This document shows positions 1 through 64,000 of a stretch of DNA of 64,000 nucleotides, in pieces. Position 1 is the stretch's first letter; every line of letters starts with the position of its first letter. Location of the stretch: positions 1 through 64,000 of the forward strand of contig JAJZUL010000010.1 of NCBI GenBank assembly GCA_021848545.1, given 5' to 3'. Made by a program: the position numbers and the translations under genes. This stretch comes from Pseudomonadota bacterium. Its GTDB lineage: Bacteria; Pseudomonadota; Alphaproteobacteria; Rhodospirillales; Magnetospirillaceae. The notes under the pieces were generated by a model that searched no databases, had not been told where the DNA came from, and worked only from the letters and a program-made list of their open reading frames with translations.

Positions 1-1071
1 ATCGGCATCGGTGCCCGTCGCGGTGATGGTGCCGGTGGTAGGATCGATGGTGATGCCGGCGGGCAGCGCCGCGCCATCGGGGCCGGTGGCGGTGTAGGTC
101 AATGTCGCGCCATCGACCGGGGCGGAGAAATGGTCGGCGGTGGCGATGGTGGCGGAATGTCCCTCGGCGACGGACGCATCCGGCAGCGCCGTCGAGGTCG
201 GGCCGGGATCGACGATATCGACGGTGATGGTCTGGCTGGCCGACGCGCCGTGCCCGTCGCTGGCGGTAACGGTGAAATGGTCGCTGCCGGCATAGGTGGA
301 ATCGGGCGTGTAGGTGTAATCGCCCGTTTGGGCGCTGTAGGTGATGGTGCCGTGTTGCTCGCCGGTGAAGGTGATGCTGAGCGGAGCGCCGTTGGAATCG
401 GTGGCGGCCACCTGGAACTGGATTCCATGATTTTCGACACCCACCAGGGTCGTGGCATTGGTCGTGATGCCGTTCACCCCGGTCGCCGGCGTGTTGACCT
501 CGACGACGCCGCTAATGGTGGGCGGGGCGTTGGGGGCGATCACGGTGTGGGTAATGGTGGTCGCGCCGGCGGCGTTGGCTTCGACCGGCGGGGCGGTGAA
601 GGAAACCGGAATCGTCGGCGCCAGGGCCGCGGCATGGACCGGCGGCAGCGTCTGGTTGCCGACGGTGGCGTTGATGGTGCCGAAATTCTGGGCGACGAAG
701 TCGATCGGCACCGTCGCCGGCGCGCCGGCCGCGATGACCGTGCCGGCGCCGGCATTGGCGACCAGGGTGATCGGGTTGGCGATAACCGGCAGGTTGTTCG
801 ACGCGATGTCGAGGTTGACGGCGATGGTGACGCCGGTTTGGATCACGCCGTGCTGGACCGCCAATGGGGCGAAGGTTCCGCCCTCCTGGATGGTGGACAG
901 AAGGTGGAGAGCCCCCTGCTGAAGGGTGGCCGCGCCCATGACGTGAAGGCCGGCGCCGCCCAGGGACTGGCTGGCGACCTGATGGAGGACGGTGAGATCG
1001 TCCAGCGCCTGATGCGCGTCGACCGGCGCGGCGTGATCAGTCGGCTGGGTGGTATTGGTGTCCTCGGCCAT
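1..1071 (-). CDS. Large Ig/cadherin-like repeat surface protein, N-terminal 357 codons (runs off window)
   Basis: The minus strand is open from an ATG at 1071 to base 1 with no stop, so only the N-terminus is seen. A GGAGGGG ribosome-binding site lies just upstream. The protein starts MAEDTNTTQPTDHAAP with no classical signal peptide, which suits type I secreted RTX-type adhesins. From about residue 190 it is rich in Thr, Val, Asp and Gly, with beta-sandwich signatures such as ITYSAQTGDYTYTPDSTY, FTVTASDGHGASASQTITVDI and LPAGITIDPTTGTITATGTD, typical of cadherin-like and putative-Ig repeats in very large adhesins. A surface or biofilm role is inferred. Long open frames on the plus strand here are shadows with Arg/Gly-rich nonsense composition. 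Confidence 0.8.
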   Translation of the reverse strand, partial: MAEDTNTTQPTDHAAPVDAHQALDDLTVLHQVASQSLGGAGLHVMGAATLQQGALHLLSTIQEGGTFAPLAVQHGVIQTGVTIAVNLDIASNNLPVIANPITLVANAGAGTVIAAGAPATVPIDFVAQNFGTINATVGNQTLPPVHAAALAPTIPVSFTAPPVEANAAGATTITHTVIAPNAPPTISGVVEVNTPATGVNGITTNATTLVGVENHGIQFQVAATDSNGAPLSITFTGEQHGTITYSAQTGDYTYTPDSTYAGSDHFTVTASDGHGASASQTITVDIVDPGPTSTALPDASVAEGHSATIATADHFSAPVDGATLTYTATGPDGAALPAGITIDPTTGTITATGTDAD

Positions 1072-1114
1072 CGGGCCCCTCCGCAGCGAAATCCGGGAGC
1101 GATCCCGGTTGGGC

Positions 1115-1147
1115 AAAAAAAATCCCGGCCTCGACGAGGTCCGGGAT
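1115..1147 (-). terminator. Intrinsic terminator in the adhesin leader
   Basis: Read on the minus strand, a 7-bp arm ATCCCGG/CCGGGAT continues into a 4-bp CCTC/GAGG extension with one bulged base, followed at once by eight T. This is a textbook Rho-independent terminator. It lies 44 bases before the adhesin ATG and about 40 bases after the predicted transcription start, so it would stop most leader transcripts unless antiterminated. Confidence 0.75.
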
Positions 1148-1194
1148 CGGTAAGGACGACCTTGGCCCAGTTCGTCCGCGCATTCAAGGAAAAT

Positions 1195-1223
1195 TTTATC
1201 TAAAGTTGCTGGAGACGGTTCAA
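1195..1223 (-). promoter_or_regulatory. Candidate sigma-70 promoter for the adhesin gene
   Basis: On the minus strand TTGAAC (1223-1218) and GATAAA (1200-1195) are separated by exactly 17 bases, in an AT-rich patch within otherwise GC-rich DNA. Predicted start is near 1188, upstream of the terminator at 1147-1115. Confidence 0.45.
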
Positions 1224-1269
1224 CGGGTCGTGGCACAGTGGCCGTCACTGGCGCTTTACGTCGGACCCC

Positions 1270-2094
1270 ATGATCAGAGTCGTCCTCGTCCTCCTTGTGT
1301 CGCTGCTGTCATCCCTGCCGGTTCTGGCGGGCGCGCCGAAGCGGGTGATCGTGCCGGCGGCCCGTTATCCCTGGAGCGCGGTGGGCCGTATCCGCTATGG
1401 CCATGGCTGGTGCAGCGGCGTCCTGATCGGTCCCCGCCTGGCGGTCACCGCCGCCCATTGCCTGTGGAACGAGGCCACCCGCCGGGTGATGGCGCCGGCG
1501 GCCTTGCGCTTCGTCGTCGGCTGGGATCGCGGCGACGCCCTGGCGGGATCGCTGGTCGAATCCTATCGGATTTCGCCCACCTGGCGTTTCGCCGATCTGG
1601 CCCATTACGGGCCGGCGGCGGCGTCCCGGGACTGGGCCTTGCTGCGTCTGGTCCGGCCCTTGGGGCGCGAGGTCGGCTGGATGGGGCTGGGCCACGCGCC
1701 CGTCGTCGGTGAAACCGTGACCGCCGTCGGCTACGCGCGGGGCAGCCGCGACGTGCCCACCGCCGATATCGATTGCGCCGTGATCGGGCGCGCGCCTTCG
1801 GGATTGTGGCTGCATGATTGCGGGGCCATCAAAGGCGATTCCGGCGGTCCGGTCCTGGTCTGGCGGGATAATAGTCCCCGTCTGGTGGCCATCCATGTGG
1901 CGGCCCTGACCGAAAGCGACGGCCGCACCATCGGCGGCGCGGTGGGGGTGGCGGCGTTCCGAAGGGCGGCGCTGGCCGCGGGCGCCCGGCGGGTCGGTCA
2001 TGTCGGGCCGTTGTCGGCGGGTTCCGATACCGCCGCCATACGGGCGATGGTTGCGGGAAAAGTTACAGCCCGGCCGCGGCCGAGCGGCGGATGA
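1270..2094 (+). CDS. Secreted trypsin-like serine protease (S1 family)
   Basis: A 274-residue protein with an N-terminal signal peptide (about residues 1-20, hydrophobic, ending LPVLAGA). The chymotrypsin-fold catalytic triad is complete: His63 in TAAHC, Asp121 in SRDWALL and Ser191 in GDSGGP. Cys48/Cys64 and Cys169/Cys184 are plausible disulfides. The domain fills the whole protein, with no PDZ, so it is a simple exported protease rather than DegP/HtrA. Substrate is unknown; its position divergent from a giant surface protein allows a processing role, but that is inference only. The last 32 bases overlap the 3' end of the convergent MFS gene. Confidence 0.85.
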   Translation: MIRVVLVLLVSLLSSLPVLAGAPKRVIVPAARYPWSAVGRIRYGHGWCSGVLIGPRLAVTAAHCLWNEATRRVMAPAALRFVVGWDRGDALAGSLVESYRISPTWRFADLAHYGPAAASRDWALLRLVRPLGREVGWMGLGHAPVVGETVTAVGYARGSRDVPTADIDCAVIGRAPSGLWLHDCGAIKGDSGGPVLVWRDNSPRLVAIHVAALTESDGRTIGGAVGVAAFRRAALAAGARRVGHVGPLSAGSDTAAIRAMVAGKVTARPRPSGG

Positions 2095-3280
2095 ACCACA
2101 GGCCGACCAGACTGGAGATCAGCCCGCCGATGGTCACGGCCACCGATGCCCCCAGCCGTGCCGCGACGCTGCCGGCAAGCAGGGCGCCGAACGGGGCCAT
2201 GCCCAGGAACAGGGTGGCGAAAATGGCCATCACCCGCCCGCGAAAGGCGTCGGGAACCACCGATTGGACCAGGGTGTTGGACGAGGCCACCACCGTCATC
2301 TGACAAAAGCCGATCAGCACCAGCACCGGCACCGACAGCCACAGCCAGCGCGACCAGGCGAACATGGTCAGCAACAGGCCGTAGGCGGCGGCGGCCCGCC
2401 CGACCCCGCGGGCCATGCCGTGGATTCCGTCGCGGCCGGCCAGAAGCAGGGCGCCGGCCAGCGCCCCCAACCCGGCCGACGCCATCAAGGTTCCCAGGGT
2501 GCCGGCGCCGCCGCCCGGCAGACGGGCGGCGAAGATGGGCATCAGCACGGCATAGGGCAGGCCGAACAGGCTGAATCCCGCCACCATCGTCATCAGGGTG
2601 CGGATCGGCCGGTCGCCGGCGACATGGGCCATGCCCTGGCGCACGCGGGCGAACAGCGGTTCGGGCGCCGGCCTCGGCGCCGGTTGCGGACGGCGCATGG
2701 CCAGCAGGCTGCCGATCACCGCGAGAAAGCTGAGCGCGTTCAAGGCGAAGCACCAGCCTTCGCCGATGGCGGCCACGGCGAAACCGGCCAGCGCCGGCCC
2801 GACCAGACGGGCGGCGTTGAACATCGATGAGTTGAGCGCGATGGCGTTGGGCAGATCCTCGCGCCCCACCAGTTCGACGACGAAGGACTGGCGGGCGGGA
2901 ATGTCGAAGGCGTTGACCGTGCCCAGCAAACCGGCCAGCAGGAAAATCTCCCAGATGCGGATGGGACCGGTCAGGGTGAGGATCGCCAGCAGCGCCGCCA
3001 GCACCATCGCCGCCGCCTGGGTGGCGATCAGGATGGCGCGGCGATCGCGCTGGTCGGCGACGGCGCCGCCCAGCTGGCTGAGCAGGAAGATCGGTCCCTG
3101 GATGGCGAAGCCGAGCGCGCCCAGCAATTCCGCCGATCCGCTGAGCCGGAACACCAGCCATGCCTGGGCCAGGTTCTGCATCCAGGTGCCGATCAGCGAA
3201 ATCAACTGACCGCCGAAGAACAGGCGGTAATCGCGGTGCCTGAGGGCGCGTCCCATGGCGGCGGCGCGCTGGGGGATCAA
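2063..3280 (-). CDS. MFS transporter, EntS/MFS_3-type exporter
   Basis: About 405 residues with twelve predicted hydrophobic segments and the MFS loop motif LGGAVADQRDRRAIL after TM2, repeated weakly at PDAFRGRV in the second half. The N-terminus ALRHRDYRLFFGGQLISLIGTWMQ is characteristic of the MFS_3 (enterobactin exporter-like) family. The first ATG is at 3256 and has no ribosome-binding site; a TTG at 3280 is preceded by CGAGGATTCC, so that start is preferred. It is divergent from the ABC exporter operon across a 213-base gap, in which no other gene is seen. Substrate unknown; drug or siderophore export is typical of the family. Confidence 0.82.
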   Translation of the reverse strand: MIPQRAAAMGRALRHRDYRLFFGGQLISLIGTWMQNLAQAWLVFRLSGSAELLGALGFAIQGPIFLLSQLGGAVADQRDRRAILIATQAAAMVLAALLAILTLTGPIRIWEIFLLAGLLGTVNAFDIPARQSFVVELVGREDLPNAIALNSSMFNAARLVGPALAGFAVAAIGEGWCFALNALSFLAVIGSLLAMRRPQPAPRPAPEPLFARVRQGMAHVAGDRPIRTLMTMVAGFSLFGLPYAVLMPIFAARLPGGGAGTLGTLMASAGLGALAGALLLAGRDGIHGMARGVGRAAAAYGLLLTMFAWSRWLWLSVPVLVLIGFCQMTVVASSNTLVQSVVPDAFRGRVMAIFATLFLGMAPFGALLAGSVAARLGASVAVTIGGLISSLVGLWFIRRSAAAGL

Positions 3281-3493
3281 GGAATCCTCGTTTCGGACGG
3301 GTTCAAAGGGCTCCCATTGTGGGGCAGCCGGGCGGTCTTGAAAAGCCGGGGATCGCCGAACGGCGCAATCGCAAGAGACTTCGCGCGGCGAAGGGGGCGG
3401 GTGAAATCGCGGGGCGATCACCTTTGCCCGATGCTCTTGTGTGAAATTGCCGAGGGTCGGATTTTCTGAGAGGATGAAAGCGAAACGGCAAAA

Positions 3494-4564
3494 ATGACGA
3501 AGGGGATTCCGATGGTTGGGCGGCGCCGCGCGATCCTTGTCTTTGCCGTTCTCCTGGTCGCCGCCATCGGCGTGTGGTGGTTCGCCTTCCGGGCTCCCTC
3601 CGGATCGGAGAGCGGCCAACTGACCCTGTACGGCAATGTCGATATCCGCGAGGCGCAGCCGGCCTTCGACGATAACGGCGTGGTGACCCGGATGCTGGTG
3701 CAGGAAGGGGCGACGGTGAAGAAGGGCGACTTGATCGCCACTCTCGACGACCGGCGCTACGCCGCGCGGCTGGCCCAGGCGGTGCAACAGGCGGCCGGCC
3801 TGAAGGCGAGTCTGGACCGGATGTTGAGCGGCTCCCGTCCCGAGGAGATCGCCCAGGCCAAGGCGACCATGCAGGGATTGCGGGCGGTCTACGACAACAA
3901 CAAGATTCTTTACGCGCGTACCGTCGCCCTGGTGCCCAAGGGCGCGGCCTCCGTCGAGCGGCGGGATAATGCCCTGGCGGAGCTGGCCTCGTCGCGGGAC
4001 GCGTACAATGCGGCGAAACAGACCTATATTCTGGCGGTGAAGGGACCGCGCGCCGAGGATATCGCCGCCGCCCGGGCGGCGTGGAAGGCTGCGATCGCCC
4101 AGGTGGCGCTGGCCCGGCGCGACGAGGCCGACACCAGGCTCTACGCCCCGTCGGCGGGGGTCGTCGAGGATCGCATTCTGGAAGTCGGCGACATGGCCAC
4201 GCCGGCCACGCCCGTTTACACCATCGCCCTGACGCGGCCGCTGTGGGTGCGGACCTATGTGCCGGAAACCGAGCTTGGCCGCATCGCTCCCGGCATGGCG
4301 GCCTCGGTCACCTCCGACAGCTTTCCCGGACATGTCTATCGCGGCTGGGTCGGCTATATCTCGCCGACCGCCGAATTCACCCCGAAATCGGTGGAAACCC
4401 CGGTCCTGCGCACGCGGCTGGTCTATCAGGCGCGGGTCTATGTCTGCAATCCGCGCAATCAGTTGCGTCTGGGCATGCCGGTGACGGTCGCCATCGATAC
4501 GGCGCGGCCGCCTTTGTCCGCGCCCGGTTGTCCCGGCGGAGACGGCGATGGCTCCCACCCCTGA
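3494..4564 (+). CDS. HlyD/YbhG-type membrane fusion protein
   Basis: A 356-residue periplasmic adaptor with one N-terminal membrane anchor (about residues 13-31), a biotinyl-lipoyl half-motif (NGVVTRMLVQEGATVKKGDLIATLD), a coiled-coil hairpin (about 85-215), and the returning half-motif (YAPSAGVVEDRILEVGD). The SGSRPEEIAQAKA stretch is typical of the YbhG/YhiI branch that serves ABC-2 drug exporters. It is the first gene of a four-gene operon and overlaps the ATPase gene by 17 bases. It would link the inner-membrane transporter to an outer-membrane factor, which is not encoded here. Confidence 0.88.
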   Translation: MTKGIPMVGRRRAILVFAVLLVAAIGVWWFAFRAPSGSESGQLTLYGNVDIREAQPAFDDNGVVTRMLVQEGATVKKGDLIATLDDRRYAARLAQAVQQAAGLKASLDRMLSGSRPEEIAQAKATMQGLRAVYDNNKILYARTVALVPKGAASVERRDNALAELASSRDAYNAAKQTYILAVKGPRAEDIAAARAAWKAAIAQVALARRDEADTRLYAPSAGVVEDRILEVGDMATPATPVYTIALTRPLWVRTYVPETELGRIAPGMAASVTSDSFPGHVYRGWVGYISPTAEFTPKSVETPVLRTRLVYQARVYVCNPRNQLRLGMPVTVAIDTARPPLSAPGCPGGDGDGSHP

Positions 4565-6302
4565 CGGGCCGCCGGCCCTGCGTCTTGACGGTGTGACCCG
4601 CGTGTTCCGGGCCGGCGGGCGGGTGATCCGGGCGGTGGACGGCGTGGACGCCCGGGTCGAACGCGGTTCGATCACCGGGCTGGTCGGTCCCGACGGGGCG
4701 GGGAAGACCACCCTGATGCGTCTGGTGACCGGCCTGTTGCGGGCCGATAGCGGCCGGATCGAGGTTCTGGGGCTGGATATCGGCCGGGACGTCGCCGCCA
4801 TTCAGGGCCGGATCGGTTATATGCCCCAGCGATTCGGCCTGTACGAGGATCTGACCGTCCGGGAGAACCTGGATCTGTACGCCGATCTTCAGGACGTGCC
4901 CAAGTCCGAGCGCGCCGCCCGCTACGGCGATTTGCTGCATATGACCGGCCTTGGGCCTTTCACGGGCCGGTTCGCCGGGCGCCTGTCGGGCGGGATGAAG
5001 CAGAAACTGGGGCTTGCCTGCACCCTGATCCGGGCGCCGGATCTGCTGTTCCTGGACGAGCCGACGGTGGGGGTCGATCCCGTGTCGCGGCGCGAATTGT
5101 GGGCCATCATCGACCGGCTGACCGGCGCCAGCGGCATGACCGTGCTGATCAGCACCTCCTATCTCGACGAGGCCGAGCGCTGCGGCACGGTGCTGCTGAT
5201 GCACGAGGGCAAGCTGGTCGGCGCCGATTCGCCGGCCGCCTTCACCGCGCCCCTGGCCGGGCGCAGCTACCGGATCGCCGCCGCCGGGCTCGGCAAACGG
5301 CGCCTGCATGAACGTCTGGACGGCGCGCCCGGCATCATCGACGCCACCATCCAGGGCGCCTATGTCCGGGTGGTCACCGACAGCGCCGGTTTGCCGCCCT
5401 TGCCCACGCTGTTGCCCGATCTGGACGGGGTGGCGGCCGATCCGGTGCCGCCCCGGTTCGAGGATGCTTTCGTCGCCCGGCTGCGGCAGGAACGTCCGGC
5501 CCTGCCGGCGCCGCCCGCCGCACCGTCGCCGGACGGGGCGGCCAGGGACGGTGAAATCATCGTCGTGCGCGACGTCACCCGGCTGTTCGGATCGTTCACC
5601 GCCGTCGACCGTATCGGCTTTTCGGTGGGCAGGGGCGAGATTTTCGGCCTTCTGGGGGCCAACGGAGCGGGTAAATCCACGACCTTCCGCATGTTGTGCG
5701 GCCTGCTGCCGCCATCGGGCGGCACGTTGACGGTGGCCGGTTACGATCTCCGCCATGCCGCCGCCGCCGCGCGCGGCCGTATCGGTTACATGGCCCAGAA
5801 ATTCTCCCTCTATGTCGATTTGTCGGTCATGGACAATCTGCGTTTTTTCAGCAGCGCCTACCGGCTGACCGGCGCGCGGCGGCGGCAACGGATCGCCTGG
5901 GCGCTGGAGGAATTCGATCTGGAGACGGTCGCCGACGCCGCCTGCCGCGATCTGTCGCTGGGCTACAAGCAACGTCTGGCCCTGGCCGCCGCCCTGATGC
6001 ACGAGCCGGACATCCTGTTCCTCGACGAGCCCACCTCCGGGGTCGATCCCCTGGCCCGGCGCGACTTCTGGCGGCGGATCAACCGGCTGGCCGAGACGGG
6101 GGTGACGGTGCTGGTCACCACCCATTTCATGGAGGAGGCGGAATATTGCGATCGTCTCGTCATCATGGCCCAGGGACGGATTCTGGCGACGGGAACGCCT
6201 GAGGATCTGCGGGATCGCTTCCGGTCGGCGCAAATGCCCGATCCGACCATGGAGGACGCCTTCATCGCGCTGCTGGAAACGGCGCCGGCCGGGACGGCAT
6301 GA
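4548..6302 (+). CDS. ABC transporter ATP-binding protein with two tandem ATPase domains (YbhF-like)
   Basis: A 584-residue protein with two full nucleotide-binding domains. Domain 1 has Walker A GPDGAGKTT, signature LSGGMKQKLGL and Walker B LLFLDEPTVGVD. Domain 2, from about residue 340, has GANGAGKSTT, signature LSLGYKQRLAL and ILFLDEPTSGVD. The second signature carries LSLG in place of LSGG, so the two sites may differ in activity. Tandem ATPases paired with two separate ABC-2 permeases are the hallmark of YbhGFSR-type drug exporters. Overlaps its neighbours on both sides (17 and 4 bases), so translation is coupled. Confidence 0.92.
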   Translation: MAPTPDGPPALRLDGVTRVFRAGGRVIRAVDGVDARVERGSITGLVGPDGAGKTTLMRLVTGLLRADSGRIEVLGLDIGRDVAAIQGRIGYMPQRFGLYEDLTVRENLDLYADLQDVPKSERAARYGDLLHMTGLGPFTGRFAGRLSGGMKQKLGLACTLIRAPDLLFLDEPTVGVDPVSRRELWAIIDRLTGASGMTVLISTSYLDEAERCGTVLLMHEGKLVGADSPAAFTAPLAGRSYRIAAAGLGKRRLHERLDGAPGIIDATIQGAYVRVVTDSAGLPPLPTLLPDLDGVAADPVPPRFEDAFVARLRQERPALPAPPAAPSPDGAARDGEIIVVRDVTRLFGSFTAVDRIGFSVGRGEIFGLLGANGAGKSTTFRMLCGLLPPSGGTLTVAGYDLRHAAAAARGRIGYMAQKFSLYVDLSVMDNLRFFSSAYRLTGARRRQRIAWALEEFDLETVADAACRDLSLGYKQRLALAAALMHEPDILFLDEPTSGVDPLARRDFWRRINRLAETGVTVLVTTHFMEEAEYCDRLVIMAQGRILATGTPEDLRDRFRSAQMPDPTMEDAFIALLETAPAGTA

Positions 6303-7420
6303 ACGCGTCCCTGATCCGCCTGGGCGGTTTGCTGCGCAAGGAATTCCTTCAGATTCTACGCGATCCCTCGGCGCTGGCCATCGCCTTCCTGCTGCCGGCC
6401 GTTCTGTTGTTCATTTTCGGCTATGGGGTCACGCTGGACGCTCACGACGTGCCGCTGGCCCTGGTGATCGATCATGCCGACGCCACCACCGCGAGCGTCG
6501 CCGGCGCGCTCGCCCATTCCCCCTATTTCCGGATCAGCCGTCCGCCCGATATCGAGGCGGCGGAGACCGCGCTGACCGACCATCGCATCGACGGCATCAT
6601 CTGGCTGCGGTCGGATTTCGCCCGCCGGGCGCTGTCGGGGCGAACGGCGTCCATCGGGGTGATCCTGAACGGCACCGACGCCAACAGCGCCCGGCTGGTG
6701 GAAGGCTATCTGCAACAGACCTGGGCCACCTGGCTGGCCGCCTGGGGAGCCCGGCGCGGCCAGCCTTCGCCCGTGCCGGTTCTGGTTCAGAGCCGGGTCC
6801 GTTTCAATCCCGCCGTCAGCAGCCGCGACAATCTGGTTCCCGGCCTGATCGCGGTGATCATGACCTTGACCGGCGCCCTGCTGACGGCGCTGGTCATGGC
6901 CCGGGAATGGGAACGGGGCACGCTGGAGGCGCTGATGGTCACCCGGGTCACCATCCGGGAAATCCTGATCGCCAAGCTGGTGCCCTATTTCGTTCTGGGC
7001 ATGGGCGGCATGGCCGCGTCGGTGGTGATGGCCGTGACCCTGTTCCACGTTCCCTTTCGCGGCACGATCCCGGTGCTGGTGGTGACCTCGGCCCTGTTCC
7101 TGCTGGCGTCGCTGGGCATGGGGCTGGTGATTTCCAGTCTGGCCCGCAACCAGTTCGTCGCCGGTCAGATCGCCATCATCACCACGTTTCTGCCCGCCTT
7201 CATCCTGTCGGGCTTCATTTTCGATATCGACAGCATGCCGGCGGCGATCCGTGTGGTGACCCATGTGGTGGCGGCGCGTTATTTCGTGTCCATCCTCCAG
7301 ACCGAGTTCCTGGCTGGCGACATCCGGGCGGTTATTCTGCCCAACGCCGTCGCTTTGGCGGTGATGGCGGCGATTTTTCTGGGGGTGGCGCGTCTCAGCG
7401 CCCGCAAACGGCTGGATTGA
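6299..7420 (+). CDS. ABC-2 type permease, first of pair (YbhS-like)
   Basis: A 373-residue ABC-2 membrane protein. TM1 lies near residues 22-42, followed by a large periplasmic domain to about residue 175, then five C-terminal TM segments, with the family motif REWERGTLEALMVTRV around residue 200. This layout is standard for YbhS/YbhR/YhhJ permeases. It starts within the stop codon of the ATPase gene (ATGA). It should form a heterodimer with the next gene product. Confidence 0.9.
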   Translation: MNASLIRLGGLLRKEFLQILRDPSALAIAFLLPAVLLFIFGYGVTLDAHDVPLALVIDHADATTASVAGALAHSPYFRISRPPDIEAAETALTDHRIDGIIWLRSDFARRALSGRTASIGVILNGTDANSARLVEGYLQQTWATWLAAWGARRGQPSPVPVLVQSRVRFNPAVSSRDNLVPGLIAVIMTLTGALLTALVMAREWERGTLEALMVTRVTIREILIAKLVPYFVLGMGGMAASVVMAVTLFHVPFRGTIPVLVVTSALFLLASLGMGLVISSLARNQFVAGQIAIITTFLPAFILSGFIFDIDSMPAAIRVVTHVVAARYFVSILQTEFLAGDIRAVILPNAVALAVMAAIFLGVARLSARKRLD

Positions 7421-7441
7421 GGGCGGAGCGGGACGGACGGC

Positions 7442-8548
7442 ATGTGGACACAGATATTCGCCCTGATCGTCAAGGAATTGCTGGCGGTGCTCAAGGATCG
7501 GCGCAGCCGTTTCGTGCTGATCGGCCCGCCTCTGATCCAGCTTTTGGTTTTCGGCTATGCCGCCACCTTCGATCTCGACCATGTGCCCATCGCCGTCTAC
7601 GACCAGGACCGCAGCGCGGCGGCGCGCGATCTGGTGGCCCGGTTCAGCGGGTCGCGGGCGTTTCAGGTGGTCGCGACCCTCGATAACGGCGCCCGCATCA
7701 ATTCCCTGATCGATTCCCGCAAAGTGGCGATGGTGCTGTCCATCGACCGTCGCTTCACCCGCGACCTGCTGCGCCACCGTCCGGCCCCGGTGCAGGTGAT
7801 CATCGACGGCCGCAATTCCAATACGGCGTTGCTGATCCTGGGCTATGCCGGCTCGATCATCACCGATTTCAGCACCGCCTGGAGCGCGTCCCACGGCGGG
7901 CCGCCGCTGCCGGCGGTGCTGGAGATGCGCGCCCGCTACAATCCCGAGCTCAGTTCCCGCTGGTTCATCGTGCCGGGCATCGTCGCCGTCCTGACCCAGG
8001 TGGTGGTCCTGCTGGTGGTGGGGTTGTCGGTGGCGCGCGAGCGCGAGGCCGGCACCTTCGACCAGCTGCTGGTCACGCCCATGCGCCAGATCGACATTCT
8101 GCTGGGAAAGGGGCTGCCGGGGCTGCTGATCGGCGTGATCGAGGCTTCGGTCACCATCCTGGCCGCGGTGCTGTGGTTCCATGTGCCGCTACGCGGCAGT
8201 CTGGGCGCGCTTTATCTGGGTTTGATCCTGTTCGTGGCGTCGGTGACCGGGATCGGGCTGATGGTTTCGTCCCTGGCCACGACCCAGCAACAGGCCCTGC
8301 TGGGCGCCTTCCTGTTCATGGTCCCCACCATCATCCTGTCCAACTTCGCCACGCCGATCGCCAACATGCCGCCGTTGCTCCAGGATCTGACCCAGGCTAA
8401 TCCGTTGCGCCATATCCTGGCCATCGTGCGCGGCGTGTTTCTGGAAGGGGCGGGGTTCGGCTCGCTCTGGCCCCATCTGTGGCCGATGGCGATCATCGCC
8501 ATCGTCAGTCTGGCCGCCGCCGGTTGGCTGTTCCGGCGGCGGGTTTAG
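7442..8548 (+). CDS. ABC-2 type permease, second of pair (YbhR-like)
   Basis: A 368-residue paralogue of the preceding permease with the same plan: TM1, a long periplasmic domain, and five C-terminal TM segments including the conserved AREREAGTFDQLLVTPM loop. It begins 21 bases after the previous stop, with GGGCGGAGCGGGACGGACGGC providing the ribosome-binding site. Last gene of the exporter operon; its stop lies 6 bases from that of the convergent cupin gene, with no hairpin between. Confidence 0.9.
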   Translation: MWTQIFALIVKELLAVLKDRRSRFVLIGPPLIQLLVFGYAATFDLDHVPIAVYDQDRSAAARDLVARFSGSRAFQVVATLDNGARINSLIDSRKVAMVLSIDRRFTRDLLRHRPAPVQVIIDGRNSNTALLILGYAGSIITDFSTAWSASHGGPPLPAVLEMRARYNPELSSRWFIVPGIVAVLTQVVVLLVVGLSVAREREAGTFDQLLVTPMRQIDILLGKGLPGLLIGVIEASVTILAAVLWFHVPLRGSLGALYLGLILFVASVTGIGLMVSSLATTQQQALLGAFLFMVPTIILSNFATPIANMPPLLQDLTQANPLRHILAIVRGVFLEGAGFGSLWPHLWPMAIIAIVSLAAAGWLFRRRV

Positions 8549-8554
8549 GATGGT

Positions 8555-9013
8555 TTACGCCGCCCGCCCGTCGAGAAAGGCGGCGATGGCCGGATCGCGG
8601 CGCAAATCCGCCAATTCCTGGTCGGTGGGCAGGGCGGGGCGGTCGCGCTCGACATTGACCATGCACAGGAAACCCAGTTTCTCGGCGGCGGCGGCGCGGA
8701 ACTGGTGCCAGGTCCAGGGGGGCACCGTGACCAGGTCGTGGGGGCCGATCTCGTGGATGGTTTCGCCGACCAGACAGCGCCCGCGTCCGGTCAGGATGGT
8801 CACCCCGTGGGCGTGGGCGTGGCGTTCCAGGGTGGTGTGGCCGCCGGGCGCCACTTCGAAATAGCGCAACTCGCAGGACAGGACCGGGTCGGCGAACAGG
8901 ATCTGCCGGGTCACGGCGCGGAACGGCGCCGCGCCGGTTTCCTTGTAGGCCAGCAGATCGACCTCGTCCCAGCGAAAGCCGTCCCGCGCGGCCCGGTGGT
9001 CGGATGCGCTCAT
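8555..9013 (-). CDS. Cupin, likely 1-methylthio-D-xylulose 5-phosphate methylsulfurylase
   Basis: A 152-residue single-domain cupin. Metal-binding cupin motif 1 is seen as GGHTTLERHAHAHG (His59, His65, His67, His69) and motif 2 as PPWTWHQF (His103); Cys117 sits in GFLCMVN. It is translationally coupled (TGATG) to the RuBisCO-like gene upstream. In Rhodospirillum rubrum such a cupin releases methanethiol from 1-methylthioxylulose 5-phosphate, giving 1-deoxyxylulose 5-phosphate in the methylthioadenosine-isoprenoid shunt. The gene pairing and overall sequence style support that role here; the exact activity is inferred. A generic cupin is the alternative. Confidence 0.72.
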   Translation of the reverse strand: MSASDHRAARDGFRWDEVDLLAYKETGAAPFRAVTRQILFADPVLSCELRYFEVAPGGHTTLERHAHAHGVTILTGRGRCLVGETIHEIGPHDLVTVPPWTWHQFRAAAAEKLGFLCMVNVERDRPALPTDQELADLRRDPAIAAFLDGRAA

Positions 9014-10164
9014 CAGGATCTCCCGGTGGTGCCGTGACGGCGGACCGCGCTCGCAAAGGACGAAGCGGCGGCCGTCACGCCCTCTTCGGCGGCCAGCAGG
9101 CTGCCGCCGATCAGCAGCATGGTATCGTCGCCGTAGAAATCCAGCAATTCCGCCACCCGCTCCGGGCTCATGCCGCCGGCCGGAACCGGCAGGGCGGGGG
9201 CGATGGCGGTGGCCCCGTCGCGCCAGGCGCGGCGCGCGCCGTCGGCCAGGGACCGGCAGGTGGCGCGGGAATAGCCGAAGCGGCCGCCGTGATGGGGAAA
9301 GATGGTGGCGTCCGCCCCCACCAGCCGGAACAGCGTGCCCAGCAGCAGCGGCGGCAGAATCCGGGCGGCCCCGGCCATGGCCGGATGGGCGAAGAAGGCG
9401 AGATCGGGAAAGGCGGCGGCCAGGGCCCGGAAGGCGGGCAGCCCCGCCACCAGCGGCGCCACCATCACCGTATCCAGCCCCTCGTCGCGGGCGATGGCGG
9501 CACGGGCGCGCAATTGGTCGAGATCGCCGGTCAGGCTGGGGACGTAGCGGGTGGCGCCGCCGGTGGCGCGATTGGCGGCCCGCACCCGGGCCGCGACCGC
9601 CGTCACTCTTCGCGCGAAGGGCGCCAGGGCCTGATCGCCGATGCCGTGATCGTCCTTGATGAAATCGAGGCCGCCCATGGCCAGCCGTCCCGCCAGTTCC
9701 CCCAGCCGTTCGGCGGGCAGGCCCAAGGGTTTCAGCGCCGAACAGGTCAGGGCGCCGCCGGGCCGTCCCGCGCGGCGGCGCAAACCGTCGATGCCGTGCC
9801 TGGGGCCGCCGAAGGCGGCGGCGAAGCCGGGGGGAAAGACGCAATCGGCCAGGGTGACGTCGTCGAGCAGCGACGCGTTGCCGAACAGCATGGTCATCAA
9901 CTGTCCGGCATCGGCGCCGATGGTCGCAGAGGCCAGGCCGATGCGCACGGCGAAGCGGCCGTCGCCGAGATCGAGGATGTCCTCCACCCGGCCGACGATA
10001 TCGGCCAGGATGGTCGGGTCGTCGATGGCCTCGGGCGGCATCTCCACGCTTTGCTCGACGGCGATGGCCCGGGCGCGGGCCTCGATGTCGGCGGCGTCGG
10101 CGCGGACGTGATAGGTCACGCTCAGCCGGTCGTCGGTCGCGGGAAGGAATCGGGTTCGAAACAC
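9013..10164 (-). CDS. RuBisCO-like protein (form IV), likely 5-methylthioribulose 1-phosphate isomerase
   Basis: About 383 residues with the RuBisCO large-subunit fold: an N-terminal domain containing EQSVEMP, then a barrel with SALKPLG (Lys145) and GGLDFIKDDHG (Lys170 equals the carbamylated lysine of RuBisCO). The acidic triplet reads K-D-D-H rather than K-D-D-E, so the last metal ligand is changed and CO2 fixation is not expected. The cupin partner points to the R. rubrum-type isomerase that makes 1-methylthioxylulose 5-phosphate. A GTG at 10164 is chosen because the alternative GTG at 10233 would place a 15-bp hairpin inside the coding region. mtnP and mtnA are not in the window. Confidence 0.8.
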   Translation of the reverse strand: MFRTRFLPATDDRLSVTYHVRADAADIEARARAIAVEQSVEMPPEAIDDPTILADIVGRVEDILDLGDGRFAVRIGLASATIGADAGQLMTMLFGNASLLDDVTLADCVFPPGFAAAFGGPRHGIDGLRRRAGRPGGALTCSALKPLGLPAERLGELAGRLAMGGLDFIKDDHGIGDQALAPFARRVTAVAARVRAANRATGGATRYVPSLTGDLDQLRARAAIARDEGLDTVMVAPLVAGLPAFRALAAAFPDLAFFAHPAMAGAARILPPLLLGTLFRLVGADATIFPHHGGRFGYSRATCRSLADGARRAWRDGATAIAPALPVPAGGMSPERVAELLDFYGDDTMLLIGGSLLAAEEGVTAAASSFASAVRRHGTTGRS

Positions 10165-10186
10165 GGAACCGTCCGGATCAGGGGGG

Positions 10187-10223
10187 CGAACGCTCGCGAC
10201 CGGTCGAGGGTCGCGAGCGTTCG
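10187..10223 (-). terminator. Perfect 15-bp hairpin between mlaA and the RuBisCO-like gene
   Basis: CGAACGCTCGCGACC (10187-10201) and its exact reverse complement (10209-10223) are separated by 7 bases. It starts 3 bases after the mlaA stop. There is no T-run, so it may be a 3'-end stabiliser or a Rho-assisted stop rather than a full intrinsic terminator. Confidence 0.6.
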
Positions 10224-10225
10224 TC

Positions 10226-10963
10226 TCACTCACCGCTTAGCGATGGCAGATGATGGGGATGAATCATCGATTCGCGGTTCTGGCGGTACAGGCTGCGCAG
10301 CGCCGCGTAGAAATCGATGGAATTGCGCTGGATGTCGTCCAGCGGCCCCAGCATCCGGGCCCGCTCGTCAAGGATGTCGGCGCCGGTGCGGGCATCGACG
10401 GCGGCGTTCGAATAGATGCCGATGACGTTGTCGGTGGGATCGGCGACCCAATCGACGGCCAGGCCGACGGCATCGCGCGGATTCGACGGACCGAAGAAGG
10501 GCAGCACCAGATAGGGCCCCTGCGGCACGCCCCAAACCCCCAGCGTCTCGCCGAAATCGGCGGGGTGGTATTTGGGGCCGCCGCTGTCGGCGGTCACGTC
10601 GAACAGGCCCAGCACGCCATAGGTGGAGTTGAGCATGAACCGCCCCAGGGTGTGGGCGGCGTCGCGGAAGCGGCCCTGAAGCAGGTCGTTGGCGAAGATG
10701 TAGGGGCTGTTCAGATTGTCGAGAGCGTTATGCACGCTGCTGCGCACGTCCGAAGGAACCGTGTCGGTATAGAACACGGCCACCGGCTTCATGAGATAGC
10801 GGTCGAGCATCATGTTGAAGTCGAAAATCTGGCGATTCATCGGCTCAAGCGGGTCGTTGAGCTGTTCGAACGCGGCGCGATCCACCGGATTCCTGGGAAC
10901 CTGGGCACAGGCCGAAACCATCAGTACGGCCAGCATGGCCACCAGAACGGACGGGCGGGTCAT
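10226..10963 (-). CDS. mlaA: MlaA/VacJ family outer-membrane lipoprotein
   Basis: About 245 residues. The signal peptide ends in a lipobox (LMVSAC), so it is a lipoprotein. The mature part has the MlaA core: NDPLEPMNRQIFDFN, PYIFANDLLQGRF, NSTYGVLGLFDVTA and GETLGVWGVPQGPYLVLPFFGPSNPRD. MlaA removes misplaced phospholipids from the outer leaflet of the outer membrane. The ATG at 10963 is used because GAGGAG lies 7 bases upstream. The ribosome-binding site overlaps the stop codon of hpnI, so the two are co-transcribed; MlaA-type genes often accompany hopanoid genes, suggesting a link between hopanoid transport and lipid asymmetry. Confidence 0.88.
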   Translation of the reverse strand: MTRPSVLVAMLAVLMVSACAQVPRNPVDRAAFEQLNDPLEPMNRQIFDFNMMLDRYLMKPVAVFYTDTVPSDVRSSVHNALDNLNSPYIFANDLLQGRFRDAAHTLGRFMLNSTYGVLGLFDVTADSGGPKYHPADFGETLGVWGVPQGPYLVLPFFGPSNPRDAVGLAVDWVADPTDNVIGIYSNAAVDARTGADILDERARMLGPLDDIQRNSIDFYAALRSLYRQNRESMIHPHHLPSLSGE

Positions 10964-10974
10964 GCCATGTCTCC

Positions 10975-12153
10975 TCAATTGCATTTGAAAGCGCCGATAT
11001 CCGCCGCCGACCGGCCTTCGCGGCCGGTCCCGGCCGCGTGCATGGCCAGTCCGTCGCCGGTGATCAGCACGTTATCGCCCCAACACACCCGACGGCCGAA
11101 GAAGCTGCCCGTCCACAGCGCGAAATTGACAAGTTCGCGCAAAGGAAGAAGCAGCGGCTCCGGTACCGGCAGGCCGATATGCTGGCGCAGACGATAGTGA
11201 AGCAGAAAACGCAATCCCAGATAAAAGGCAAGAGCTGTCATCGCCACGGCGACCGGCCAGACCCAGGATAGCAGGATTAGTGGAATCAGGGACGAGGTGA
11301 CGATCCACAACAAATGATCGGTGGGGCGCACGGCGCGGATGGCGCGCATCCACCGGATTTCGTGACGGTAAAGATGCGCGAGATCGGAATCGTCGACGAT
11401 GGTGCCGACCACTTCCGACGCCAGGCGGATGCCGAACCCGGCGCGGCGGATTTCGTGGCCCAGCACGTAATCCTGGGCCACCGCCGACGCCATGGCTGCG
11501 AATCCGCCCACGGAGTCCAGGGCGGCGCGGGTGATCGCGGTGGCGGCGCCGTAGGTCAGGTCGATGTCGTGCCGGGCCAGATCGACCAGCGCCGACGGAA
11601 TGAACCAGTCGTTGATGTAAAGGGCGCCCAGATGCGACGCCAGCCCCGCTTCGGGCAGGCCCTTGTACAGGGAGGTGACGCAGCCCACCCCCGGTTCCTG
11701 GAATGGGGCGACGATGGCGGCGACGAAACCGGGCGTCACCAGAACGTCGCTGTCCACCATCACCATCACGTCATGGCGAACCGCCGCCATCATGTTGGCG
11801 AGATTGCAATTCTTGGGATTGGCGCCGATCCGGTTGGAATCGACGACGACGGAAGCGTCCAGCGCGGGACGCCGCGCGACGATCTCCTCGATCACCGCCC
11901 GGGCCGGGTCGTCGGCGGAATGCAGGCCAAACACCACCTGGATCGGTCCCTCATACACCTGGTCGCAGATGGAGGACAGACATCGCTCCAGCGAGGGCGG
12001 CGCGCCGAAGCACGGCACCATGACGGTGACCGCCGGCCGCGCGCCTCTCACGGCCGGCGCCCGCCCGAATCTTTCGATTCGGAACAGCGCCAGGATGAGA
12101 TAGGCGGCGCTGGCGGTGAAAAGCAGTGCCGCGATGATCTGCAGGACGACCAT
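10975..12153 (-). CDS. hpnI: Hopanoid-associated glycosyltransferase HpnI
   Basis: About 392 residues, GT2/GT21 (ceramide glucosyltransferase-like) fold. N-terminal TM segment (VVLQIIAALLFTASAAYLIL), then the glycosyltransferase domain with VTVMVPCFGAPPSLERCL, nucleotide-binding DSNRIGANPKN, DSDVLV (DxD) and the acceptor/active region QDYVLGHEIRRAG and RHEIRWMRAIR (a R-H-x-R-W-type motif), followed by C-terminal TM segments. HpnI adds N-acetylglucosamine to bacteriohopanetetrol; HpnK in this window is the expected next enzyme (deacetylation). A TTG at 12186 is an alternative start. Divergent from hpnA across a repeat-filled gap. Confidence 0.85.
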   Translation of the reverse strand: MVVLQIIAALLFTASAAYLILALFRIERFGRAPAVRGARPAVTVMVPCFGAPPSLERCLSSICDQVYEGPIQVVFGLHSADDPARAVIEEIVARRPALDASVVVDSNRIGANPKNCNLANMMAAVRHDVMVMVDSDVLVTPGFVAAIVAPFQEPGVGCVTSLYKGLPEAGLASHLGALYINDWFIPSALVDLARHDIDLTYGAATAITRAALDSVGGFAAMASAVAQDYVLGHEIRRAGFGIRLASEVVGTIVDDSDLAHLYRHEIRWMRAIRAVRPTDHLLWIVTSSLIPLILLSWVWPVAVAMTALAFYLGLRFLLHYRLRQHIGLPVPEPLLLPLRELVNFALWTGSFFGRRVCWGDNVLITGDGLAMHAAGTGREGRSAADIGAFKCN

Positions 12154-12373
12154 TGGACCGCCGAACCCCTTCCCAGAAAACGGCAATCATGACATCGACC
12201 GACAAGGACCAGCCCTCATACTGACAGATGGATCCTTATCCTTTGCCTTCAAATGGCGGACAAGGATTCCACACCTCTGACGAGGGTATCGCGCTTTACC
12301 TCGGGAGTCTCACCGATTTTATTCCGGCCAGTCGATTTCGACGGAGTCGGCCGCGAAGCGTCGCTCTTGGTAT

Positions 12374-12548
12374 CAGGGGAAGCGGGTTTACCCGCTTCCC
12401 CTGGATTATGTATATTTCCCTCAAGCGCCGGGCGGGCGCGTCCGCGCCCTTGGCTATCCTCGCTTACGCTCCGAGGCCCCGATGGGGCCTCTCCGCACGC
12501 TGCGGCGGTAGTCGCTCCGCTCCAAGTCGCCTTTACCCGATCACCCTG
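12374..12548 (+). repeat. Dispersed repeat family A, copy 1
   Basis: Begins with a perfect 14-bp hairpin (12374-12387 with 12390-12403, CAGGGGAAGCGGGT and complement). It continues with ATTATGTATATTTCCCTCAAG, then GGGCGCGTCCGCGCCC and the palindromic GAGGCCCCGATGGGGCCTC, and ends near 12548. About 90 percent identical to the inverted copy at 47408-47593. Open frames through it are not genes. Confidence 0.8.
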
Positions 12549-12562
12549 CCCTTGATGTCTTG

Positions 12563-12704
12563 GAGCCCGCCCCGAAACTCGCCAGGGTGAGCCGAAAATG
12601 GCGGTTTTCGAGAACCGCAGCGGAGCGTACTTTCTGTATGTGAGCAGCGGAAGCGCAGAAAGCCGCCATTTGCAGGCCGCCATGGCGAGTTTCGCGAGAG
12701 GCTC
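12563..12704 (+). repeat. Dispersed repeat family B, copy 1 (long hairpin element)
   Basis: A 142-bp element bounded by GAGCC and GGCTC with nested inverted repeats: outer CGAAACTCGCC/GGCGAGTTTCG, inner AAATGGCGGTTTTC (12596-12609)/GAAAGCCGCCATTT (12658-12671), and an apical CGTAC/GTATG pair. Copy 2 is at 27241-27383 in the same orientation; a half copy is at 48573-48611. It directly follows copy A1. The 12187-12767 gap otherwise holds no gene. Confidence 0.8.
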
Positions 12705-12712
12705 TTAGGCTC

Positions 12713-12743
12713 TTTCCATACCCCCGGACGGTGGTGGTATAGT
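12713..12743 (+). promoter_or_regulatory. Weak candidate promoter of the hpnA-shc operon
   Basis: TATAGT at 12738-12743 lies 25 bases before the hpnA start, with TTTCCA (12713-12718) as a poor -35 box at a 19-base spacing. No better promoter is visible between repeat B1 and hpnA. Confidence 0.25.
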
Positions 12744-12767
12744 GCCGGCCGCGAGTCTCGACATCAA

Positions 12768-13772
12768 ATGATTCCAATGACCGAAACGGTACTTGTCACC
12801 GGCGCGACCGGCTTTGTCGGCTCGGCCGTCGTAAGGGCGTTGCTGGCCCGGGGGCGCCGGGTCCGGGTTCTGGCGCGGGCCGGGTCGGACCGGCGCAATC
12901 TCGACGGCCTCGACATCGAGATCGCCACCGGCGATCTCACCGATGCCGCCTCGCTGGCCCGCGCCGTGGCCGGATGCGGGGCGCTGTTCCATGCCGCCGC
13001 CGATTACCGGCTGTGGGTGCCCGATCCCGCCGCCATGCGCCGCACCAATGTCGATGGGACCCGCGATCTGCTGCGCGCCGCCGCCGCGGCCGGAGTGGAG
13101 CGGATCGTCTACACCTCCAGCGTGGCGACCCTGGCCCTGGACCCAATGGGCCGGCCGGTGGACGAAACCGCCCAGGCCACCCTGGCCGACATGGTGGGGC
13201 CGTACAAGCAAAGCAAATTCCTGGCCGAGGAAGAGGTGCGCCGTCTGGTGCGCGAGGAGGGGGTGCCGGCGGTGATCGTCAGCCCTTCGACCCCGGTGGG
13301 ACCGGGCGACGTGCGGCCCACCCCCACCGGGCGCATGATCGTCGAGGCCGCCAGCGGCCGCATGCCGGCCTTCGTCGATACCGGCCTCAACATCGTCCAT
13401 GTCGAGGATGTGGCCGAGGGCCATCTGCTGGCCTATGACAAGGGCGTCGTTGGTGAACGCTATATCCTGGGCGGGGACGACATGACCCTGGCGGCGATCC
13501 TGGCGGCGATCGCCAACATTGTCGGGCGCCGGCCGCCGACGGTCAAATTGCCGCGCACCCTGTTGATGCCGGTGGCGGCCCTGGCCGAGGGCTGGGCGCG
13601 TCTGTCGGGGCGCGAGCCCTTCGTCACCCGGGACGGGCTCAAGATGGCGGCCAAGCACATGTATTTCGTCTCGGACCGGGCCAAACGGGAATTGGGCTAT
13701 CGGGCGCGGCCGGCGGAAGACGCGCTGAAGGATGCCGTCGCCTATTTCCGGGACCGGGGATTGGTGGCATGA
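12768..13772 (+). CDS. hpnA: Hopanoid-associated sugar epimerase/reductase HpnA
   Basis: A 334-residue extended short-chain dehydrogenase (dihydroflavonol reductase-like). Rossmann motif TGATGFVGSAVV is at the N-terminus, YTSSVATL carries the active-site Ser, and the catalytic pair is in GPYKQSKF (Tyr-x-x-x-Lys). HpnA heads hopanoid operons and is assigned to side-chain modification, though its exact reaction is not established. A second ATG at 12777 (MTETVLVTG) is an equally good start; neither has a clear ribosome-binding site. Overlaps hpnB by 4 bases (ATGA). Confidence 0.9.
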   Translation: MIPMTETVLVTGATGFVGSAVVRALLARGRRVRVLARAGSDRRNLDGLDIEIATGDLTDAASLARAVAGCGALFHAAADYRLWVPDPAAMRRTNVDGTRDLLRAAAAAGVERIVYTSSVATLALDPMGRPVDETAQATLADMVGPYKQSKFLAEEEVRRLVREEGVPAVIVSPSTPVGPGDVRPTPTGRMIVEAASGRMPAFVDTGLNIVHVEDVAEGHLLAYDKGVVGERYILGGDDMTLAAILAAIANIVGRRPPTVKLPRTLLMPVAALAEGWARLSGREPFVTRDGLKMAAKHMYFVSDRAKRELGYRARPAEDALKDAVAYFRDRGLVA

Positions 13773-14947
13773 GCGTGGCCCTGGTCCTGGCCGTCGCCAC
13801 CGTGCTGGCCTGGGGCGTGCTGGTGGTCGCGCGGGCCGGGTTCTGGCGCATCGAACGCCCGGAGCGTTTCCCCGATCCCGCCCGCTGGCCCGACGTGGTG
13901 GCGGTGATTCCCGCCCGCGACGAGGCCGAAAGCATCGGGCAGACGGTGGCTTCGCTGCTGGATCAGGATTATCCCGGCCGCCTGTCGGTGGTGGTGGTGG
14001 ACGATCAAAGCGCCGACGGCACCGCCCGCGTCGCGCTGGAGGCCGCGTCCGGCCGCGAGGATCGTCTGGCCCTGGTGGCCGGCGCGCCCCTGCCGTCCGG
14101 CTGGACCGGCAAGGTCTGGGCCATGGAGCAGGGGGTGGCCCATGCCGACATCTGGGCGGCCGGGGCCGAATACGTGCTGTTCACCGATGCCGATATCCGC
14201 CATGCGCCGGGTCAGGTCCGGGCGCTGGTGGCCCGGGCCGAGGCCCGGCGGCTCGATCTCGCCTCGCTGATGGTGCGGCTCCATTGCGCCACTTTGCCGG
14301 AACGGGCGCTGATCCCCGCCTTCGTCCATTTCTTCCGCATGCTTTATCCCTTTCGCCTGATCGCCGATCCCGCCAGCCGGGTGGCCGGCGCGGCCGGCGG
14401 GGTGATGCTGGCGCGCCGTCAGGCGTTGGCCGCCATCGGCGGGCTGGCGGCGTTGAAAGGCGCCCTGATCGACGATTGCACCCTGGCGGCCCGCATCAAG
14501 GAACAAGGCGGGCGGTTGTGGCTGGGGCTGGCCGACGAGACGGTTTCGCTGCGCGTCTATCGCGGCTGGGGCGAACCCTGGGCGATGATCGCCCGGTCGG
14601 CCTATGACCAGCTCGGCCATTCGCCGCTGGCCTTGCTGGGCACGGTGCTGGCCATGGCGCTGGTGTTCGTCGCGCCGCCGGTCCTGGTGGCGGCCGGTCT
14701 GGTTTCCGGCGGCGGGTCGGCCACGATCATCGCCGCCATCGCCTGGGAGATGATGGCGGCGACCTATCTGCCGATGGTCCGCTTCTATCGCCTGCCTGCG
14801 GCCTGGGCGCTGGCGCTGCCGGCGGTGTCGCTGGTCTATCTGGGGGCCACCGTCCATTCCGCCTGGAATTATCATCGTGGGCGCGGCGGCCGCTGGAAGG
14901 GCCGGATCGAGGGCGGACGCACCGGCACGGGGGGAGCCGCGTCATGA
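13769..14947 (+). CDS. hpnB: Hopanoid-associated glycosyltransferase HpnB
   Basis: A 392-residue GT2-family membrane glycosyltransferase. An N-terminal TM segment precedes the GT-A domain: VVAVIPARDEAESIG, VVVVDDQSADGTA, and FTDADIRHAP as the DxD-type metal site; DDCTLAARIKEQGG matches the catalytic base region. Three or more TM segments close the C-terminus. The second gene of the hpnA-B-C-D-shc run, overlapping hpnA and hpnC by 4 bases each. Substrate is not established; hopanoid head-group synthesis is inferred from context. Confidence 0.9.
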   Translation: MSVALVLAVATVLAWGVLVVARAGFWRIERPERFPDPARWPDVVAVIPARDEAESIGQTVASLLDQDYPGRLSVVVVDDQSADGTARVALEAASGREDRLALVAGAPLPSGWTGKVWAMEQGVAHADIWAAGAEYVLFTDADIRHAPGQVRALVARAEARRLDLASLMVRLHCATLPERALIPAFVHFFRMLYPFRLIADPASRVAGAAGGVMLARRQALAAIGGLAALKGALIDDCTLAARIKEQGGRLWLGLADETVSLRVYRGWGEPWAMIARSAYDQLGHSPLALLGTVLAMALVFVAPPVLVAAGLVSGGGSATIIAAIAWEMMAATYLPMVRFYRLPAAWALALPAVSLVYLGATVHSAWNYHRGRGGRWKGRIEGGRTGTGGAAS

Positions 14948-15759
14948 CCCGGACCATGCAGACCGAGAATTTTCCGGTGGGATCGTGGCTGGTGGCGGCG
15001 CCGCTGCGCCCGGTGGTGCACGCCTATTACCGCTTCGCCCGCATGGCCGACGATATCGCCGATTCCTCCGATCTGGCGCCGGACGACAAGATCGGCCGAT
15101 TGGACGCGCTGGATGCGGAACTGATGGGCGGGCCGGGCGATGGGCCGGCATCGCAAATCCGCGATCTGCTGGCCGAACGGAACGTGCCCATCGACCATTG
15201 CCGCGATCTGCTGGTGGCGTTCAAGCGCGATTCCGCCACCCCGCGCACCAGGGATTGGGCCGATCTGATGACCTATTGCCGCTATTCGGCGGCGCCGGTG
15301 GGCCGTTTCCTGCTCGATCTGCACGGGGAATCCCGCGAGACCTGGCCGGCCAACGACGCGTTGTGCGCAGCGCTTCAGGTGCTCAACCATCTCCAGGATT
15401 GCGGCGATGATTACCGCGTCCTCGACCGCGTCTATCTGCCCGGCGATCTGCTGGCCGCCCACGGCGCCGCGATCGAGGATCTGGCCGCCGGAAGCAGTAG
15501 TCCGGCGCTGGCCCGGGTGCTGGCGGATACCGTCGAACTGACCCGCCCGCTGGTGCGTCAGGCCCGCGACCTGCCGGGCCGCATCGCCGATGGCGGTCTT
15601 CGGCGCGAAACCGCGGTGATCGTGGCCATCGCCGAGCGTCTGCTGGCGAAACTGGCCGGTCGCGATCCATTGGCGGAACGCATCGAATTGGGCAAGGTGG
15701 ATTACGCCGCCGCCGCCCTGGCCGGGCTTGGCCGTTCTTTGTTCGGATCTGGACGATGA
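14944..15759 (+). CDS. hpnC: Squalene synthase family protein HpnC (hydroxysqualene synthase)
   Basis: A 271-residue trans-isoprenyl diphosphate synthase of the squalene/phytoene type. The first aspartate-rich motif is FARMADDIADSSD and the second region reads LQVLNHLQDCGDDYR. Known HpnC enzymes turn presqualene diphosphate (from HpnD) into hydroxysqualene, which HpnE reduces to squalene. Overlaps hpnB and hpnD by 4 bases each, so the operon is translationally coupled. hpnE itself is not between hpnD and shc as is usual. Confidence 0.92.
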   Translation: MTRTMQTENFPVGSWLVAAPLRPVVHAYYRFARMADDIADSSDLAPDDKIGRLDALDAELMGGPGDGPASQIRDLLAERNVPIDHCRDLLVAFKRDSATPRTRDWADLMTYCRYSAAPVGRFLLDLHGESRETWPANDALCAALQVLNHLQDCGDDYRVLDRVYLPGDLLAAHGAAIEDLAAGSSSPALARVLADTVELTRPLVRQARDLPGRIADGGLRRETAVIVAIAERLLAKLAGRDPLAERIELGKVDYAAAALAGLGRSLFGSGR

Positions 15760-16646
15760 TGCATCCTCATAGCGGCCCCGAAGTGGTCCGCCCCTTCGGC
15801 CCCGACGAGCTTGCCGCCCTGATCGAGGAGCGGGTGAAACGCTCCGGCACCTCCTTTTATTGGGGGATGCGGGTGCTGGGCAGCGAACGGCGCCGCGCGG
15901 CTTACGCCATCTACGCCTTTTGCCGCGAGGTGGACGACATCGCCGACGACGAGGGCATCGAGCCCGACGAGCGCCGGCGCCGGCTGGAATCCTGGCGGGC
16001 CGAGGTGGGCCGCATCTATGACGGCGGCGCCACCCATCCCATCGCCCAGGCCCTGGCCGGGCCGGCGGTCCTTTACGGGCTGGCCCGCGAGGATCTGCTG
16101 GCGGTGATCGACGGCGTGGCCATGGATATCGGCGACGAGGTCATCCGGCCGTCGCTGGCGCTGCTCGACCTTTATTGCGACCGGGTCGCCTGCGCCGTCG
16201 GGCGCCTGTCGGTGCGGGCGTTCGGCCCCTGGATTCCCGAATGCGACCGGGTGGCGGCGTCCTTGGGGCGCGCTTTGCAACTCACCAACATCCTGCGCGA
16301 CGTCGAGGAGGATGCGGGCATGGGCCGGCTGTATCTGCCCGACGAGTTGCTGACCGCCTACGGCATCCGCGACAACGATCCCAAGGCGATCCTGCTTCAC
16401 CCCGCCCTGACCCTGGTGCAGCGCGATCTGGCGGCGATGGCGCGCCGCCATTTCGCCGAGGCCGAACAGGCCATGGCCGCCTGTCCGAAGCGCACCATGC
16501 GGCCGGCTTCGCTGATGCGGGCCACCTATCAGGCCATCCTCGACCGGCTGGAGGCGCGGGCCTGGAGCCGGGGCGCACCCAGGGTCGGCCTTCCCGCGGC
16601 GCTCAAACTCTGGTATGCGGTGCGCCACGGACTCATTCCAATGTGA
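15756..16646 (+). CDS. hpnD: Presqualene diphosphate synthase HpnD
   Basis: A 296-residue squalene/phytoene synthase family enzyme. Motifs: SGTSFYWGMRVL, first Asp-rich motif FCREVDDIADDEG, and the second, LQLTNILRDVEEDAGMGRLYLP, which is the canonical family signature. It condenses two farnesyl diphosphates to presqualene diphosphate, the substrate of HpnC. Starts on a tandem ATGATG overlapping the hpnC stop. Followed 12 bases later by shc. Confidence 0.93.
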   Translation: MMHPHSGPEVVRPFGPDELAALIEERVKRSGTSFYWGMRVLGSERRRAAYAIYAFCREVDDIADDEGIEPDERRRRLESWRAEVGRIYDGGATHPIAQALAGPAVLYGLAREDLLAVIDGVAMDIGDEVIRPSLALLDLYCDRVACAVGRLSVRAFGPWIPECDRVAASLGRALQLTNILRDVEEDAGMGRLYLPDELLTAYGIRDNDPKAILLHPALTLVQRDLAAMARRHFAEAEQAMAACPKRTMRPASLMRATYQAILDRLEARAWSRGAPRVGLPAALKLWYAVRHGLIPM

Positions 16647-16658
16647 CGTTTTCATTGG

Positions 16659-18647
16659 ATGACCGTTGGTTCGAGCTATCGGGGGAAACGAGTGGCGCGT
16701 GTGGGAATGATGAGAGTGACCGCGAAAGATGCCGGCCTGGATACGGCGATCGCCGATAGCGCCAGGGCCTTGCTGGACCGCCAGAATCAGGACGGCCATT
16801 GGGTCTTCGAGTTGGAGGCCGACGCCACCATCCCCGCCGAATACATTCTTTATACCCATTATCTGGACGAACGCGATCCGGCGCTGGAGGCCAAGATCGC
16901 CGTCTATCTGCGCCGCATCCAGGATTCCACCCATGGCGGCTGGCCCCTGTTCCATGGCGGCGATTTCAACATCAGCGCCTCGGTGAAGGCCTATTACGCC
17001 TTGAAGGCGGCCGGCGATTCCATCGACGCGCCCCATATGGTCCGGGCGCGCGCCGCCATTCTCGCCCATGGCGGCGCCGCCAAGGCCAACGTCTTCACCC
17101 GCATCCTGCTGGCCCTGTTCGGCCAGATCCCCTGGCGGGGGGTGCCGGTGATGCCGGTCGAGATCATGCTGCTGCCGGGCTGGTTCCCCTTTCACCTCGA
17201 TAAGGTGTCGTACTGGTCGCGCACGGTGATCGTGCCCTTGACCGTGCTGATGACGCTGAAGCCGCGCGCGCGCAATCCCTTGAACATCGCCATCCCCGAA
17301 TTGTTCGTCACCCCGCCGGATCGCGAAAAAATCTGGCCCATGGCCCAGGATCATTCCCTGTGGGGCCGGGCCTTCCGCATGCTCGATTCCGTGCTTCAGG
17401 TGGCCGAACCCCATTTTCCCAAGGGCGCGCGCCGCCGCGCCCTGGACCTGGCGCGGGCCTGGGTGGATGAACGGCTGAACGGCCTGGACGGGCTGGGGGC
17501 GATTTTCCCGGCCATGGTCAATTCGGTGCTGATGTACGACGTTCTGGGGGTGCCCGCCGACGATCCCCGGGTGGTGGTGGCCAAGGAATCCATCCGCCGG
17601 CTGCTGGTGATCGGCGAGGACAGCGCCTATTGCCAGCCCTGCGTGTCGCCGGTGTGGGATACGGCCCTGGCCGCCCACGCTTTGCTGGAAGCGGGCGGCG
17701 AGGCGGCCGAGGCCGGCGTGGCCAAGGCCGCGCAATGGCTGGCCGAGCGCCAGATCACCGACGTGGCCGGCGATTGGGCGGCGCGAAAGCCGGGTCTGGC
17801 GCCCGGCGGCTGGGCCTTTCAATACAACAACGCCCATTACCCGGACGTGGATGATACGGCGGTGGTGCTGGGCGTTCTCGACCGGGTCGATCCGGCCCGT
17901 TACGCCCCGGAAATCGCCCGTGGGCTGGTCTGGCTGGACGGGATGCAAAGCAAGGGCGGCGGCTGGGGCGCGTTCGACGTCGACAATACCCATTTCCATC
18001 TGAACGCCATTCCCTTCGCCGATCACGGCGCCCTGCTGGACCCGCCCACCGCCGATGTCAGCGCGCGCTGCGTGTCGGTGCTGTCCACCGTGGGCGGCGC
18101 CGACGCCAACGCCGATACCGCGCCGGTGCGCGATGGGGTCGCGTATCTGCTGGCGGAGCAGGAAGCCGACGGGTCGTGGTTCGGCCGCTGGGGCACCAAT
18201 TACATCTACGGCACCTGGTCGGCCCTGGCGGCGTTGAACGCCGCCGGTCTCGATCACGGCCATCCGGCCCTGAGAAAGGCGGTCGAGTGGTTGCTGTCGC
18301 GCCAGCGCGAAGACGGCGGCTGGGGCGAGGACGGACGGTCCTATTGGGCCGATCAGCCGCGCGGCACCGGCCCGGTCAGCACGCCGTCCCAGACCGCCTG
18401 GGCGCTGCTGGGGCTGATGGCGGCGGGCGAGGCCGACCACCCGGCGGTGGCGCGGGGCATCTCCTGGCTTATGGAAAACCGCAATTCGGAAGGATTGTGG
18501 GACGAGGAAGCCTATACCGCCGTCGGTTTCCCCCGCGTGTTCTATCTGCGCTATCACGGCTACCGCGCCTTCTTCCCGCTGTGGGCGCTGGCCCGCTACC
18601 GCAATCTCGGCCGCAGTAACGGCGGCCGGGTGGTGTACGGGCTGTGA
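16659..18647 (+). CDS. shc: Squalene-hopene cyclase
   Basis: A 662-residue enzyme, the usual length for the family. The catalytic protonating motif is DVDDTA (DxDD), in HYPDVDDTAVVLG near residue 394. Several QW repeats are visible, e.g. QNQDGHWVFELE at the N-terminus, QEADGSWFGRWGTNYIYGTW and QREDGGWGEDGRSYW. It folds squalene to hopene at the inner membrane. The ATG at 16659 has no ribosome-binding site; GTG at 16692 follows GGGGGAAACGA and may be the true start. Ends the coupled hpnA-B-C-D-shc run. Confidence 0.94.
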   Translation: MTVGSSYRGKRVARVGMMRVTAKDAGLDTAIADSARALLDRQNQDGHWVFELEADATIPAEYILYTHYLDERDPALEAKIAVYLRRIQDSTHGGWPLFHGGDFNISASVKAYYALKAAGDSIDAPHMVRARAAILAHGGAAKANVFTRILLALFGQIPWRGVPVMPVEIMLLPGWFPFHLDKVSYWSRTVIVPLTVLMTLKPRARNPLNIAIPELFVTPPDREKIWPMAQDHSLWGRAFRMLDSVLQVAEPHFPKGARRRALDLARAWVDERLNGLDGLGAIFPAMVNSVLMYDVLGVPADDPRVVVAKESIRRLLVIGEDSAYCQPCVSPVWDTALAAHALLEAGGEAAEAGVAKAAQWLAERQITDVAGDWAARKPGLAPGGWAFQYNNAHYPDVDDTAVVLGVLDRVDPARYAPEIARGLVWLDGMQSKGGGWGAFDVDNTHFHLNAIPFADHGALLDPPTADVSARCVSVLSTVGGADANADTAPVRDGVAYLLAEQEADGSWFGRWGTNYIYGTWSALAALNAAGLDHGHPALRKAVEWLLSRQREDGGWGEDGRSYWADQPRGTGPVSTPSQTAWALLGLMAAGEADHPAVARGISWLMENRNSEGLWDEEAYTAVGFPRVFYLRYHGYRAFFPLWALARYRNLGRSNGGRVVYGL

Positions 18648-18699
18648 TGCCGGACGGCATGCTCATGTCGGCCGGGATCTTGCGCCCATTGAAGGCGCA

Positions 18700-18825
18700 G
18701 CCAAGGGCGCGGACGCGCCCGCCCGGCGAGGGCGGATCAAAGCCAAGGGCGCGGACGCGCCCGCCCGGCGAGGGCGGATCAAAGCCAAGGGCGCGGACGC
18801 GCCCGCCCGGCGAGGGCAAATCAAT
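18700..18825 (+). repeat. Three tandem 42-bp repeats between shc and hpnG
   Basis: Units begin at 18700, 18742 and 18784 and are nearly identical. Each has a GGGCGC-GGAC-GCGCCC hairpin and CCCGGCGAGGGCGG. The core equals a segment of repeat family A (read on minus in copy A1). The last unit runs into the hpnG ribosome-binding region. A 60-codon open frame crosses it (PRARTRPPGEGGSK repeated) but is probably not a gene. Confidence 0.85.
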
Positions 18826-19488
18826 ATGACCCCCCGGGTCGGGATCGTCACCGGCTTCTCGGCCGAGGCGGCTCTGCTGGCCGGGCGGTCCTGGCGGGTG
18901 GCCATGGCCGGCGGCCGTCCCGAACGGGCCGCCGCCCTGGCCGAGGCGATGGTCACTGAGGGCGCCCAAATGCTGGTCAGTTTCGGCATCGCCGGCGGCC
19001 TCGATTCCGATCTTTCCCCCGGCGCCGTGGTGGTGGCCGATGGCGTCTGGACCGATCGGACCGGCCCCATTCCCTGCGCCGAGGAAGCGGCAAGCCTGGC
19101 CGCCGCGCTTCCCCGCGCCAGACGGGGGCTGATCGCCGCCGTACCCGATGTGGTGGCCGATCGGGCGGCCAAACAAAACCTGGCGGAACGCAGCGGCGCG
19201 CTCGCCGTCGATCTCGAAAGCGGCATGGTCGCCCGCGCCGCGCAAGCCGCGGGCCTGCCGTTCCTGGCCCTGCGCGCCGTGGCCGATCCCGCCCATCGCA
19301 CCCTGCCCCCCGCCGCTTTGATCGGACTCGACAAATGGGGCCGTGTGCGGCTGGGGCCGGTGCTGGTTTCCGTCGCCCTCAACCCCTTCCAGGTACCGGG
19401 GCTGATTCGCGTGGGCCTGGACACCAAACGCGCCCTGGCGGCGTTGAAGGACGCGGTGCCGGCGCTGGAAAACGTCGTCGCGCGCTGA
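18826..19488 (+). CDS. hpnG: Hopanoid-associated phosphorylase/nucleosidase HpnG
   Basis: A 220-residue PNP/UDP phosphorylase-fold protein. N-terminal RVGIVTGFSAEAALL, central VSFGIAGGLDSDLSPGAVVVAD (phosphate/ribose pocket) and the purine-binding stretch AVDLESGMVARAAQAAGLPFLALRAVADPA with the conserved D-E-S-x-x. HpnG releases adenine from adenosylhopane to give phosphoribosyl- or ribosylhopane. The partner HpnH, which makes adenosylhopane, is not in this window. ATG at 18826 abuts the tandem repeats; GAGGG lies about 9 bases upstream. Confidence 0.9.
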   Translation: MTPRVGIVTGFSAEAALLAGRSWRVAMAGGRPERAAALAEAMVTEGAQMLVSFGIAGGLDSDLSPGAVVVADGVWTDRTGPIPCAEEAASLAAALPRARRGLIAAVPDVVADRAAKQNLAERSGALAVDLESGMVARAAQAAGLPFLALRAVADPAHRTLPPAALIGLDKWGRVRLGPVLVSVALNPFQVPGLIRVGLDTKRALAALKDAVPALENVVAR

Positions 19489-19525
19489 AGGGGCGGATTT
19501 GCCGAAAAGCGGCAGCCCGCGTGTC

Positions 19526-20506
19526 CTATTCCGCCGGGTTGGCCGCTTCCGCCCGGCTGCGGCGGTGGCTCAGCCATTGCCAGCTCAGCAGGGCCGGAAT
19601 GCCTAAGGTGACCTCGCGGCCGCGTTTGATCAGCGAGACCGCGAGGGCGGCTTCGGAGGGCAGGCCCAGGGCGGCGCCCACCAGCATATAGGCGCCTTCC
19701 TGCACGCCCAGCGCGCCGGGCACCAGGAAGGCGGCGTTGCGGATGGCGTAGACCACGCTTTCCAGGGCGATGACGTCGGTGATGGGCAGGGGGTGGCCGA
19801 TCATGCGCAGGATGATCCAGGCTTCGCCGGTCGAGACGATCCAGGCGGCCAGATGGATCAGGGTGGCGCGGGCGAAGCGGCGCCGATGGGTGTACAGCAC
19901 CAGGATGCGGTCGTGGATCGGCGCCGACAGGCCCGGCTGGCGCCAGGCGGCGGGCATGATCTTGTCGGCCAGCCGTTCCAGCAAGCGCACGATTCCCAGC
20001 TTCTGCGCCAGGATCAGGCCGCCCAGCATCAGGACGCTCAGCGCGATGCCGATGCCGGCCGGTCCCAACAGGCCGCCGGCGGGGTCCAGGCGCAGCCACA
20101 GTACGACGCCGATCAGGCTGAAGGCGGCCTGGGACAGCACTTCGGCGGTGATGTCGACGATGGTCAGGGCGGCCGCCTCGGTGCCGGGTACGCCACGGGT
20201 GGCGACCACCCGCGCGCCGGCGACTTCGCCGCCCAGCGGCAGCAGGGGCAGAAGCTGGCCGACGGCGTCGCGCACCCAGCGGGCGAAGATGAAGCTGGTG
20301 GTGGCGCGGCGGGGCGGGTCCTTCATCAGGCTGCGCCACGCGGTGCCGCACATCGTCACCGAAATCAGGTGATAGGCGGACGCGGCGGCGATGGTGGTCC
20401 AGCCGGCGGCCTCAAGGGCGTGGGAGACGTCGCCGGTGCCGCCGCGCAGCCACAGCACCAGGCCGATCAGAGCCAGGCCGATGCCGATCCGCAGCAGGGC
20501 CATCAT
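19526..20506 (-). CDS. hpnL: Lysylphosphatidylglycerol synthase-TM-domain protein HpnL
   Basis: A 326-residue integral membrane protein with about eight hydrophobic segments. It shows the family signatures (WVRDAVGQLLPLLPLGGEVAGAR and RNAAFLVPGALGVQEGAY) of the UPF0104/TIGR00374 and HpnL group. These are flippase-like domains without a known catalytic residue. It overlaps hpnK by 4 bases and is last in the minus-strand hpnN-K-L run. A role in moving hopanoids or precursors is inferred from context. Confidence 0.86.
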   Translation of the reverse strand: MMALLRIGIGLALIGLVLWLRGGTGDVSHALEAAGWTTIAAASAYHLISVTMCGTAWRSLMKDPPRRATTSFIFARWVRDAVGQLLPLLPLGGEVAGARVVATRGVPGTEAAALTIVDITAEVLSQAAFSLIGVVLWLRLDPAGGLLGPAGIGIALSVLMLGGLILAQKLGIVRLLERLADKIMPAAWRQPGLSAPIHDRILVLYTHRRRFARATLIHLAAWIVSTGEAWIILRMIGHPLPITDVIALESVVYAIRNAAFLVPGALGVQEGAYMLVGAALGLPSEAALAVSLIKRGREVTLGIPALLSWQWLSHRRSRAEAANPAE

Positions 20507-21378
20507 GGCGCTTCGCGTCCGAAGGTGGTCAGATGAATGGCGCCGCGCCGCACCCGTTCCATGACGGCGGAATCGATCAGGGCATGAAATTCGTCGACCG
20601 GGCGGTACCGCGCGGGCATGGGGTGTTCTTCTGTCCAGGGGTGGCTGCCGGGATGGCAGTAAATCTCGCCGAGGCCTCTCGGTAATCCCTCAACATAGGC
20701 TTTCACCGCCTCGGAATCCATGCCGCCGCTGTCGAACAGGCCGAACATGGCGGTATTGGCCACCATGCCGTGGGCGCGGACCAGGGCGCGCATCCGCGCC
20801 ACCCGGCGCCGATGGAACAGGGCCGTGGACAGGCGGTTGGCCAGACGGGTGCGGCGTGCCCGCCACGAGGCGATGGGCGGTTCGTAGGGGATGCGGATGC
20901 CGGCGGCGCCGTATTCGCGGGCCATGGGCACCAGCATGGCGAAGATGGTGGGGTGCAGATGGTAATGATGATGGCTGTCCACATGGTCCAGCGGCAGACC
21001 GGTGGCGCGGTACAGCTCGAACTGGGCGCGCAGTTCGGCCGCCACCTGGCGGCGGATGGCGGGGGACAGGAAGATGCGCGCGCCCAGCCGCACCAGATCG
21101 TCGGTGAAGCGCCCGTCGGCTCCCACCAGGCCGGGAATGCGTTCGGGGGGCAAGGCGGGGGCCGCGTCCACCAGGGCGATATGCAGGCCGACGCCCAGCT
21201 TGGGCAGGCGCCGGGCGCGTTCCACCGCGTCCCGGGCGGCGGCGCCGGTCACCATCAGGCTGGCGGCGGTCAGAATGCCGTCGCGGTGGCCGCGCTCCAC
21301 CGCGTCGTTGATGGCCTCCGCCCGGCCGAAATCGTCGGCGGTGACGATCAGGCGGCGGGCGCGGATGGGATCGCTCAT
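20503..21378 (-). CDS. hpnK: Hopanoid biosynthesis deacetylase HpnK (ChbG/YdjC fold)
   Basis: A 291-residue ChbG/HpnK family deacetylase. Metal-site motifs are visible: VTADDFGRAEAIND at the N-terminus (Asp-Asp), GVGLHIALV (His) and LDHVDSHHHYHLHP (His-x-x-His type), with EIYCHPGS near the C-terminus. It should remove the acetyl group from N-acetylglucosaminyl-bacteriohopanetetrol made by HpnI. Start ATG at 21378; 8 bases separate it from the hpnN stop. Confidence 0.92.
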   Translation of the reverse strand: MSDPIRARRLIVTADDFGRAEAINDAVERGHRDGILTAASLMVTGAAARDAVERARRLPKLGVGLHIALVDAAPALPPERIPGLVGADGRFTDDLVRLGARIFLSPAIRRQVAAELRAQFELYRATGLPLDHVDSHHHYHLHPTIFAMLVPMAREYGAAGIRIPYEPPIASWRARRTRLANRLSTALFHRRRVARMRALVRAHGMVANTAMFGLFDSGGMDSEAVKAYVEGLPRGLGEIYCHPGSHPWTEEHPMPARYRPVDEFHALIDSAVMERVRRGAIHLTTFGREAP

Positions 21379-21386
21379 GGTCGGAC

Positions 21387-24005
21387 TCAATGGGGGGGGT
21401 GGGCCGGATGCGGGGAATGGGGCCGCTGCGGCATCAGGTGAAGGATGGCCGGCAGCACCAGGAAGGTGGTGGCCACCGACAAGGCCACCGACAGGAACAG
21501 CAGCAATCCCATGGAAGCGGTGCCCACATGGGGCGACAGCGCCAGACTGCCGAAGGCCGAAGCGGTGGTGAGCGCGCTGAACAGCACGGCGCGGCCGGTG
21601 CTGGTATGCAGGTGGTTGCGCACGCCGTTGCGCCAATTGACGACGAAATAGATGTTGAAGGCGACGCCGATCCCCAGCAGCAGCGGCAGCGCGATGATAT
21701 TGGCGAAATTGATGTTGAGCCCCAGGGCCACGCAGCCGATCACCGTGTACAGCCCGCCCAGCAGCAGGGGCGCCATCACCAGCAGCGCGTCGGTCAGGCG
21801 GCGCAGCATCAGCCCCAGCAGCAGGGCGATGGCGATGATGGCGGCGGTGCCGGCCTGGATGAACGAATTGACCACGGCGCCGCCGGCGGCGATGACCGAA
21901 ACCGGCATGCCGCTGGCGTCGGGGGCCAGATGCTGAACGGCGGCGACGAAGCGGCGCATGGCGTTCTGGTCGTTCATGTCGGCCTTGGGCCAGACCGTGA
22001 TCCGGGCGCGGCCGTCCGGGGTCAGCCAGTGGCGCACCAGGGACGGCGGCAGATTGGCCCGGGTGACCGGCTGGGCGTTCATCAGCCGGGCAAGTTCGGT
22101 AAGATCGTCGGGCAGTCCCCCCAGCAAGGCAGTCGACAGGGCCGCGACCTTGTCCGGTCCGGCGGCGGCGACGCGATCCAGAAGATCCGCCAGCCGATGC
22201 GCGGCGCCGCCGGGATCGGGATCGAGCGTTCGCAGCCGGGCGGCGGTTCTGGTCAGCGCGGCGACGTTCTGGGCCGGCGTGGGCGGGGGCAGGCGCAGGG
22301 CGGCGCTGGTGACCGGGCCGTAAATGGCGGCGAGATCGGAAATCACCGCCAGTTTCGCCTGTTGGTGGTCGGGCACGAAATCGGCCAGGGTGGCGGTGTG
22401 GCTGACTTCCGGCAGGGCGTTCAGTTTGCGGGCGATGGTGTCCGCCGCGGCCAGATCGGGCTCGATCAGATCGATGGAATAGGGCGATGTCTCGGGATCG
22501 GCCGACAGCGCGCGCATGGTCCGCACCGCCTCGGCCTTGGGATTTTGCAGATCCAGGGGATTGAAGTCGAAATGCAGGCGCGGCAGCAGCGCCAGCCCGA
22601 CGATTCCCAGGATCACCGCCGCGCCCACCACCTGGGCGGGATAATGGGCGATGAAGCGGTCCAGGGGGCGGGCGAAGGGCATGCCCACCACCTCGCGCCG
22701 GGCCGGGGGGCGGGCCAGGTGGAGAAGCGCGGGCAACAGGGTGAAATCGACGATCAGCGCGATCACCATGCCGCCGCCCGCCACCAGTCCCAATTGCGAC
22801 ACCCCCACATAGTCGGTGGGCAGGAACGAAAGAAAACCGGCCGCCGACGACATCGCCGCCAGGGTCAACGGGGCCGCGATCTTGCGCGCGCAGGCGGCCA
22901 TGGCGGTGGTGGGATCGGGATACTGGATCAGGGCTTCGCGGTAGCGGACGGTGAATTGGATGGCGAAGTCGACGGCGATGCCCACGAACATCACGGCGAA
23001 AGCCACCGAAATGGGATTGAGGGTCTTGACCGTGACCGCGGCGAAGGCGCCGGTGGCCGCCAACCCGGTGACCAGGGTGGCCAGGATCACCCACACCATG
23101 CGTTTGGAACGCACCGCCAGGAACAGCAGCAGCACCACCGAGACGATCGACACCACCCCGGTGATCCAGATGCCCTGGGTGACGGAGGTGAAGTTGGCGT
23201 CGGTCAGCGCCACCGAGCCGGTCAGGCGCACGCTATAGCCATGGGCGGGGGTCAGGCCCAACTGGATCGCGGCCGTGCGGATGGCGGCGGTGGCATGGGC
23301 GCCCGGCGTGATGTCGGAATAATCGAGGCGGGGTTCGGCCAGGATCAGGGCGCGGGGGGCGCGCGACGGCATCGCCGGACCCAGCAGATCGGACCATTTC
23401 ACCGGCTGGGGATGGCCCGCCAGCACCGAATCCGCGGTCCGGGTGAAACGGTCCAGCGCCGGCGTCAGATCGGTCGCCTGCATGGCGTGACGGGACACGC
23501 CCTGGGTCATCAAGTCGAGCGCGGTCATCACGCCCCGGAGCGACGGGTCGCGGAACAGGGTGCCCAGCATCGGCTGGACCCGGGTCAATTGTTCGGACAG
23601 GGTTTGCAGCTTGGCCTGGGGCAGATACAGCAGGCCCTCGCGCTGGAAGAAATCGGTTCCCGGCGGCAGCGCCACCGCCTTGAACAGGCGGGTCTGGGGC
23701 TTGAGTTTGGCCAGCAGGCGGTCGGCGGCGATATCGGCCTGGGCGGCCGACGGGCCGTTCACCACCACCACCAGGCCGTCATGGCCGGGAAAGGCTTGGT
23801 TCATGGCGCGCTCCGCCTTGCGGAACGGCAGATGGCTGGACAGCAGCTTGCTTTCGTCGGTGTCGATGCCCAGCGTGCCGGCGGCGTACCAGCCCATGCC
23901 GAGGGTCGCCAAAATGGCGGCCACCGATACCAGCCGCCAGTGGCGCCAGCACCACAGAACCAGGGCGACGATCAGGCGATGAATCATGGTCTTGGAATCC
24001 ACCAT
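21387..24005 (-). CDS. hpnN: Hopanoid transporter HpnN (RND/MMPL family)
   Basis: An 872-residue RND-superfamily protein with a TM helix at residues 15-45, a periplasmic domain, a TM bundle (about 270-450; PISVAFAVMFVGIAVDFAIQF is the sterol-sensing-like segment with the proton-relay Asp), a second TM-periplasmic repeat and a final TM bundle ending in HPHSPHPAHPPH. Long periplasmic loops with LPPPTPAQNVAAL are typical of HpnN. HpnN carries hopanoids from the inner to the outer membrane. ATG at 23987 (MIHRLIVAL) is an alternative start. First gene of hpnN-K-L. Confidence 0.92.
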   Translation of the reverse strand: MVDSKTMIHRLIVALVLWCWRHWRLVSVAAILATLGMGWYAAGTLGIDTDESKLLSSHLPFRKAERAMNQAFPGHDGLVVVVNGPSAAQADIAADRLLAKLKPQTRLFKAVALPPGTDFFQREGLLYLPQAKLQTLSEQLTRVQPMLGTLFRDPSLRGVMTALDLMTQGVSRHAMQATDLTPALDRFTRTADSVLAGHPQPVKWSDLLGPAMPSRAPRALILAEPRLDYSDITPGAHATAAIRTAAIQLGLTPAHGYSVRLTGSVALTDANFTSVTQGIWITGVVSIVSVVLLLFLAVRSKRMVWVILATLVTGLAATGAFAAVTVKTLNPISVAFAVMFVGIAVDFAIQFTVRYREALIQYPDPTTAMAACARKIAAPLTLAAMSSAAGFLSFLPTDYVGVSQLGLVAGGGMVIALIVDFTLLPALLHLARPPARREVVGMPFARPLDRFIAHYPAQVVGAAVILGIVGLALLPRLHFDFNPLDLQNPKAEAVRTMRALSADPETSPYSIDLIEPDLAAADTIARKLNALPEVSHTATLADFVPDHQQAKLAVISDLAAIYGPVTSAALRLPPPTPAQNVAALTRTAARLRTLDPDPGGAAHRLADLLDRVAAAGPDKVAALSTALLGGLPDDLTELARLMNAQPVTRANLPPSLVRHWLTPDGRARITVWPKADMNDQNAMRRFVAAVQHLAPDASGMPVSVIAAGGAVVNSFIQAGTAAIIAIALLLGLMLRRLTDALLVMAPLLLGGLYTVIGCVALGLNINFANIIALPLLLGIGVAFNIYFVVNWRNGVRNHLHTSTGRAVLFSALTTASAFGSLALSPHVGTASMGLLLFLSVALSVATTFLVLPAILHLMPQRPHSPHPAHPPH

Positions 24006-24062
24006 GTCATCCGGTGGGGTTGTCGTAAGGGGGGAGCATACTTGTCAAGGTCGGACGATGAG

Positions 24063-25652
24063 TCAATGGGCGCCGCCGGGCGGAGCGTCGGCATGGCTGG
24101 GCCGGCGCATGATGAAGACGAAGGGTATTATAAGAATAAACGATAGTCCCAGGGTGGTGAAATCGTCGAGGAAACCCAGCATCGACGCCTGGGCCCCGAC
24201 CAGGGCGGCGATCTTGGCCTCGGCCCGCTGGGCGGCCTCGGTCACGGAAGCGCCGTGGCGCATGAAGGCGTCGGTCAGGGACTGGAACAGGCTGCGATAG
24301 GCGGCATGGCCGGCATTGACCTTATCGACCAGGGCGACCCGGTGTTGCTGGGTGTAATGGCTGAGCAGGCTGACCGTAATCGAAATGCCGATGCTGCCGC
24401 CCAGATTGCGCGACAGGTTGATGATCGCCGAGGCCTGATTGTTGGCGCCGGGGGGCAGGCCGATATAGGCTACGGTGCTGATGGGAATGAACAGCAATGA
24501 CAGACCCAGGGTCTGGATGATGCGGTCGATCATGAAGGTGTCGTAATCGGCGGCCAGGGTCAGATGGCCCATGCGCAGCAGGGCGTAGCCGCAGACCACC
24601 AGACCGCAGACGATCATCCAGCGGACGTCGAGAACGGTGATCAGCCGCCCGACGATGGGCATGGCCATCATGATGGCGAAGCCGCCCGGCGTGATGACCA
24701 GTCCCGCCTCGGTGGCGGTATAGCCGAACAGGGTCTGCACGATCAGCGGCAGCAGCACGGTACTGCTGAGCAGCACCACGCCCAGCATGAACATCAGGAA
24801 ATTGGCGGTGCCGAAATTGCGGTTGGCCAGCAGGCGGAGATCGACGATGGGGTCGTCCTGGCCCAGTTCCCACAGGACGAAGGCGATCAGCCCCACCACC
24901 GCCACCGCCGCCAGGGCGATGATGAAGGGCGACGAGAACCAATCGTCGCGCTGGCCCTTGTCCAGCATGATCTGCAGGCAGCCGATTCCCACCAGCAGCA
25001 GGCCGAAGCCGACATAATCGATGCGGATGCCTTTTTTCCACCGCTCGATCCGTTCGGCCACCGCATGGGGAGGGTCGGTGACGACGGCCTGGATCAACGG
25101 CACCAGCATGGCGCCGATGGGGACGTTGATCAGGAACACCCAGCGCCAGCTGGCCGTGTCGGTGATCCAGCCGCCCAGGGTGGGGCCGATGGCCGGGGCG
25201 AACACCACGCTCATGCCATACAGGGCGAAGGCCATGCCGCGTTTCGATGGCGGGAAGGCGTCGGCGATGATCGCCTGGGCCGACGGCTGGAGCCCGCCGC
25301 CGGTCAGGCCCTGGATGGCGCGGAACAGGATCAGCAGCGGCAGGCTGGGGGCCAGGCCGCACAACAGCGAACTGACGGAAAAGCCGGCGATGCAGCTCAT
25401 GAAGAAGCGCTTGCGCCCCAGCACCGTGGACAGCCAGCCGCTGACCGGCAGGACGATGGCGTTGGTCACCAGATAGGAGGTGAGAATCCAGGTCGATTCG
25501 TCCGGGCTCACCGACAGGTTCCCGGCGATATGCTGAAGCGCGACGTTGGCGATGGAGATGTCGAGCACCTCCATGAAGGCCGCCAGCGCGACGACCGGCG
25601 CGATGATCCACGGATTGATGGCCGGCGCGGCGGCCGGCAAGCGATCGGTCAC
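24063..25652 (-). CDS. emrB: DHA2-family multidrug MFS transporter (EmrB-like)
   Basis: A 529-residue 14-TM drug:H+ antiporter. Signatures include FMEVLDISIANVALQHIAG (DHA2 motif D1), WILTSYLVTNAIVLPVSGWL, GRKRFFM, and FRAIQGLTGGGLQP with GPTLGGWI (motif C). It uses a GTG start at 25652 that overlaps the emrA stop (GTGA). With EmrA it should pump hydrophobic drugs or uncouplers to an outer-membrane factor. The TM3-4 region FPPSKRGMAFALYGM is standard. No frame damage. Confidence 0.92.
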   Translation of the reverse strand: MTDRLPAAAPAINPWIIAPVVALAAFMEVLDISIANVALQHIAGNLSVSPDESTWILTSYLVTNAIVLPVSGWLSTVLGRKRFFMSCIAGFSVSSLLCGLAPSLPLLILFRAIQGLTGGGLQPSAQAIIADAFPPSKRGMAFALYGMSVVFAPAIGPTLGGWITDTASWRWVFLINVPIGAMLVPLIQAVVTDPPHAVAERIERWKKGIRIDYVGFGLLLVGIGCLQIMLDKGQRDDWFSSPFIIALAAVAVVGLIAFVLWELGQDDPIVDLRLLANRNFGTANFLMFMLGVVLLSSTVLLPLIVQTLFGYTATEAGLVITPGGFAIMMAMPIVGRLITVLDVRWMIVCGLVVCGYALLRMGHLTLAADYDTFMIDRIIQTLGLSLLFIPISTVAYIGLPPGANNQASAIINLSRNLGGSIGISITVSLLSHYTQQHRVALVDKVNAGHAAYRSLFQSLTDAFMRHGASVTEAAQRAEAKIAALVGAQASMLGFLDDFTTLGLSFILIIPFVFIMRRPSHADAPPGGAH

Positions 25653-26839
25653 GGCGTCCCCACCCGCACGTCGGGGACCGCCGACATGCCCAAGGCCAAC
25701 AGGGGGCGATGCGTGCCGGCGGGCGGGGGGTCGAGGGTGATCTTGACCGGCACGCGCTGCACCACCTTGACGAAGTTGCCGGTGGCGTTTTCCGGCGGCA
25801 ACAGGCTGAAGCGGGCGCCGGTTGCCGGCTGGATGGAATTCACCTTTCCGGTCAGGGTCAGATCGGGATAGGCGTCCACCGAAATGGTCGCGGAATCGCC
25901 GGGCCGCATGCGGGTCAGTTGGGTTTCCTTGAAATTGGCCACCACCCAGGGCCGTCCCGCCACCATCCGGGTCAGAATCTGGCCCTTTTGGACCATGTCG
26001 CCGACGGCCACGTCCTTTTCCGACACGCGGCCGGCCTGCGGGGCGGTGACGGTGGTGTAGGACAGATTGAGCCGGGCGATTTCGACCTGGGCCGCCGCCT
26101 GTTCGACCTGGGCCTGGGCCTGGGCCAGCCCCGCTTCCTTGACGGCGATCTGCTGGGCGGTGGTGCTGGCGCTTTCCACGCTGGCCCGCGCTCCGGAAAC
26201 CTGGGCGCGGGCGTCGGCGATGGCGGCTTCGGCCGCGCGCCATTGGGCGCGGGTGGATTTGGCCTCGGCCTCGGCCCGGTCCAGGGTCTGGCGCGAGGCG
26301 TTGCCGGTCTTGTAAAGCCGGCGGTAGCGCTGGGCATCGGCTTCGGCGCGGATGTAATCGGCCTGGGCGGCCGCCGCGCTATGGCTGGCCTGGATCACCC
26401 GTTCGCGGGCGCCGGTCAGGGCGCTGGTGGCGCCGCTATAGCCGGCCCCGGCGGTGACCCGGGTCTGGCGCAGGGCGGCCTCGGCCGCCTGGCGGTTGGC
26501 CTTGGCGGCGTCGAGATCGGCCTTGGCCGCCGCCAAAGCCGCCTGATAATCGCGGGGGTCGATGCGGACCAGAACCTGCCCCTTGGCGATCTTCTGGTTG
26601 TCGGTGAAATCGACGGCGACGACCCGGCCGCCGATCTGGGGACTGATGTCGACCACGGTGCCGTCGATGAAGGCGTCGTCGGTGCTTTCGTAATTGCGGG
26701 TCAGAAACCAGTAGCCGCCGGCCGCCACGGCCACCGCGGCCAGGATCGCCCCGAAAATCTTGAAACGGCGCACACGCGTCGCCGCCGCGTTCCGCCCGTT
26801 GGCTGCGGGGGGGCCATTTCCGTTCGTCGCCTCGGACAT
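25649..26839 (-). CDS. emrA: EmrA-like HlyD-family membrane fusion protein
   Basis: A 396-residue adaptor: cytoplasmic tail, one TM (FGAILAAVAVAAGGYWFL), the EmrA signature YESTDDAFIDGTVVDISPQIGGRVVAVDFTDNQ (split lipoyl domain), a long coiled coil with Ala/Gln-rich heptads (about 105-255), the returning TVTAPQAGRVSEKDVAVGDMVQ, and a beta-barrel end. GGAG lies 7 bases before the ATG. A perfect palindromic operator sits directly upstream. First gene of emrAB. Confidence 0.92.
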   Translation of the reverse strand: MSEATNGNGPPAANGRNAAATRVRRFKIFGAILAAVAVAAGGYWFLTRNYESTDDAFIDGTVVDISPQIGGRVVAVDFTDNQKIAKGQVLVRIDPRDYQAALAAAKADLDAAKANRQAAEAALRQTRVTAGAGYSGATSALTGARERVIQASHSAAAAQADYIRAEADAQRYRRLYKTGNASRQTLDRAEAEAKSTRAQWRAAEAAIADARAQVSGARASVESASTTAQQIAVKEAGLAQAQAQVEQAAAQVEIARLNLSYTTVTAPQAGRVSEKDVAVGDMVQKGQILTRMVAGRPWVVANFKETQLTRMRPGDSATISVDAYPDLTLTGKVNSIQPATGARFSLLPPENATGNFVKVVQRVPVKITLDPPPAGTHRPLLALGMSAVPDVRVGTP

Positions 26840-26848
26840 GGGTGCTCC

Positions 26849-26868
26849 ACTGAACTGACCAGTTCAGT
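26849..26868 (-). promoter_or_regulatory. TetR-type operator of emrAB
   Basis: ACTGAACTG-AC-CAGTTCAGT: two perfect 9-bp arms with a 2-base spacer, 10 bases before the emrA ATG. On the minus strand a CATAGT box abuts it, with TTCTCT 17 bases further up, so binding would block transcription start. The sequence style fits AcrR/TetR repressors of efflux pumps. No regulator gene is next to it. Confidence 0.7.
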
Positions 26869-26933
26869 CACTATGGCGCATTCGCCGCCGCGAGAGAAGG
26901 TGTCATCGCGTCGGCGGCCGCGAGCAATGGCTG

Positions 26934-26968
26934 AAAAAAGAAACGCCGCGTTAAACCACGCGGCGTTT
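26934..26968 (-). terminator. Strong intrinsic terminator upstream of emrA
   Basis: AAACGCCGCG (26941-26950) pairs with CGCGGCGTTT (26959-26968) across an 8-base loop; on the minus strand it is followed by CTTTTTT. It ends transcription coming toward emrA from above and lies upstream of the emrA promoter. Confidence 0.8.
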
Positions 26969-27046
26969 CTCTGCGGGGGGCGGGGATGGGCGGGATAGCC
27001 CCCCGGCAGCTCATATCTGGCGGCGGAAGTTTTCCCGCCGGCGAGT
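26934..27046 (-). ncRNA. Candidate small RNA, about 113 nt
   Basis: No gene lies on the minus strand above the terminator at 26968-26934. A promoter-like pair (TTGCGC 27080-27075, TATACT 27058-27053, 16-base spacer) would start a transcript near 27046 that ends at this terminator. The predicted RNA has a CGGCGG/CCGCCG hairpin near its 5' end, a C-rich single-stranded middle (CCCATCCCCGCCCCCC) able to pair with ribosome-binding sites, and the terminator stem. No known RNA family recognised. Confidence 0.4.
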
Positions 27047-27052
27047 GATGTA

Positions 27053-27080
27053 AGTATATGAACTAAAAGCCGGGGCGCAA
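27053..27080 (-). promoter_or_regulatory. Candidate promoter of the small RNA
   Basis: TTGCGC and TATACT on the minus strand, 16 bases apart, within an AT-rich stretch (27050-27160) unlike the surrounding DNA. Confidence 0.4.
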
Positions 27081-27154
27081 GAAAAAAAATCACATATAAC
27101 ATGATGCTCAAATAACGACAAAGTATAAAAAATACGTTGTATTTTTTCCTAAAA

Positions 27155-27199
27155 TTTTATGCGTTTTATGCGTTTTATGCGTTTTATGCGTTTTATGCG
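27155..27199 (+). repeat. Five tandem copies of the 9-mer TTTTATGCG
   Basis: Five exact, uninterrupted units (27155-27199) next to an AT-rich tract, 42 bases before repeat B2. Not within a credible gene. Simple repeats of this kind change copy number by slippage. Confidence 0.9.
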
Positions 27200-27240
27200 G
27201 GTGCGATGTCATGGCGGCGGTACGCCGCTTTTTGGTATAA

Positions 27241-27383
27241 GAGCCAGACTCGAAACTCGCCAGGGTGGGCCGAAAATGGCGGTTTTCGAGAACCGCAGCG
27301 GAGCGTACTTTAATGTACGTGAGCAGCGGAAGCGCGGAAAACCGCCATTTACAGGCCGCCATGGCGGCTTTCGGGTCGGGCTC
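27241..27383 (+). repeat. Dispersed repeat family B, copy 2
   Basis: 143 bp, GAGCC to GGCTC, same orientation as copy B1. The inner stem AAATGGCGGTTTTC/GAAAACCGCCATTT is perfect here, and the apical hairpin is CGTAC-TTTAAT-GTACG. Differences from B1 fall where G-U pairs keep the plus-strand RNA folded. Confidence 0.82.
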
Positions 27384-27420
27384 CAAGGCGGGTGCAAGCG
27401 GATTTCGGGGGGGCGGTGGA

Positions 27421-27930
27421 ATGAGGGCGGCACGGATCGCGGCGATCGGTTTGGCGATCGGACTGGCGGTGGCGGCAATGACGCCATCGGCGCCGGCTTG
27501 GGCCGGGCCGGCGCCGGCAACGGCGGTTTTCGGTCATTCCCGGGTGGATATCGTCACCAGCGACGGGGTTCGCCGGCGCTTCACCGTCGAGGTGGCGACC
27601 AGCCCCGCCCAGCGCGAGCAGGGATTGATGTTCCGCCGCCATCTGGCCGCCGATGCCGGGATGCTGTTCATTTTCCGGCACAGCCGGCCGGTGATCATGT
27701 GGATGAAGCACACGCTGATCCCCCTGGACATGGTGTTCATCGGCGCTGATGGGCGGATCGCCGGCATGGCTCAACGGACGATCCCCGAATCCCTGTCCCT
27801 GATCCCTTCCCCCGGTCCGGTGCTGGCGGTTCTGGAGGTCAGAGCCGGCACGGCGGCCCGTCTGGGATTGGGGCCGGGCGACCGGGTGATCTGTCCGCTG
27901 TTGAAAGTCCCCGGGGGCGCGGGGCGGTAA
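27421..27930 (+). CDS. DUF192 family secreted protein
   Basis: A 169-residue protein with a signal peptide (about 1-28, ending APAWA-GP). The rest is one DUF192 domain: VEVATSPAQREQGLMFRRHL, MLFIFRHSRPVIMWMKHTLIPLDMVFIG, and LEVRAGTAARLGLGPGDRV, all family hallmarks. Function is not established; small exported beta-barrel fold. The start at 27421 follows GGGGGGGCGGTGGA; the longer frame would begin inside repeat B2 and is rejected. Confidence 0.88.
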   Translation: MRAARIAAIGLAIGLAVAAMTPSAPAWAGPAPATAVFGHSRVDIVTSDGVRRRFTVEVATSPAQREQGLMFRRHLAADAGMLFIFRHSRPVIMWMKHTLIPLDMVFIGADGRIAGMAQRTIPESLSLIPSPGPVLAVLEVRAGTAARLGLGPGDRVICPLLKVPGGAGR

Positions 27931-27993
27931 AGAAGGCTGGGTGCGCGCGGCCAATCTTGCCTTCGTTCGGCAAACCCCTTAGTTTTCGCGGCA

Positions 27994-28070
27994 CGGGGCG
28001 TAGCTCAGCCTGGTAGAGCGCCAGCTTTGGGAGCTGGATGCCGGAGGTTCGAATCCTCTCGCCCCGACCA
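27994..28070 (+). tRNA. tRNA-Pro (TGG)
   Basis: 77 bases. Acceptor CGGGGCG/CGCCCCG, D-arm TAGCTCAGCCTGGTAGAGCG, anticodon stem CCAGC/GCTGG with loop TTTGGGA (anticodon TGG), T-arm GGAGGTTCGAATCCTCT, and an encoded ACCA end. Confidence 0.97.
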
Positions 28071-28099
28071 GTGACCAATGCGGTGACGGAGAATACGCC

Positions 28100-28408
28100 A
28101 TGCAGGTCCGCATCTATCGTCCGGCCAAGACGGTCATGCAATCGGGGTACGGCGGCAACGCCAAGCGGTGGGTGCTGGAATACGAACCGCGCTCGCCCCA
28201 GGTTCCGGACCATCTGATGGGGTGGCTGGGGTCCGACGACACCAACCGCCAGCTTCACCTGTCCTTCGCCACGAAGGAGGAGGCCATCGCCTATGCCGAG
28301 CGCGAGGGGTTGTCCTATCGGGTGGTCGCCGATCCGAAACGGATATTCCGTCCGAAAAGCTATGCGGACAATTTCCGGCCGGACAAAATGGAGTTCGGCC
28401 GCTTCTGA
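28100..28408 (+). CDS. NADH:ubiquinone oxidoreductase accessory subunit, NDUFS4 family (ETC complex I subunit)
   Basis: A 102-residue protein. RIYRPAKTVMQSG at the start, then RWVLEYEPRSPQVPDHLMGWLGSDDT and LSFATKEEAIAYAEREGLSYRVVADPKRIFRPKSYADNF match the conserved region of the mitochondrial 18-kDa complex I subunit. Such homologues are found in alphaproteobacteria and bind the peripheral arm of complex I. It stands alone here between two tRNA genes, away from any nuo genes. GTGACGGAGAATACGCC supplies the ribosome-binding site. Confidence 0.93.
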   Translation: MQVRIYRPAKTVMQSGYGGNAKRWVLEYEPRSPQVPDHLMGWLGSDDTNRQLHLSFATKEEAIAYAEREGLSYRVVADPKRIFRPKSYADNFRPDKMEFGRF

Positions 28409-28444
28409 CCGGACGGTCATGGGATTTAGGATGGGCATGGAAAA

Positions 28445-28521
28445 GCGCCCTTAGCTCAGTTGGATAGAGCACTCGCCTTCTAAGCGAGTGGTCGCTGGTT
28501 CGAATCCAGCAGGGCGCGCCA
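28445..28521 (+). tRNA. tRNA-Arg (TCT)
   Basis: 77 bases. Acceptor GCGCCCT/AGGGCGC, D-arm TAGCTCAGTTGGATAGAGCA, anticodon stem CTCGC/GCGAG around loop CTTCTAA (anticodon TCT), T-arm CTGGTTCGAATCCAG, encoded GCCA end. Confidence 0.96.
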
Positions 28522-28623
28522 TTCCGTCGACCTCCTCGCATATGCCCATTGCGCGGCCTTGGGGAAGACTATACCCTCCGGTTCAGTTTTAGCCGCAGGT
28601 CGTAGAGGGCGGGGCCGTTTCCG

Positions 28624-30144
28624 ATGAAAGACCGGGGCAAATCCGCCACGAGGGCCATACCGATCAGCGTCGCCGTTTCGGTGGCGCTGGCCGGCTGCGC
28701 GCTGGGGCCGAATTATCATCGGCCGGCCGCGCCCAAGGCCGCCGGCTACACCGCCGGCCCGCTCCGTAGTCCGGCCGCCGTGCCCGGCCTGGCCGGCGGC
28801 GCGGCGCAGCGTTTCGTCTCGGGCCGGGCCATACCGGCCGAATGGTGGCGTCTGTTCCATTCCCGGTCGCTCGACCGGTTGATCAAAGAGGCGCTGGTCG
28901 CCAATCCCGATCTCAAGGCGGCCAAGGCGGCCCTGACCCAGGCGCGCGAACTGGCCCTGGCCGAGGGCGCCGTTTTGTATCCGTCGGTCACCGGCAGCCT
29001 GTCCGACAGCCGCCAGAAGATCAACGACGCCGCCGCCGGCAACGCCAATTATTCCCAATATATGTCCCTGGCCAACGCTTCGATCAGCGTCGGCTACGTG
29101 CTCGACGTGTTCGGCGGCCAGCGCCGGGCGATCGAGGCCGCCACCGCCCAGGCGGCGGTGAAGCGCTATCAGGTCAGGGCCGCCTATCTCAGCCTGACCG
29201 CCAATCTGGCCAGCGCGGTGATCCGCGAGGCGGGCGTGGCCAGCCAGATCAAGGCGACGCGCGCCATTCTCGCCGCCGAGCGCGATCAATTGGTCCTGAT
29301 CCGCCGCCAGTTCGCCCTGGGCGCCACCGCGTCGGACGCCGTCCTGGCGCAGGAGGGGATCGTGGCCGCGACCCGCGCCACCCTGCCGCCCCTGCAAAAC
29401 CAGTTGGCGCAGCTGCGTCATCAGGTCGCGGCCCTGACCGGGCGTTTGCCGGGAGAGGGCAAGGCGGAGCCGGTGACCCTGGCCGATCTGACCTTGCCGG
29501 CGGATCTGCCGGTCAGCCTGCCGTCGCAACTGGTGCGCCAGCGGCCGGACATCGCCGCCGCCGCCGCCAACCTGCATGCCGCCGACGCCAATCTGGGCGT
29601 GGCCATCGCCAACCAGTTCCCCCATTTCACCCTGAGCGCCGGTTTCGGGCGCAACGCCTCGGATATCGACGGGCTGATCCTGCCCTCGGCCACGGTCATG
29701 AATTTCGGCGCCGGCATCACCCAGACCCTGTTCGACGCCGGGCAGCTTCACCACCGCCGCAAGGCGGCGGCGGCGGCCGTCACCGAGGCCGCCCAGCAAT
29801 ATCGCAGCACGGTTCTGACCGCTTTCCGCAATGTCGCCGACGCCCTGCGCGCCATCGAGAGCGATGGCGCCGCCCTCAAGGATCAGGCGGCGGCGGAGAA
29901 CATCGCCCGAAAGCGGCTGATCCTGGCCCGGACGCAATACCGGTTGGGCGCGGTGTCCTATCTGGCCCTGCTCGATGCCGAACGCACCTATGACCAGACC
30001 CGGATCGGCGTCGTTCAGGCCGAAGCGGCCCGTTTCACCGACACCGTCGCCTTGTTCCAGGCTTTGGGCGGCGGGTGGTGGACCCATGGCGCCGCCCCAG
30101 CCACGCCCGCATCCGACACGCACGCATCCGCCAAGGGAGAGTAA
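28624..30144 (+). CDS. RND efflux outer-membrane factor lipoprotein (NodT/OprM family)
   Basis: A 506-residue outer-membrane efflux protein. The signal peptide ends in lipobox LAGC (Cys at about residue 25), followed by ALGPNYHRPAAP, the typical start of NodT-family factors. Two copies of the OEP domain follow; SLDRLIKEALVANPDLKAAKAAL opens the first and LPSQLVRQRPDIAAAAANLHAADANLGVAIANQFP opens the second. First gene of a tripartite RND operon, 6 bases before the adaptor gene. Confidence 0.92.
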   Translation: MKDRGKSATRAIPISVAVSVALAGCALGPNYHRPAAPKAAGYTAGPLRSPAAVPGLAGGAAQRFVSGRAIPAEWWRLFHSRSLDRLIKEALVANPDLKAAKAALTQARELALAEGAVLYPSVTGSLSDSRQKINDAAAGNANYSQYMSLANASISVGYVLDVFGGQRRAIEAATAQAAVKRYQVRAAYLSLTANLASAVIREAGVASQIKATRAILAAERDQLVLIRRQFALGATASDAVLAQEGIVAATRATLPPLQNQLAQLRHQVAALTGRLPGEGKAEPVTLADLTLPADLPVSLPSQLVRQRPDIAAAAANLHAADANLGVAIANQFPHFTLSAGFGRNASDIDGLILPSATVMNFGAGITQTLFDAGQLHHRRKAAAAAVTEAAQQYRSTVLTAFRNVADALRAIESDGAALKDQAAAENIARKRLILARTQYRLGAVSYLALLDAERTYDQTRIGVVQAEAARFTDTVALFQALGGGWWTHGAAPATPASDTHASAKGE

Positions 30145-30150
30145 GACGCC

Positions 30151-31278
30151 ATGATGAAGCGCATGATCATCATGCTGATCGCGGTGGGGGCGGTGCTGGG
30201 CGGCATTTTCGGCTTCGAAGCCTTTCGCGCCCATATGATCGCCAAATTCTTCGCCTCGATGGGCCACCAGCCGCAAACCGTCGCCACCACCGTCGCGCGG
30301 GCCACGGAATGGCACCCCCATCTTGACGCGGTGGGCAGCCTGACGGCGGTCCAGGGCGGCGATCTGTCTTTCGAGGTGTCGGGGATCGTCGGCGCCATTC
30401 ACTTCAAATCGGGGGCCGACGTGGCCGCCGGCACGCCCCTGGTGCGATTGCGCGACGCCGATGATGTCGCCCGGTTGCACGCCTTGCAGGCGACGGCCCG
30501 TCTGGCGGCGATCACCTACGGGCGCGACGTTCGTCAGCTGCGGGTCCACGCGGTGTCCCAGGCGACGGTGGATGCCGACGCCGCCACCCTGAAAAGCGAC
30601 CGCGCGGCGGTGGCGCAGCAACAGGCGGTGGTCGCCAAAAAGACCCTGGTGGCGCCCTATGCCGGCCATCTCGGCATCCGCGCCGTGGCGCTGGGCCAAT
30701 ACGTCAATCCGGGTACGCCGGTGGTGACGCTGGATTCCCTGGACCCGATCTATGCCGATTTCGATTTGCCCCAGCAGATGATCTCCCGTCTGAAGATCGG
30801 CCTGCCGGTGACGGTGGGCGTGGACGCCTATCCGGGGGTTTCGTTTTCCGGCGACATCAGCGCCATTTCGCCCCAGGTCGATTCCGCCAGCCGCAACATC
30901 CATGTGCGGGCGGTTCTGCGCAACCCCCGTCTGCGTCTGCGGCCGGGCATGTTCGCGCGGGTTTCCATCGCCACCGGCGCGCCGGTCAGCCATGTGACCC
31001 TGCCCCAGACCGCCATCACCTATAACCCCTATGGCAGCACCGTTTTTCTGGTGGAAAAGACCGTAACCGAGGACGGCAATACTCAACTGACGGCGCACCA
31101 GACCTTCGTGACCACCGGCGACACCCGCGGCGATCAGGTCGCCATCCTGAAAGGGGTGAAGGCGGGACAGACCGTGGTCGTCGCCGGTCAGATGAAGCTG
31201 AGAAACGGCGTGACGGTCGAGATCAACAACAAGGTCCTGCCCGCCGACGACGCCACCCCCCACGTTCCGGACGAATGA
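30151..31278 (+). CDS. RND efflux periplasmic adaptor (MexH/AcrA-like)
   Basis: A 375-residue adaptor with a single N-terminal TM (MIIMLIAVGAVLGGIFGF) and no lipobox. The lipoyl halves are SFEVSGIVGAIHFKSGADVAAGTPLVRL and TLVAPYAGHLGIRAVALGQYVNPGTPVVTL, separated by only a short coiled coil. Then come the beta-barrel (DFDLPQQMISRLKIGLPVTV) and proximal domains (PQTAITYNPYGSTVFLVE). The middle gene of the operon; 10 bases separate it from the pump. Confidence 0.92.
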   Translation: MMKRMIIMLIAVGAVLGGIFGFEAFRAHMIAKFFASMGHQPQTVATTVARATEWHPHLDAVGSLTAVQGGDLSFEVSGIVGAIHFKSGADVAAGTPLVRLRDADDVARLHALQATARLAAITYGRDVRQLRVHAVSQATVDADAATLKSDRAAVAQQQAVVAKKTLVAPYAGHLGIRAVALGQYVNPGTPVVTLDSLDPIYADFDLPQQMISRLKIGLPVTVGVDAYPGVSFSGDISAISPQVDSASRNIHVRAVLRNPRLRLRPGMFARVSIATGAPVSHVTLPQTAITYNPYGSTVFLVEKTVTEDGNTQLTAHQTFVTTGDTRGDQVAILKGVKAGQTVVVAGQMKLRNGVTVEINNKVLPADDATPHVPDE

Positions 31279-31288
31279 GGCGGTCCTT

Positions 31289-34200
31289 ATGCGCTTTACC
31301 GACCTCTTCATTCACCGGCCGGTTCTCGCCACCGTCATCAGCCTGCTGATCGTGGTGCTGGGCCTGCGCGCCGCCACGGTGCTGCCGGTGCTGGAATTTC
31401 CGCGGACCGAGAATGCGGTGGTGACCATCACCACCGATTATTACGGCGCCGATCCCGACGTGGTGGCCGGATTCATCACCACGCCTCTGGAAAACGCCGT
31501 CGCCCAGGCCAACGGCATCGATTACATGAGCTCGACCAGCCAGAGCGGGGTCAGCACCATCACCGTCTATCTGCGGCTGAATTACGACGCGGACAAGGCG
31601 CTGACGGAAATCTCGTCCAAGGTCGATTCGGTGCTGGGCCGCCTGCCCACCCAGGCCCAGCGACCGGTCTTGACGGTGCAGGTCGGGCAGACCATCGACG
31701 CCATGTATATCGGTTTCAGCAGCAAGGTGCTGAAGCCCAACCAGATCACCGATTACCTGACACGGGTGGTGCAGCCCCAGCTTCAATCGGTGAACGGCGT
31801 TCAGACCGCCGAGATCCTGGGGGCCAAGAATTTCGCGCTCCGTGCCTGGCTCGACCCCCATAAGCTGGCCGCCTATGGGCTGACCGCCAGCGACGTGTCC
31901 CAGGCTCTGGCCGCCAACGATTACATTTCCAGTCTGGGCAGCACCAAGGGGCAGATGGTCGAGGTCAATCTGACCGCTTCGACCGGTCTGCATACGCTGC
32001 AGGACTTCCGCAATCTGGTGGTCGCCCACCGGAACGGCGCGCTCATCCGCCTGAAGGACGTCGCCCATGTCAGCCTGGGCTCGGACGATTACCAGAGCGC
32101 CGTGTCCTTCGACGGCAAAAAGGCGGTCTATATCGGCATTCAGGTGGCGCCGACCGCCAATCTGCTGGACGTCATCCGGGGGGTGCGCAAGGTCTTCCCC
32201 CATATCCAGTCCCAGCTTCCCCAGGGGCTGAACGGCAAGATCGTCTACGATTCCACCAAATTCGTCGACGCCTCGATCTCCGAGGTCGAGGCCACCCTGA
32301 TCGAGGCCCTGGCCATCGTCGCCCTGGTGGTGTTCGCCTTCCTGGGCTCACCCCGTTCGGTGCTGATCCCCCTGGTGGCGATTCCGCTGTCCCTGATCGG
32401 CACCTTCACCATGATGCTGGCGCTGGGATTCTCCATCAATCTGTTGACCCTGCTGGCGATGATTCTGGCCATCGGTCTGGTGGTGGACGACGCCATCATC
32501 GTGGTGGAGAACGTCAACCGCCATCTGGAGGAAGGGGCCAAACCGTTCGACGCGGCGATCGCGGCCGCCCGCGAATTGGGCGGTCCCATCATCGCCATGA
32601 CCGCGGTGCTGGTGGCCGTCTATGTTCCCATCGCCTTTCAGACCGGCCTGACCGGCGCGCTGTTCACCGAATTCGCCTTTACCCTGGTGGGCACGGTGAC
32701 GGTTTCGGCCATCGCCGCCCTGACCCTGTCGCCGATGATGTGTTCACGGCTGCTGAAGCCCCATGACCGCGTCCGCCACGGCTTCGAAGCCCGCGCGGTG
32801 GCGATCATCGATCGCGTCTTCACCCGGGTGACCGAGACCTATCAGCGCCGTCTGCATGGCAGCCTCGATTTTCTGCCGGTGACGGTGGTGTTCGCCCTGA
32901 TCGTGCTGGGCAGCATCTATTTCCTGTATGCCGGTGCCAAAAGCGAACTGGCCCCGCAGGAGGATCAGGGGGTGCTGTTGGCCTTTTCCACCGCCGCGCC
33001 CAACGCCACCCTGCGTCAGCGCCAGATGTATGACCGACAGGTCTACGACATCTTCAAATCCCATCCCGAGACCGACCACGTCTTTCAATTGGACATGCCC
33101 GGCAGGATCGTCGCCGGCATGGTGTTGAAGCCGTGGAACCAGCGCACCCGCACCTCCAACCAGTTGCAGCCTCTGGTGCAAAGGCAGGTGGCGCAGATCG
33201 CCGGCACCCGGACGGTGGTGTTTCAGCCGCCGTCCCTGCCCGGCAGCGTCGGTTTGCCGATCCAGTTCATCATCAAAACCACCCGGCCTTTTCAGCAATT
33301 GGACGGGGTCGCCAACAGCTTTCTGGGCGCGGCCATGAAGACCGGGAAGTTCGCCTTTTTGGACACCGATCTCAAATTCGACGAGCCGCAGACCAGCGTG
33401 GTCATCGATCGGGCGAAGGTGGCGCAGATGGGGCTGACCATGGCCGATGTCGGCGGCGCGCTGAGCGCCATGCTGGGCGGTGATTACGTCAATTATTTCA
33501 GTCTGGACGGCCGTTCCTACAAGGTCATTCCCCAGGTGCAGCAGCGTTTCCGCCTGAACGCCCATCAGCTTCTCGATTACGATATCCGCACCAGTTCGGG
33601 TGCGATGATTCCGCTATCGACCGTCGCCCATATCGTCACCACGACCGTTCCCGAATCGCTCAATCATTTCCAGCAATTGAACGACGCGGCAATTCAGGGC
33701 GTGGCCGCGCCGGGGGTGACGGCGGGCGAGGCGCTGAACACCCTGCAACATCTGGCGGCGAAAATGCTGCCCGAAGGCTATTCGGTGGATTATGCCGGCG
33801 CGTCCCGGCAATACGTCCAGGAATCGAGCGGTTTTATCGCCACGTTCGGCTTCGCTCTGATCATCATCTTCCTGGCCTTGTCGGCTCTGTTCGAAAGCTT
33901 CCGCGATCCGGTGATCATTCTGGTTTCGGTGCCCATGTCCATCGCCGGCGCGCTGATCTTCGTCAGCCTGGGCGTGGGGGGCGCCAGCCTCAATATCTAT
34001 ACCGAGGTGGGGCTGGTCACCCTGATGGGGCTGATCAGCAAGCACGGCATTCTGATCGTGCAGTTCGCCAATCATCTGCAGAAAGAAGGCAAGACCAAGC
34101 GCGAGGCCGTCGAGGCCGCCGCCGCCATCCGTCTGCGGCCGATCCTGATGACCACCGCGGCGATGGTGTTGGGGGTGGTGCCCATGCTGACCGCGTCGGG

Positions 34201-34357
34201 CGCCGGCGCGGTGTCGCGCTTCAATATGGGCCTGGTGATCGCGGCGGGCCTGCTGATCGGCACCATGTTCACCCTGTTCGTGGTGCCGGCGGTCTATATG
34301 CTGTTGGGCACCGACCATCAGGCGGCGGCGCGTCGGGAGCAGGCGCGGTCGGCCTGA
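31289..34357 (+). CDS. RND multidrug efflux pump, inner-membrane subunit (MexI/AcrB-like, HAE1)
   Basis: A 1022-residue RND pump with twelve TM segments and two large periplasmic loops. It starts FTDLFIHRPVLATVISLLIVVLG. The TM4 proton-relay motif is GLVVDDAIIVVENVNRHLEEG (two adjacent Asp). The repeat half shows EVGLVTLMGLISKHGILIVQFAN and RLRPILMTTAAMVLGVVPML. The full length and intact motifs suggest an active drug/proton antiporter. Ends the operon, followed by a strong terminator. Confidence 0.94.
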   Translation: MRFTDLFIHRPVLATVISLLIVVLGLRAATVLPVLEFPRTENAVVTITTDYYGADPDVVAGFITTPLENAVAQANGIDYMSSTSQSGVSTITVYLRLNYDADKALTEISSKVDSVLGRLPTQAQRPVLTVQVGQTIDAMYIGFSSKVLKPNQITDYLTRVVQPQLQSVNGVQTAEILGAKNFALRAWLDPHKLAAYGLTASDVSQALAANDYISSLGSTKGQMVEVNLTASTGLHTLQDFRNLVVAHRNGALIRLKDVAHVSLGSDDYQSAVSFDGKKAVYIGIQVAPTANLLDVIRGVRKVFPHIQSQLPQGLNGKIVYDSTKFVDASISEVEATLIEALAIVALVVFAFLGSPRSVLIPLVAIPLSLIGTFTMMLALGFSINLLTLLAMILAIGLVVDDAIIVVENVNRHLEEGAKPFDAAIAAARELGGPIIAMTAVLVAVYVPIAFQTGLTGALFTEFAFTLVGTVTVSAIAALTLSPMMCSRLLKPHDRVRHGFEARAVAIIDRVFTRVTETYQRRLHGSLDFLPVTVVFALIVLGSIYFLYAGAKSELAPQEDQGVLLAFSTAAPNATLRQRQMYDRQVYDIFKSHPETDHVFQLDMPGRIVAGMVLKPWNQRTRTSNQLQPLVQRQVAQIAGTRTVVFQPPSLPGSVGLPIQFIIKTTRPFQQLDGVANSFLGAAMKTGKFAFLDTDLKFDEPQTSVVIDRAKVAQMGLTMADVGGALSAMLGGDYVNYFSLDGRSYKVIPQVQQRFRLNAHQLLDYDIRTSSGAMIPLSTVAHIVTTTVPESLNHFQQLNDAAIQGVAAPGVTAGEALNTLQHLAAKMLPEGYSVDYAGASRQYVQESSGFIATFGFALIIIFLALSALFESFRDPVIILVSVPMSIAGALIFVSLGVGGASLNIYTEVGLVTLMGLISKHGILIVQFANHLQKEGKTKREAVEAAAAIRLRPILMTTAAMVLGVVPMLTASGAGAVSRFNMGLVIAAGLLIGTMFTLFVVPAVYMLLGTDHQAAARREQARSA

Positions 34358-34404
34358 CGCGGTTAACGCATCCGACCCTGATTTACCCGATTTCATGAAT
34401 CCGA

Positions 34405-34435
34405 CCCCACCCGGCAGCGCCGGGTGGGGTTCGTG
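34405..34435 (+). terminator. Intrinsic terminator of the RND operon
   Basis: CCCCACCCGG (34405-34414) and CCGGGTGGGG (34420-34429) form a perfect 10-bp stem with a 5-base loop, followed by TTCGTGTTTT. Confidence 0.85.
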
Positions 34436-34748
34436 TTTTGCGTCCCCTTAATGCACCCATAATTGCTTATTTTATGCGCATTACGGATGTATGGTGCACG
34501 AATCGCAGGCGAAAGCTGTAAGACTGATCAACATCCCGATTTGGCGCCATCTGCCACACTTTTAATCATTCCAGGCGATATCGCTGGCGAATGAATGATC
34601 CGAAGGTGGGCTGTGGCTGGCGTGCGGTGGAATGCCGCCTCTGGCATGGGTCTTGCTGTTGTGCGCAGTGGCGTTCGGAAGCGGGGAGGGCTTTCGGACG
34701 TCGCTTTGACCCATCCGGGGCGGATGAGTGAATGAGGAGCAATACCCT
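34436..34748 (+). other. Intergenic region without a gene
   Basis: An AT-rich leading part (34445-34490) is followed by ordinary GC-rich sequence up to the chemoreceptor-like gene. No open frame with credible composition, tRNA or repeat is seen. Only a GAGGAG ribosome-binding site at its end (before 34749) is clear. Confidence 0.6.
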
Positions 34749-35789
34749 ATGTCGAGCATGGAAAGCCTGCTGAAGCTGACGCATGAGGTTTCGGTCGTCG
34801 CCGACGACAAGATCAATCGAATCAACGCCATTACGCATAAATCGCGCATGCTGGCCTTGAACGCGACCATCGAGGCGGCGCGGGCCGGCGATCTGGGCCG
34901 GGGATTCGCGGTGGTGGCCGAAGAGGTGAAGGGCATTTCCGGCGAGATTTCCGATCTGACCGGCGCGTTGCAGGAGCAATTGCGCAATCGCTTGGACACC
35001 TTGGCCGATCTGGGCCAGAACTTCGCCCACTCCCTGGTCACGGTGCGGGGCGAGCGTTTGGCCGACCTGTCCCATAACGTCATCGACATCATCGACCGGA
35101 ATCTGTACGAGCGTTCGTGCGACGTGCGTTGGTGGGCGACCGACAAGGCGGTGGTGGACGCGCTGTCGGCGCCGACGAAGGACAACCGGCGTCATGCCTC
35201 CCATCGTCTGGGGGTGATTCTCGATTCCTATACGGTCTATCTCGATCTGTGGGTGGCCGATTGCGGGGGGCGCGTCGTCGCCAACGGCCGCCCCGACCTT
35301 TACCCGGACGCGGTGGGCACCGACGTGTCGAGCGAACAATGGTTCCGCTCGGGTCTGGCCACCAGGGACGGCACTGATTTCGCCGTGGCCGACATCGCGA
35401 CCAATCCGGTTCTGGGGCGCCAGCCGGTGGCGACCTACGCCACGGCCATCCGCGAGGGCGGCGAAAGCGATGGGCGGGCGCTGGGGGTGCTGGGGATCTT
35501 CTTCGATTGGTCCAACCAATCGTCGGCGGCGGTCAAGGGCGTGCGCCTGACCGAAACGGAAAAGGCGATCACCCGCTGTCTGGTGCTGGATTCGGCCGGG
35601 CGGATCATCGCCGCGTCGGACGGCGCCGGCCTGTTGCGTGAAACCTTCACCCTGAAGACCGAGGGGCGGACCCAGGGCTTTTATCGCGACGGCGACCACA
35701 TCGTCGGCTTCGCCCTGACGCCGGGCTACGAAACCTATGAGGGGTTGGGCTGGTACGGCGTGGTCGTCCAGGATACGGCCGGGAACTGA
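34749..35789 (+). CDS. Soluble methyl-accepting chemotaxis-like protein with C-terminal cache domain
   Basis: About 346 residues and no TM segment. Residues 1-90 hold part of the receptor signalling hairpin: [45 protein letters not shown]. This matches the MCP tip and descending helix, but the module is very short. A linker coil leads to a C-terminal PDC/cache sensor ([55 protein letters not shown]). The order is reversed relative to classical receptors, and with no membrane anchor the sensor must be cytosolic. GAGGAG lies 9 bases before the ATG. A related free-standing cache protein is at 48612-49577. Confidence 0.82.
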
Positions 35790-35896
35790 ACCAAAGGGGG
35801 CCGCGCGCGAAGGACAAGATTGCACGCTGCCCCCGTTCTGGCATAATGCCGGTCCCTTGAGAGACCGCACCGGCCTGGGCCGGCGGTCTTCGGGCC

Positions 35897-35970
35897 GCGG
35901 GTGTAGCTCAATGGTAGAGCAGAAGCTTCCCAAGCTTACGACGAGGGTTCGATTCCCTTCACCCGCTCCA
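35897..35970 (+). tRNA. tRNA-Gly (CCC)
   Basis: 74 bases. Acceptor GCGGGTG/CACCCGC, D-arm TAGCTCAATGGTAGAGCA, anticodon loop TTCCCAA between GAAGC and GCTTA (anticodon CCC), T-arm GAGGGTTCGATTCCCTT, encoded TCCA end. It borders the accessory island to its right. Confidence 0.95.
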
Positions 35971-36090
35971 AGCCTTCTGCGGCTTTCAGCCGATAATCCC
36001 AATTCAGATCGAATAATCGGACCATGCTGGATGGTCCCATGCGTTCGCCCGTGTTCGGGCGGGGAGGCTTAAGCCGTTTTGGCGGATATG

Positions 36091-36134
36091 GCTTATTTAT
36101 AAGCTTTATCGTTCATTGAGACTTATATATAAGC
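36091..36134 (+). promoter_or_regulatory. Paired hipBA operators overlapping the promoter
   Basis: Site 1, GCTTAT-TT-ATAAGC (36091-36104), is a perfect inverted repeat. Site 2, ACTTAT-AT-ATAAGC (36121-36134), differs by one base. Their centres are exactly 30 bp apart, three helical turns, so bound dimers would face the same side. Site 2 contains a TATAAG box (36128-36133). This fits HipB autoregulation with looping or stacking. Confidence 0.7.
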
Positions 36135-36176
36135 CATTTTCTTGATTTTCTTGGCGGTTTATGACAGGGTGTGGCC

Positions 36177-36527
36177 ATGCCCGCACAAACCAGGCAACCA
36201 ACCCCTCGCGCCTATTCCCGCCCCGCGCGGGATGCGCTCACCCTTCTCGGTCAGCTGATCCGCGCCAACCGGATCGAGCGGAAGCTGAGCGTGGAGGGGC
36301 TGGCGACCCGTGTCGGCGTGTCGCGCGACATGATGCGCCGGATCGAGCAGGGCGACCCCCGATGCGGCATCGGCCTTGTCTTCGAGGCGGCGACCATCGT
36401 CGGCGTTCCCTTGTTCGAGGAGGACCGGGATCGGCTGGGCGAGCGCCGTGCGGAGCAGGCGGCCAAATTGCGCCTGATGCCGAAAGCCGTTCGCCGGCAG
36501 CGGACGGTGGTGAAGGATGACTTCTGA
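36177..36527 (+). CDS. hipB: HipB-like XRE-family antitoxin
   Basis: A 116-residue DNA-binding protein with a helix-turn-helix at about residues 25-80 (LGQLIRANRIERKLSVEGLATRVGVSRDMMRRIEQGD). The tail is basic (LRLMPKAVRRQRTVVKDDF). It overlaps hipA by 11 bases, as usual for hipBA pairs. ATG at 36177 is preceded by AGGG at 7 bases. It should neutralise HipA and repress the promoter through the two palindromes upstream. Confidence 0.85.
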   Translation: MPAQTRQPTPRAYSRPARDALTLLGQLIRANRIERKLSVEGLATRVGVSRDMMRRIEQGDPRCGIGLVFEAATIVGVPLFEEDRDRLGERRAEQAAKLRLMPKAVRRQRTVVKDDF

Positions 36528-37800
36528 CCCGAAGGCGGCCGAGGAGGCCTATGTCTGGGTCTGGCTTCCCGGCGCGACCGATCCGGTGGTGGCCGGGCTG
36601 CTGTCGCGCGCGGGCGACGGACGGCTGGTTTTCAATTACGGGCGCAGCTATCTCGCGCGCGCCGATGCGATCGCGCTCTATGACCCGGAATTGCCGTTGC
36701 GGGAGGGGGTCATCGCGCCCACCGAGCGGATGGCGCTGCCAAGCTGCATCCGCGACGGATCGCCGGACGCCTGGGGGCGCCGGGTCATCATCAACCGGCT
36801 TATGGGCCGCAAGGGGGGCGGGGCCGGCGCTTTCGACCTCGACGAACGGGCCTATCTGCTGGAATCCGGCTCGGACCGGATCGGCATGCTCGATTTCCAG
36901 CGATCGCCGACCGCGTACGTCGCCCGCCAGCGGCAAAGCGCCACCCTCGAAGAATTGATGGCGTCGGCCGACCGGGTGGAACGGGGCGTGCCGCTGACCC
37001 CGGAACTGGACCAGGCGCTTCAGCATGGAACGTCGATCGGCGGCGCCCGCCCGAAAGCGCTGATCGACGCGGAGGGGCGGAAATTCATCGCCAAATTCTC
37101 GGCCGGCACCGATTTGTACAGCGTGGTGAAGGCCGAGTTCGTCGCCATGCGGCTGGCGCGGCTGGTCGGCATCGACGCCGCGCCGGTGCGGCTGGAGCGG
37201 GCGCTGGGCAAGGACGTGCTGCTGGTCGAACGCTTCGACCGCCGCCGCGTCGCGGCGGGCTGGACGCGGCGGGGGATCGTGTCGGCGCTGACCTTGCTGA
37301 ACCTTGACGAGACCGAGGCCCGCTATGCCAGCTATGAGGAGTTGGCGACGCAAATTCGCCACCGCTTCGCCGAGCCCGCCGCGTCCTTGCGCGAATTGTT
37401 CAACCGCCTGGTCTTCAACATCCTGTGCGGCAATACCGACGATCACGCCCGCAACCATGCCGCCTTTTGGGATGGCGGGACGCTCGGCCTGACCCCCGCC
37501 TACGACCTCTGCCCCCAAGCCCGGACCGGCGGCGAGGCGTCGCAGGCGATGGCGATCATCGGCGACAACCGGCTGAGCCGGCTGTCCGTCTGCCTGGAGG
37601 CGGCGGCGCACTACCACCTGACCCCGGCCCAGGCCCGCGCCCTGATCGCCCATCAGGTCGAAATCATCACGGCGCACTGGCGGCCCGTCTGCGACGAAGC
37701 GGGTCTGAGCGAGGTTGATCGCACCCTGCTATGGGGCCGGTCCTTCCTCAATCCGTTCGCGTTCGAGGGCTTTCCGTCCGACGCGGGGGCGGTGGGGTAG
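36517..37800 (+). CDS. hipA: HipA-like serine/threonine kinase toxin
   Basis: A 427-residue HipA-fold kinase with both Pfam halves. The N-terminal Couple_hipA part contains LPLREGVIAPTERMALPSCIRDGSPDAWGRRVI; the kinase part has TSIGGARPKALI (P-loop-like, with the regulatory Ser), FIAKFS (ATP lysine), GNTDDHARNHAAF (catalytic Asp) and LTPAYDLCP (metal Asp). All key residues are present, so it is likely active. HipA kinases phosphorylate tRNA synthetases and halt growth. Confidence 0.9.
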   Translation: MTSDPKAAEEAYVWVWLPGATDPVVAGLLSRAGDGRLVFNYGRSYLARADAIALYDPELPLREGVIAPTERMALPSCIRDGSPDAWGRRVIINRLMGRKGGGAGAFDLDERAYLLESGSDRIGMLDFQRSPTAYVARQRQSATLEELMASADRVERGVPLTPELDQALQHGTSIGGARPKALIDAEGRKFIAKFSAGTDLYSVVKAEFVAMRLARLVGIDAAPVRLERALGKDVLLVERFDRRRVAAGWTRRGIVSALTLLNLDETEARYASYEELATQIRHRFAEPAASLRELFNRLVFNILCGNTDDHARNHAAFWDGGTLGLTPAYDLCPQARTGGEASQAMAIIGDNRLSRLSVCLEAAAHYHLTPAQARALIAHQVEIITAHWRPVCDEAGLSEVDRTLLWGRSFLNPFAFEGFPSDAGAVG

Positions 37801-37860
37801 GGGGGAGCCCTTATTGTCGTCGGGTGCGACCTTGCGGCCGCGGACGCTGTAGTTTATCTT

Positions 37861-37872
37861 GTTACATGTAAC
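37861..37872 (+). promoter_or_regulatory. Palindromic operator before mazEF
   Basis: GTTACATGTAAC, a perfect 12-bp palindrome 13 bases before the antitoxin ATG, directly after a possible promoter (TTGCGG 37832-37837, TATCTT 37855-37860). It stands out in GC-rich DNA and is a natural binding site for the antitoxin. Confidence 0.6.
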
Positions 37873-37885
37873 GGAGGGCGCCACC

Positions 37886-38107
37886 ATGGCATCGAGTTCG
37901 GCGAAGCGCGTCAATCAGCATCGGGACGGATTGCGGGCCGCCGGATTGCGGCCCTTGCAGATATGGGTTCCGGATACCCGCCGTCCCGGCTTCGCCGAAG
38001 AGTGCCGGCGGCAATCGGCGTTGGCGGCCGAGGCCGACGCCAAAGAGTCCGATTTGGCCCCCTTGATGGACGAAATCCTGACGGATGTTGACGGCTGGAC
38101 GGCATGA
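37886..38107 (+). CDS. mazE: MazE-family antitoxin (DUF3018 type)
   Basis: A 73-residue protein. The N-terminus SSSAKRVNQHRDGLRAAGLRPLQIWVPDTRRPGFAEECRRQS is the DUF3018 ribbon-helix-helix-like domain of MazE antitoxins; the acidic tail (LAPLMDEILTDVDGWTA) would clamp the toxin. GGAGGG precedes the ATG. Overlaps mazF by 4 bases. Confidence 0.86.
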   Translation: MASSSAKRVNQHRDGLRAAGLRPLQIWVPDTRRPGFAEECRRQSALAAEADAKESDLAPLMDEILTDVDGWTA

Positions 38108-38427
38108 GACGCGGGGATTTGGTGACGGTCGCCGTCCAAGGCGATTTCGGCAAGCCCCGCCCCGCCCTGGTGATCCAATCCGACCAGTTCGACGCCCACG
38201 CCACCGTGACCGTTCTGCTGGTGTCCAGCCTGATGGTCGATGCGCCGCTGTTCCGCCTGACCGTGGAACCGACGCCGGAAAACGGCTTACGCGCCCCTTC
38301 GCAAATCATGGTGGACAAGGCCATGAGCGTGAAGCGCGACAAGCTGGGTGAAGCCTTCGGCCGGTTGGACGACGTGACCATGGTGGCGGTCAACCGCTCG
38401 CTGGCGCTGTTCCTGGGGTTCGCGTAG
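38104..38427 (+). CDS. mazF: MazF/PemK-family mRNA interferase toxin
   Basis: A 107-residue PemK/MazF toxin. RRGDLVTVAVQGDFGKPRPALVIQSD is the family N-terminus with the conserved Arg/Pro residues; SQIMVDKAMSVKRDKLGEAFGRLD contains the central K-x-x-x-x-R segment. Such toxins cut mRNA at short motifs. It starts in the mazE stop codon. Confidence 0.9.
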   Translation: MRRGDLVTVAVQGDFGKPRPALVIQSDQFDAHATVTVLLVSSLMVDAPLFRLTVEPTPENGLRAPSQIMVDKAMSVKRDKLGEAFGRLDDVTMVAVNRSLALFLGFA

Positions 38428-38459
38428 CGGCCGGGATATTGGCGGGAAAGGACACGGTA

Positions 38460-38747
38460 ATGGGCGACGCAGCCGAACGCATCATGCAGGGCCTCAACGA
38501 GGCCCTGGTCCACGCGCGGGGCGAGGACGTGGCGGGCTTGGTGGTACACATCCCCGCCGCCGTCGATGTCGCCGCCATCCGCCGCCGCACCGGCCTGTCC
38601 CAGGCCGCCTTCTCGCGCCGTATCGGCGTATCCCCCGCCACGCTGCGCAATTGGGAGCGGGGCCGCCGGGCGCCGGAGGGACCGGCGCGGGTGCTGCTGG
38701 CGATGCTGGAACGGAATCCCAAGATGGTGGAGGAGACACTGGGGTAG
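38460..38747 (+). CDS. XRE-family transcriptional regulator, HigA/NadS-type orphan antitoxin
   Basis: A 95-residue protein: MQGLNEALVHARGEDVAGLVVHIPAAVDVAAIRRRTGLSQAAF then SRRIGVSPATLRNWERGRRAPEGPARVLLAMLERNP. The helix-turn-helix and the GL-H-IP style N-terminus match antitoxins that normally follow a RelE/HigB toxin. No such toxin lies beside it (mazF is upstream and an IS remnant downstream), so it may be a leftover or act with mazEF. AAGGA lies 7-8 bases before the ATG. Confidence 0.8.
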   Translation: MGDAAERIMQGLNEALVHARGEDVAGLVVHIPAAVDVAAIRRRTGLSQAAFSRRIGVSPATLRNWERGRRAPEGPARVLLAMLERNPKMVEETLG

Positions 38748-38755
38748 GACGGGGG

Positions 38756-38902
38756 CGGAAGTTGCTGCACTGGCTTCGCCGGTTGGAACTTCACCCGCGC
38801 CGGCGGCAACCACCGAACCTCATGGCCCCGCGCCGCAATTTGCCGGGCCCAATAATGCGACGACCCACACGCCTCCAGCCCGACCAGGCACGGCGCGATC
38901 TT
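38756..38902 (-). pseudogene. IS110-family transposase remnant
   Basis: The minus strand encodes KIAPCLVGLEACGSSHYWAR followed by QIAARGHEVRWLPPARVKF, the unmistakable N-terminal DEDD-domain stretch of IS110-family transposases. The frame keeps sense for 49 codons only; both ends are lost and no stop-free full gene exists. The remaining bases up to hsdM (38903-39079) hold no recognisable gene. Confidence 0.75.
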
Positions 38903-39079
38903 GCCGACCCATCACCGTCATTCGAAATGTTTACCCGGAACATCGGGGGCTTCAGGCATCCGCCCTGCAACCGCGCTTGAAAGTCATATGGTTTTCTGAC
39001 GACGACTTGCGTGTAATGGTAGCTGGCCTTAACGTCCGTCCCACCCGCAATTACGCGATGTAACGAGGCCGCGATCACC

Positions 39080-40819
39080 ATGAATCAGCAAACCCTGTCG
39101 GCGTTCATCTGGTCTGTCGCCGACCTGCTTCGCGGTGATTACAAGCAGTCCGAATACGGGCGCGTCATTCTGCCCTTCACCGTTCTGCGCCGTCTGGATT
39201 GCGTCCTTGAGGCGACCAAACCCGCCGTCCTGGCCGAGTATCAGGCCAAGCAGGCCCAGGGCATCACCCCCGATCCCTTCGTGCTGCGGGTGGCTGGCCA
39301 AAGCTTCTTCAACGTCTCGCCGCTCGACATGAAGAAGCTGATGGGCGACCAGGACCACATCAGCCAGAACCTCTACAGCTATATCAATGGCTTCTCCCCC
39401 GCCGTGCGCGACGTGTTCGAGCGGTTCGAGTTCCACACCCAGATCGAGCGCCTGGCCAAGGCCGGCTTGCTGTATCAGGTGACCGAGCGCTTCACCCAGG
39501 TTGACCTGCACCCCGATCAGGTCAGCAACCACCAGATGGGTCTGGTCTTCGAGGAACTGATCCGCAAGTTCGCCGAACTGTCCAACGAGACCGCCGGTGA
39601 GCATTTCACCCCCCGCGAAGTCATCCGCCTGATGGTCAACCTGATCTTCATCGAGGATGACGACGTGCTGTCCAAGCCGGGCGTGGTGCGGACCATCTAT
39701 GACCCCACGGCGGGAACCGGCGGCATGTTGTCCATCGCCGGCGAATATCTGGAGGAACACAACCCCAAGGCACGCCTGACCGTGTTCGGCCAGGAACTGA
39801 ACCCCGAATCCTACGCCATCTGCAAAGCGGACATGCTGATCAAGGGTCAGGACGTGTCCAAGATCGTCTTCGGCAACACCCTGTCCGAGGACGGCCATCC
39901 CGCCACCACCTTCGACTACATGCTGTCCAACCCGCCCTTCGGCGTCGAATGGAAGAAGGTGGAAAAGGAGGTCCGCAAAGAACACGAAACCCTGGGCTAT
40001 AACGGGCGCTTCGGCCCCGGCCTGCCGCGTGTATCCGATGGCTCCATGCTGTTCCTGCTGCATCTGATCGCCAAGATGCGGCCCGTCGCTGAAGGTGGCT
40101 CGCGTTTCGGCATCGTGTTGAACGGCTCGCCTTTGTTCACCGGCGGGGCGGAAAGCGGCGAAAGTGAAATCCGCCGCTACGTGCTGGAAAACGACCTGCT
40201 GGAAGCCATCATCGGCTTGCCCACCGACATGTTCTACAACACCGGCATCAGCACCTATGTCTGGATCGTCAGCAACCGCAAGCCAGCCCACCGCAAGGGG
40301 CAGGTTCAACTGATCGACGCGTCCGGCATGTGGCAGAAGATGCGCAAATCCCTGGGGTCCAAGCGCAAGGAACTGTCCGACGACCATATCGCCGAGATCA
40401 CCCGCCTGTTCGGCGGGTTCAAGGCGGCCGAGGCGGACGGCAAGCCCATCAGCCGCATCTTCAAGAATGCCGATTTCGGCTACCGCACCATCACGGTGGA
40501 ACGCCCGCTGATGGCGGATGGCAAGCCGGTGCTGGGCCAGAAGGGTAAGGCCAAGGGCAAGAAGGTGCCCGATCCCAAGCTGCGCGATACCGAAAACGTG
40601 CCGCTGGATCAGGACGTCGAGGCGTACTTCAAACGCGAGGTGGCTCCCCATGTGCCCGACGCCTGGATCGACCCCGACAAGACCAAGATCGGCTATGAAA
40701 TCCCCTTCAACCGGCACTTCTACGTGTTCCAGCCGCCGCGCCCGCTGGATGTCATCGACGCCGATTTGAAGCAGGTGGTGGGCCGCATCCAGGCCATGCT
40801 GGGGGAAATCGCCGGATGA
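39080..40819 (+). CDS. hsdM: Type I restriction-modification system methyltransferase subunit HsdM
   Basis: A 579-residue adenine methyltransferase. The N-terminal helical domain ([35 protein letters not shown]) is followed by the AdoMet motif [12 protein letters not shown] and the catalytic LSNPPFG. An insert rich in Lys/Gly ([17 protein letters not shown]) sits near the C-terminus. It modifies adenines at sites chosen by HsdS. First gene of hsdM-rhuM-hsdS-hsdR, each overlapping the next or nearly so. Confidence 0.95.
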
Positions 40820-41727
40820 GCGACGCGGTGATCCTCTACAACACCGAGGACGGCGGCACCCAACTGCGCCTGAAAATCCAGGATGGCACCGTCTGGCTGA
40901 CCCAGGCCGAGATGGCCGATCTGTTTCAGACCACCAAGCAGAATGTCAGCCTGCACCTGAAAACCATTTTCCGCGATGCCGAACTGGCCGAGGCTTCAGT
41001 CGTCAAGGATTACTTGACAGCTGCCGCCGATGGAAAGTCTTACCAGACCAAGCATTATCGGCTGGAGGCCATCCTGGCGGTGGGCTACCGCGTCCGCAGC
41101 CCGCGCGGCAGCCAGTTCCGCCGCTGGGCGACCACGGTGTTGCAGGACTACCTGATCAAGGGCTTCGCCATCGACGATGCCCGGCTCAAGGAACCCGCCG
41201 CCGGTCTGGATTATTTCGATGACCTGCTGGAACGCATCCGCGCAATCCGGGCGTCGGAAAAGCGGTTCTATCAGAAGGTGCGTGACCTGTTCGCCACCGC
41301 CGTGGATTACGACAAGACGGCCGAGACCGCCCGGCGCTTCTTCCAGACCATCCAGAACAAGATGCTGTGGGCGGTCACCGGCCACACCGCCGCCGAACTG
41401 ATCCTGGACCGCGCCGACCCCGCCAAGCCCAACATGGGCCTGAACGCATGGTCGGGCACCAAGGTGCGCAAGATCGACGTCGCCACCGCCAAGAATTATT
41501 TGGCCGATGCCGAGATGCGCGACCTCGACCGCCTCGTCTCCGCCTTCCTGGACCTGGCCGAGGACCGCGCCGAACGCCGCCAGCAAACCACCATGGCCGA
41601 CTGGATCAGCTTTGCCGACCAGTACCTGAAACTGGCCGAACGGGCGGTGCTGACCCATGCTGGCAGCGTCAGCCATGACAACATGCTGAAGGTCAGTCGG
41701 CGAATGGACGAAAGCTGTGGGTCGTGA
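40816..41727 (+). CDS. RhuM family protein inside the type I R-M operon
   Basis: A 303-residue RhuM homologue: [27 protein letters not shown] (winged/HTH-like start), [47 protein letters not shown], and [25 protein letters not shown]. RhuM proteins are of unknown function, first noted in Salmonella and often placed in mobile or restriction loci. It overlaps hsdM by 4 bases. The extreme C-terminus ([16 protein letters not shown]) looks short for the family; another frame continues open to hsdS, so a 3' frameshift is possible. Confidence 0.88.
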
Positions 41728-41807
41728 AAGACACCAAGCAGACCTATGGTGAACGCCAGGATGAGCAGATCGAAGCCATCCCCCAGACCCAGGGGGGCGA
41801 GGAATGA
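41724..41807 (+). CDS. Possible 27-residue ORF between rhuM and hsdS
   Basis: A GTG at 41724 overlaps the rhuM stop and the frame ends at TGA 41805-41807, overlapping the hsdS ATG. Its product ([20 protein letters not shown] and seven more residues) is hydrophilic and of normal composition. The same frame is open upstream into rhuM. It may be a coupling peptide, a displaced RhuM tail, or chance. Not recognised. Confidence 0.3.
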   Translation: MKDTKQTYGERQDEQIEAIPQTQGGEE

Positions 41808-43147
41808 CCTTTCCCCGCTACCCGGATTACAAGGACAGCGGAATCGACTGGCTGGGCGAGGTGCCCGCGCATTGGAATGCCGTTCCCCTATGGACCATGT
41901 TCCGCAGGACCAAGCGCACGGGGTTTCCAGAAGCAGAATTGCTGTCGGTCTATCGGGATTATGGTGTGGTTCCCAAAGCCAGTCGGGACGACAATTTCAA
42001 TAATGCGTCGGAAGACCTGACAGCATATCAGTTGGTTGAGCCTGGGTGTTTGGCCATCAACAAGATGAAAGCGTGGCAGGGATCTGTCGGGATTTCGAGG
42101 TATCGCGGCATCGTGAGTCCAGCTTACTTCATCTATGAGCCGCTTCATGACAATTCGTCCGAATATCTGCATTACCTACTCCGATCCTCGGAATATGCGG
42201 CGGCCTATATGATGGTCTCCAAGGGAATCCGCGTGAACCAGTGGGACTTGGACCCGCAGTACCATTCTCGCTTGCCGGTCCTGCTGCCTCCGCCTTCCGA
42301 ACAATCCGCCATCGCCGCCTTCCTCGACCGCGAGACGGGCAAGATTGATGCCCTGGTGGCCGAGCAGGAAAAGTTGATCGCGCTGCTGAAGGAAAAGCGC
42401 CAGGCCGTCATCTCCCACGCCGTCACCAAGGGGCTTGATCCGTCCGCCCCCATGAAGGACAGCGGCATCGAATGGCTGGGCGAGGTGCCCGCGCATTGGG
42501 ACGCGGTTAGAATCAAGTATCACACCCTGTCGATTGAGCAGGGTTGGAGTCCCCAATGTGAAGGCTTCCCCGTGGAAACGGCAGAGGAATGGGGCGTTCT
42601 GAAGGTCGGCTGTGTTAATGGCGGGGTATTCAAACCGTCAGAGAACAAGAGGCTACCCGAGGAATTGGAGCCAATTCCATCACTGGGTATTGCGGCAGGT
42701 GATCTTTTGATTTCGCGGGCCAACACCAAGGAATTGGTTGGCGGTGCCGCTGTCGCTCACGCCGATTACCCTCGATTGATGCTGTCTGACAAACTCTACC
42801 GCCTGCGCCTGGATGAAACCGCGTCTCTACCGGATTTCGTTGCCTTCTTTCTCGGTACCGGCTTGGCGCGGGGACAGATTGAGCTGGCTGCCACGGGCGC
42901 CAGCAGTTCGATGCAGAATATTGGCCAAGGGACGATCTTGGGAATGGCGGCTCCCCTTCCCCCCGTTCCAGAACAATCCGTCATCGTCGCCTTTCTCAAC
43001 GACCAAACCGCCAAGTTCGACGCCCTCACCGCCGAAGCCCAACGCGCCATCGAGCTGCTGAAAGAACACCGTTCCGCCCTGATTTCCGCCGCAATCACCG
43101 GCAAGATCGACGTGCGCGGCCTTGTTTCGTCCCAGGAGGCCGCATGA
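41804..43147 (+). CDS. hsdS: Type I restriction-modification specificity subunit HsdS
   Basis: A 447-residue protein with two target-recognition domains. Each half opens with the same motif (KDSGIDWLGEVPAHW near residue 8, KDSGIEWLGEVPAHW near 220) and closes with a conserved helix: PPPSEQSAIAAFLDRETGKIDALVAEQEKLIALLKEKRQAVIS and PVPEQSVIVAFLNDQTAKFDALTAEAQRAIELLKEHRSALIS. The variable regions between them are visibly less GC-rich, as expected for exchanged recognition domains. ATG overlaps the preceding small frame; 4-base overlap with hsdR. Confidence 0.95.
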   Translation: MTFPRYPDYKDSGIDWLGEVPAHWNAVPLWTMFRRTKRTGFPEAELLSVYRDYGVVPKASRDDNFNNASEDLTAYQLVEPGCLAINKMKAWQGSVGISRYRGIVSPAYFIYEPLHDNSSEYLHYLLRSSEYAAAYMMVSKGIRVNQWDLDPQYHSRLPVLLPPPSEQSAIAAFLDRETGKIDALVAEQEKLIALLKEKRQAVISHAVTKGLDPSAPMKDSGIEWLGEVPAHWDAVRIKYHTLSIEQGWSPQCEGFPVETAEEWGVLKVGCVNGGVFKPSENKRLPEELEPIPSLGIAAGDLLISRANTKELVGGAAVAHADYPRLMLSDKLYRLRLDETASLPDFVAFFLGTGLARGQIELAATGASSSMQNIGQGTILGMAAPLPPVPEQSVIVAFLNDQTAKFDALTAEAQRAIELLKEHRSALISAAITGKIDVRGLVSSQEAA

Positions 43148-46100
43148 GCGCCCTGCATAAGGAAATCGCGTTCGAGAACGACATCTGCGCTGGTTTGGCC
43201 GCGCAGGGCTGGTTGTACGATCCCGCCGACGCGGGCGCCTATGACCGTGCCCGCGCCCTGTTTCCGGCCGACGTGCTGGCCTGGGTGAAACAGACCCAGC
43301 CCAAGGCGTGGGAGTCCTTGAGCAAAAGCCACGGCGCGGCGGCGGAAGCCACTTTGCTGGACCGCATCCGCAAGCAGTTGGATGACCGCGGCACCTTGGA
43401 CGTGATCCGTTTCGGGGTCGAGTTGTTGGGCCTGCGCCAGCCCCTGGCCCTGGCCCAGTTCAAGCCCGCCCTGGGCCTGAACCCCGAATTGCAGGCCAAG
43501 TACGCCGCCAACCGGTTACGGGTGGTGCGGCAAGTGCGTTACTCGCTCCACAACGAGAATTGCATCGATCTGGTGCTGTTCCTGAACGGCCTTCCGGTGG
43601 CGACGGTGGAGCTGAAAAGCGACTTCACCCAACGCGTGGACGACGCCGTCGATCAGTACCGTTTCGACCGCAACCCCAGGCCCAAGGGCCAGGGATCGGC
43701 CGAGGTGTTGCTGGATTTTCCGCGCGGCGCCCTGGTGCATTTCGCCGTCAGCAACGCGTTGGTCAGGATGACCACCAAGCTGGAAGGCCCCGACACAACT
43801 TTCCTGCCCTTCGACCAGGGCGATGACGGCGCGGCGGGCAATCCGCCCAATCCTTTGGGCCACGCCACCGCGTACTTATGGGAACAGGTGTGGGCGCCCG
43901 AATCCTGGCTGGAAATCCTGGGCCGTTATGTGGTGGCGGTGCGCGATTCCAAGAAGCAGATCACCAAGATCGTCTTCCCCCGCTATCACCAGTTGGATGC
44001 CACCCGCGCCTTGGTGGCCGCGGTGCTGGCCGAAGGGCCGGGGCAAAAATACCTGATCCAGCATTCGGCGGGGTCGGGCAAGACCAACTCCATCGCCTGG
44101 ACCGCCCATTTCCTGGCCGATCTGCACGATGCCGCCCAGGCCAAGCTGTTCGATTCGGTGCTGGTGGTCAGTGACCGCACCGTGTTGGACGACCAGTTGC
44201 AGGACGCCATCTTCTCGTTCCAGCGCACCAAGGGCGTGGTCGCCACCATCACCAGCGAGAAGGGAAGCAAAAGCGGCCAACTGGCCGAGGCCCTGGCCGA
44301 CGGCAAGAAGATCGTGGTGTGCACCATCCAGACCTTTCCCTTCGCCCTGGCCGAGGTGCAGGAACTGGCCGCCACCCAAGGCAAACGCTTCGCCGTCATC
44401 GCCGACGAGGCCCATTCCTCGCAGACCGGCACCGCCGCTGCGACGCTCAAGCAAGTGCTGTCGGTCGAGGAATTGAAGGAGCTGGAGGACGGCGGCGAAA
44501 TCAGCGCCGAGGATGTGCTGGCGGCGCAGATGGCCGCGCGGGCCAACCAGGCCGGAATCACCTATGTGGCTTTCACCGCCACCCCCAAGGCCAAAACCAT
44601 GGAGCTGTTCGGACGCCGCCCCGATCCGACCCAGCCCGCCGGGCCGAACAACCTGCCCGTGCCCTTCCACGTCTATTCCATGCGCCAAGCCATCGAGGAG
44701 GGCTTCATCCTGGATGTGCTGAAGAATTACACCTCCTACAAGCTGGCCTTCAAACTGGCCAGCGGCGGCCAGGAATGGGACGAAACCCAGGTGGACAAGG
44801 CCGAGGCGCTGAAGGGCATCATGCGCTGGGTGCGGCTGCATCCCTACAACATCAGCCAGAAGGTCAAGGTGGTGGTGGAACATTTCCGCGCCACCGTCGC
44901 CCCGCTGCTGGACGGTCGCGCCAAGGCCATGGTGGTGACCGCCAGCCGTCAGGAAGTGGTGCGCTGGCAACTGGCCATCAACAAATATATCAAGGAACAG
45001 GGCTATAAGATCGGCACCCTGGTCGCCTTCTCGGGCGAGGTGCGGGACGCGGAATTGGGGCCGGACGGCTTTACCGAAAACAGCAAGGCGCTGAACCCCA
45101 CCCTGGCCGGACGCGACATGCGCAAGGCGTTCGATACCGACGAATTCCAGATCCTGCTGGTGGCCAACAAGTTCCAGACCGGATTCGACCAGCCGCTGTT
45201 GTGCGGCATGTATGTGGACAAGAAGCTGGCCGGTATCCAGGCGGTGCAGACCCTGTCGCGTCTGAACCGCGCCCATCCCGGCAAGGACACCACCTATATC
45301 CTGGACTTCGTCAACGAGCCCCGGGACGTGCTGGCCGCCTTCAAGACCTATTACGAGACGGCGGAACTGGAAGGCGTCACCGACCCCAATCTGGTCTATG
45401 ACCTTCGCGCCAAGCTGGACGCCCAGGGCCATTACGACGATGCCGAGGTCGAGCGGGTGGTGGCGGTCGAGATGGACCCCAAGGCGTCCCAGGCCCAGCT
45501 GGGCGCCGCCATCGCCCCCGTCGCCGACCGCCTGCTGAAACGCTACAAGGCCCTGCAAGCCGCCATCGAAGCGGCCAGGGCGGCGGGGGACGCAAAGGCC
45601 GAGACGGATTCCAAGGACGAAATGGCCGCCCTGGTCCTGTTCAAGCGTGACCTGGGCGTGTTCCTGCGGGTCTATTCCTTCCTGGCGCAGATTTTCGACT
45701 ATGGCAACACCGACATCGAAAAGCGCTTCCTCTTCTTCCGCCGTCTGCTGCCCCTGCTGGATTTCGGGCGCGAACGCGAAGGCGTGGATTTGTCGGGTAT
45801 CCGGCTGACCCATCACACTCTGCGCAATGAAGGCAAGCGCGACCTGTCGCTGAACCAGGGCGAGGGCAAGACGTTGCAGCCCTTGTCCGAACCCGGCACC
45901 GGCGCGGTGCGGGACAAGCAAAAGGCCCTGCTGGCCGAGATCATCGAGAAGGTCAACGACCTGTTCGAGGGCGACCTGACCGACGACGACAAGCTGATCT
46001 ATGTGAACAACGTGCTGATGGGCAAGTTGATGGAATCCGAGGTGCTGGCCGAACAGGCCGCCAATAACACCAAGGAACAGTTCGCCGCCTCGCCCGATCT

Positions 46101-46281
46101 GGCCAAGGAACTGATGAACGCCATCATGGATGCTCTGGCCGCCCACACCAGCATGAGCAAGCAGGCTCTGGAATCCGAGAAGGTCCAGCACGGGCTGAAG
46201 GACATCCTGATCGAGCAGGCCGGTCTCTACGAAGCCTTGCGGGCGCGTGGTGGTGTGGGTGGAGAGGGGGCGACCCTGTAA
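43144..46281 (+). CDS. hsdR: Type I restriction endonuclease subunit HsdR
   Basis: A 1045-residue motor-nuclease. The N-terminal PD-(D/E)xK nuclease is seen at NCIDLVLFLNGLPVATVELKSDF. Superfamily 2 helicase motifs follow: HSAGSGKTNSIAW (Walker A), VVSDRTVLDDQL, IADEAHSSQTG (DEAH box), YVAFTATPKAKTMELFG and VQTLSRLNRAHPGK (motif VI). Full length and unbroken, so the system is probably functional. It cuts unmethylated DNA after translocation. Last gene of the operon. Confidence 0.96.
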   Translation: MSALHKEIAFENDICAGLAAQGWLYDPADAGAYDRARALFPADVLAWVKQTQPKAWESLSKSHGAAAEATLLDRIRKQLDDRGTLDVIRFGVELLGLRQPLALAQFKPALGLNPELQAKYAANRLRVVRQVRYSLHNENCIDLVLFLNGLPVATVELKSDFTQRVDDAVDQYRFDRNPRPKGQGSAEVLLDFPRGALVHFAVSNALVRMTTKLEGPDTTFLPFDQGDDGAAGNPPNPLGHATAYLWEQVWAPESWLEILGRYVVAVRDSKKQITKIVFPRYHQLDATRALVAAVLAEGPGQKYLIQHSAGSGKTNSIAWTAHFLADLHDAAQAKLFDSVLVVSDRTVLDDQLQDAIFSFQRTKGVVATITSEKGSKSGQLAEALADGKKIVVCTIQTFPFALAEVQELAATQGKRFAVIADEAHSSQTGTAAATLKQVLSVEELKELEDGGEISAEDVLAAQMAARANQAGITYVAFTATPKAKTMELFGRRPDPTQPAGPNNLPVPFHVYSMRQAIEEGFILDVLKNYTSYKLAFKLASGGQEWDETQVDKAEALKGIMRWVRLHPYNISQKVKVVVEHFRATVAPLLDGRAKAMVVTASRQEVVRWQLAINKYIKEQGYKIGTLVAFSGEVRDAELGPDGFTENSKALNPTLAGRDMRKAFDTDEFQILLVANKFQTGFDQPLLCGMYVDKKLAGIQAVQTLSRLNRAHPGKDTTYILDFVNEPRDVLAAFKTYYETAELEGVTDPNLVYDLRAKLDAQGHYDDAEVERVVAVEMDPKASQAQLGAAIAPVADRLLKRYKALQAAIEAARAAGDAKAETDSKDEMAALVLFKRDLGVFLRVYSFLAQIFDYGNTDIEKRFLFFRRLLPLLDFGREREGVDLSGIRLTHHTLRNEGKRDLSLNQGEGKTLQPLSEPGTGAVRDKQKALLAEIIEKVNDLFEGDLTDDDKLIYVNNVLMGKLMESEVLAEQAANNTKEQFAASPDLAKELMNAIMDALAAHTSMSKQALESEKVQHGLKDILIEQAGLYEALRARGGVGGEGATL

Positions 46282-46466
46282 TGCCAAATCCCGATGAGGG
46301 TGATTCATCGGGATAAGGTTCAAGCCCGCGCGGCGCCTGAGCGAAACCCGACGGTATAACGAGCCGGACGGAATCGAAGGCTGGAACAGGTCGTCGATCT
46401 TGCCGGCAATCTCCCGCGCCCGATTCGGGGCGATCCGCCGCCGCAATCCCGCCGTCCATCAATGGC

Positions 46467-46568
46467 TTACCGCCTGATGCGCGAAATCTTGGTGCCTTCG
46501 ATGCTGAGGCTGACCATCAGACCCTGCTGGTTGAAGATGACGGCAGATCCTTGTTCCGACGCGATGGA
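46467..46568 (-). pseudogene. Remnant of a SYLF/Ysc84-domain lipid-binding protein
   Basis: The minus strand encodes SEQGSAVIFNQQGLMVSLSI followed by EGTKISRIRR and a stop, matching the conserved C-terminal end of SYLF (Ysc84) domain proteins. Upstream codons in this frame are Arg-rich nonsense, so only about 33 codons survive. The rest of 46282-46630 holds no recognisable gene. Confidence 0.55.
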
Positions 46569-46630
46569 ACACCCCCGTTGACGGCCTTCACGCCCGGCCG
46601 CCGGATGGCGGTCGCGAGGCTCGGCGGCTC

Positions 46631-47302
46631 TCAGTAGAACAGTCCGTACACGACTTGTATGATTTCGCCGGAATATAAAGAGACCAGCAGCGCATCGGGG
46701 CCGAACCGCACCCAGACATAACCGCTCGGCGGCACCATCAGATGGTAAAGGTGGTAGTTGCCGATCCAGTAGGGGCTGCCGAAGTAGAGAGGGGGCAGGT
46801 ACTGGCCATAGGACCAGCGGCGATAGGAATAGCCGTGCGGCGCGCGATACGCGCGCACGCGGAACCGTTGCCGTGCGGTCATGTTGCGCCGATAGGCGCG
46901 AAGATCGATGGTGCCATGAGCGCCGCGCGACGCGTCCTGGCCGCGCGCCGGCGCCCTTTGCATCGGGGGGGCGGAAGGTGGGGGGGCGGAAAGCGGGGGG
47001 GCGGAAGGCGGGGGGGCGGAAGGCCGGCCGCCGGTCATGCCGCGCGGAGCCCCGCCTCTGCCCTCGGGAACCGGGTGAGGCGGGCGGCCCGCATTCGAAT
47101 CGTCGCGCCGCCCCGCATCGCCGGGCTTTCGGCGATGCGCATCGTCGGGCGGACCGCCCCGTTGAGACGTTTTCGGATTGCCGTGAGCGGATCGGCCGGT
47201 TTCGTGCCGGGGCTGCGGCCCGCGCTGATCGTTGTCGGCGAATGCCATCGGCGCGGTCAGGATCAACGCCGCGGCGGCCACTGAAATGAGCAGTGTTTTC
47301 AT
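46631..47302 (-). CDS. RcnB-family periplasmic protein
   Basis: A 223-residue protein with a signal peptide (MKTLLISVAAAALILTAPMAFA). A long disordered Pro/Arg/Gly/His-rich middle includes SAPPP-type repeats (residues about 90-115) encoded by four 15-bp tandem units. The C-terminal domain RRWSYGQYLPPLYFGSPYWI...MVPPSGYVWVRFGPDALLVSLYSGEIIQVVYG is the RcnB fold; in E. coli RcnB helps nickel/cobalt balance, but this is not proved for such distant members. Start chosen for the signal peptide; longer frames run into repeat A2. Confidence 0.8.
   Translation of the reverse strand: MKTLLISVAAAALILTAPMAFADNDQRGPQPRHETGRSAHGNPKTSQRGGPPDDAHRRKPGDAGRRDDSNAGRPPHPVPEGRGGAPRGMTGGRPSAPPPSAPPLSAPPPSAPPMQRAPARGQDASRGAHGTIDLRAYRRNMTARQRFRVRAYRAPHGYSYRRWSYGQYLPPLYFGSPYWIGNYHLYHLMVPPSGYVWVRFGPDALLVSLYSGEIIQVVYGLFY
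46966..47025 (+). repeat. Four 15-bp tandem repeats inside the RcnB-like gene
   Basis: Units of GGGGGG(G)CGGAARG type at 46966, 46981, 46996 and 47011 encode SAPPx on the minus strand. Runs of six or seven G make the tract prone to slippage and to sequencing error. Confidence 0.8.
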
Positions 47303-47407
47303 CGAAGCCCCGTTTCGCGATGATTGAAGGACGGGTCGACAATTTCTCAAGCGTAATTCATTTTTCGTACTTTGAGCAGCGAAATTCCCGGGAATGGGCG
47401 GAAGACG

Positions 47408-47593
47408 CAGGGTAATCGGGTGAAGGCGCGTTGGAGCGGAGCGACTAGGCCGTTGAGGCCGCCGCAGCGTGCGGAGAGGCTCCATCGGGGCCTCGGAGCG
47501 CAAGCGAGGATAGCCAAGGGCGCGGACGCGCCCGCCCGGCGATTGAGGGAAATATACATAATGCAGGGGAAGCGGGGTCACCCGATTCCCCTG
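47408..47593 (-). repeat. Dispersed repeat family A, copy 2 (inverted relative to copy 1)
   Basis: 186 bp, matching 12374-12548 read on the other strand, with an extra CCTCAACGGC-type segment of about 10 bases. The terminal hairpin (47564-47593) has one G/A mismatch where copy 1 is perfect. It fills most of the 47303-47698 gap; no gene is there. Confidence 0.8.
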
Positions 47594-47698
47594 GCGGAAG
47601 ACGTTGGCCCGATCCATTCACGGTTCCGGCGGGCGCCGGCCCGGTCTTTGATCCGTCCGCGAGACGCAAACCGGCCGCCACCGATCGAGGAGACGAGC

Positions 47699-48571
47699 AT
47701 GTCCGATTCCGCCGATTACACGCCCCCGAAGGTCTGGACCTGGACCAAGCCCAGCGGCGGCGCCTTCGCCGCCACCAACCGGCCGATCGCCGGCCCGACC
47801 CACGAAAAGGAATTGCCGGTCGGACGGCATCCGCTCCAGCTTTATTCGTTGGGTACGCCGAATGGCGTCAAGGTCACCATCATGCTCGAGGAATTGCTGG
47901 CGCTGGGGCACGCCGGCGCCGAATACGACGCCTGGCTGATCAAGATCACCGACGGCGACCAGTTCGGGTCGGGTTTCGTGGCGGTCAATCCGAATTCGAA
48001 GATCCCCGCCTTGCTCGACCGCAGCGGCCCGGACCCGGTCCGGGTGTTCGAATCCGGCTCCATCCTGCTTTATCTGGCGGAAAAGTTCGGCGCTTTCCTG
48101 CCCCAAGATGTGGCCGGCCGGACCGAAACCCTGAACTGGCTGTTCTGGCAGATGGGCAGCGCGCCCTATCTTGGCGGCGGCTTCGGGCACTTCTACGCCT
48201 ATGCGCCGACCAGGATCGAATACGCCATCGACCGCTTCGCGATGGAGGTGAAGCGGCAGCTCGACGTGCTTGACCGCCGGCTTGCGGAAACCCCCTATCT
48301 CGCCGGCGACGATTACACCATCGCCGATATCGCGACCTTCCCCTGGTATGGCGGGTTGGCCAAGGGCTGGTCATACGACGCGGCCGAGTTCCTGTCGGTT
48401 CAGGACTACCGGAACGTCCAGCGGTGGGCCGACGCCATTCTCGCCCGACCGGCGGTCAGGCGCGGCCGGATGGTCAACCGCGTGATCGGCGATCCGGCCG
48501 AACAGCTCCGCGAGCGCCACGAGGCCGGCGATTTCGACACCAAAACCCAGGACAAGATCGGGGGGGCGTGA
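47699..48571 (+). CDS. yghU: Glutathione S-transferase family, YghU-like disulfide-bond oxidoreductase
   Basis: A 290-residue protein. PPKVWTWTKPSGGAFAATNRPIAGPTHEKELPVG is the long N-terminal extension typical of YghU, followed by the thioredoxin-like domain (LYSLGTPNGVKVTIMLEELL, VNPNSKIPALLD, VFESGSILLYLAEKFG) and the helical GST-C domain ending QRWADAILARPAVRRGRMVNR. YghU binds two glutathiones and reduces disulfides. GAGGAG precedes the ATG at 47699. Confidence 0.9.
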   Translation: MSDSADYTPPKVWTWTKPSGGAFAATNRPIAGPTHEKELPVGRHPLQLYSLGTPNGVKVTIMLEELLALGHAGAEYDAWLIKITDGDQFGSGFVAVNPNSKIPALLDRSGPDPVRVFESGSILLYLAEKFGAFLPQDVAGRTETLNWLFWQMGSAPYLGGGFGHFYAYAPTRIEYAIDRFAMEVKRQLDVLDRRLAETPYLAGDDYTIADIATFPWYGGLAKGWSYDAAEFLSVQDYRNVQRWADAILARPAVRRGRMVNRVIGDPAEQLRERHEAGDFDTKTQDKIGGA

Positions 48572-48572
48572 T

Positions 48573-48611
48573 CCATTTGCAGGCCGCCATGGCGACTTTT
48601 GGGTCGGGCTC
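48573..48611 (+). repeat. Dispersed repeat family B, 3' half copy
   Basis: CCATTTGCAGGCCGCCATGGCG through GGGTCGGGCTC matches the right end of B1 and B2. The left half is missing. It begins 2 bases after the yghU stop codon and ends at the stop of the convergent cache-domain gene. Confidence 0.7.
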
Positions 48612-49577
48612 TCACACGCAGGGCGTCGCGCTGGTGCCCAGCCAGAAATCGACGCTTTTTTCCAGGAATTCGCGCCACGGCATGTAATGGGAGCCGTCGC
48701 AGGAAAAGGTCAGGGCGACGATTCCGTTGAAGATGTTGAGCGTGCCGGCCCGCAGGTACAGGGTTTCGTCCATGAAGCGCAAGGCGCGAAAGACGTCCAG
48801 GATCTTGGGGATGGCGTCCGCGGGGATGACGGCGTCGGCGGGGTATTCCCGGCGCGGGTAGGCGAAACAAAGGTTGGGGTCGCTGAGATCGTCGAAGCCG
48901 TGCAGGCGGTAGCGATAGGGGTCGTCCATCAGCCACAGGGTCACGCGGGAACTGGAAAAGTGAACCTTGGCGTGAAACACGCCATGCTGGGTGATCAGCT
49001 CGGTGAGCAGGGCCAGCACCTCGTCGATATGCTCGTCCATCGGGCTGGTGACCCGTTGCTGGTGGAACAAACCGGCGCGGATCGACGGGTCGCCCCTCAT
49101 CTGCAACCATTGTTCGGGTTGCTGGTACAGGGCCTGGGTGGCGGGCAGTTCCCGCAAATCGAAATCCGCGCCCAGATAGCCCAGCAAAGCGCCGTTCTCG
49201 TCAAGAATGCGCTGGACGGCGGTCAGGGACGGGCGCCGCGCGTTGCGGCTGATATAGGCTCCCGACAGGGAAAGCGGGGCGCCCGCCAGGGCCTCCGCCA
49301 GATAGGGGCGGTCGCCGCGGTCGCGGCCGAAATGCTCCGCCAGCAGTCCGGCGCGCGACGCGTTGGCGGTGATCTGCCGGGCCTGGGCGTCCAGAAGATA
49401 AAGGTATTTGGCGTACGGCAGTTCGGCCAGACCCTCCATCAGGCACGCCTCCAGCGCCGGCCGGTCGGGCCAGACCTTGCGGCAGGTCTCGGCCAGATGG
49501 GCCAGGGGGCCGGCCAGCCAGCCCTTGAGAATCTGGCGCTGGCGGTCGATGGATTGTTGCAGGTCGGTCACGGGCAT
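48612..49577 (-). CDS. Soluble PDC/cache sensor domain protein
   Basis: A 321-residue protein with no TM segment or signal peptide. A PDC-type sensor lies at about residues 40-150 (YLYLLDAQARQITANASRAGLL, GDRGDRPYLAEALAGAPLSLSGAYIS, LTAVQRILDENGALLGYLGADFDLREL), the pattern of dCache/PDC ligand domains, here in the cytosol. The rest (DEHIDEVLALLTELITQHGVFHAKVHFSSSRVTLWLMDDPYRY) is conserved-looking but not recognised. No output domain is present. GGAG lies before the ATG. Confidence 0.72.
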   Translation of the reverse strand: MPVTDLQQSIDRQRQILKGWLAGPLAHLAETCRKVWPDRPALEACLMEGLAELPYAKYLYLLDAQARQITANASRAGLLAEHFGRDRGDRPYLAEALAGAPLSLSGAYISRNARRPSLTAVQRILDENGALLGYLGADFDLRELPATQALYQQPEQWLQMRGDPSIRAGLFHQQRVTSPMDEHIDEVLALLTELITQHGVFHAKVHFSSSRVTLWLMDDPYRYRLHGFDDLSDPNLCFAYPRREYPADAVIPADAIPKILDVFRALRFMDETLYLRAGTLNIFNGIVALTFSCDGSHYMPWREFLEKSVDFWLGTSATPCV

Positions 49578-49627
49578 GCTCCGGAACGGCGAATGTCACG
49601 GCTACGGATCATTTTAGCCGCATTCCC

Positions 49628-50398
49628 TCAATCCGCGCGCTCCGTCAAATCCACCGAATATTCATGCCGCGCCGTGTTGACGTAGGAATGGCGCAATTCC
49701 ACCGGCTGGCCGCGGAACGAACTGGCGATGCGGACCACCAGCAGCAGCGGCGATCCCTCCGGCACCCCCAGCAATTGGGCCTGGGCGTCGCTGGCGCTGG
49801 CCGCGCGCAGGCGGTCGTCGGCATGGACCACGCTGATCCCGAACCGCTCCTGGTAGAATTGATAGACGGTGCTGGTGCGGTCCCGCAGCATCCGTTCGGT
49901 CAGGCCCGGAAACAGCGTGGCGGGCACCGAAATTTGATCCAGGATGATCGGTTCGCCCTGCAGGCTGAGGCGGTTGGTGAAGGTGATCAGCTTGGCGCCC
50001 ACGGCGATCCCCAGGGCCGCGGCCGTGTCCGCGTCGGCGGCGCGCCGGGCGAATTCCACCAGCTGGACCGACGGGAATTCCTGCATGCCGTCCTGGCGGA
50101 CGATATGGAAGAACGAAAAGAAATAGTGCCGGCTGCGCCCGTGCGAAGGCACGAAGGTGCCGCGCCCCTGGTGCCGGATCAGGATGTTTTCCGCGGTCAG
50201 TTCATCGACCGCCTTGCGCAGGGTTCCCACGCTGACCGAAAAGCGCTGGGCCAGCACTTTTTCCGCCGGAATCGCCTCGCCCGGCTTCCATTCCCCCGAT
50301 CGCAGCGAATCGGTGATCTGACGTTTGACCTCCTTGTACAGAGGGGTCCCAAGCGGCACGTCGGCGACCGAACGCCGATTCTGGTGATGATCCGTCAT
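49628..50398 (-). CDS. GntR-family regulator with UTRA domain, likely of sulfolactate genes
   Basis: A 256-residue HutC-subfamily regulator. The winged HTH is GTPLYKEVKRQITDSLRSGEWKPGEAIPAEKVLAQRFSVSVGTLRKAVDELTAENILIRHQGRGTFV; the ligand-binding UTRA domain ends RIASSFRGQPVELRHSYVNTARHEYSVDL. Divergent from suyA across about 190 bases containing an AT-rich core (CATATATATC at 50512-50521), a likely binding site. Control of suyAB and the transporter is inferred. Start ATG at 50398; longer frames exist but have no better ribosome-binding site. Confidence 0.85.
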   Translation of the reverse strand: MTDHHQNRRSVADVPLGTPLYKEVKRQITDSLRSGEWKPGEAIPAEKVLAQRFSVSVGTLRKAVDELTAENILIRHQGRGTFVPSHGRSRHYFFSFFHIVRQDGMQEFPSVQLVEFARRAADADTAAALGIAVGAKLITFTNRLSLQGEPIILDQISVPATLFPGLTERMLRDRTSTVYQFYQERFGISVVHADDRLRAASASDAQAQLLGVPEGSPLLLVVRIASSFRGQPVELRHSYVNTARHEYSVDLTERAD

Positions 50399-50589
50399 CA
50401 AATTTTTCCCGAATAAACAAAGGCTCCGTCGATCGCCCGCCGCATGCGCCATCGGAGGGTCCGATTTCCTGTTGCGACGATGCGGGCAGGGGTGTAGGTT
50501 GTCATTCAACTCATATATATCACATAGCTGAGCTGCATCATGGAAAAACTTCGTGGTTGTGCTCGCAGGCAGCGCGCAAAGGAGGGGCG

Positions 50590-50871
50590 ATGATTCATTT
50601 CGTTCTGCACGACGGCAACGATTCCGTGGGGGTCGTGGTGGTCGAAGGTGTGGCGGCGGGAGCCGAGCTCACCGGCTGGATCATGGATGAGGACCGGATG
50701 ACGTCGGTCACCGCCCGACAGGACATTCCCATTGGGCACAAGATCGCGCTGAAGGACATGGCTCCCGGGGACACCGTACTGAAATACGCCGTGGATATCG
50801 GCAAGGTCGTCGCCCCGATCCGGGCCGGTGATCACACGCATGTCCACAACGTCAAGACCAAGCGCTGGTAG
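50590..50871 (+). CDS. suyA: (2R)-sulfolactate sulfo-lyase subunit alpha (SuyA)
   Basis: A 93-residue SAF-domain protein, the small subunit of the UxaA/altronate dehydratase superfamily. It contains [72 protein letters not shown] (the H-x-H-N-x-x end is diagnostic). SuyAB splits (R)-3-sulfolactate to pyruvate and sulfite. GGAGGGG precedes the ATG. Assignment to sulfolactate rather than altronate or galactarate rests on the slcC and comC neighbours. Confidence 0.85.
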
Positions 50872-50921
50872 AGGCTGCCGCCTCCCTCCGCTTGCCGGCC
50901 ACAACCTATCAGGAAACGCCC

Positions 50922-52097
50922 ATGTCCGCCATTTCCCAAGAGACCACCTTCCTCGGATATCGCCGTGAAAACGGGCGGGTCGGGGTTCGCAATCACGTCA
51001 TCATCCTTCCCCTGGACGATCTGTCCAACGCCGCCTGCGAGGCGGTCGCGCACAATATCAAGGGAACGATGGCCATTCCCCACCCTTATGGCCGGCTGCA
51101 GTTCGGCGCCGACCTGGATCTGCATTTCCGCACTCTTATCGGCACCGGTTGCAATCCCAACGTCGCCGCCGTGGTGGTGATCGGCATCGAGGAGGAATGG
51201 ACCAGGAAGGTGGTCGACGGCATCGCCGCCACCGGCAAGCCGGTCCAGGGCTTCGGCATCGAACGCTACGGCGACCATGAGACCATTCGCAAGGCCAGCA
51301 TCGCCGCCCGCGAATTCGTCCAGTGGGCCAGCGAGAAGCAGCGCGAACCCTGCCCCCTGAAGGAATTGTGGGTGTCCACCAAGTGCGGTGAAAGCGACAC
51401 CACGTCCGGGTGCGGCGCCAATCCCACCGTGGGCAACGCCTTCGACAAGCTTTACGCCCTGGGCAGCACCCTGCTGTTCGGTGAAACCACCGAACTGACC
51501 GGCGGCGAACAGATCGTGGCGGCGCGCTGCCGTACCCCCGAAATCGCCAAGCAATTCATGGCCATGTTCGACCGCTATCAGGAGGTCGTCGAGCGTCACA
51601 AGACCAACGATCTGTCCGACAGCCAGCCGACCAAGGGCAACATCGCCGGCGGCCTGACCACCATCGAGGAAAAGGCCCTCGGCAATATCCAGAAGATCGG
51701 CAAGAAATGCATGATCGACGGCGTGCTCGACAAGGCCGAGGCGCCCACCGGTCCCGGCCTGTGGTTCATGGATTCGTCCTCGGCCGCGGCCGAAATGGTG
51801 ACGCTGTGCGCCGCCGCCGGCTACGCCGTCCATTTCTTCCCCACCGGCCAGGGCAATATCATCGGCAATCCCATCCTGCCGGTGATCAAGCTTTGCGCCA
51901 ACCCGCGAACGGTGCGCACTATGAGCGAGCACATCGACGTGGATGTGACCGGGTTGCTTCAGCGTGAAGTCAATCTGGATGAGGCCGGCGACAAATTGCT
52001 GGCCTGCATGTTGCGCACCGCCAATGGCCGACTGACCGCGGCCGAGGCCCTGGGTCACCGCGAATTCGTGTTGACGCGGTTGTACGAGAGCGCCTGA
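50922..52097 (+). CDS. suyB: (2R)-sulfolactate sulfo-lyase subunit beta (SuyB)
   Basis: A 391-residue UxaA-family large subunit. [35 protein letters not shown] is the family start. Cys-containing motifs ([43 protein letters not shown]) fit an iron-dependent lyase; [45 protein letters not shown] is the conserved C-terminal part. It lies 50 bases after suyA. In bacteria that degrade sulfolactate, suyAB occur as two genes exactly as here. Confidence 0.88.
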
Positions 52098-52187
52098 TCG
52101 CGACGAAGATCCCGATCAGATGAAAAAAACAACAAAAAAACACTGCCTGCAGAGGAACAACGATCACACAGGAACGGGGAGAACGCC

Positions 52188-53198
52188 ATGAGCATAAAAC
52201 GATTGTTCGTATCCGCCGCGTCGGCGGCGGTACTTGCCACCGTCGGCGTAGCCGGCGCCCGGGCCGAGGTCGACCATATAACCGTGGCCGAACAGTACGG
52301 CGTCAGCTACCTGCCATTGATGATCATGCAGCAGGAAAAGCTGATTCAGAAAGCGGCCGCGGCCGAGGGCGTGAAGAACCTCAAGGTGACTTGGGTGAAA
52401 TTCGCCGGCGGCGGGGTCATGAACGAGGCGCTTCTCTCCGATTCCCTGCAATTCGCCTCGGGCGGCGTCGGGCCGCTGGTGATCCTGTGGGCCAAGACCC
52501 GCGACAATTATCATGTCAAGGGCGTGTCGGCGATCAACTCGATGCCGCTGCTGCTCAACACCAACAACCCCAAGGTCCATTCGATCAAGGATTTCACCAG
52601 CAAGGACAAGATCGCCCTGCCCGGCGTGAAGGTCTCCATCCAGGCGGTGACCCTGGAAATGGCGGCGGCCAAAGCCTTCGGCTTCGCCCATTACGCCAAG
52701 CTCGATCCCTTGACCGTCACCATGAGCCACCCCGACGCCATGGCCGCCATGGCCAGCGGCGGCGTGGACGCCCATTTCGGCTCGCCGCCCTTCCAGGAAC
52801 TGGAACTCAAGATGAAGGGCGTGCACACCGTCCTGAATTCCTTCGACGTCCTGGGCGGACCGGCCACCTTCAACCTGATCTGGGCGCGCCAATCCTTCTA
52901 CAAGAAAAACCCGAAGGTCTATAAGGCGTTCGTCACGGCGCTCGACGAATCCATCGCTAAAATAAATAAAAATAAGACATGGGCGGCGAAACAGTACCTG
53001 AAATTCACCCATGACAAGCGCGACAGCCTTGCCGACATCGTCGATATTCTGAACAACCCGCAGATCAAGTTCACGACGACGCCTCTGCACGTCATGAAAT
53101 ATGTACGCTTCCTGAACAAGATCGGGACCATTCACGCCGATCCCAAGTCGTGGAAGGATTTGTTCTTCCCCAATGTTCACAATCTTCCGGGAAGCTGA
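52188..53198 (+). CDS. ABC transporter substrate-binding protein (NMT1/TauA-like), likely for sulfolactate
   Basis: A 336-residue periplasmic binding protein with a signal peptide (MSIKRLFVSAASAAVLATVGVAGARA). HITVAEQYGVSYLPLMIMQQEKLIQKAA and FAGGGVMNEALLSDSLQFASGGVGPLVILWAKT fit the NMT1/SsuA/TauA family that binds sulfonates, nitrate or small acids. RBS GGGGAG is clear. The short codon-poor patch CTAAAATAAATAAAAATAAGA near 52957 is AT-rich, out of character with the rest. Sulfolactate as ligand is inferred from the operon. Confidence 0.85.
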   Translation: MSIKRLFVSAASAAVLATVGVAGARAEVDHITVAEQYGVSYLPLMIMQQEKLIQKAAAAEGVKNLKVTWVKFAGGGVMNEALLSDSLQFASGGVGPLVILWAKTRDNYHVKGVSAINSMPLLLNTNNPKVHSIKDFTSKDKIALPGVKVSIQAVTLEMAAAKAFGFAHYAKLDPLTVTMSHPDAMAAMASGGVDAHFGSPPFQELELKMKGVHTVLNSFDVLGGPATFNLIWARQSFYKKNPKVYKAFVTALDESIAKINKNKTWAAKQYLKFTHDKRDSLADIVDILNNPQIKFTTTPLHVMKYVRFLNKIGTIHADPKSWKDLFFPNVHNLPGS

Positions 53199-53247
53199 GC
53201 GGAACGTCGCCGTTCCCATCCAGGCCCGTCGGGGAGTCGCTGACGAT

Positions 53248-54057
53248 ATGAATCAGGACGTGAATAACGGTGCGGCGGCGCCACTGCTCGATGTTCGAGG
53301 GGTGACGCTGCAATACAAGACATCCCGCCATCTGGTGACCGCCACCTATCGCGTGGATTTTCAGGTGCGCAAATCCGATCGCTATATTCTCCTGGGCCCG
53401 TCGGGCTGCGGAAAATCGACCCTGTTGAAGGCGATCGGCGGGTTTTTATCCCCGACGGAGGGCGAGATCCATCTCAAGGGCATGCGGGTGAACAAGCCTG
53501 GGTTCGACCGCATGATGGTGTTTCAGGAATTCGACCAGCTCCTGCCGTGGAAGACCGTCAAGGAGAACGTCATGTTCCCCATGATCGCCTGCGGGAAGTG
53601 CAATCGCAGGAAGGCCGCCCAACGGGCCGAGCACTATCTGGAGCTGGTCCGCCTGACCAAGTTCGCCAACCATTATCCCCACATGCTGTCGGGCGGCATG
53701 AAGCAGCGGGTGGCCATCGCCCGCGGCATGGCCATGGAGCCCGACGTGCTGCTGATGGACGAGCCGTTCGCCGCCCTGGACGCGCTGACCCGCCGCCAGA
53801 TGCAGGATGAATTGCTGCAATTGTGGGAAGACACCAAGTTCACGGTGATTTTCGTCACCCATTCCATCCCCGAGGGCATCAAGCTGGGCAACCGCATCTT
53901 GTTGCTGAGCGCCCATCCCGGACAGGTCAAAGCCGAATTGGCGGGGATCGCCGAGGAAAGCGCCGATCCCGCCCGGGCGGCGGCCTTGGAGGAACGCATC
54001 AACGGCATGCTGTTCGCGGGCGCCCCGGTCGCCCCGTCGGAGGCGCATCATGTCTGA
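53248..54057 (+). CDS. ABC transporter ATP-binding protein (TauB/SsuB-like)
   Basis: A 269-residue ATPase. Walker A GPSGCGKST, Q-loop FQEFDQLLPWKTVKENV, signature LSGGMKQRVAIARGMAMEPD, Walker B VLLMDEPFAALDALTRRQMQDELL and the H-loop FVTHSIPEGI are intact. The Q-loop wording is typical for nitrate/sulfonate/taurine importers. The ATG at 53248 is preferred; the frame is open further back but that would overlap the binding-protein gene. Overlaps the permease gene by 8 bases. Confidence 0.9.
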   Translation: MNQDVNNGAAAPLLDVRGVTLQYKTSRHLVTATYRVDFQVRKSDRYILLGPSGCGKSTLLKAIGGFLSPTEGEIHLKGMRVNKPGFDRMMVFQEFDQLLPWKTVKENVMFPMIACGKCNRRKAAQRAEHYLELVRLTKFANHYPHMLSGGMKQRVAIARGMAMEPDVLLMDEPFAALDALTRRQMQDELLQLWEDTKFTVIFVTHSIPEGIKLGNRILLLSAHPGQVKAELAGIAEESADPARAAALEERINGMLFAGAPVAPSEAHHV

Positions 54058-54928
54058 TACCGAATCCGGCTTCGTTCGACAGATCGAGCCCCAGCACGCG
54101 CCGGCCGATCCGGCCACCTTGGGCGTGGTCGAGAAACCCCTGTCGGCTTTCGAGAAGGTCTATAGCGTCGGCGCGCTGCGCAAATCCTTTCTGATTCTGC
54201 TGCTGATCGTCGCCTGGCAGATCGGCGCCGGCATCGTCCATAACAGCCTGCTGTTTCCGACCTTTTCGGCGACGGTGCACGCATTCACGGAAAGCGTCCT
54301 CAGCGGCGTGCTGCCGGAACGGATATGGGTGTCGCTGCAGGTTCTGGTCATGGGCTACGGCCTGGGCGTGATCGTCGCCGCGATCCTGACCGCTTTCGGC
54401 GTGACCACGCGGCTGGGGGCCGATCTTCTGGAAACGCTGACGGCGATGTTCAATCCGCTGCCGGCCATCGCCCTGCTGCCCATCGCCCTGATCTGGTTCG
54501 GCCTGGGGGAGGGCAGCCTGATCTTCGTGCTGGTCCATTCGGTGGTCTGGGCGGTGACCCTGAACACCCAGTCGGGCTTTCTGGCGGTGTCGCCGACCTT
54601 GCGGATGGTGGGGAAGAATTGCGGTCTGACCGGCTTTCCCTACATCTTCAAGATCCTGATCCCCGCCGCCTTTCCCAACATCCTGACCGGTCTGAAGATC
54701 GGTTGGGCCTTCGCCTGGCGCACGCTGATCGCCTCGGAACTGGTGTTCGGGGTCAGCTCGGGTTCCGGCGGGCTCGGCTGGTACATCTATGAAAGCAAGA
54801 ATCTGCTGGAAATCCCGCGGATGTTCGCCGGCCTGCTGACCATCATCATCATCGGTCTGGTGGTCGAAAACCTGATCTTCCGCATCATCGAAACCCATAC
54901 CGTCCGCAAATGGGGGATGCAGGCATGA
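54050..54928 (+). CDS. ABC transporter permease (TauC/SsuC-like)
   Basis: A 292-residue permease with about six TM segments. The EAA loop is visible at VGKNCGLTGFPYIFKILIPAAFPNILTGLKIGWAFAWRTLIASELVFG. An N-terminal cytoplasmic extension of about 45 residues precedes TM1 (FLILLLIVAWQIGAGIVHNSLLFP). Together with the two genes upstream it makes a complete importer of the taurine/sulfonate class. Its stop overlaps the slcC start (ATGA). Confidence 0.9.
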   Translation: MSDTESGFVRQIEPQHAPADPATLGVVEKPLSAFEKVYSVGALRKSFLILLLIVAWQIGAGIVHNSLLFPTFSATVHAFTESVLSGVLPERIWVSLQVLVMGYGLGVIVAAILTAFGVTTRLGADLLETLTAMFNPLPAIALLPIALIWFGLGEGSLIFVLVHSVVWAVTLNTQSGFLAVSPTLRMVGKNCGLTGFPYIFKILIPAAFPNILTGLKIGWAFAWRTLIASELVFGVSSGSGGLGWYIYESKNLLEIPRMFAGLLTIIIIGLVVENLIFRIIETHTVRKWGMQA

Positions 54929-55869
54929 GCCGGTCCCGGGACCGCATCGTCATCCCGGAATTCATGGATGACGGGGCGGTCGGCAGTCTGCGGCAGCGTT
55001 TCGACGTCGATTACGATCCGGCCCTGGTGGATGACCGGCCCGCTCTGCTGGCCCGTCTGGGAACGGCCCGCGCCCTGATCGTGCGCAACCGCACCCGGGT
55101 CGATGCCGAACTGCTGGTGGCCGGACCGAACCTGAAAGCGGTCGGCCGCCTCGGCGTGGGGTTGGACAATATCGACCTGGACGCCTGCCGGGCGCAGGGG
55201 GTGGCGGTGGCGCCGGCGACCGGGGCCAACGCCCTGGCGGTGGCCGAATACGTCATCGCCACGACCATGGTGCTGCTGCGCGGCGCCTATCTGTCCAGTG
55301 CCGCGATGGCCGCCGGCGGCTGGCCGCGCTCAGCCCTGGGCCAAGGCCGCGAAAGCGCGGGCAAGGTGCTGGGGCTGATCGGTTTCGGCGGCATCGGCCG
55401 CGTCACCGCGGGGCTGGCCAGGGCGCTGTCCATGCGGGTCATCGCCTGCGACGGCATGGTGGCCGCCGACGACCCTGTCTGGACCGAGGCCGGGGTGGCC
55501 CGCCGCGATCTCGACGGGGTGCTGGCCGAGGCCGATTGCGTCAGCCTGCATGTGCCGCTGACGCCCGAGACGCGCGGCATGATCGACCGGACCCGTCTGG
55601 AGCGGATGAAACCCGGCGCGGTGCTGATCAATACCGCCCGCGGCGGCATCGTCGACGAGGCGGCTTTGGCCGACGCTTTGCGCGGCGGCCGTCTGGCGGG
55701 GGCGGCGCTGGACGTGTTCGACACCGAACCTTTGCCCGCCGGCTCCTGCCTGGAGGGCGTTCCCAATCTCATCCTGACGCCGCACATCGGCGGGGTCACC
55801 CGCGAATCCAACGTGCGGGTCAGTACCCTGGTCGCCGACAAGGTCGCGACGCTGCTTGCCACGGGTTGA
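54925..55869 (+). CDS. slcC: (S)-sulfolactate dehydrogenase SlcC (D-isomer-specific 2-hydroxyacid dehydrogenase family)
   Basis: A 314-residue NAD-dependent dehydrogenase. The nucleotide-binding motif is LGLIGFGGIGRVTAGLAR; catalytic Arg is in LINTARGGIVDE, Glu in DVFDTEPLP and His in LTPHIGGVTRESN. Alone it would be called a generic phosphoglycerate dehydrogenase-like enzyme. Placed with suyAB and comC it matches SlcC, which oxidises (S)-sulfolactate to 3-sulfopyruvate in the bifurcated racemic sulfolactate pathway. Confidence 0.8.
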   Translation: MSRSRDRIVIPEFMDDGAVGSLRQRFDVDYDPALVDDRPALLARLGTARALIVRNRTRVDAELLVAGPNLKAVGRLGVGLDNIDLDACRAQGVAVAPATGANALAVAEYVIATTMVLLRGAYLSSAAMAAGGWPRSALGQGRESAGKVLGLIGFGGIGRVTAGLARALSMRVIACDGMVAADDPVWTEAGVARRDLDGVLAEADCVSLHVPLTPETRGMIDRTRLERMKPGAVLINTARGGIVDEAALADALRGGRLAGAALDVFDTEPLPAGSCLEGVPNLILTPHIGGVTRESNVRVSTLVADKVATLLATG

Positions 55870-55874
55870 CCGAC

Positions 55875-56876
55875 ATGCCGAGAATCTCTTTGGATGACTT
55901 GACCGTTCTGGCCGAAAACGCCCTTGCCCGCGCCGGCGCCAGCGCCGAATCCGCCGCCGTCACCGCCCGCGCCCTGGTGGCGGCCGAGGCGCAAGGATTG
56001 GCCTCCCACGGCATGTCGCGCGTGCCCCAATACGCCGCCCACCTGCGCAACGGCCGGGTCGAGGGCGGCGCCGTGCCGCGCATCGTCCATGAACGGGCGG
56101 CCGCCTGTCTGGTGGATGCCGGCGAAGGTCTGGCCTTTCCCGCCTGCGCCCTGGCGGTGACCGAGGCCATCGGCCGCGCCCGCCAATGCGGCGTCGCCTT
56201 TGTCGGCGTCACCCGCAGCCATCATTTCGGCGTCGCCGCCGACCATCTGGCCCCGGTCGCCGCCGCCGGCATGGTCGGGCTGGCCTTCGGCAATTCCCCG
56301 GCGGCGATGCCCGCCTGGGGCGGCAGGCGGGCCTTGTTCGGCACCAATCCCATCGCCGCGGTGTTTCCCCGCCGCAGCGAGCCGCCCCTGGCCATCGACC
56401 TGTCCCTGTCCGAGGTGGCCCGCGGCAAGCTGATGGTCGCCGCCCGCGAAGGCAAATCCATTCCCGAGGGCTGGGCGCTGGACAAGGACGGCAACCCCAC
56501 CACCGATCCCAAGGCCGGGCTGGAAGGCTCGATGCTGCCGGTGGGCGGGGTCAAGGGCGCCATGCTGGCGCTGATCGTCGAATTGCTGTCCTGCGCCCTG
56601 ACCGGCGCCGCCTTCGGCTTCGAGGCCGATTCCTTCTTCACCGAGGCCGGCAACCGCCCGCGCATCGGCCAGGCCTTCCTGGTGGTCGATCCCGGTTCCC
56701 TGGCCGGATCGGACACCTTTTACGACCGCATGGAAGTCCTGATCGCCGCCATGACCCAGGACCCGGAGGTCCGCCTGCCCGGCCTGCGCCGCCTGGATAT
56801 CGCCAAAAAGGCGGCCAAGGAGGGCGTCGAGGTGCCGGCGGCGCTGCTGGATCAGCTCAAAGGTCTGGCGGCATAG
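55875..56876 (+). CDS. comC: (R)-sulfolactate dehydrogenase ComC (Ldh2/malate dehydrogenase family)
   Basis: A 333-residue Ldh2-fold oxidoreductase. ASHGMSRVPQYAAHLRNGRVEGGAVPRIV and GVTRSHHFGVAADHLAPVAAAGMVGLAFGNSPAAMPAWGGRRALFGTNPIAAVFPR are hallmarks, including the catalytic His in SRSHHFG-type context. ComC reduces 3-sulfopyruvate to (R)-sulfolactate, the substrate of SuyAB. Starts 5 bases after slcC and ends the operon; 4 bases separate its stop from that of the convergent KAP gene, with no hairpin. Confidence 0.85.
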   Translation: MPRISLDDLTVLAENALARAGASAESAAVTARALVAAEAQGLASHGMSRVPQYAAHLRNGRVEGGAVPRIVHERAAACLVDAGEGLAFPACALAVTEAIGRARQCGVAFVGVTRSHHFGVAADHLAPVAAAGMVGLAFGNSPAAMPAWGGRRALFGTNPIAAVFPRRSEPPLAIDLSLSEVARGKLMVAAREGKSIPEGWALDKDGNPTTDPKAGLEGSMLPVGGVKGAMLALIVELLSCALTGAAFGFEADSFFTEAGNRPRIGQAFLVVDPGSLAGSDTFYDRMEVLIAAMTQDPEVRLPGLRRLDIAKKAAKEGVEVPAALLDQLKGLAA

Positions 56877-56880
56877 CTCC

Positions 56881-58242
56881 TCAGTTATCAGCCATGCTGA
56901 AATCATCCATCATCGTGGTTCCCCACGGAAGTAGTTCAAGTCGATTATAAGATACATAGCCAAATGCCCTGTATAAATCGCCAATAACTTCATCCGTCAT
57001 TTCCGGGTCTGTAAAGAAACGCCAAAATTTTGTGAACCACTCTCTAGTATCTTCTGGCCAATCACGGAATTTAAAGAACTCTTGTGCGTCGTCCCAGGAC
57101 AAAATTCCCGCCCGAGCCTTTTCATATAAACCGGAGTTAATTTGCCGGATTACTGCTAAGCCAACGATCAAGGGGGCGGATTTTATGCCGTCTTTTCCAC
57201 TGGCCGCAACGCTCAACGCGATATGGGTTGCCACCCGCTCCATGCTCCGAAATGATAATCGATGAATATTGGCAATGGTTACCATCGCATGCCGTATATT
57301 TTCGGTTTCTCTATCGCTTACGTTTAAGTCCAGTTTTTTGAAGAGATGTGTAGCGTACAGACTTTTCTGGCTGGCGTAGCCCTCGCGTTCACGCGGTAAA
57401 ACGATCCTGAGATCGTAAAATTTTTCGAGATAGAGATGCGCGTCTGTGTCTTGGCCGTAGGCTCCGCAAACCGCCGCCTTAAGCTGTTCGAGGTTGGTGA
57501 CCAGAACGAAGGTCACGCCTGGAACGGAAAACAGATGCTTGATGCGTTCGAGCAGGGCGAGGGCAAACGGTGGGCGGCAACGGTCCAGCTCATCGATGAT
57601 AAAGACCAGCGGCGATGCCTTGCTGTCACTCTGCGATTCAGGGGGCATGCCGATGTCGGCGGCTAACTTGGCGAGACAGTCTCGAAAGGCGTCGAGGACC
57701 TGACGTTCATCTCGCGTCGTCCGCAAATAGTCCTCGACTGCGCGCTCCGCCGCATTGGCTGCTTCGTCGGCCAGGACTTTCGCCACATCCGCAGCCCCAT
57801 CCATGATTTCCTCGCCGTGAAAGAGGCCCATGGTTCCGATCCGGATCGCTATTTTGGCGGCCATGGGCATCAGTGCAACCGCTACTTTCTTTGCCTTTTC
57901 GCTGAAATTTTCAATTGGCGAATCATGCTGGTCCAGACGCTGTCGTGCGACCTTGACGATCTCGGCGGCCAAGGCCACGAACGCATCCTCGTGATGATCG
58001 TTGGCGAAGGCATCGAATTCGATCACGGCCGCGCCGCGCTGCCGGAGAAGCCCGGCCCATTGGCGCATGAAAATCGATTTGCCGCTCCCCCACGGGCCTT
58101 CCAACAAAAGGGTCAGAGGCTGGTCGATATTCTGGACGAGGTTGGCGAATCGCCTCCCAAACGCTTCATAGCCAAAGATATCAGTTTCCGGCTTAAAGCC
58201 ATCGTCGGGCCTGATGTCGGGTGCGCTGGGGGTGAGCCTCAT
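56881..58242 (-). CDS. KAP family P-loop NTPase
   Basis: A 453-residue protein. Walker A LLEGPWGSGKSIFMRQWAGLL is near residue 50. Walker B is LVFIIDELDRCRPPFALALLERIKHLFSVPGVTFVLVTNLEQL, the defining KAP signature (D-E-L-D-R-C). A hydrophobic stretch (KKVAVALMPMAAKIAIRIGTMGLF) between the two may sit in or near the membrane, as in many KAP NTPases. The gene is clearly less GC-rich than its neighbours, especially toward its 3' end, suggesting acquisition. Function unknown; some KAP genes lie in defence loci. GTG at 58287 is an alternative start. Confidence 0.88.
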   Translation of the reverse strand: MRLTPSAPDIRPDDGFKPETDIFGYEAFGRRFANLVQNIDQPLTLLLEGPWGSGKSIFMRQWAGLLRQRGAAVIEFDAFANDHHEDAFVALAAEIVKVARQRLDQHDSPIENFSEKAKKVAVALMPMAAKIAIRIGTMGLFHGEEIMDGAADVAKVLADEAANAAERAVEDYLRTTRDERQVLDAFRDCLAKLAADIGMPPESQSDSKASPLVFIIDELDRCRPPFALALLERIKHLFSVPGVTFVLVTNLEQLKAAVCGAYGQDTDAHLYLEKFYDLRIVLPREREGYASQKSLYATHLFKKLDLNVSDRETENIRHAMVTIANIHRLSFRSMERVATHIALSVAASGKDGIKSAPLIVGLAVIRQINSGLYEKARAGILSWDDAQEFFKFRDWPEDTREWFTKFWRFFTDPEMTDEVIGDLYRAFGYVSYNRLELLPWGTTMMDDFSMADN

Positions 58243-58492
58243 GGGGTGCTTTCTATAAGTTGAAAGAAGCCATGGTATGGGCGTCACCTATGGCGAACAA
58301 GTGCGCTGAAAAATGGTGGTCTGGAGATTGGTGCCTGACGGTGCCATGTGCGCCCTCTAACGAACCTATCGAGAAATGGGAATGGCGATAGTTCGACAAG
58401 GGGGCGGGAGGACCGTGCCTATTCTTCGTGTCGTGGCCAGATGGTCCCCGCTCAGGAGTGTGCGGCTCAAGTTAAACAACTTTTGGGCGGCA

Positions 58493-58786
58493 TTACGCCG
58501 CTCTCGGTTCTATGCCGGTCAGCTCGTCCTCGATCTCGCGGCGGCGCTCCAACAGGTCGTAATCCGCCTGCAATCCGAGGAAGAAGCCCGCCGACATCCC
58601 GAAATAGCGCGCAAGGCGCAGATCGGTGTCGGCGGTCATGGCCCGCTTGCCCAGGACGATCTCGTTGATCCGGCGCGGCGGCACATGCACGGCCCTGGCG
58701 AGAGCATTCTGGCTGATATCCATGGGCTTGAGGAATTCCTCCAGCAGGATTTCACCGGGATGGGGATTCGGCAAAAGCTCAGTCAT
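58493..58786 (-). CDS. higA: HigA-family antitoxin
   Basis: A 97-residue XRE antitoxin: PNPHPGEILLEEFLKPMDISQNALARAVHVPPRRINEIVLGKRAMTADTDLRLARYFGMSAGFFLGLQADYDL, the standard HigA/VapI layout. It overlaps the toxin gene by 8 bases and lies downstream of it, the usual HigBA order. It should bind the paired palindromes upstream of higB. The stretch 58243-58492 between it and the KAP gene holds no recognisable gene. Confidence 0.93.
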   Translation of the reverse strand: MTELLPNPHPGEILLEEFLKPMDISQNALARAVHVPPRRINEIVLGKRAMTADTDLRLARYFGMSAGFFLGLQADYDLLERRREIEDELTGIEPRAA

Positions 58787-59063
58787 GGTAGTCGAGGATT
58801 TCGACATCGCCCGGCCCTCCATCTCGCCAGTGAAAACAGATGCGCCATTGGTCGTTGATTCGAATGCTGTGCCGCCCCTGGCGCGACCCCTTGAGAGGCT
58901 CCAGCCGATTGCCGGGGGGCACGCGCAAATCCTGCAAGACACGCGCCTGATTGAGCATGCGCAATTTCCGCAACGCCACCGATTGAATGTCCGGCGGCAG
59001 CTTTCGGCTTTGCCGTCCCGACCAGATCAGTTCCGTTTCAGGATCGGCGAAGCTCTGAATCAT
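58779..59063 (-). CDS. higB: HigB/RelE-family mRNA interferase toxin
   Basis: A 94-residue RelE-superfamily toxin: IQSFADPETELIWSGRQSRKLPPDIQSVALRKLRMLNQA, then LEPLKGSRQGRHSIRINDQWRICFHWRDGGPGDVEILDYH, which is the classic HigB C-terminal core. Family members cut mRNA on the ribosome. The promoter (TTGGCA 59114-59109, TATATA 59091-59086) has a 17-base spacer and gives a very short leader. Confidence 0.93.
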   Translation of the reverse strand: MIQSFADPETELIWSGRQSRKLPPDIQSVALRKLRMLNQARVLQDLRVPPGNRLEPLKGSRQGRHSIRINDQWRICFHWRDGGPGDVEILDYHD

Positions 59064-59071
59064 GAAAAAAT

Positions 59072-59114
59072 ATAACGCGATGCGTTATATAACGCAATAC
59101 GTTATATGTGCCAA
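59072..59114 (-). promoter_or_regulatory. higBA promoter with two abutting operators
   Basis: ATAACGC-GAT-GCGTTAT (59072-59088, perfect) and ATAACGC-AAT-ACGTTAT (59089-59105, one mismatch) are directly adjacent with a 17-bp period. They cover the -10 box TATATA (59086-59091) and the spacer to TTGGCA (59109-59114) on the minus strand. This is a clear autoregulation site for the toxin-antitoxin complex. Confidence 0.78.
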
Positions 59115-59218
59115 AGTTCATTCTCGGAGATTCCGCCACGGCGGATTGAGGCCGCCTGGCACCATAGGACACGAGGTCGACGCATTCGCGTCGCCCTCGT
59201 GTCTGAAGCGTCACGCTC

Positions 59219-59674
59219 TTATCGCGCGGGCGGGGGTGGCCGTCGTGTTTTGAATCCCGGCACCTGATTGCCCTTGGCATACATGCACTGGGCGTAGGCG
59301 TTGTTGTATTGCGTCTGAATGGAGGTCTGGGTCTTGCTGGAGGTCACCGCTCCGAGCCCGGTTCCGGCGGTCGCGCCGCCGGCGGCGCCGATGGCGGCGC
59401 CGGTTCCGCCCTGGCCGATGGCGGCGCCGAGGCCGGCGCCCAGGACGGTGCCGATAAGAGCGGTTCCGGCGGTCTTCTCATTGGCTTTTTGGGCCTGTCC
59501 GGCCACCTGGTCGGCCGCGTATTGCTTGCAGGTTTCCTGATCCCGCTGGAAGACGCTGAACGATTTTCCCGGTGCCGGCATGACCTGGATGGTCGGCCCC
59601 ATCGGCGTCGAGGCGCAGGCCGACAGCAGGACCGCGACGGAGATTGCGGCCAAGCCCGTTTTCAAGTGATTCAT
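59219..59674 (-). CDS. Glycine-zipper lipoprotein
   Basis: A 151-residue lipoprotein with lipobox VLLSACAS (Cys at about residue 20). The middle is a glycine zipper, GTVLGAGLGAAIGQGGTGAAIGAAGGATAGTGLGAV, that can insert in or span a membrane; YNNAYAQCMYAKGNQVPG near the end is typical of YMGG-type glycine-zipper proteins. Often an envelope-stress or outer-membrane structural protein; exact role unknown. It stands alone. Confidence 0.82.
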   Translation of the reverse strand: MNHLKTGLAAISVAVLLSACASTPMGPTIQVMPAPGKSFSVFQRDQETCKQYAADQVAGQAQKANEKTAGTALIGTVLGAGLGAAIGQGGTGAAIGAAGGATAGTGLGAVTSSKTQTSIQTQYNNAYAQCMYAKGNQVPGFKTRRPPPPAR

Positions 59675-59813
59675 GGCTTAACTCCTTACCCCGGATGTTT
59701 ACGCGGCCATGGCCGCGACCGTTGTTCCATGACTAAGGTCGTGGCCATTCTACCATAAATATGCCAAAAGAATTATAAATATGGCTATCGGGATAAGACG
59801 GCTGACTCCGTCC

Positions 59814-60554
59814 CTACAGGTTGCGCCACAGCAGATTGAGGCCGCTGAGCACCAGTACCGCCCACACCGCCTGGATCACCCGGTTCGCCGGCAGGCGGTG
59901 GTGCAGGCGGCTGCCGACGAACAGGCCGCCCATGGCGAAGGGCAGCAGGAACGCCGCCAGGGGCAGAACGACGGGCTGGTGATAAAGGCCGACGGCGCTG
60001 AACAATCCCAGCCGGATCACGCCGCTGGCGAATATCAGGGTGCTGGCGGTGGCGCGCAGAATGCGGGGGTCCTGGATGCGCCGGGTCAGGTAGATGACGT
60101 AAAGCGGGCCGCCGGTGCCGAACAGGGCGCCGAACACGCCGCCGGCCAGGGCCAACGGCGCCGCCCACCGGCTGGAAATGGTTTGCTTGCGGCGGGGCAG
60201 CAGCAGGCTCCAGCCCACATAGGCCAGCACGAACGATCCCAGGGTCAAAAGCAGCGGGCGCTGGGGCAGGCCCACCAGCAGGGTCACGCCGGCCACCATG
60301 CCGATCAGCATGAAGGGCACGATGCGGACGATTTCGGCGCGGGCCAGGATGTTGCGGTTGCGCAATCCCACCAACAGGCCCGCCAGCAGGTCGAAGACCA
60401 GCATGGTGGGCACCACCGCGCGCAGGGGCAGAAACAGGGTCAGCACCGGTACCGCCACCACCGACGCGCCGAAGCCGGTCATGCCGTAGATGACATAGGC
60501 CGAGGCGACGGTCAGGGCGGCGGGCGTGAGAATCGCGGCGGAGGGCAGGGCCAT
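59814..60554 (-). CDS. TauE/SafE family membrane permease
   Basis: A 246-residue protein with about eight TM segments in two pseudo-repeats: GMTGFGASVVAVPVLTLFLPLRAVVPTMLVFDLLAG and GGVFGALFGTGGPLYVIYLTRRIQ, both family hallmarks. TauE/SafE proteins export sulfite or sulfoacetate or carry related anions. Sulfite is the product of SuyAB 8 kb away, but this gene lies on the other strand 7 bases after the flavoprotein gene, so its link may rather be to dicarboxylates. Confidence 0.85.
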   Translation of the reverse strand: MALPSAAILTPAALTVASAYVIYGMTGFGASVVAVPVLTLFLPLRAVVPTMLVFDLLAGLLVGLRNRNILARAEIVRIVPFMLIGMVAGVTLLVGLPQRPLLLTLGSFVLAYVGWSLLLPRRKQTISSRWAAPLALAGGVFGALFGTGGPLYVIYLTRRIQDPRILRATASTLIFASGVIRLGLFSAVGLYHQPVVLPLAAFLLPFAMGGLFVGSRLHHRLPANRVIQAVWAVLVLSGLNLLWRNL

Positions 60555-60561
60555 CGCCGCG

Positions 60562-62292
60562 TCAGTCGGCGGTTTCGTCCAGCAGGGTCTGGCCCTGCCG
60601 GACGCGGGTGAAGGAAACGGGCCGGTGGTCCACGGCGATTCCGTCGCCGTCGCGGCGCACGACGGTATGGGTCGATGTTTCCAGATCGCCGGCTTCGGGG
60701 TGGTCCTCGCGGAAATGGGCGCCGCGGGAATTCTCGCGGGCCAGGGCCGAGGCGGTGATGACGCGGGCGACGTCGATCAGGCTGTCGAGATTGAGCCAGT
60801 CGTGCCAGGCGAGATTATAGGCGGGGTCGTCGGCGCCGACGCCGATGGCCGCCAGTTCGGCCTTGAGCCCGCTCAGGCGCTGGGCGGCGCGGGTAAGACC
60901 GCCCTCGGTGCGCAGGATGCCCACATCCTCCCACATGCAGGTGTACAGCGCCTCGCGCACGCCCTCCAATCCGCCGGCGGGCCGCGCGCGGGGGGCTTCG
61001 CAGCGCGCGATGGCCGCGTCGATGGCGGCCGCGTCGGGTTCGCGCCAGCCGGGATTGCGCGCCACCCAGGCGGCCATGCTGTCGCCGGCGATGCCGCCGA
61101 ACACTGTGGAATTGGCGACGCCGTTGCCGCCCAGGCGGTTGGCGCCGTGCACGCCGCCGGTATCCTCGCCGGCGGCGAACAGGCCGGTCAGGGCGGTGGT
61201 GCAATCGGGGGCGAAGATCAGCCCCCCCATCATGTAATGGGCGGTCGGCACCACCTCGACCCGGCCGCCGGCCAGATCGAAGCCGCAATCGGCGCAGCGT
61301 TCGACCATGCCCTTGAACTGGCGGCGGACCGTGTCGGGGCCGAGATGGCTCATCTGGATATGGACCCCGCCGGCGGGCGTGGCGCGGCCGGCGCGGATTT
61401 CGTTGAAGATGCCCCGCGACACCACGTCGCGGGTGGCGCGCTCTCCGCGCGGATCGTAGCGTTCCATGAAACGCTCGCCGGCGCCGTTCAGCAGCCAGCC
61501 GCCGGCGCCGCGCAGACCTTCCTCCAGGACGGTGCCGGTCATGCGGGTATGGGCGCCGGCCAGCAGGCCGGTGGGATGGAACTGCACCATCTCCATGTCG
61601 CGCAGGGACAGATCGGCCCGAAGCGCCATGGCCAGCCCGTCGCAGCTTTTGTCGCCCGACGGGGTGTGGAAGCGGTACATGGTCGGCCCGCCGCCGGTGG
61701 CCAGCAGCACCGCGCGCGCGCGCACGAACAGATAATCGCCGCTGCGGATGTCGATCAGCAGCACCCCGGCCAGACCCGACCCGTCAGGGGTGCGGATCAG
61801 GTCCACCGCGCGATGTTCCTCCAGCCGGTCGATGCCGCGCGCCCACACCTGTTCGGACAGGCGGTTGATGATCTCGATGCCGGTCAGATCGCCCTTATGG
61901 ACGGTGCGGTCGAAGGTCTGGCCGGCGAAGGCCTTCTGGTGGACGGTGCCGTCGGGATTGCGGTCGAAGAAGCAGCCCAGTTCGTTTTCCAGCTCGTGGA
62001 TGCGTTCCACCGCGCCGTTGACCAGGGTCCAGGCCAGATCCTGATCGACCAGCCATTTGCCGCCCTCGACCGTGTCCATGAAATGGCGTTCGATGGAATC
62101 GCCCTGGGCCAGGGCCACGTTGTAGCCGCCCTGGACCATGCGGGTGCAGCCGCATTTGCCCAGCAGTCCCTTGACCGCGACGGTGATCTTCAGGCGGGGA
62201 TCGGCCTGATGGGCGTGCAGGGCCGCGAACAGCCCGGCGCCGCCGGAGCCCAATACCAGAATGTCGGTGGACAGCCGGCGGATGTCGGTCAC
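60562..62292 (-). CDS. Fumarate reductase/succinate dehydrogenase-type flavoprotein subunit
   Basis: A 576-residue FAD protein. Dinucleotide motif ILVLGSGGAGLFAALHA, substrate region DMEMVQFHPTGLL and active-site VHGANRLGGNGVANSTVFGG are intact. The FAD-linking histidine of SdhA/FrdA (in RSHT) is replaced: the segment reads KCGCTRMVQGG, so Cys49 stands where His is expected and FAD may be held non-covalently, as in L-aspartate oxidase. A C-terminal helical domain (VREALYTCMWEDVGILRTEGGL) is normal. GTG start at 62292 overlaps the fumarase beta stop (GTGA). Confidence 0.88.
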   Translation of the reverse strand: MTDIRRLSTDILVLGSGGAGLFAALHAHQADPRLKITVAVKGLLGKCGCTRMVQGGYNVALAQGDSIERHFMDTVEGGKWLVDQDLAWTLVNGAVERIHELENELGCFFDRNPDGTVHQKAFAGQTFDRTVHKGDLTGIEIINRLSEQVWARGIDRLEEHRAVDLIRTPDGSGLAGVLLIDIRSGDYLFVRARAVLLATGGGPTMYRFHTPSGDKSCDGLAMALRADLSLRDMEMVQFHPTGLLAGAHTRMTGTVLEEGLRGAGGWLLNGAGERFMERYDPRGERATRDVVSRGIFNEIRAGRATPAGGVHIQMSHLGPDTVRRQFKGMVERCADCGFDLAGGRVEVVPTAHYMMGGLIFAPDCTTALTGLFAAGEDTGGVHGANRLGGNGVANSTVFGGIAGDSMAAWVARNPGWREPDAAAIDAAIARCEAPRARPAGGLEGVREALYTCMWEDVGILRTEGGLTRAAQRLSGLKAELAAIGVGADDPAYNLAWHDWLNLDSLIDVARVITASALARENSRGAHFREDHPEAGDLETSTHTVVRRDGDGIAVDHRPVSFTRVRQGQTLLDETAD

Positions 62293-62899
62293 GATCCGAC
62301 CCCGAGTTCGGCCAGAACCCGTTCGGCGCTGTCGCGCACATTCTTGCGAACGCCGTCGTACAGGCTGGCGCCGTGGCTGTCCATGGCCACCAAAAGGGGG
62401 CCGAAATCGCGGATGCGGAACTTCCACAGGGATTCGGGGTTGAGATCGTCGAGATCGACATCCTCGATGGCATCGATCCAGGTGGTTTCCAGGGCGGCGG
62501 TGCCGCCGACGATGGCCAGATAGACGCCGCCGAATTCGCCGAAGGCGGCCAGGGAATCATCGCGCAGGCCGCCCTTGCCGACGATCATCCGCACCCCGTA
62601 TTCGGCCATCAAGGGCCGGGTGAAGCGCTCCATGCGGTCCGAAGTGGTGGTGCCGATGCAGACCGGGCGTAGCCGGCGGGATGCTCGGCCGATTTCTCGA
62701 CCTTGCGGACGTTGGGGGCGGTGTGAATCACCGCATGGCCGGCCAGATCGAAGCGGGTGGTGCGACCGCGATCGAACATGTGGATCTGGGTGGCGTCGCG
62801 GATGCCGAACAGGGTGCGCCGCAAGGTGACGGTATCGCCCGCCTTCAGCGCGCGTACCTGGTCTTCGTCGATGGGGGTGGAAAGGGTGTGATGGGTCAT
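62289..62899 (-). pseudogene. Class I fumarase, beta (C-terminal) subunit, with a one-base frameshift
   Basis: The gene starts at ATG 62899 (TLSTPIDEDQVRALKAGDTVTL, TQIHMFDRGRTTRFDLAGHAVIHTAPNVRKV) and runs to about 62674. Homology then continues in another frame (CIGTTTSDRMERFTRPLMAE, GKGGLRDDSLAAFGEFGGVYLAIVGGTAAL) to the stop at 62289. The total is 611 bases, one short of 204 codons; inserting a C to read GGCTACCGCCCGGTC (62661-62674) would give GYRPVCIG and repair the frame. Either a sequencing error or a real, recent mutation. Alpha and flavoprotein neighbours are intact. Confidence 0.85.
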
Positions 62900-62901
62900 G
62901 G

Positions 62902-63777
62902 TCAATACCCCCATTCGATGCCGGCGGGCGTCACGGTGGCGCGGGCGCGCCGCGCGGAATGGCACTGCATGTTGACCGCCACCGGATTCATGGTGATGTG
63001 GGTGGCGGCCAGTTCCACCTGAACGGCGAAGGCGGTGGAATCGCCGCCCAACCCTTGCGGTCCCACGCCTAAGCGGTTGACCGCCGCCGACAATTCCTCT
63101 TCCAGTCGGCGCCCGTCCGGGTCGGCGCAGAAACTGCCCAGCGCCCGCGTGGCGGCGCGTTTGGCCAGGGCCATGCACAAATCCGAGGTGCCGCCGACCC
63201 CCACGCCGACGATGGTCGGCGGGCAGGTCTTGCCGCCGGCGGCGACGACGCACTCGATCACGAAGCGCTTGATGGCGTCGATGCCCTCGGCGGGAATGGC
63301 CATGCGCAGGAAGGAATTGTTTTCCGAGCCGCTGCCCTTGGGGACCATTTCGATGGAGAGGGTCTCGGGGGCGTAGGTGAAATCCACATGCACCACCGGC
63401 ACCTCGATGCCGCACGAAGTCTGGTTGTTGATCCGGGTCAGGGGGTGGACCACCGAGGACCGCAACGGGTATTCGCGGGTCGCCCGCTCGCAGCCGCGGC
63501 GGATGGCCCGAACCAGATCGTAACCGTCGGCCTCGACATCGCGGCCGATGGTCAGAGTGTAGATGGGCATCCCGGTATCCTGGCACAGCAGGTTGTCGGT
63601 GCCTTCGGCCACCGCGATGTTGGTGCGCATGGTGTCCAGGATGGTGCGCGCGGTGGGATCGGTCTCGGTCTCGGACAGGCGGGCGAACCCCGCCTTGATG
63701 TCCGGCGGCAGCGCCTTGAGGGCGCGGATGTACAGGGTCTTGGCGATCTCTTCGATGGCTTCGGGATCGATTTTCAT
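62902..63777 (-). CDS. Class I fumarase, alpha (N-terminal) subunit
   Basis: A 291-residue protein with the three Fe-S ligand cysteines of class I fumarases in LLCQDTGMPIY, NQTSCGIEVPV and GGKTCPPTIVGVGVGGTSDL. SENNSFLRMAIP and NPVAVNMQCHSARRA are also conserved. Fumarate hydratase or L(+)-tartrate dehydratase are both possible for two-subunit enzymes; the fumarate reductase-type neighbours favour fumarase. ATG 63777 follows GAGGACAGAC. The beta gene starts immediately after. Confidence 0.92.
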   Translation of the reverse strand: MKIDPEAIEEIAKTLYIRALKALPPDIKAGFARLSETETDPTARTILDTMRTNIAVAEGTDNLLCQDTGMPIYTLTIGRDVEADGYDLVRAIRRGCERATREYPLRSSVVHPLTRINNQTSCGIEVPVVHVDFTYAPETLSIEMVPKGSGSENNSFLRMAIPAEGIDAIKRFVIECVVAAGGKTCPPTIVGVGVGGTSDLCMALAKRAATRALGSFCADPDGRRLEEELSAAVNRLGVGPQGLGGDSTAFAVQVELAATHITMNPVAVNMQCHSARRARATVTPAGIEWGY

Positions 63778-63789
63778 GTCTGTCCTCAA

Positions 63790-64000
63790 TCAGCGCACCA
63801 GCGCGAGAGCGAAAGCCAGCCCGGCGGCGACGGCCCCGGCGGCGGCGATGGCGATCCAGTCCTTTCTCAGGCCCGACCACGGTCCGAATTCGATCAGCAA
63901 CAGCCTCAGCCCGCCGCCGAGATGGGCCGCCAGCAGCACCACCAGCCCCCATTCTCCGAAGCGGAACAACGGCGCTTCGGTCACGGTCAGGAAGGCTTGC
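63790..64000 (-). CDS. Succinate dehydrogenase/fumarate reductase cytochrome b-type anchor, C-terminal part (runs off window)
   Basis: The frame is open to the window edge and stops at 63790. The visible part has two TM segments: WGLVVLLAAHLGGGLRLLLIEFG, where the His and the G-x-R-x-L-L-x-E match the SdhC/FrdC heme-binding helix, and WIAIAAAGAVAAGLAFALAL. It precedes fumarase alpha by 12 bases in the same direction, and the iron-sulfur subunit is presumably outside the window. Confidence 0.7.
   Translation of the reverse strand, partial: QAFLTVTEAPLFRFGEWGLVVLLAAHLGGGLRLLLIEFGPWSGLRKDWIAIAAAGAVAAGLAFALALVR

Follow-up and report, generated by a model that had tools for sequence, protein, structure and literature searches.

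A probable IS5-type MITE with a widespread hairpin core in a Magnetospirillaceae genome

A palindromic repeat that is dispersed through the genome of a Magnetospirillaceae bacterium (assembly GCA_021848545.1) appears to be an IS5-type MITE. It carries a widespread hairpin module, is tolerated by the genome, and is sometimes probably used as a 3′-UTR or intercistronic mRNA hairpin. The probability of this reading as a whole is put at about 0.75. The mobility of the repeat is well supported by its terminal inverted repeats, by TNA duplications and by an IS5-family element with matching ends in a related genome.

Copies in the window and across the genome

The window, i.e. the whole stretch of 64,000 nt that was analyzed (contig JAJZUL010000010.1, positions 1–64,000), contains the following features.

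12563–12704, plus strand: complete copy 1, 142 bp; flanks TTG and TTA, duplication degraded; intergenic between two divergent genes
12563–12581, plus strand: left terminal inverted repeat of copy 1, GAGCCCGCCCCGAAACTCG, an IS5-type end; a matching end is found in the full-length IS5-family element of relative G022
12686–12704, minus strand: right terminal inverted repeat of copy 1, partly degraded; its plus-strand reading is CGAGTTTCGCGAGAGGCTC
12583–12685, plus strand: interior domain of copy 1, element bases 21–123; common to alphaproteobacterial plasmids with differing outer arms
12616–12656, plus strand: apical core of copy 1, GC-GGA-GCGTAC-loop-GTATGT-GA-GCA, inside a direct GCAGCGGA repeat; the stem has T instead of C
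27241–27383, plus strand: complete copy 2, 143 bp; flanks TAA and CAA; intergenic between two divergent genes
27294–27335, plus strand: apical core of copy 2
48573–48611, plus strand: 39-bp 3′ half copy, its 5′ half lost; wedged between two convergent stop codons

A sequence-only reading of the window had described two full copies and a half copy at these positions, and all three are found there, with lengths of 142, 143 and 39 bp. The two substitutions that it quoted between the full copies (A to G and C to T) are present in the sequence, as is the direct repeat that it saw on both sides of the apical hairpin. The folding energy of copy 1 is −82.2 kcal/mol compared with a shuffle mean of −50.1 (z = −8.1), and none of 200 dinucleotide shuffles is equally stable. 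The pairing in the proposed long hairpin is real. The right end of the half copy adjoins TCA at positions 48612–48614, which is the stop codon of a minus-strand gene (48612–49577), and its left end lies one base past the TGA stop codon (48569–48571) of a plus-strand gene.

Two other features lie close to the full copies. Positions 27160–27199, approximately 40 bp upstream of copy 2, contain four TGCGTTTTA units arranged head-to-tail. ARAGORN predicts a minus-strand tRNA-Thr at positions 12871–12965, within the plus-strand frame that adjoins copy 1; the Rfam tRNA model is negative and the prediction is probably a false call.

The host genome assembly comprises 3.17 Mb in 85 contigs. Of the 73 BLAST matches to copy 1 in it, 40 are long. 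When up to three mismatches are allowed, the core pattern hits 83 places and its reversed control none; the terminal pattern hits 188 places and its control 3. The recurrence of the repeat is thus far beyond chance. The copy set is based on 80 stretches fetched around copies, with the window added. It holds 81 core-bearing copies, of which 62 have both ends and 19 are cut, 18 of the latter by a contig end (e.g. on contigs C1, C7, C15, C79 and C80). The assembly thus breaks at the element, and the true genomic copy number is probably above 81. The 62 complete copies are 122–152 bp in length and are without a transposase gene of their own. Fifty-seven are exactly 142 bp long, with a mean identity of 96.3% to their own consensus.

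The fetched stretches also contain eight short copies, 44 or 58 bp long, that consist of barely more than both termini, and TNA flanks match in six of them. Since matching TNA flanks occur on 44-bp copies, the termini may be sufficient for movement. At one locus (L040, positions 1437–1494; C78:54478–54535), an internally deleted 58-bp copy with its own inverted repeats adjoins the relic of an IS5-type transposase gene.

Termini, target duplications and the IS5 family

The copies end in GAGCCCGACCCGAAA-type inverted repeats and are dispersed through the genome. Identical TNA triplets flank 43 of the 58 complete copies that have both flanks (TCA in 18, TGA in 9, TAA in 8 and TTA in 8); shuffled flanks give a mean of 13.2 and a maximum of 23 in 2000 shuffles. 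The next triplets outward agree in 2 of the 58 copies, and a flank identity of 4 bp is found in none.

The host genome has an IS5-family transposase gene (NF033580, E-value = 2.3e-69) inside a 955-bp element. This element has about ten outer bases in common with the repeat, and its flanks are unequal, TGA and TCA. A donor element with ends identical to those of the repeat was not found in the host genome. The sequence-only reading had advised a search for a mobilizing transposase, and one of IS5-family type with matching ends is found in relative G022. There, a 953-bp IS5-family element (locus L305) has the ends GAGCCTGACCCGAAACTCG and GAGCCTGACTCGAAACTC, which match those of the repeat, and is flanked by TTA and TAA. 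Its transposase frame is a related one (70% identical) and displays one internal stop codon. In relative G003, a core-bearing element starts with GAGCCTGACTCATAATTCGC, like the IS of the host genome. G022 shows no match to copy 2. Two further matches, at L036 and L037 (36 and 26 bp), look like chance and were excluded.

Terminal inverted repeats, TNA duplications and the match of its ends to an IS5-family element together identify the repeat as an IS5-type MITE. An IS5-family transposase would move the copies in trans, in a cut-and-paste manner. Ends of this kind with a TNA duplication belong to what we take to be the IS1031-type subgroup of the family. The repeat resembles other IS5-family MITEs in having end repeats in common with the IS5-family element of a relative, in the 3-bp TNA duplication, in the lack of a transposase gene, in its many copies and in its length of 142 bp. 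It differs from them in the interior, which is a conserved foldback module that is found elsewhere with other outer arms.

Stem changes and the core in other organisms

The sequence-only reading had argued from two substitutions that pairing is kept only as G-U, and thus that the repeat is an expressed plus-strand RNA structure rather than a DNA palindrome. The 57 copies of 142 bp were scored over the 54 pairs of the consensus fold. The pair is unchanged in 2924 cells. One-sided changes lead to G-U in 29 cells, to A-C in 38, to other mismatches in 39 and to a Watson-Crick pair in five, and two-sided changes give a Watson-Crick pair in 39 and other combinations in four. The two G-U examples therefore do not represent the copies as a whole. 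In 49 diverse relatives, the stem beneath the core shows 31 G-U (G-T) versus 34 A-C changes among the matches listed, a count blurred by internal loops within the helices. G-U does not exceed A-C in either set, and the ratios of 29 to 38 and 31 to 34 rule out G-U changes as a ground for inferring selection on plus-strand RNA instead of a DNA palindrome.

Covariation, which had been proposed as a check, does favor a conserved paired structure: scores are above those of shuffles in three alignments, with the qualification that the shuffles ignore relatedness and that a DNA palindrome could covary too. In 54 distinct host copies the score is 0.057 versus 0.034 (0 of 500 shuffles as high), and two-sided changes occupy 38 cells versus 10.2 in shuffles. 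Seven of the eight pairs with such changes are in helix 1, i.e. the outer arms; in the other helices changes are mostly one-sided or unpaired. Arm-to-arm correction of the palindrome is a sufficient explanation of the outer-arm compensation without any function.

These host data bear on the alternative that the repeat is purely selfish DNA, with arms kept matched by template-switch correction or gene conversion and with a location that reflects purifying selection against insertions inside genes. The near confinement of host compensation to the outer arms agrees with it, as do the 44-bp copies that are without an interior and the many relatives in which the outer arms vary between copies yet match within a copy. 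Less easily accommodated are a core sequence kept across phyla while the stem below is replaced in pairs, and, as described in the next section, an orientation bias elsewhere and an element that follows HK97-type capsid genes directly, always in the same orientation. Selfish DNA alone is a real possibility, at rather less than even odds.

The interior of the repeat is found on plasmids. A search with copy 1 picks up 27 plasmid records, among them records of Sphingobium, Shinella, Agrobacterium and Phyllobacterium, and 11 of the 27 matches span exactly bases 21–123 at 80.8%–86.4% identity; none reaches 80% of the query. Six of the 27 loci were opened. Four display the same interior in other outer arms and two match a shorter part.

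The core is more widely distributed. The pattern GGAGCGTAC N2-9 GTACGTGAGCA is found in at least 117 stretches of genome contigs, compared with about 4 expected by a simple estimate. The matches listed include many from Mesorhizobium and others from alphaproteobacteria including Rickettsia, gammaproteobacteria, Nitrospirota, deltaproteobacterial groups, Bacillota (Listeria, Paenibacillus and clostridia), Bacteroidota and Binatota; they do not form a taxon census, many come from metagenome bins, and chance or contamination could account for a taxon that is matched once. In two Bacteroidota matches (L153 and L200) the stems are paired well past the search pattern. The GC just outside the pattern is also kept, with C in 117 and G in 118 of the 119 matches listed.

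Viral contigs show 20 matches to the core and none to the reversed control; a doubly changed stem gives 10 matches and a singly changed stem none. The basal pair in these contigs is G-U in 20, A-U in 1 and G-C in 0. A relaxed search of the foreign loci gives 198 hits versus 3 for the reversed motif, and the basal pair at the core hairpin is G-U in 125 of the 135 distinct hits among the loci listed. Nineteen of the 135 have other stems, several fully compensated, with a base of G-T in 9, A-T in 4, G-C in 3 and other pairs in 3; some of these 19 are probably chance.

For the count of changes in relatives and for the alignment of the stem below the core, 49 of the 119–120 core hits were used, i.e. 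those with flanks less than 70% identical. In the alignment (51 sequences) this stem is replaced in concert. The covariation score is 0.235, compared with 0.100 in shuffles and 0.129 in the best slid control, and 0 of 500 shuffles are as high. Two-sided changes affect 4 pairs, which does not exceed the 3.9 of shuffles (431 of 500). A covariance model detects the element in 25 of 289 genomes of the host's class, host genome included. The upper arm upstream of the core is interrupted by a common stretch, AAGACGGGCGCGAAGCGACCAAACAAGGTGG, in a Mesorhizobium locus and a viral contig (L205 and L269), an arrangement that resembles the insertion of one repeat into another.

In the window's repeats and in the cores of 16 of the 117 genome-contig loci, no Rfam 15 family reaches its gathering score, and the Rfam matches in those 16 loci are tRNAs and one AsdA only. 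A permissive Rfam search of copy 2 gives only matches far below their gathering scores.

On the rival reading, selection acts on a structured RNA expressed from the plus strand, and the DNA palindrome is incidental. Strong folding, a G-U that is the commonest basal pair, and a GGA/GA internal loop that is kept (as part of the search pattern, with GCA/GA in some relatives) speak for it. However, G-U is not above A-C in the 57 copies or the 49 relatives, the TNA duplications show DNA transposition, and an Rfam match at gathering score is lacking for the repeats in the window and the 16 loci. In addition, the strand transcribed from genes that enter the element is more often the opposite one (15 of 20 in the host; 22 of 27 one-sided cases elsewhere, among the matches listed). 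This reading is improbable.

Stop codons, gene neighbors and comparable repeats

Any TNA triplet reads as a stop codon on one of the two strands. Gene calls were made with simple scripts rather than taken from annotation, and 110-aa frames in GC-rich DNA can be spurious among them. By these calls, 20 of the 62 complete copies lie exactly on the stop codon of a called gene (20 of the 60 outside called genes) and 2 of the 62 lie inside called genes. The background in the stretches used is 304 TNA-type stop codons among 2983 non-coding or stop TNA sites (10.2%), which gives an enrichment p of about 1e-6 with copies treated as independent. The 3-bp duplication would rebuild the stop codon; insertions on stop codons would thus be nearly harmless, and this may explain why the repeat is tolerated. 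Most host copies are probably near-neutral passengers. The suggestion in the sequence-only reading to look for copies at the 3′ ends of genes was well founded, as these exact stops and the loci elsewhere attest.

At the 20 exact stop codons, the gene enters from the 3′ side of the element in 15 and from the 5′ side in 5 (p = 0.041), or 17 versus 8 with overlaps allowed (p = 0.11). Within 30 bp the counts are 21 versus 15 and within 150 bp they are 26 versus 22. The counts fade beyond the exact stop codons, thus the bias is weak in the host genome. Ten of the 53 copies that are outside called genes and flanked by called genes on both sides sit between two 5′ ends.

In other genomes, an open frame ends within 90 bp of the core on the antisense side only in 43 of 119 core hits on genome contigs, on the sense side only in 13, on both in 25 and on neither in 38; the same test on 49 non-redundant hits gives 22, 5, 4 and 18 respectively (p = 0.0015), all among the matches listed. 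Counts of the longest non-overlapping frames among the matches listed are 53 antisense versus 21 sense within 60 bp (non-redundant 23 versus 7, p = 0.005) and 59 versus 35 within 200 bp (non-redundant 27 versus 15, p = 0.09). The distance from core to stop codon is 56–58 or 46–49 bp in 44 of the 68 antisense-side frames among the matches listed. Such fixed distances indicate that the end of the element abuts the stop codon. Ten of the 119 foreign hits, among the matches listed, are inside long frames.

Capsid genes are among the neighbors. At 14 loci (13 of the 30 viral-contig loci and L208, Devosia) the element lies directly after a gene whose product ends in AIKLLK[FI], and the opposite orientation is found at none. 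Thirteen of these 14 proteins were scanned (all but L260, a twin of L259) and all 13 are PF05065, the HK97-type Phage_capsid family. At L265, an unrelated capsid protein, GP7 (PF20911), has the same arrangement. The 13 distinct capsid-side elements display two-sided changes in 13 of 26 stem pairs, with a covariation score of 0.371 versus 0.132 (0 of 500 shuffles as high). A search of phage records with one capsid-side element gave no match.

Eight other neighboring proteins were chosen by eye from the 68 antisense-side frames for familiar-looking ends and thus do not represent the neighbors at large. They are two HypD and two Ffh, each pair from two phyla, together with GroEL, GAPDH, an EtfB-type protein and methionine aminopeptidase. 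The hypD genes with the element behind them are from Desulfopertinax and a Bacillota bin, and the ffh genes are from Kosakonia and a Peptococcaceae bin (L139, L196, L209 and L222). The element also follows an etfB-type gene in Mesorhizobium and, by annotation, in Aminobacter (L224 and L330), which is perhaps an old shared site. Of the plasmid loci that were opened, one has the element between etfB and etfA, another has it oppositely oriented between two ABC-transporter genes, and a third has it between convergent genes. The others place it at the 3′ end of a gene for a hypothetical protein, between yaaA and the gene of an IS3 transposase, and in a stretch without annotation.

Where the element lies behind a gene, the transcript would end in the long hairpin or pass through it. 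The hairpin would then probably slow 3′-to-5′ decay or set the relative expression of neighboring genes, mostly on the strand opposite to that favored by the sequence-only reading. REP and intercistronic hairpins stabilize mRNA. A role of this kind in the 3′-UTR or between cistrons may be held by some copies. Both full copies in the window, which lie between divergent genes, speak against it. The GGA/GA loop and the G-U at the base agree with plus-strand RNA, whereas gene orientation points to the opposite strand. An intrinsic terminator was rejected: copy 2, the sole copy scanned, has no terminator-like site, and the ends run into TNA, with no T tract in the flanks inspected.

A stronger form of this proposal is that the repeat is primarily a REP-like 3′-UTR or intercistronic mRNA element that functions on that opposite strand, with mobility secondary. 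Among the matches listed, the fixed spacing to the stop codon in 44 of 68 frames and the excess of antisense-side frames (43 versus 13 one-sided cases, non-redundant 22 versus 5; longest frames within 60 bp 53 versus 21, non-redundant 23 versus 7) are in keeping with it. So are the positions behind HK97-type and GP7-type capsid genes and behind hypD, ffh, groEL, GAPDH and etfB-type genes, and between etfB and etfA on a plasmid. It is at variance with the 10 of 53 host copies between two 5′ ends and with the oppositely oriented copy between the ABC-transporter genes. Among the matches listed, the bias weakens at 200 bp and 10 of 119 foreign hits are inside long frames. RNA of the opposite strand also has A-C where the plus strand has G-U. 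This stronger form is possible but rather unlikely. A single-stranded DNA hairpin recognized by a recombinase, like attC sites or REP/RAYT pairs, would account for the asymmetry of a core that is sequence-conserved amid otherwise variable stems, and the orientation bias is compatible with it; the 3-bp target duplications, however, are those expected of a DDE transposase, and this alternative is very improbable.

Beyond the reading as an IS5-type MITE, a broader proposal can be made tentatively, with the odds against it. One hairpin module of ancient origin (GC-GGA-GCGUAC-loop-GUACGU-GA-GCA, on top of paired stems that vary) would be present across several phyla and their phages and bound by a widely conserved host factor. 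It would act at mRNA 3′ ends and between cistrons of strongly expressed genes, and would have been captured repeatedly by the termini of unrelated mobile elements, here those of the IS5 family.

Bru-RS elements are similar in size to the RPEs of Rickettsia. Several published repeats are comparable, as far as the portions of the cited papers drawn on here describe them. The nearest in behavior is QMITE2/CbsR16 of Coxiella burnetii, a foldback of 150–190 bp located mainly in 3′ UTRs and intergenic regions, of which one copy yields an sRNA and of which the authors saw alphaproteobacterial relatives (PMC5896051). The likeness to this foldback MITE is by description, not sequence; unlike the present repeat with its 3-bp TNA duplication, QMITE2 has direct repeats of 7–11 nt, and it contains a GTAG REP targeted by IS1111 (PMC5896051). 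Among bcr1–bcr18 of the Bacillus cereus group, bcr1–3 are called MITE-like and are often in UTRs or between operon genes, and bcr3 alone is correlated with mRNA decay rate in the portion of the study used (PMC3446304). The label and locations of bcr1–3 are like those of the present repeat; a sequence link was not found in the plasmids searched. A presumed identity of the Listeria form with bcr1 was not confirmed: in a search of plasmids the Listeria relative matched only one Sphingobium and one Phyllobacterium plasmid, and no Bacillus plasmid.

Bru-RS of Brucella and RPE of Rickettsia are palindromic repeats (PMC2266754, PMC2267715, PMC2229807), with an RPE length of 105–146 bp (PMC2229807). 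As described in the portions of these papers at hand, they resemble the present repeat in being palindromic and in occurring in or near core-bearing taxa (Ochrobactrum and Rickettsia), a comparison by description and not by sequence; RPEs differ in that they are described as inserted in-frame within genes as well (PMC2266754, PMC2267715, PMC2229807). REPs also lie behind genes and between cistrons and form hairpins, but are given as 20–40 bp with GTAG or CGTC tags in the part of the source consulted (PMC3733652), compared with about 100–140 bp and another core here. Similar locations are reported in the available parts of reviews of small mobile repeats (PMC10969869, PMC2229807) and of the B. 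cereus mRNA-decay study (PMC3446304).

A literature search of partial coverage, which included the core letters, found no publication uniting these repeats through the core, a weak negative. To our knowledge, repeats of such size are mostly described genus by genus. Here one hairpin core with compensatory changes links repeats of alphaproteobacteria, Nitrospirota, Bacillota, others and phage-like capsid clusters, and the linked repeats sit at stop codons in a preferred orientation. It can now be tested whether mobile hairpins serve as ready-made mRNA 3′ ends, including those of major capsid genes, and which protein, if any, reads the core.
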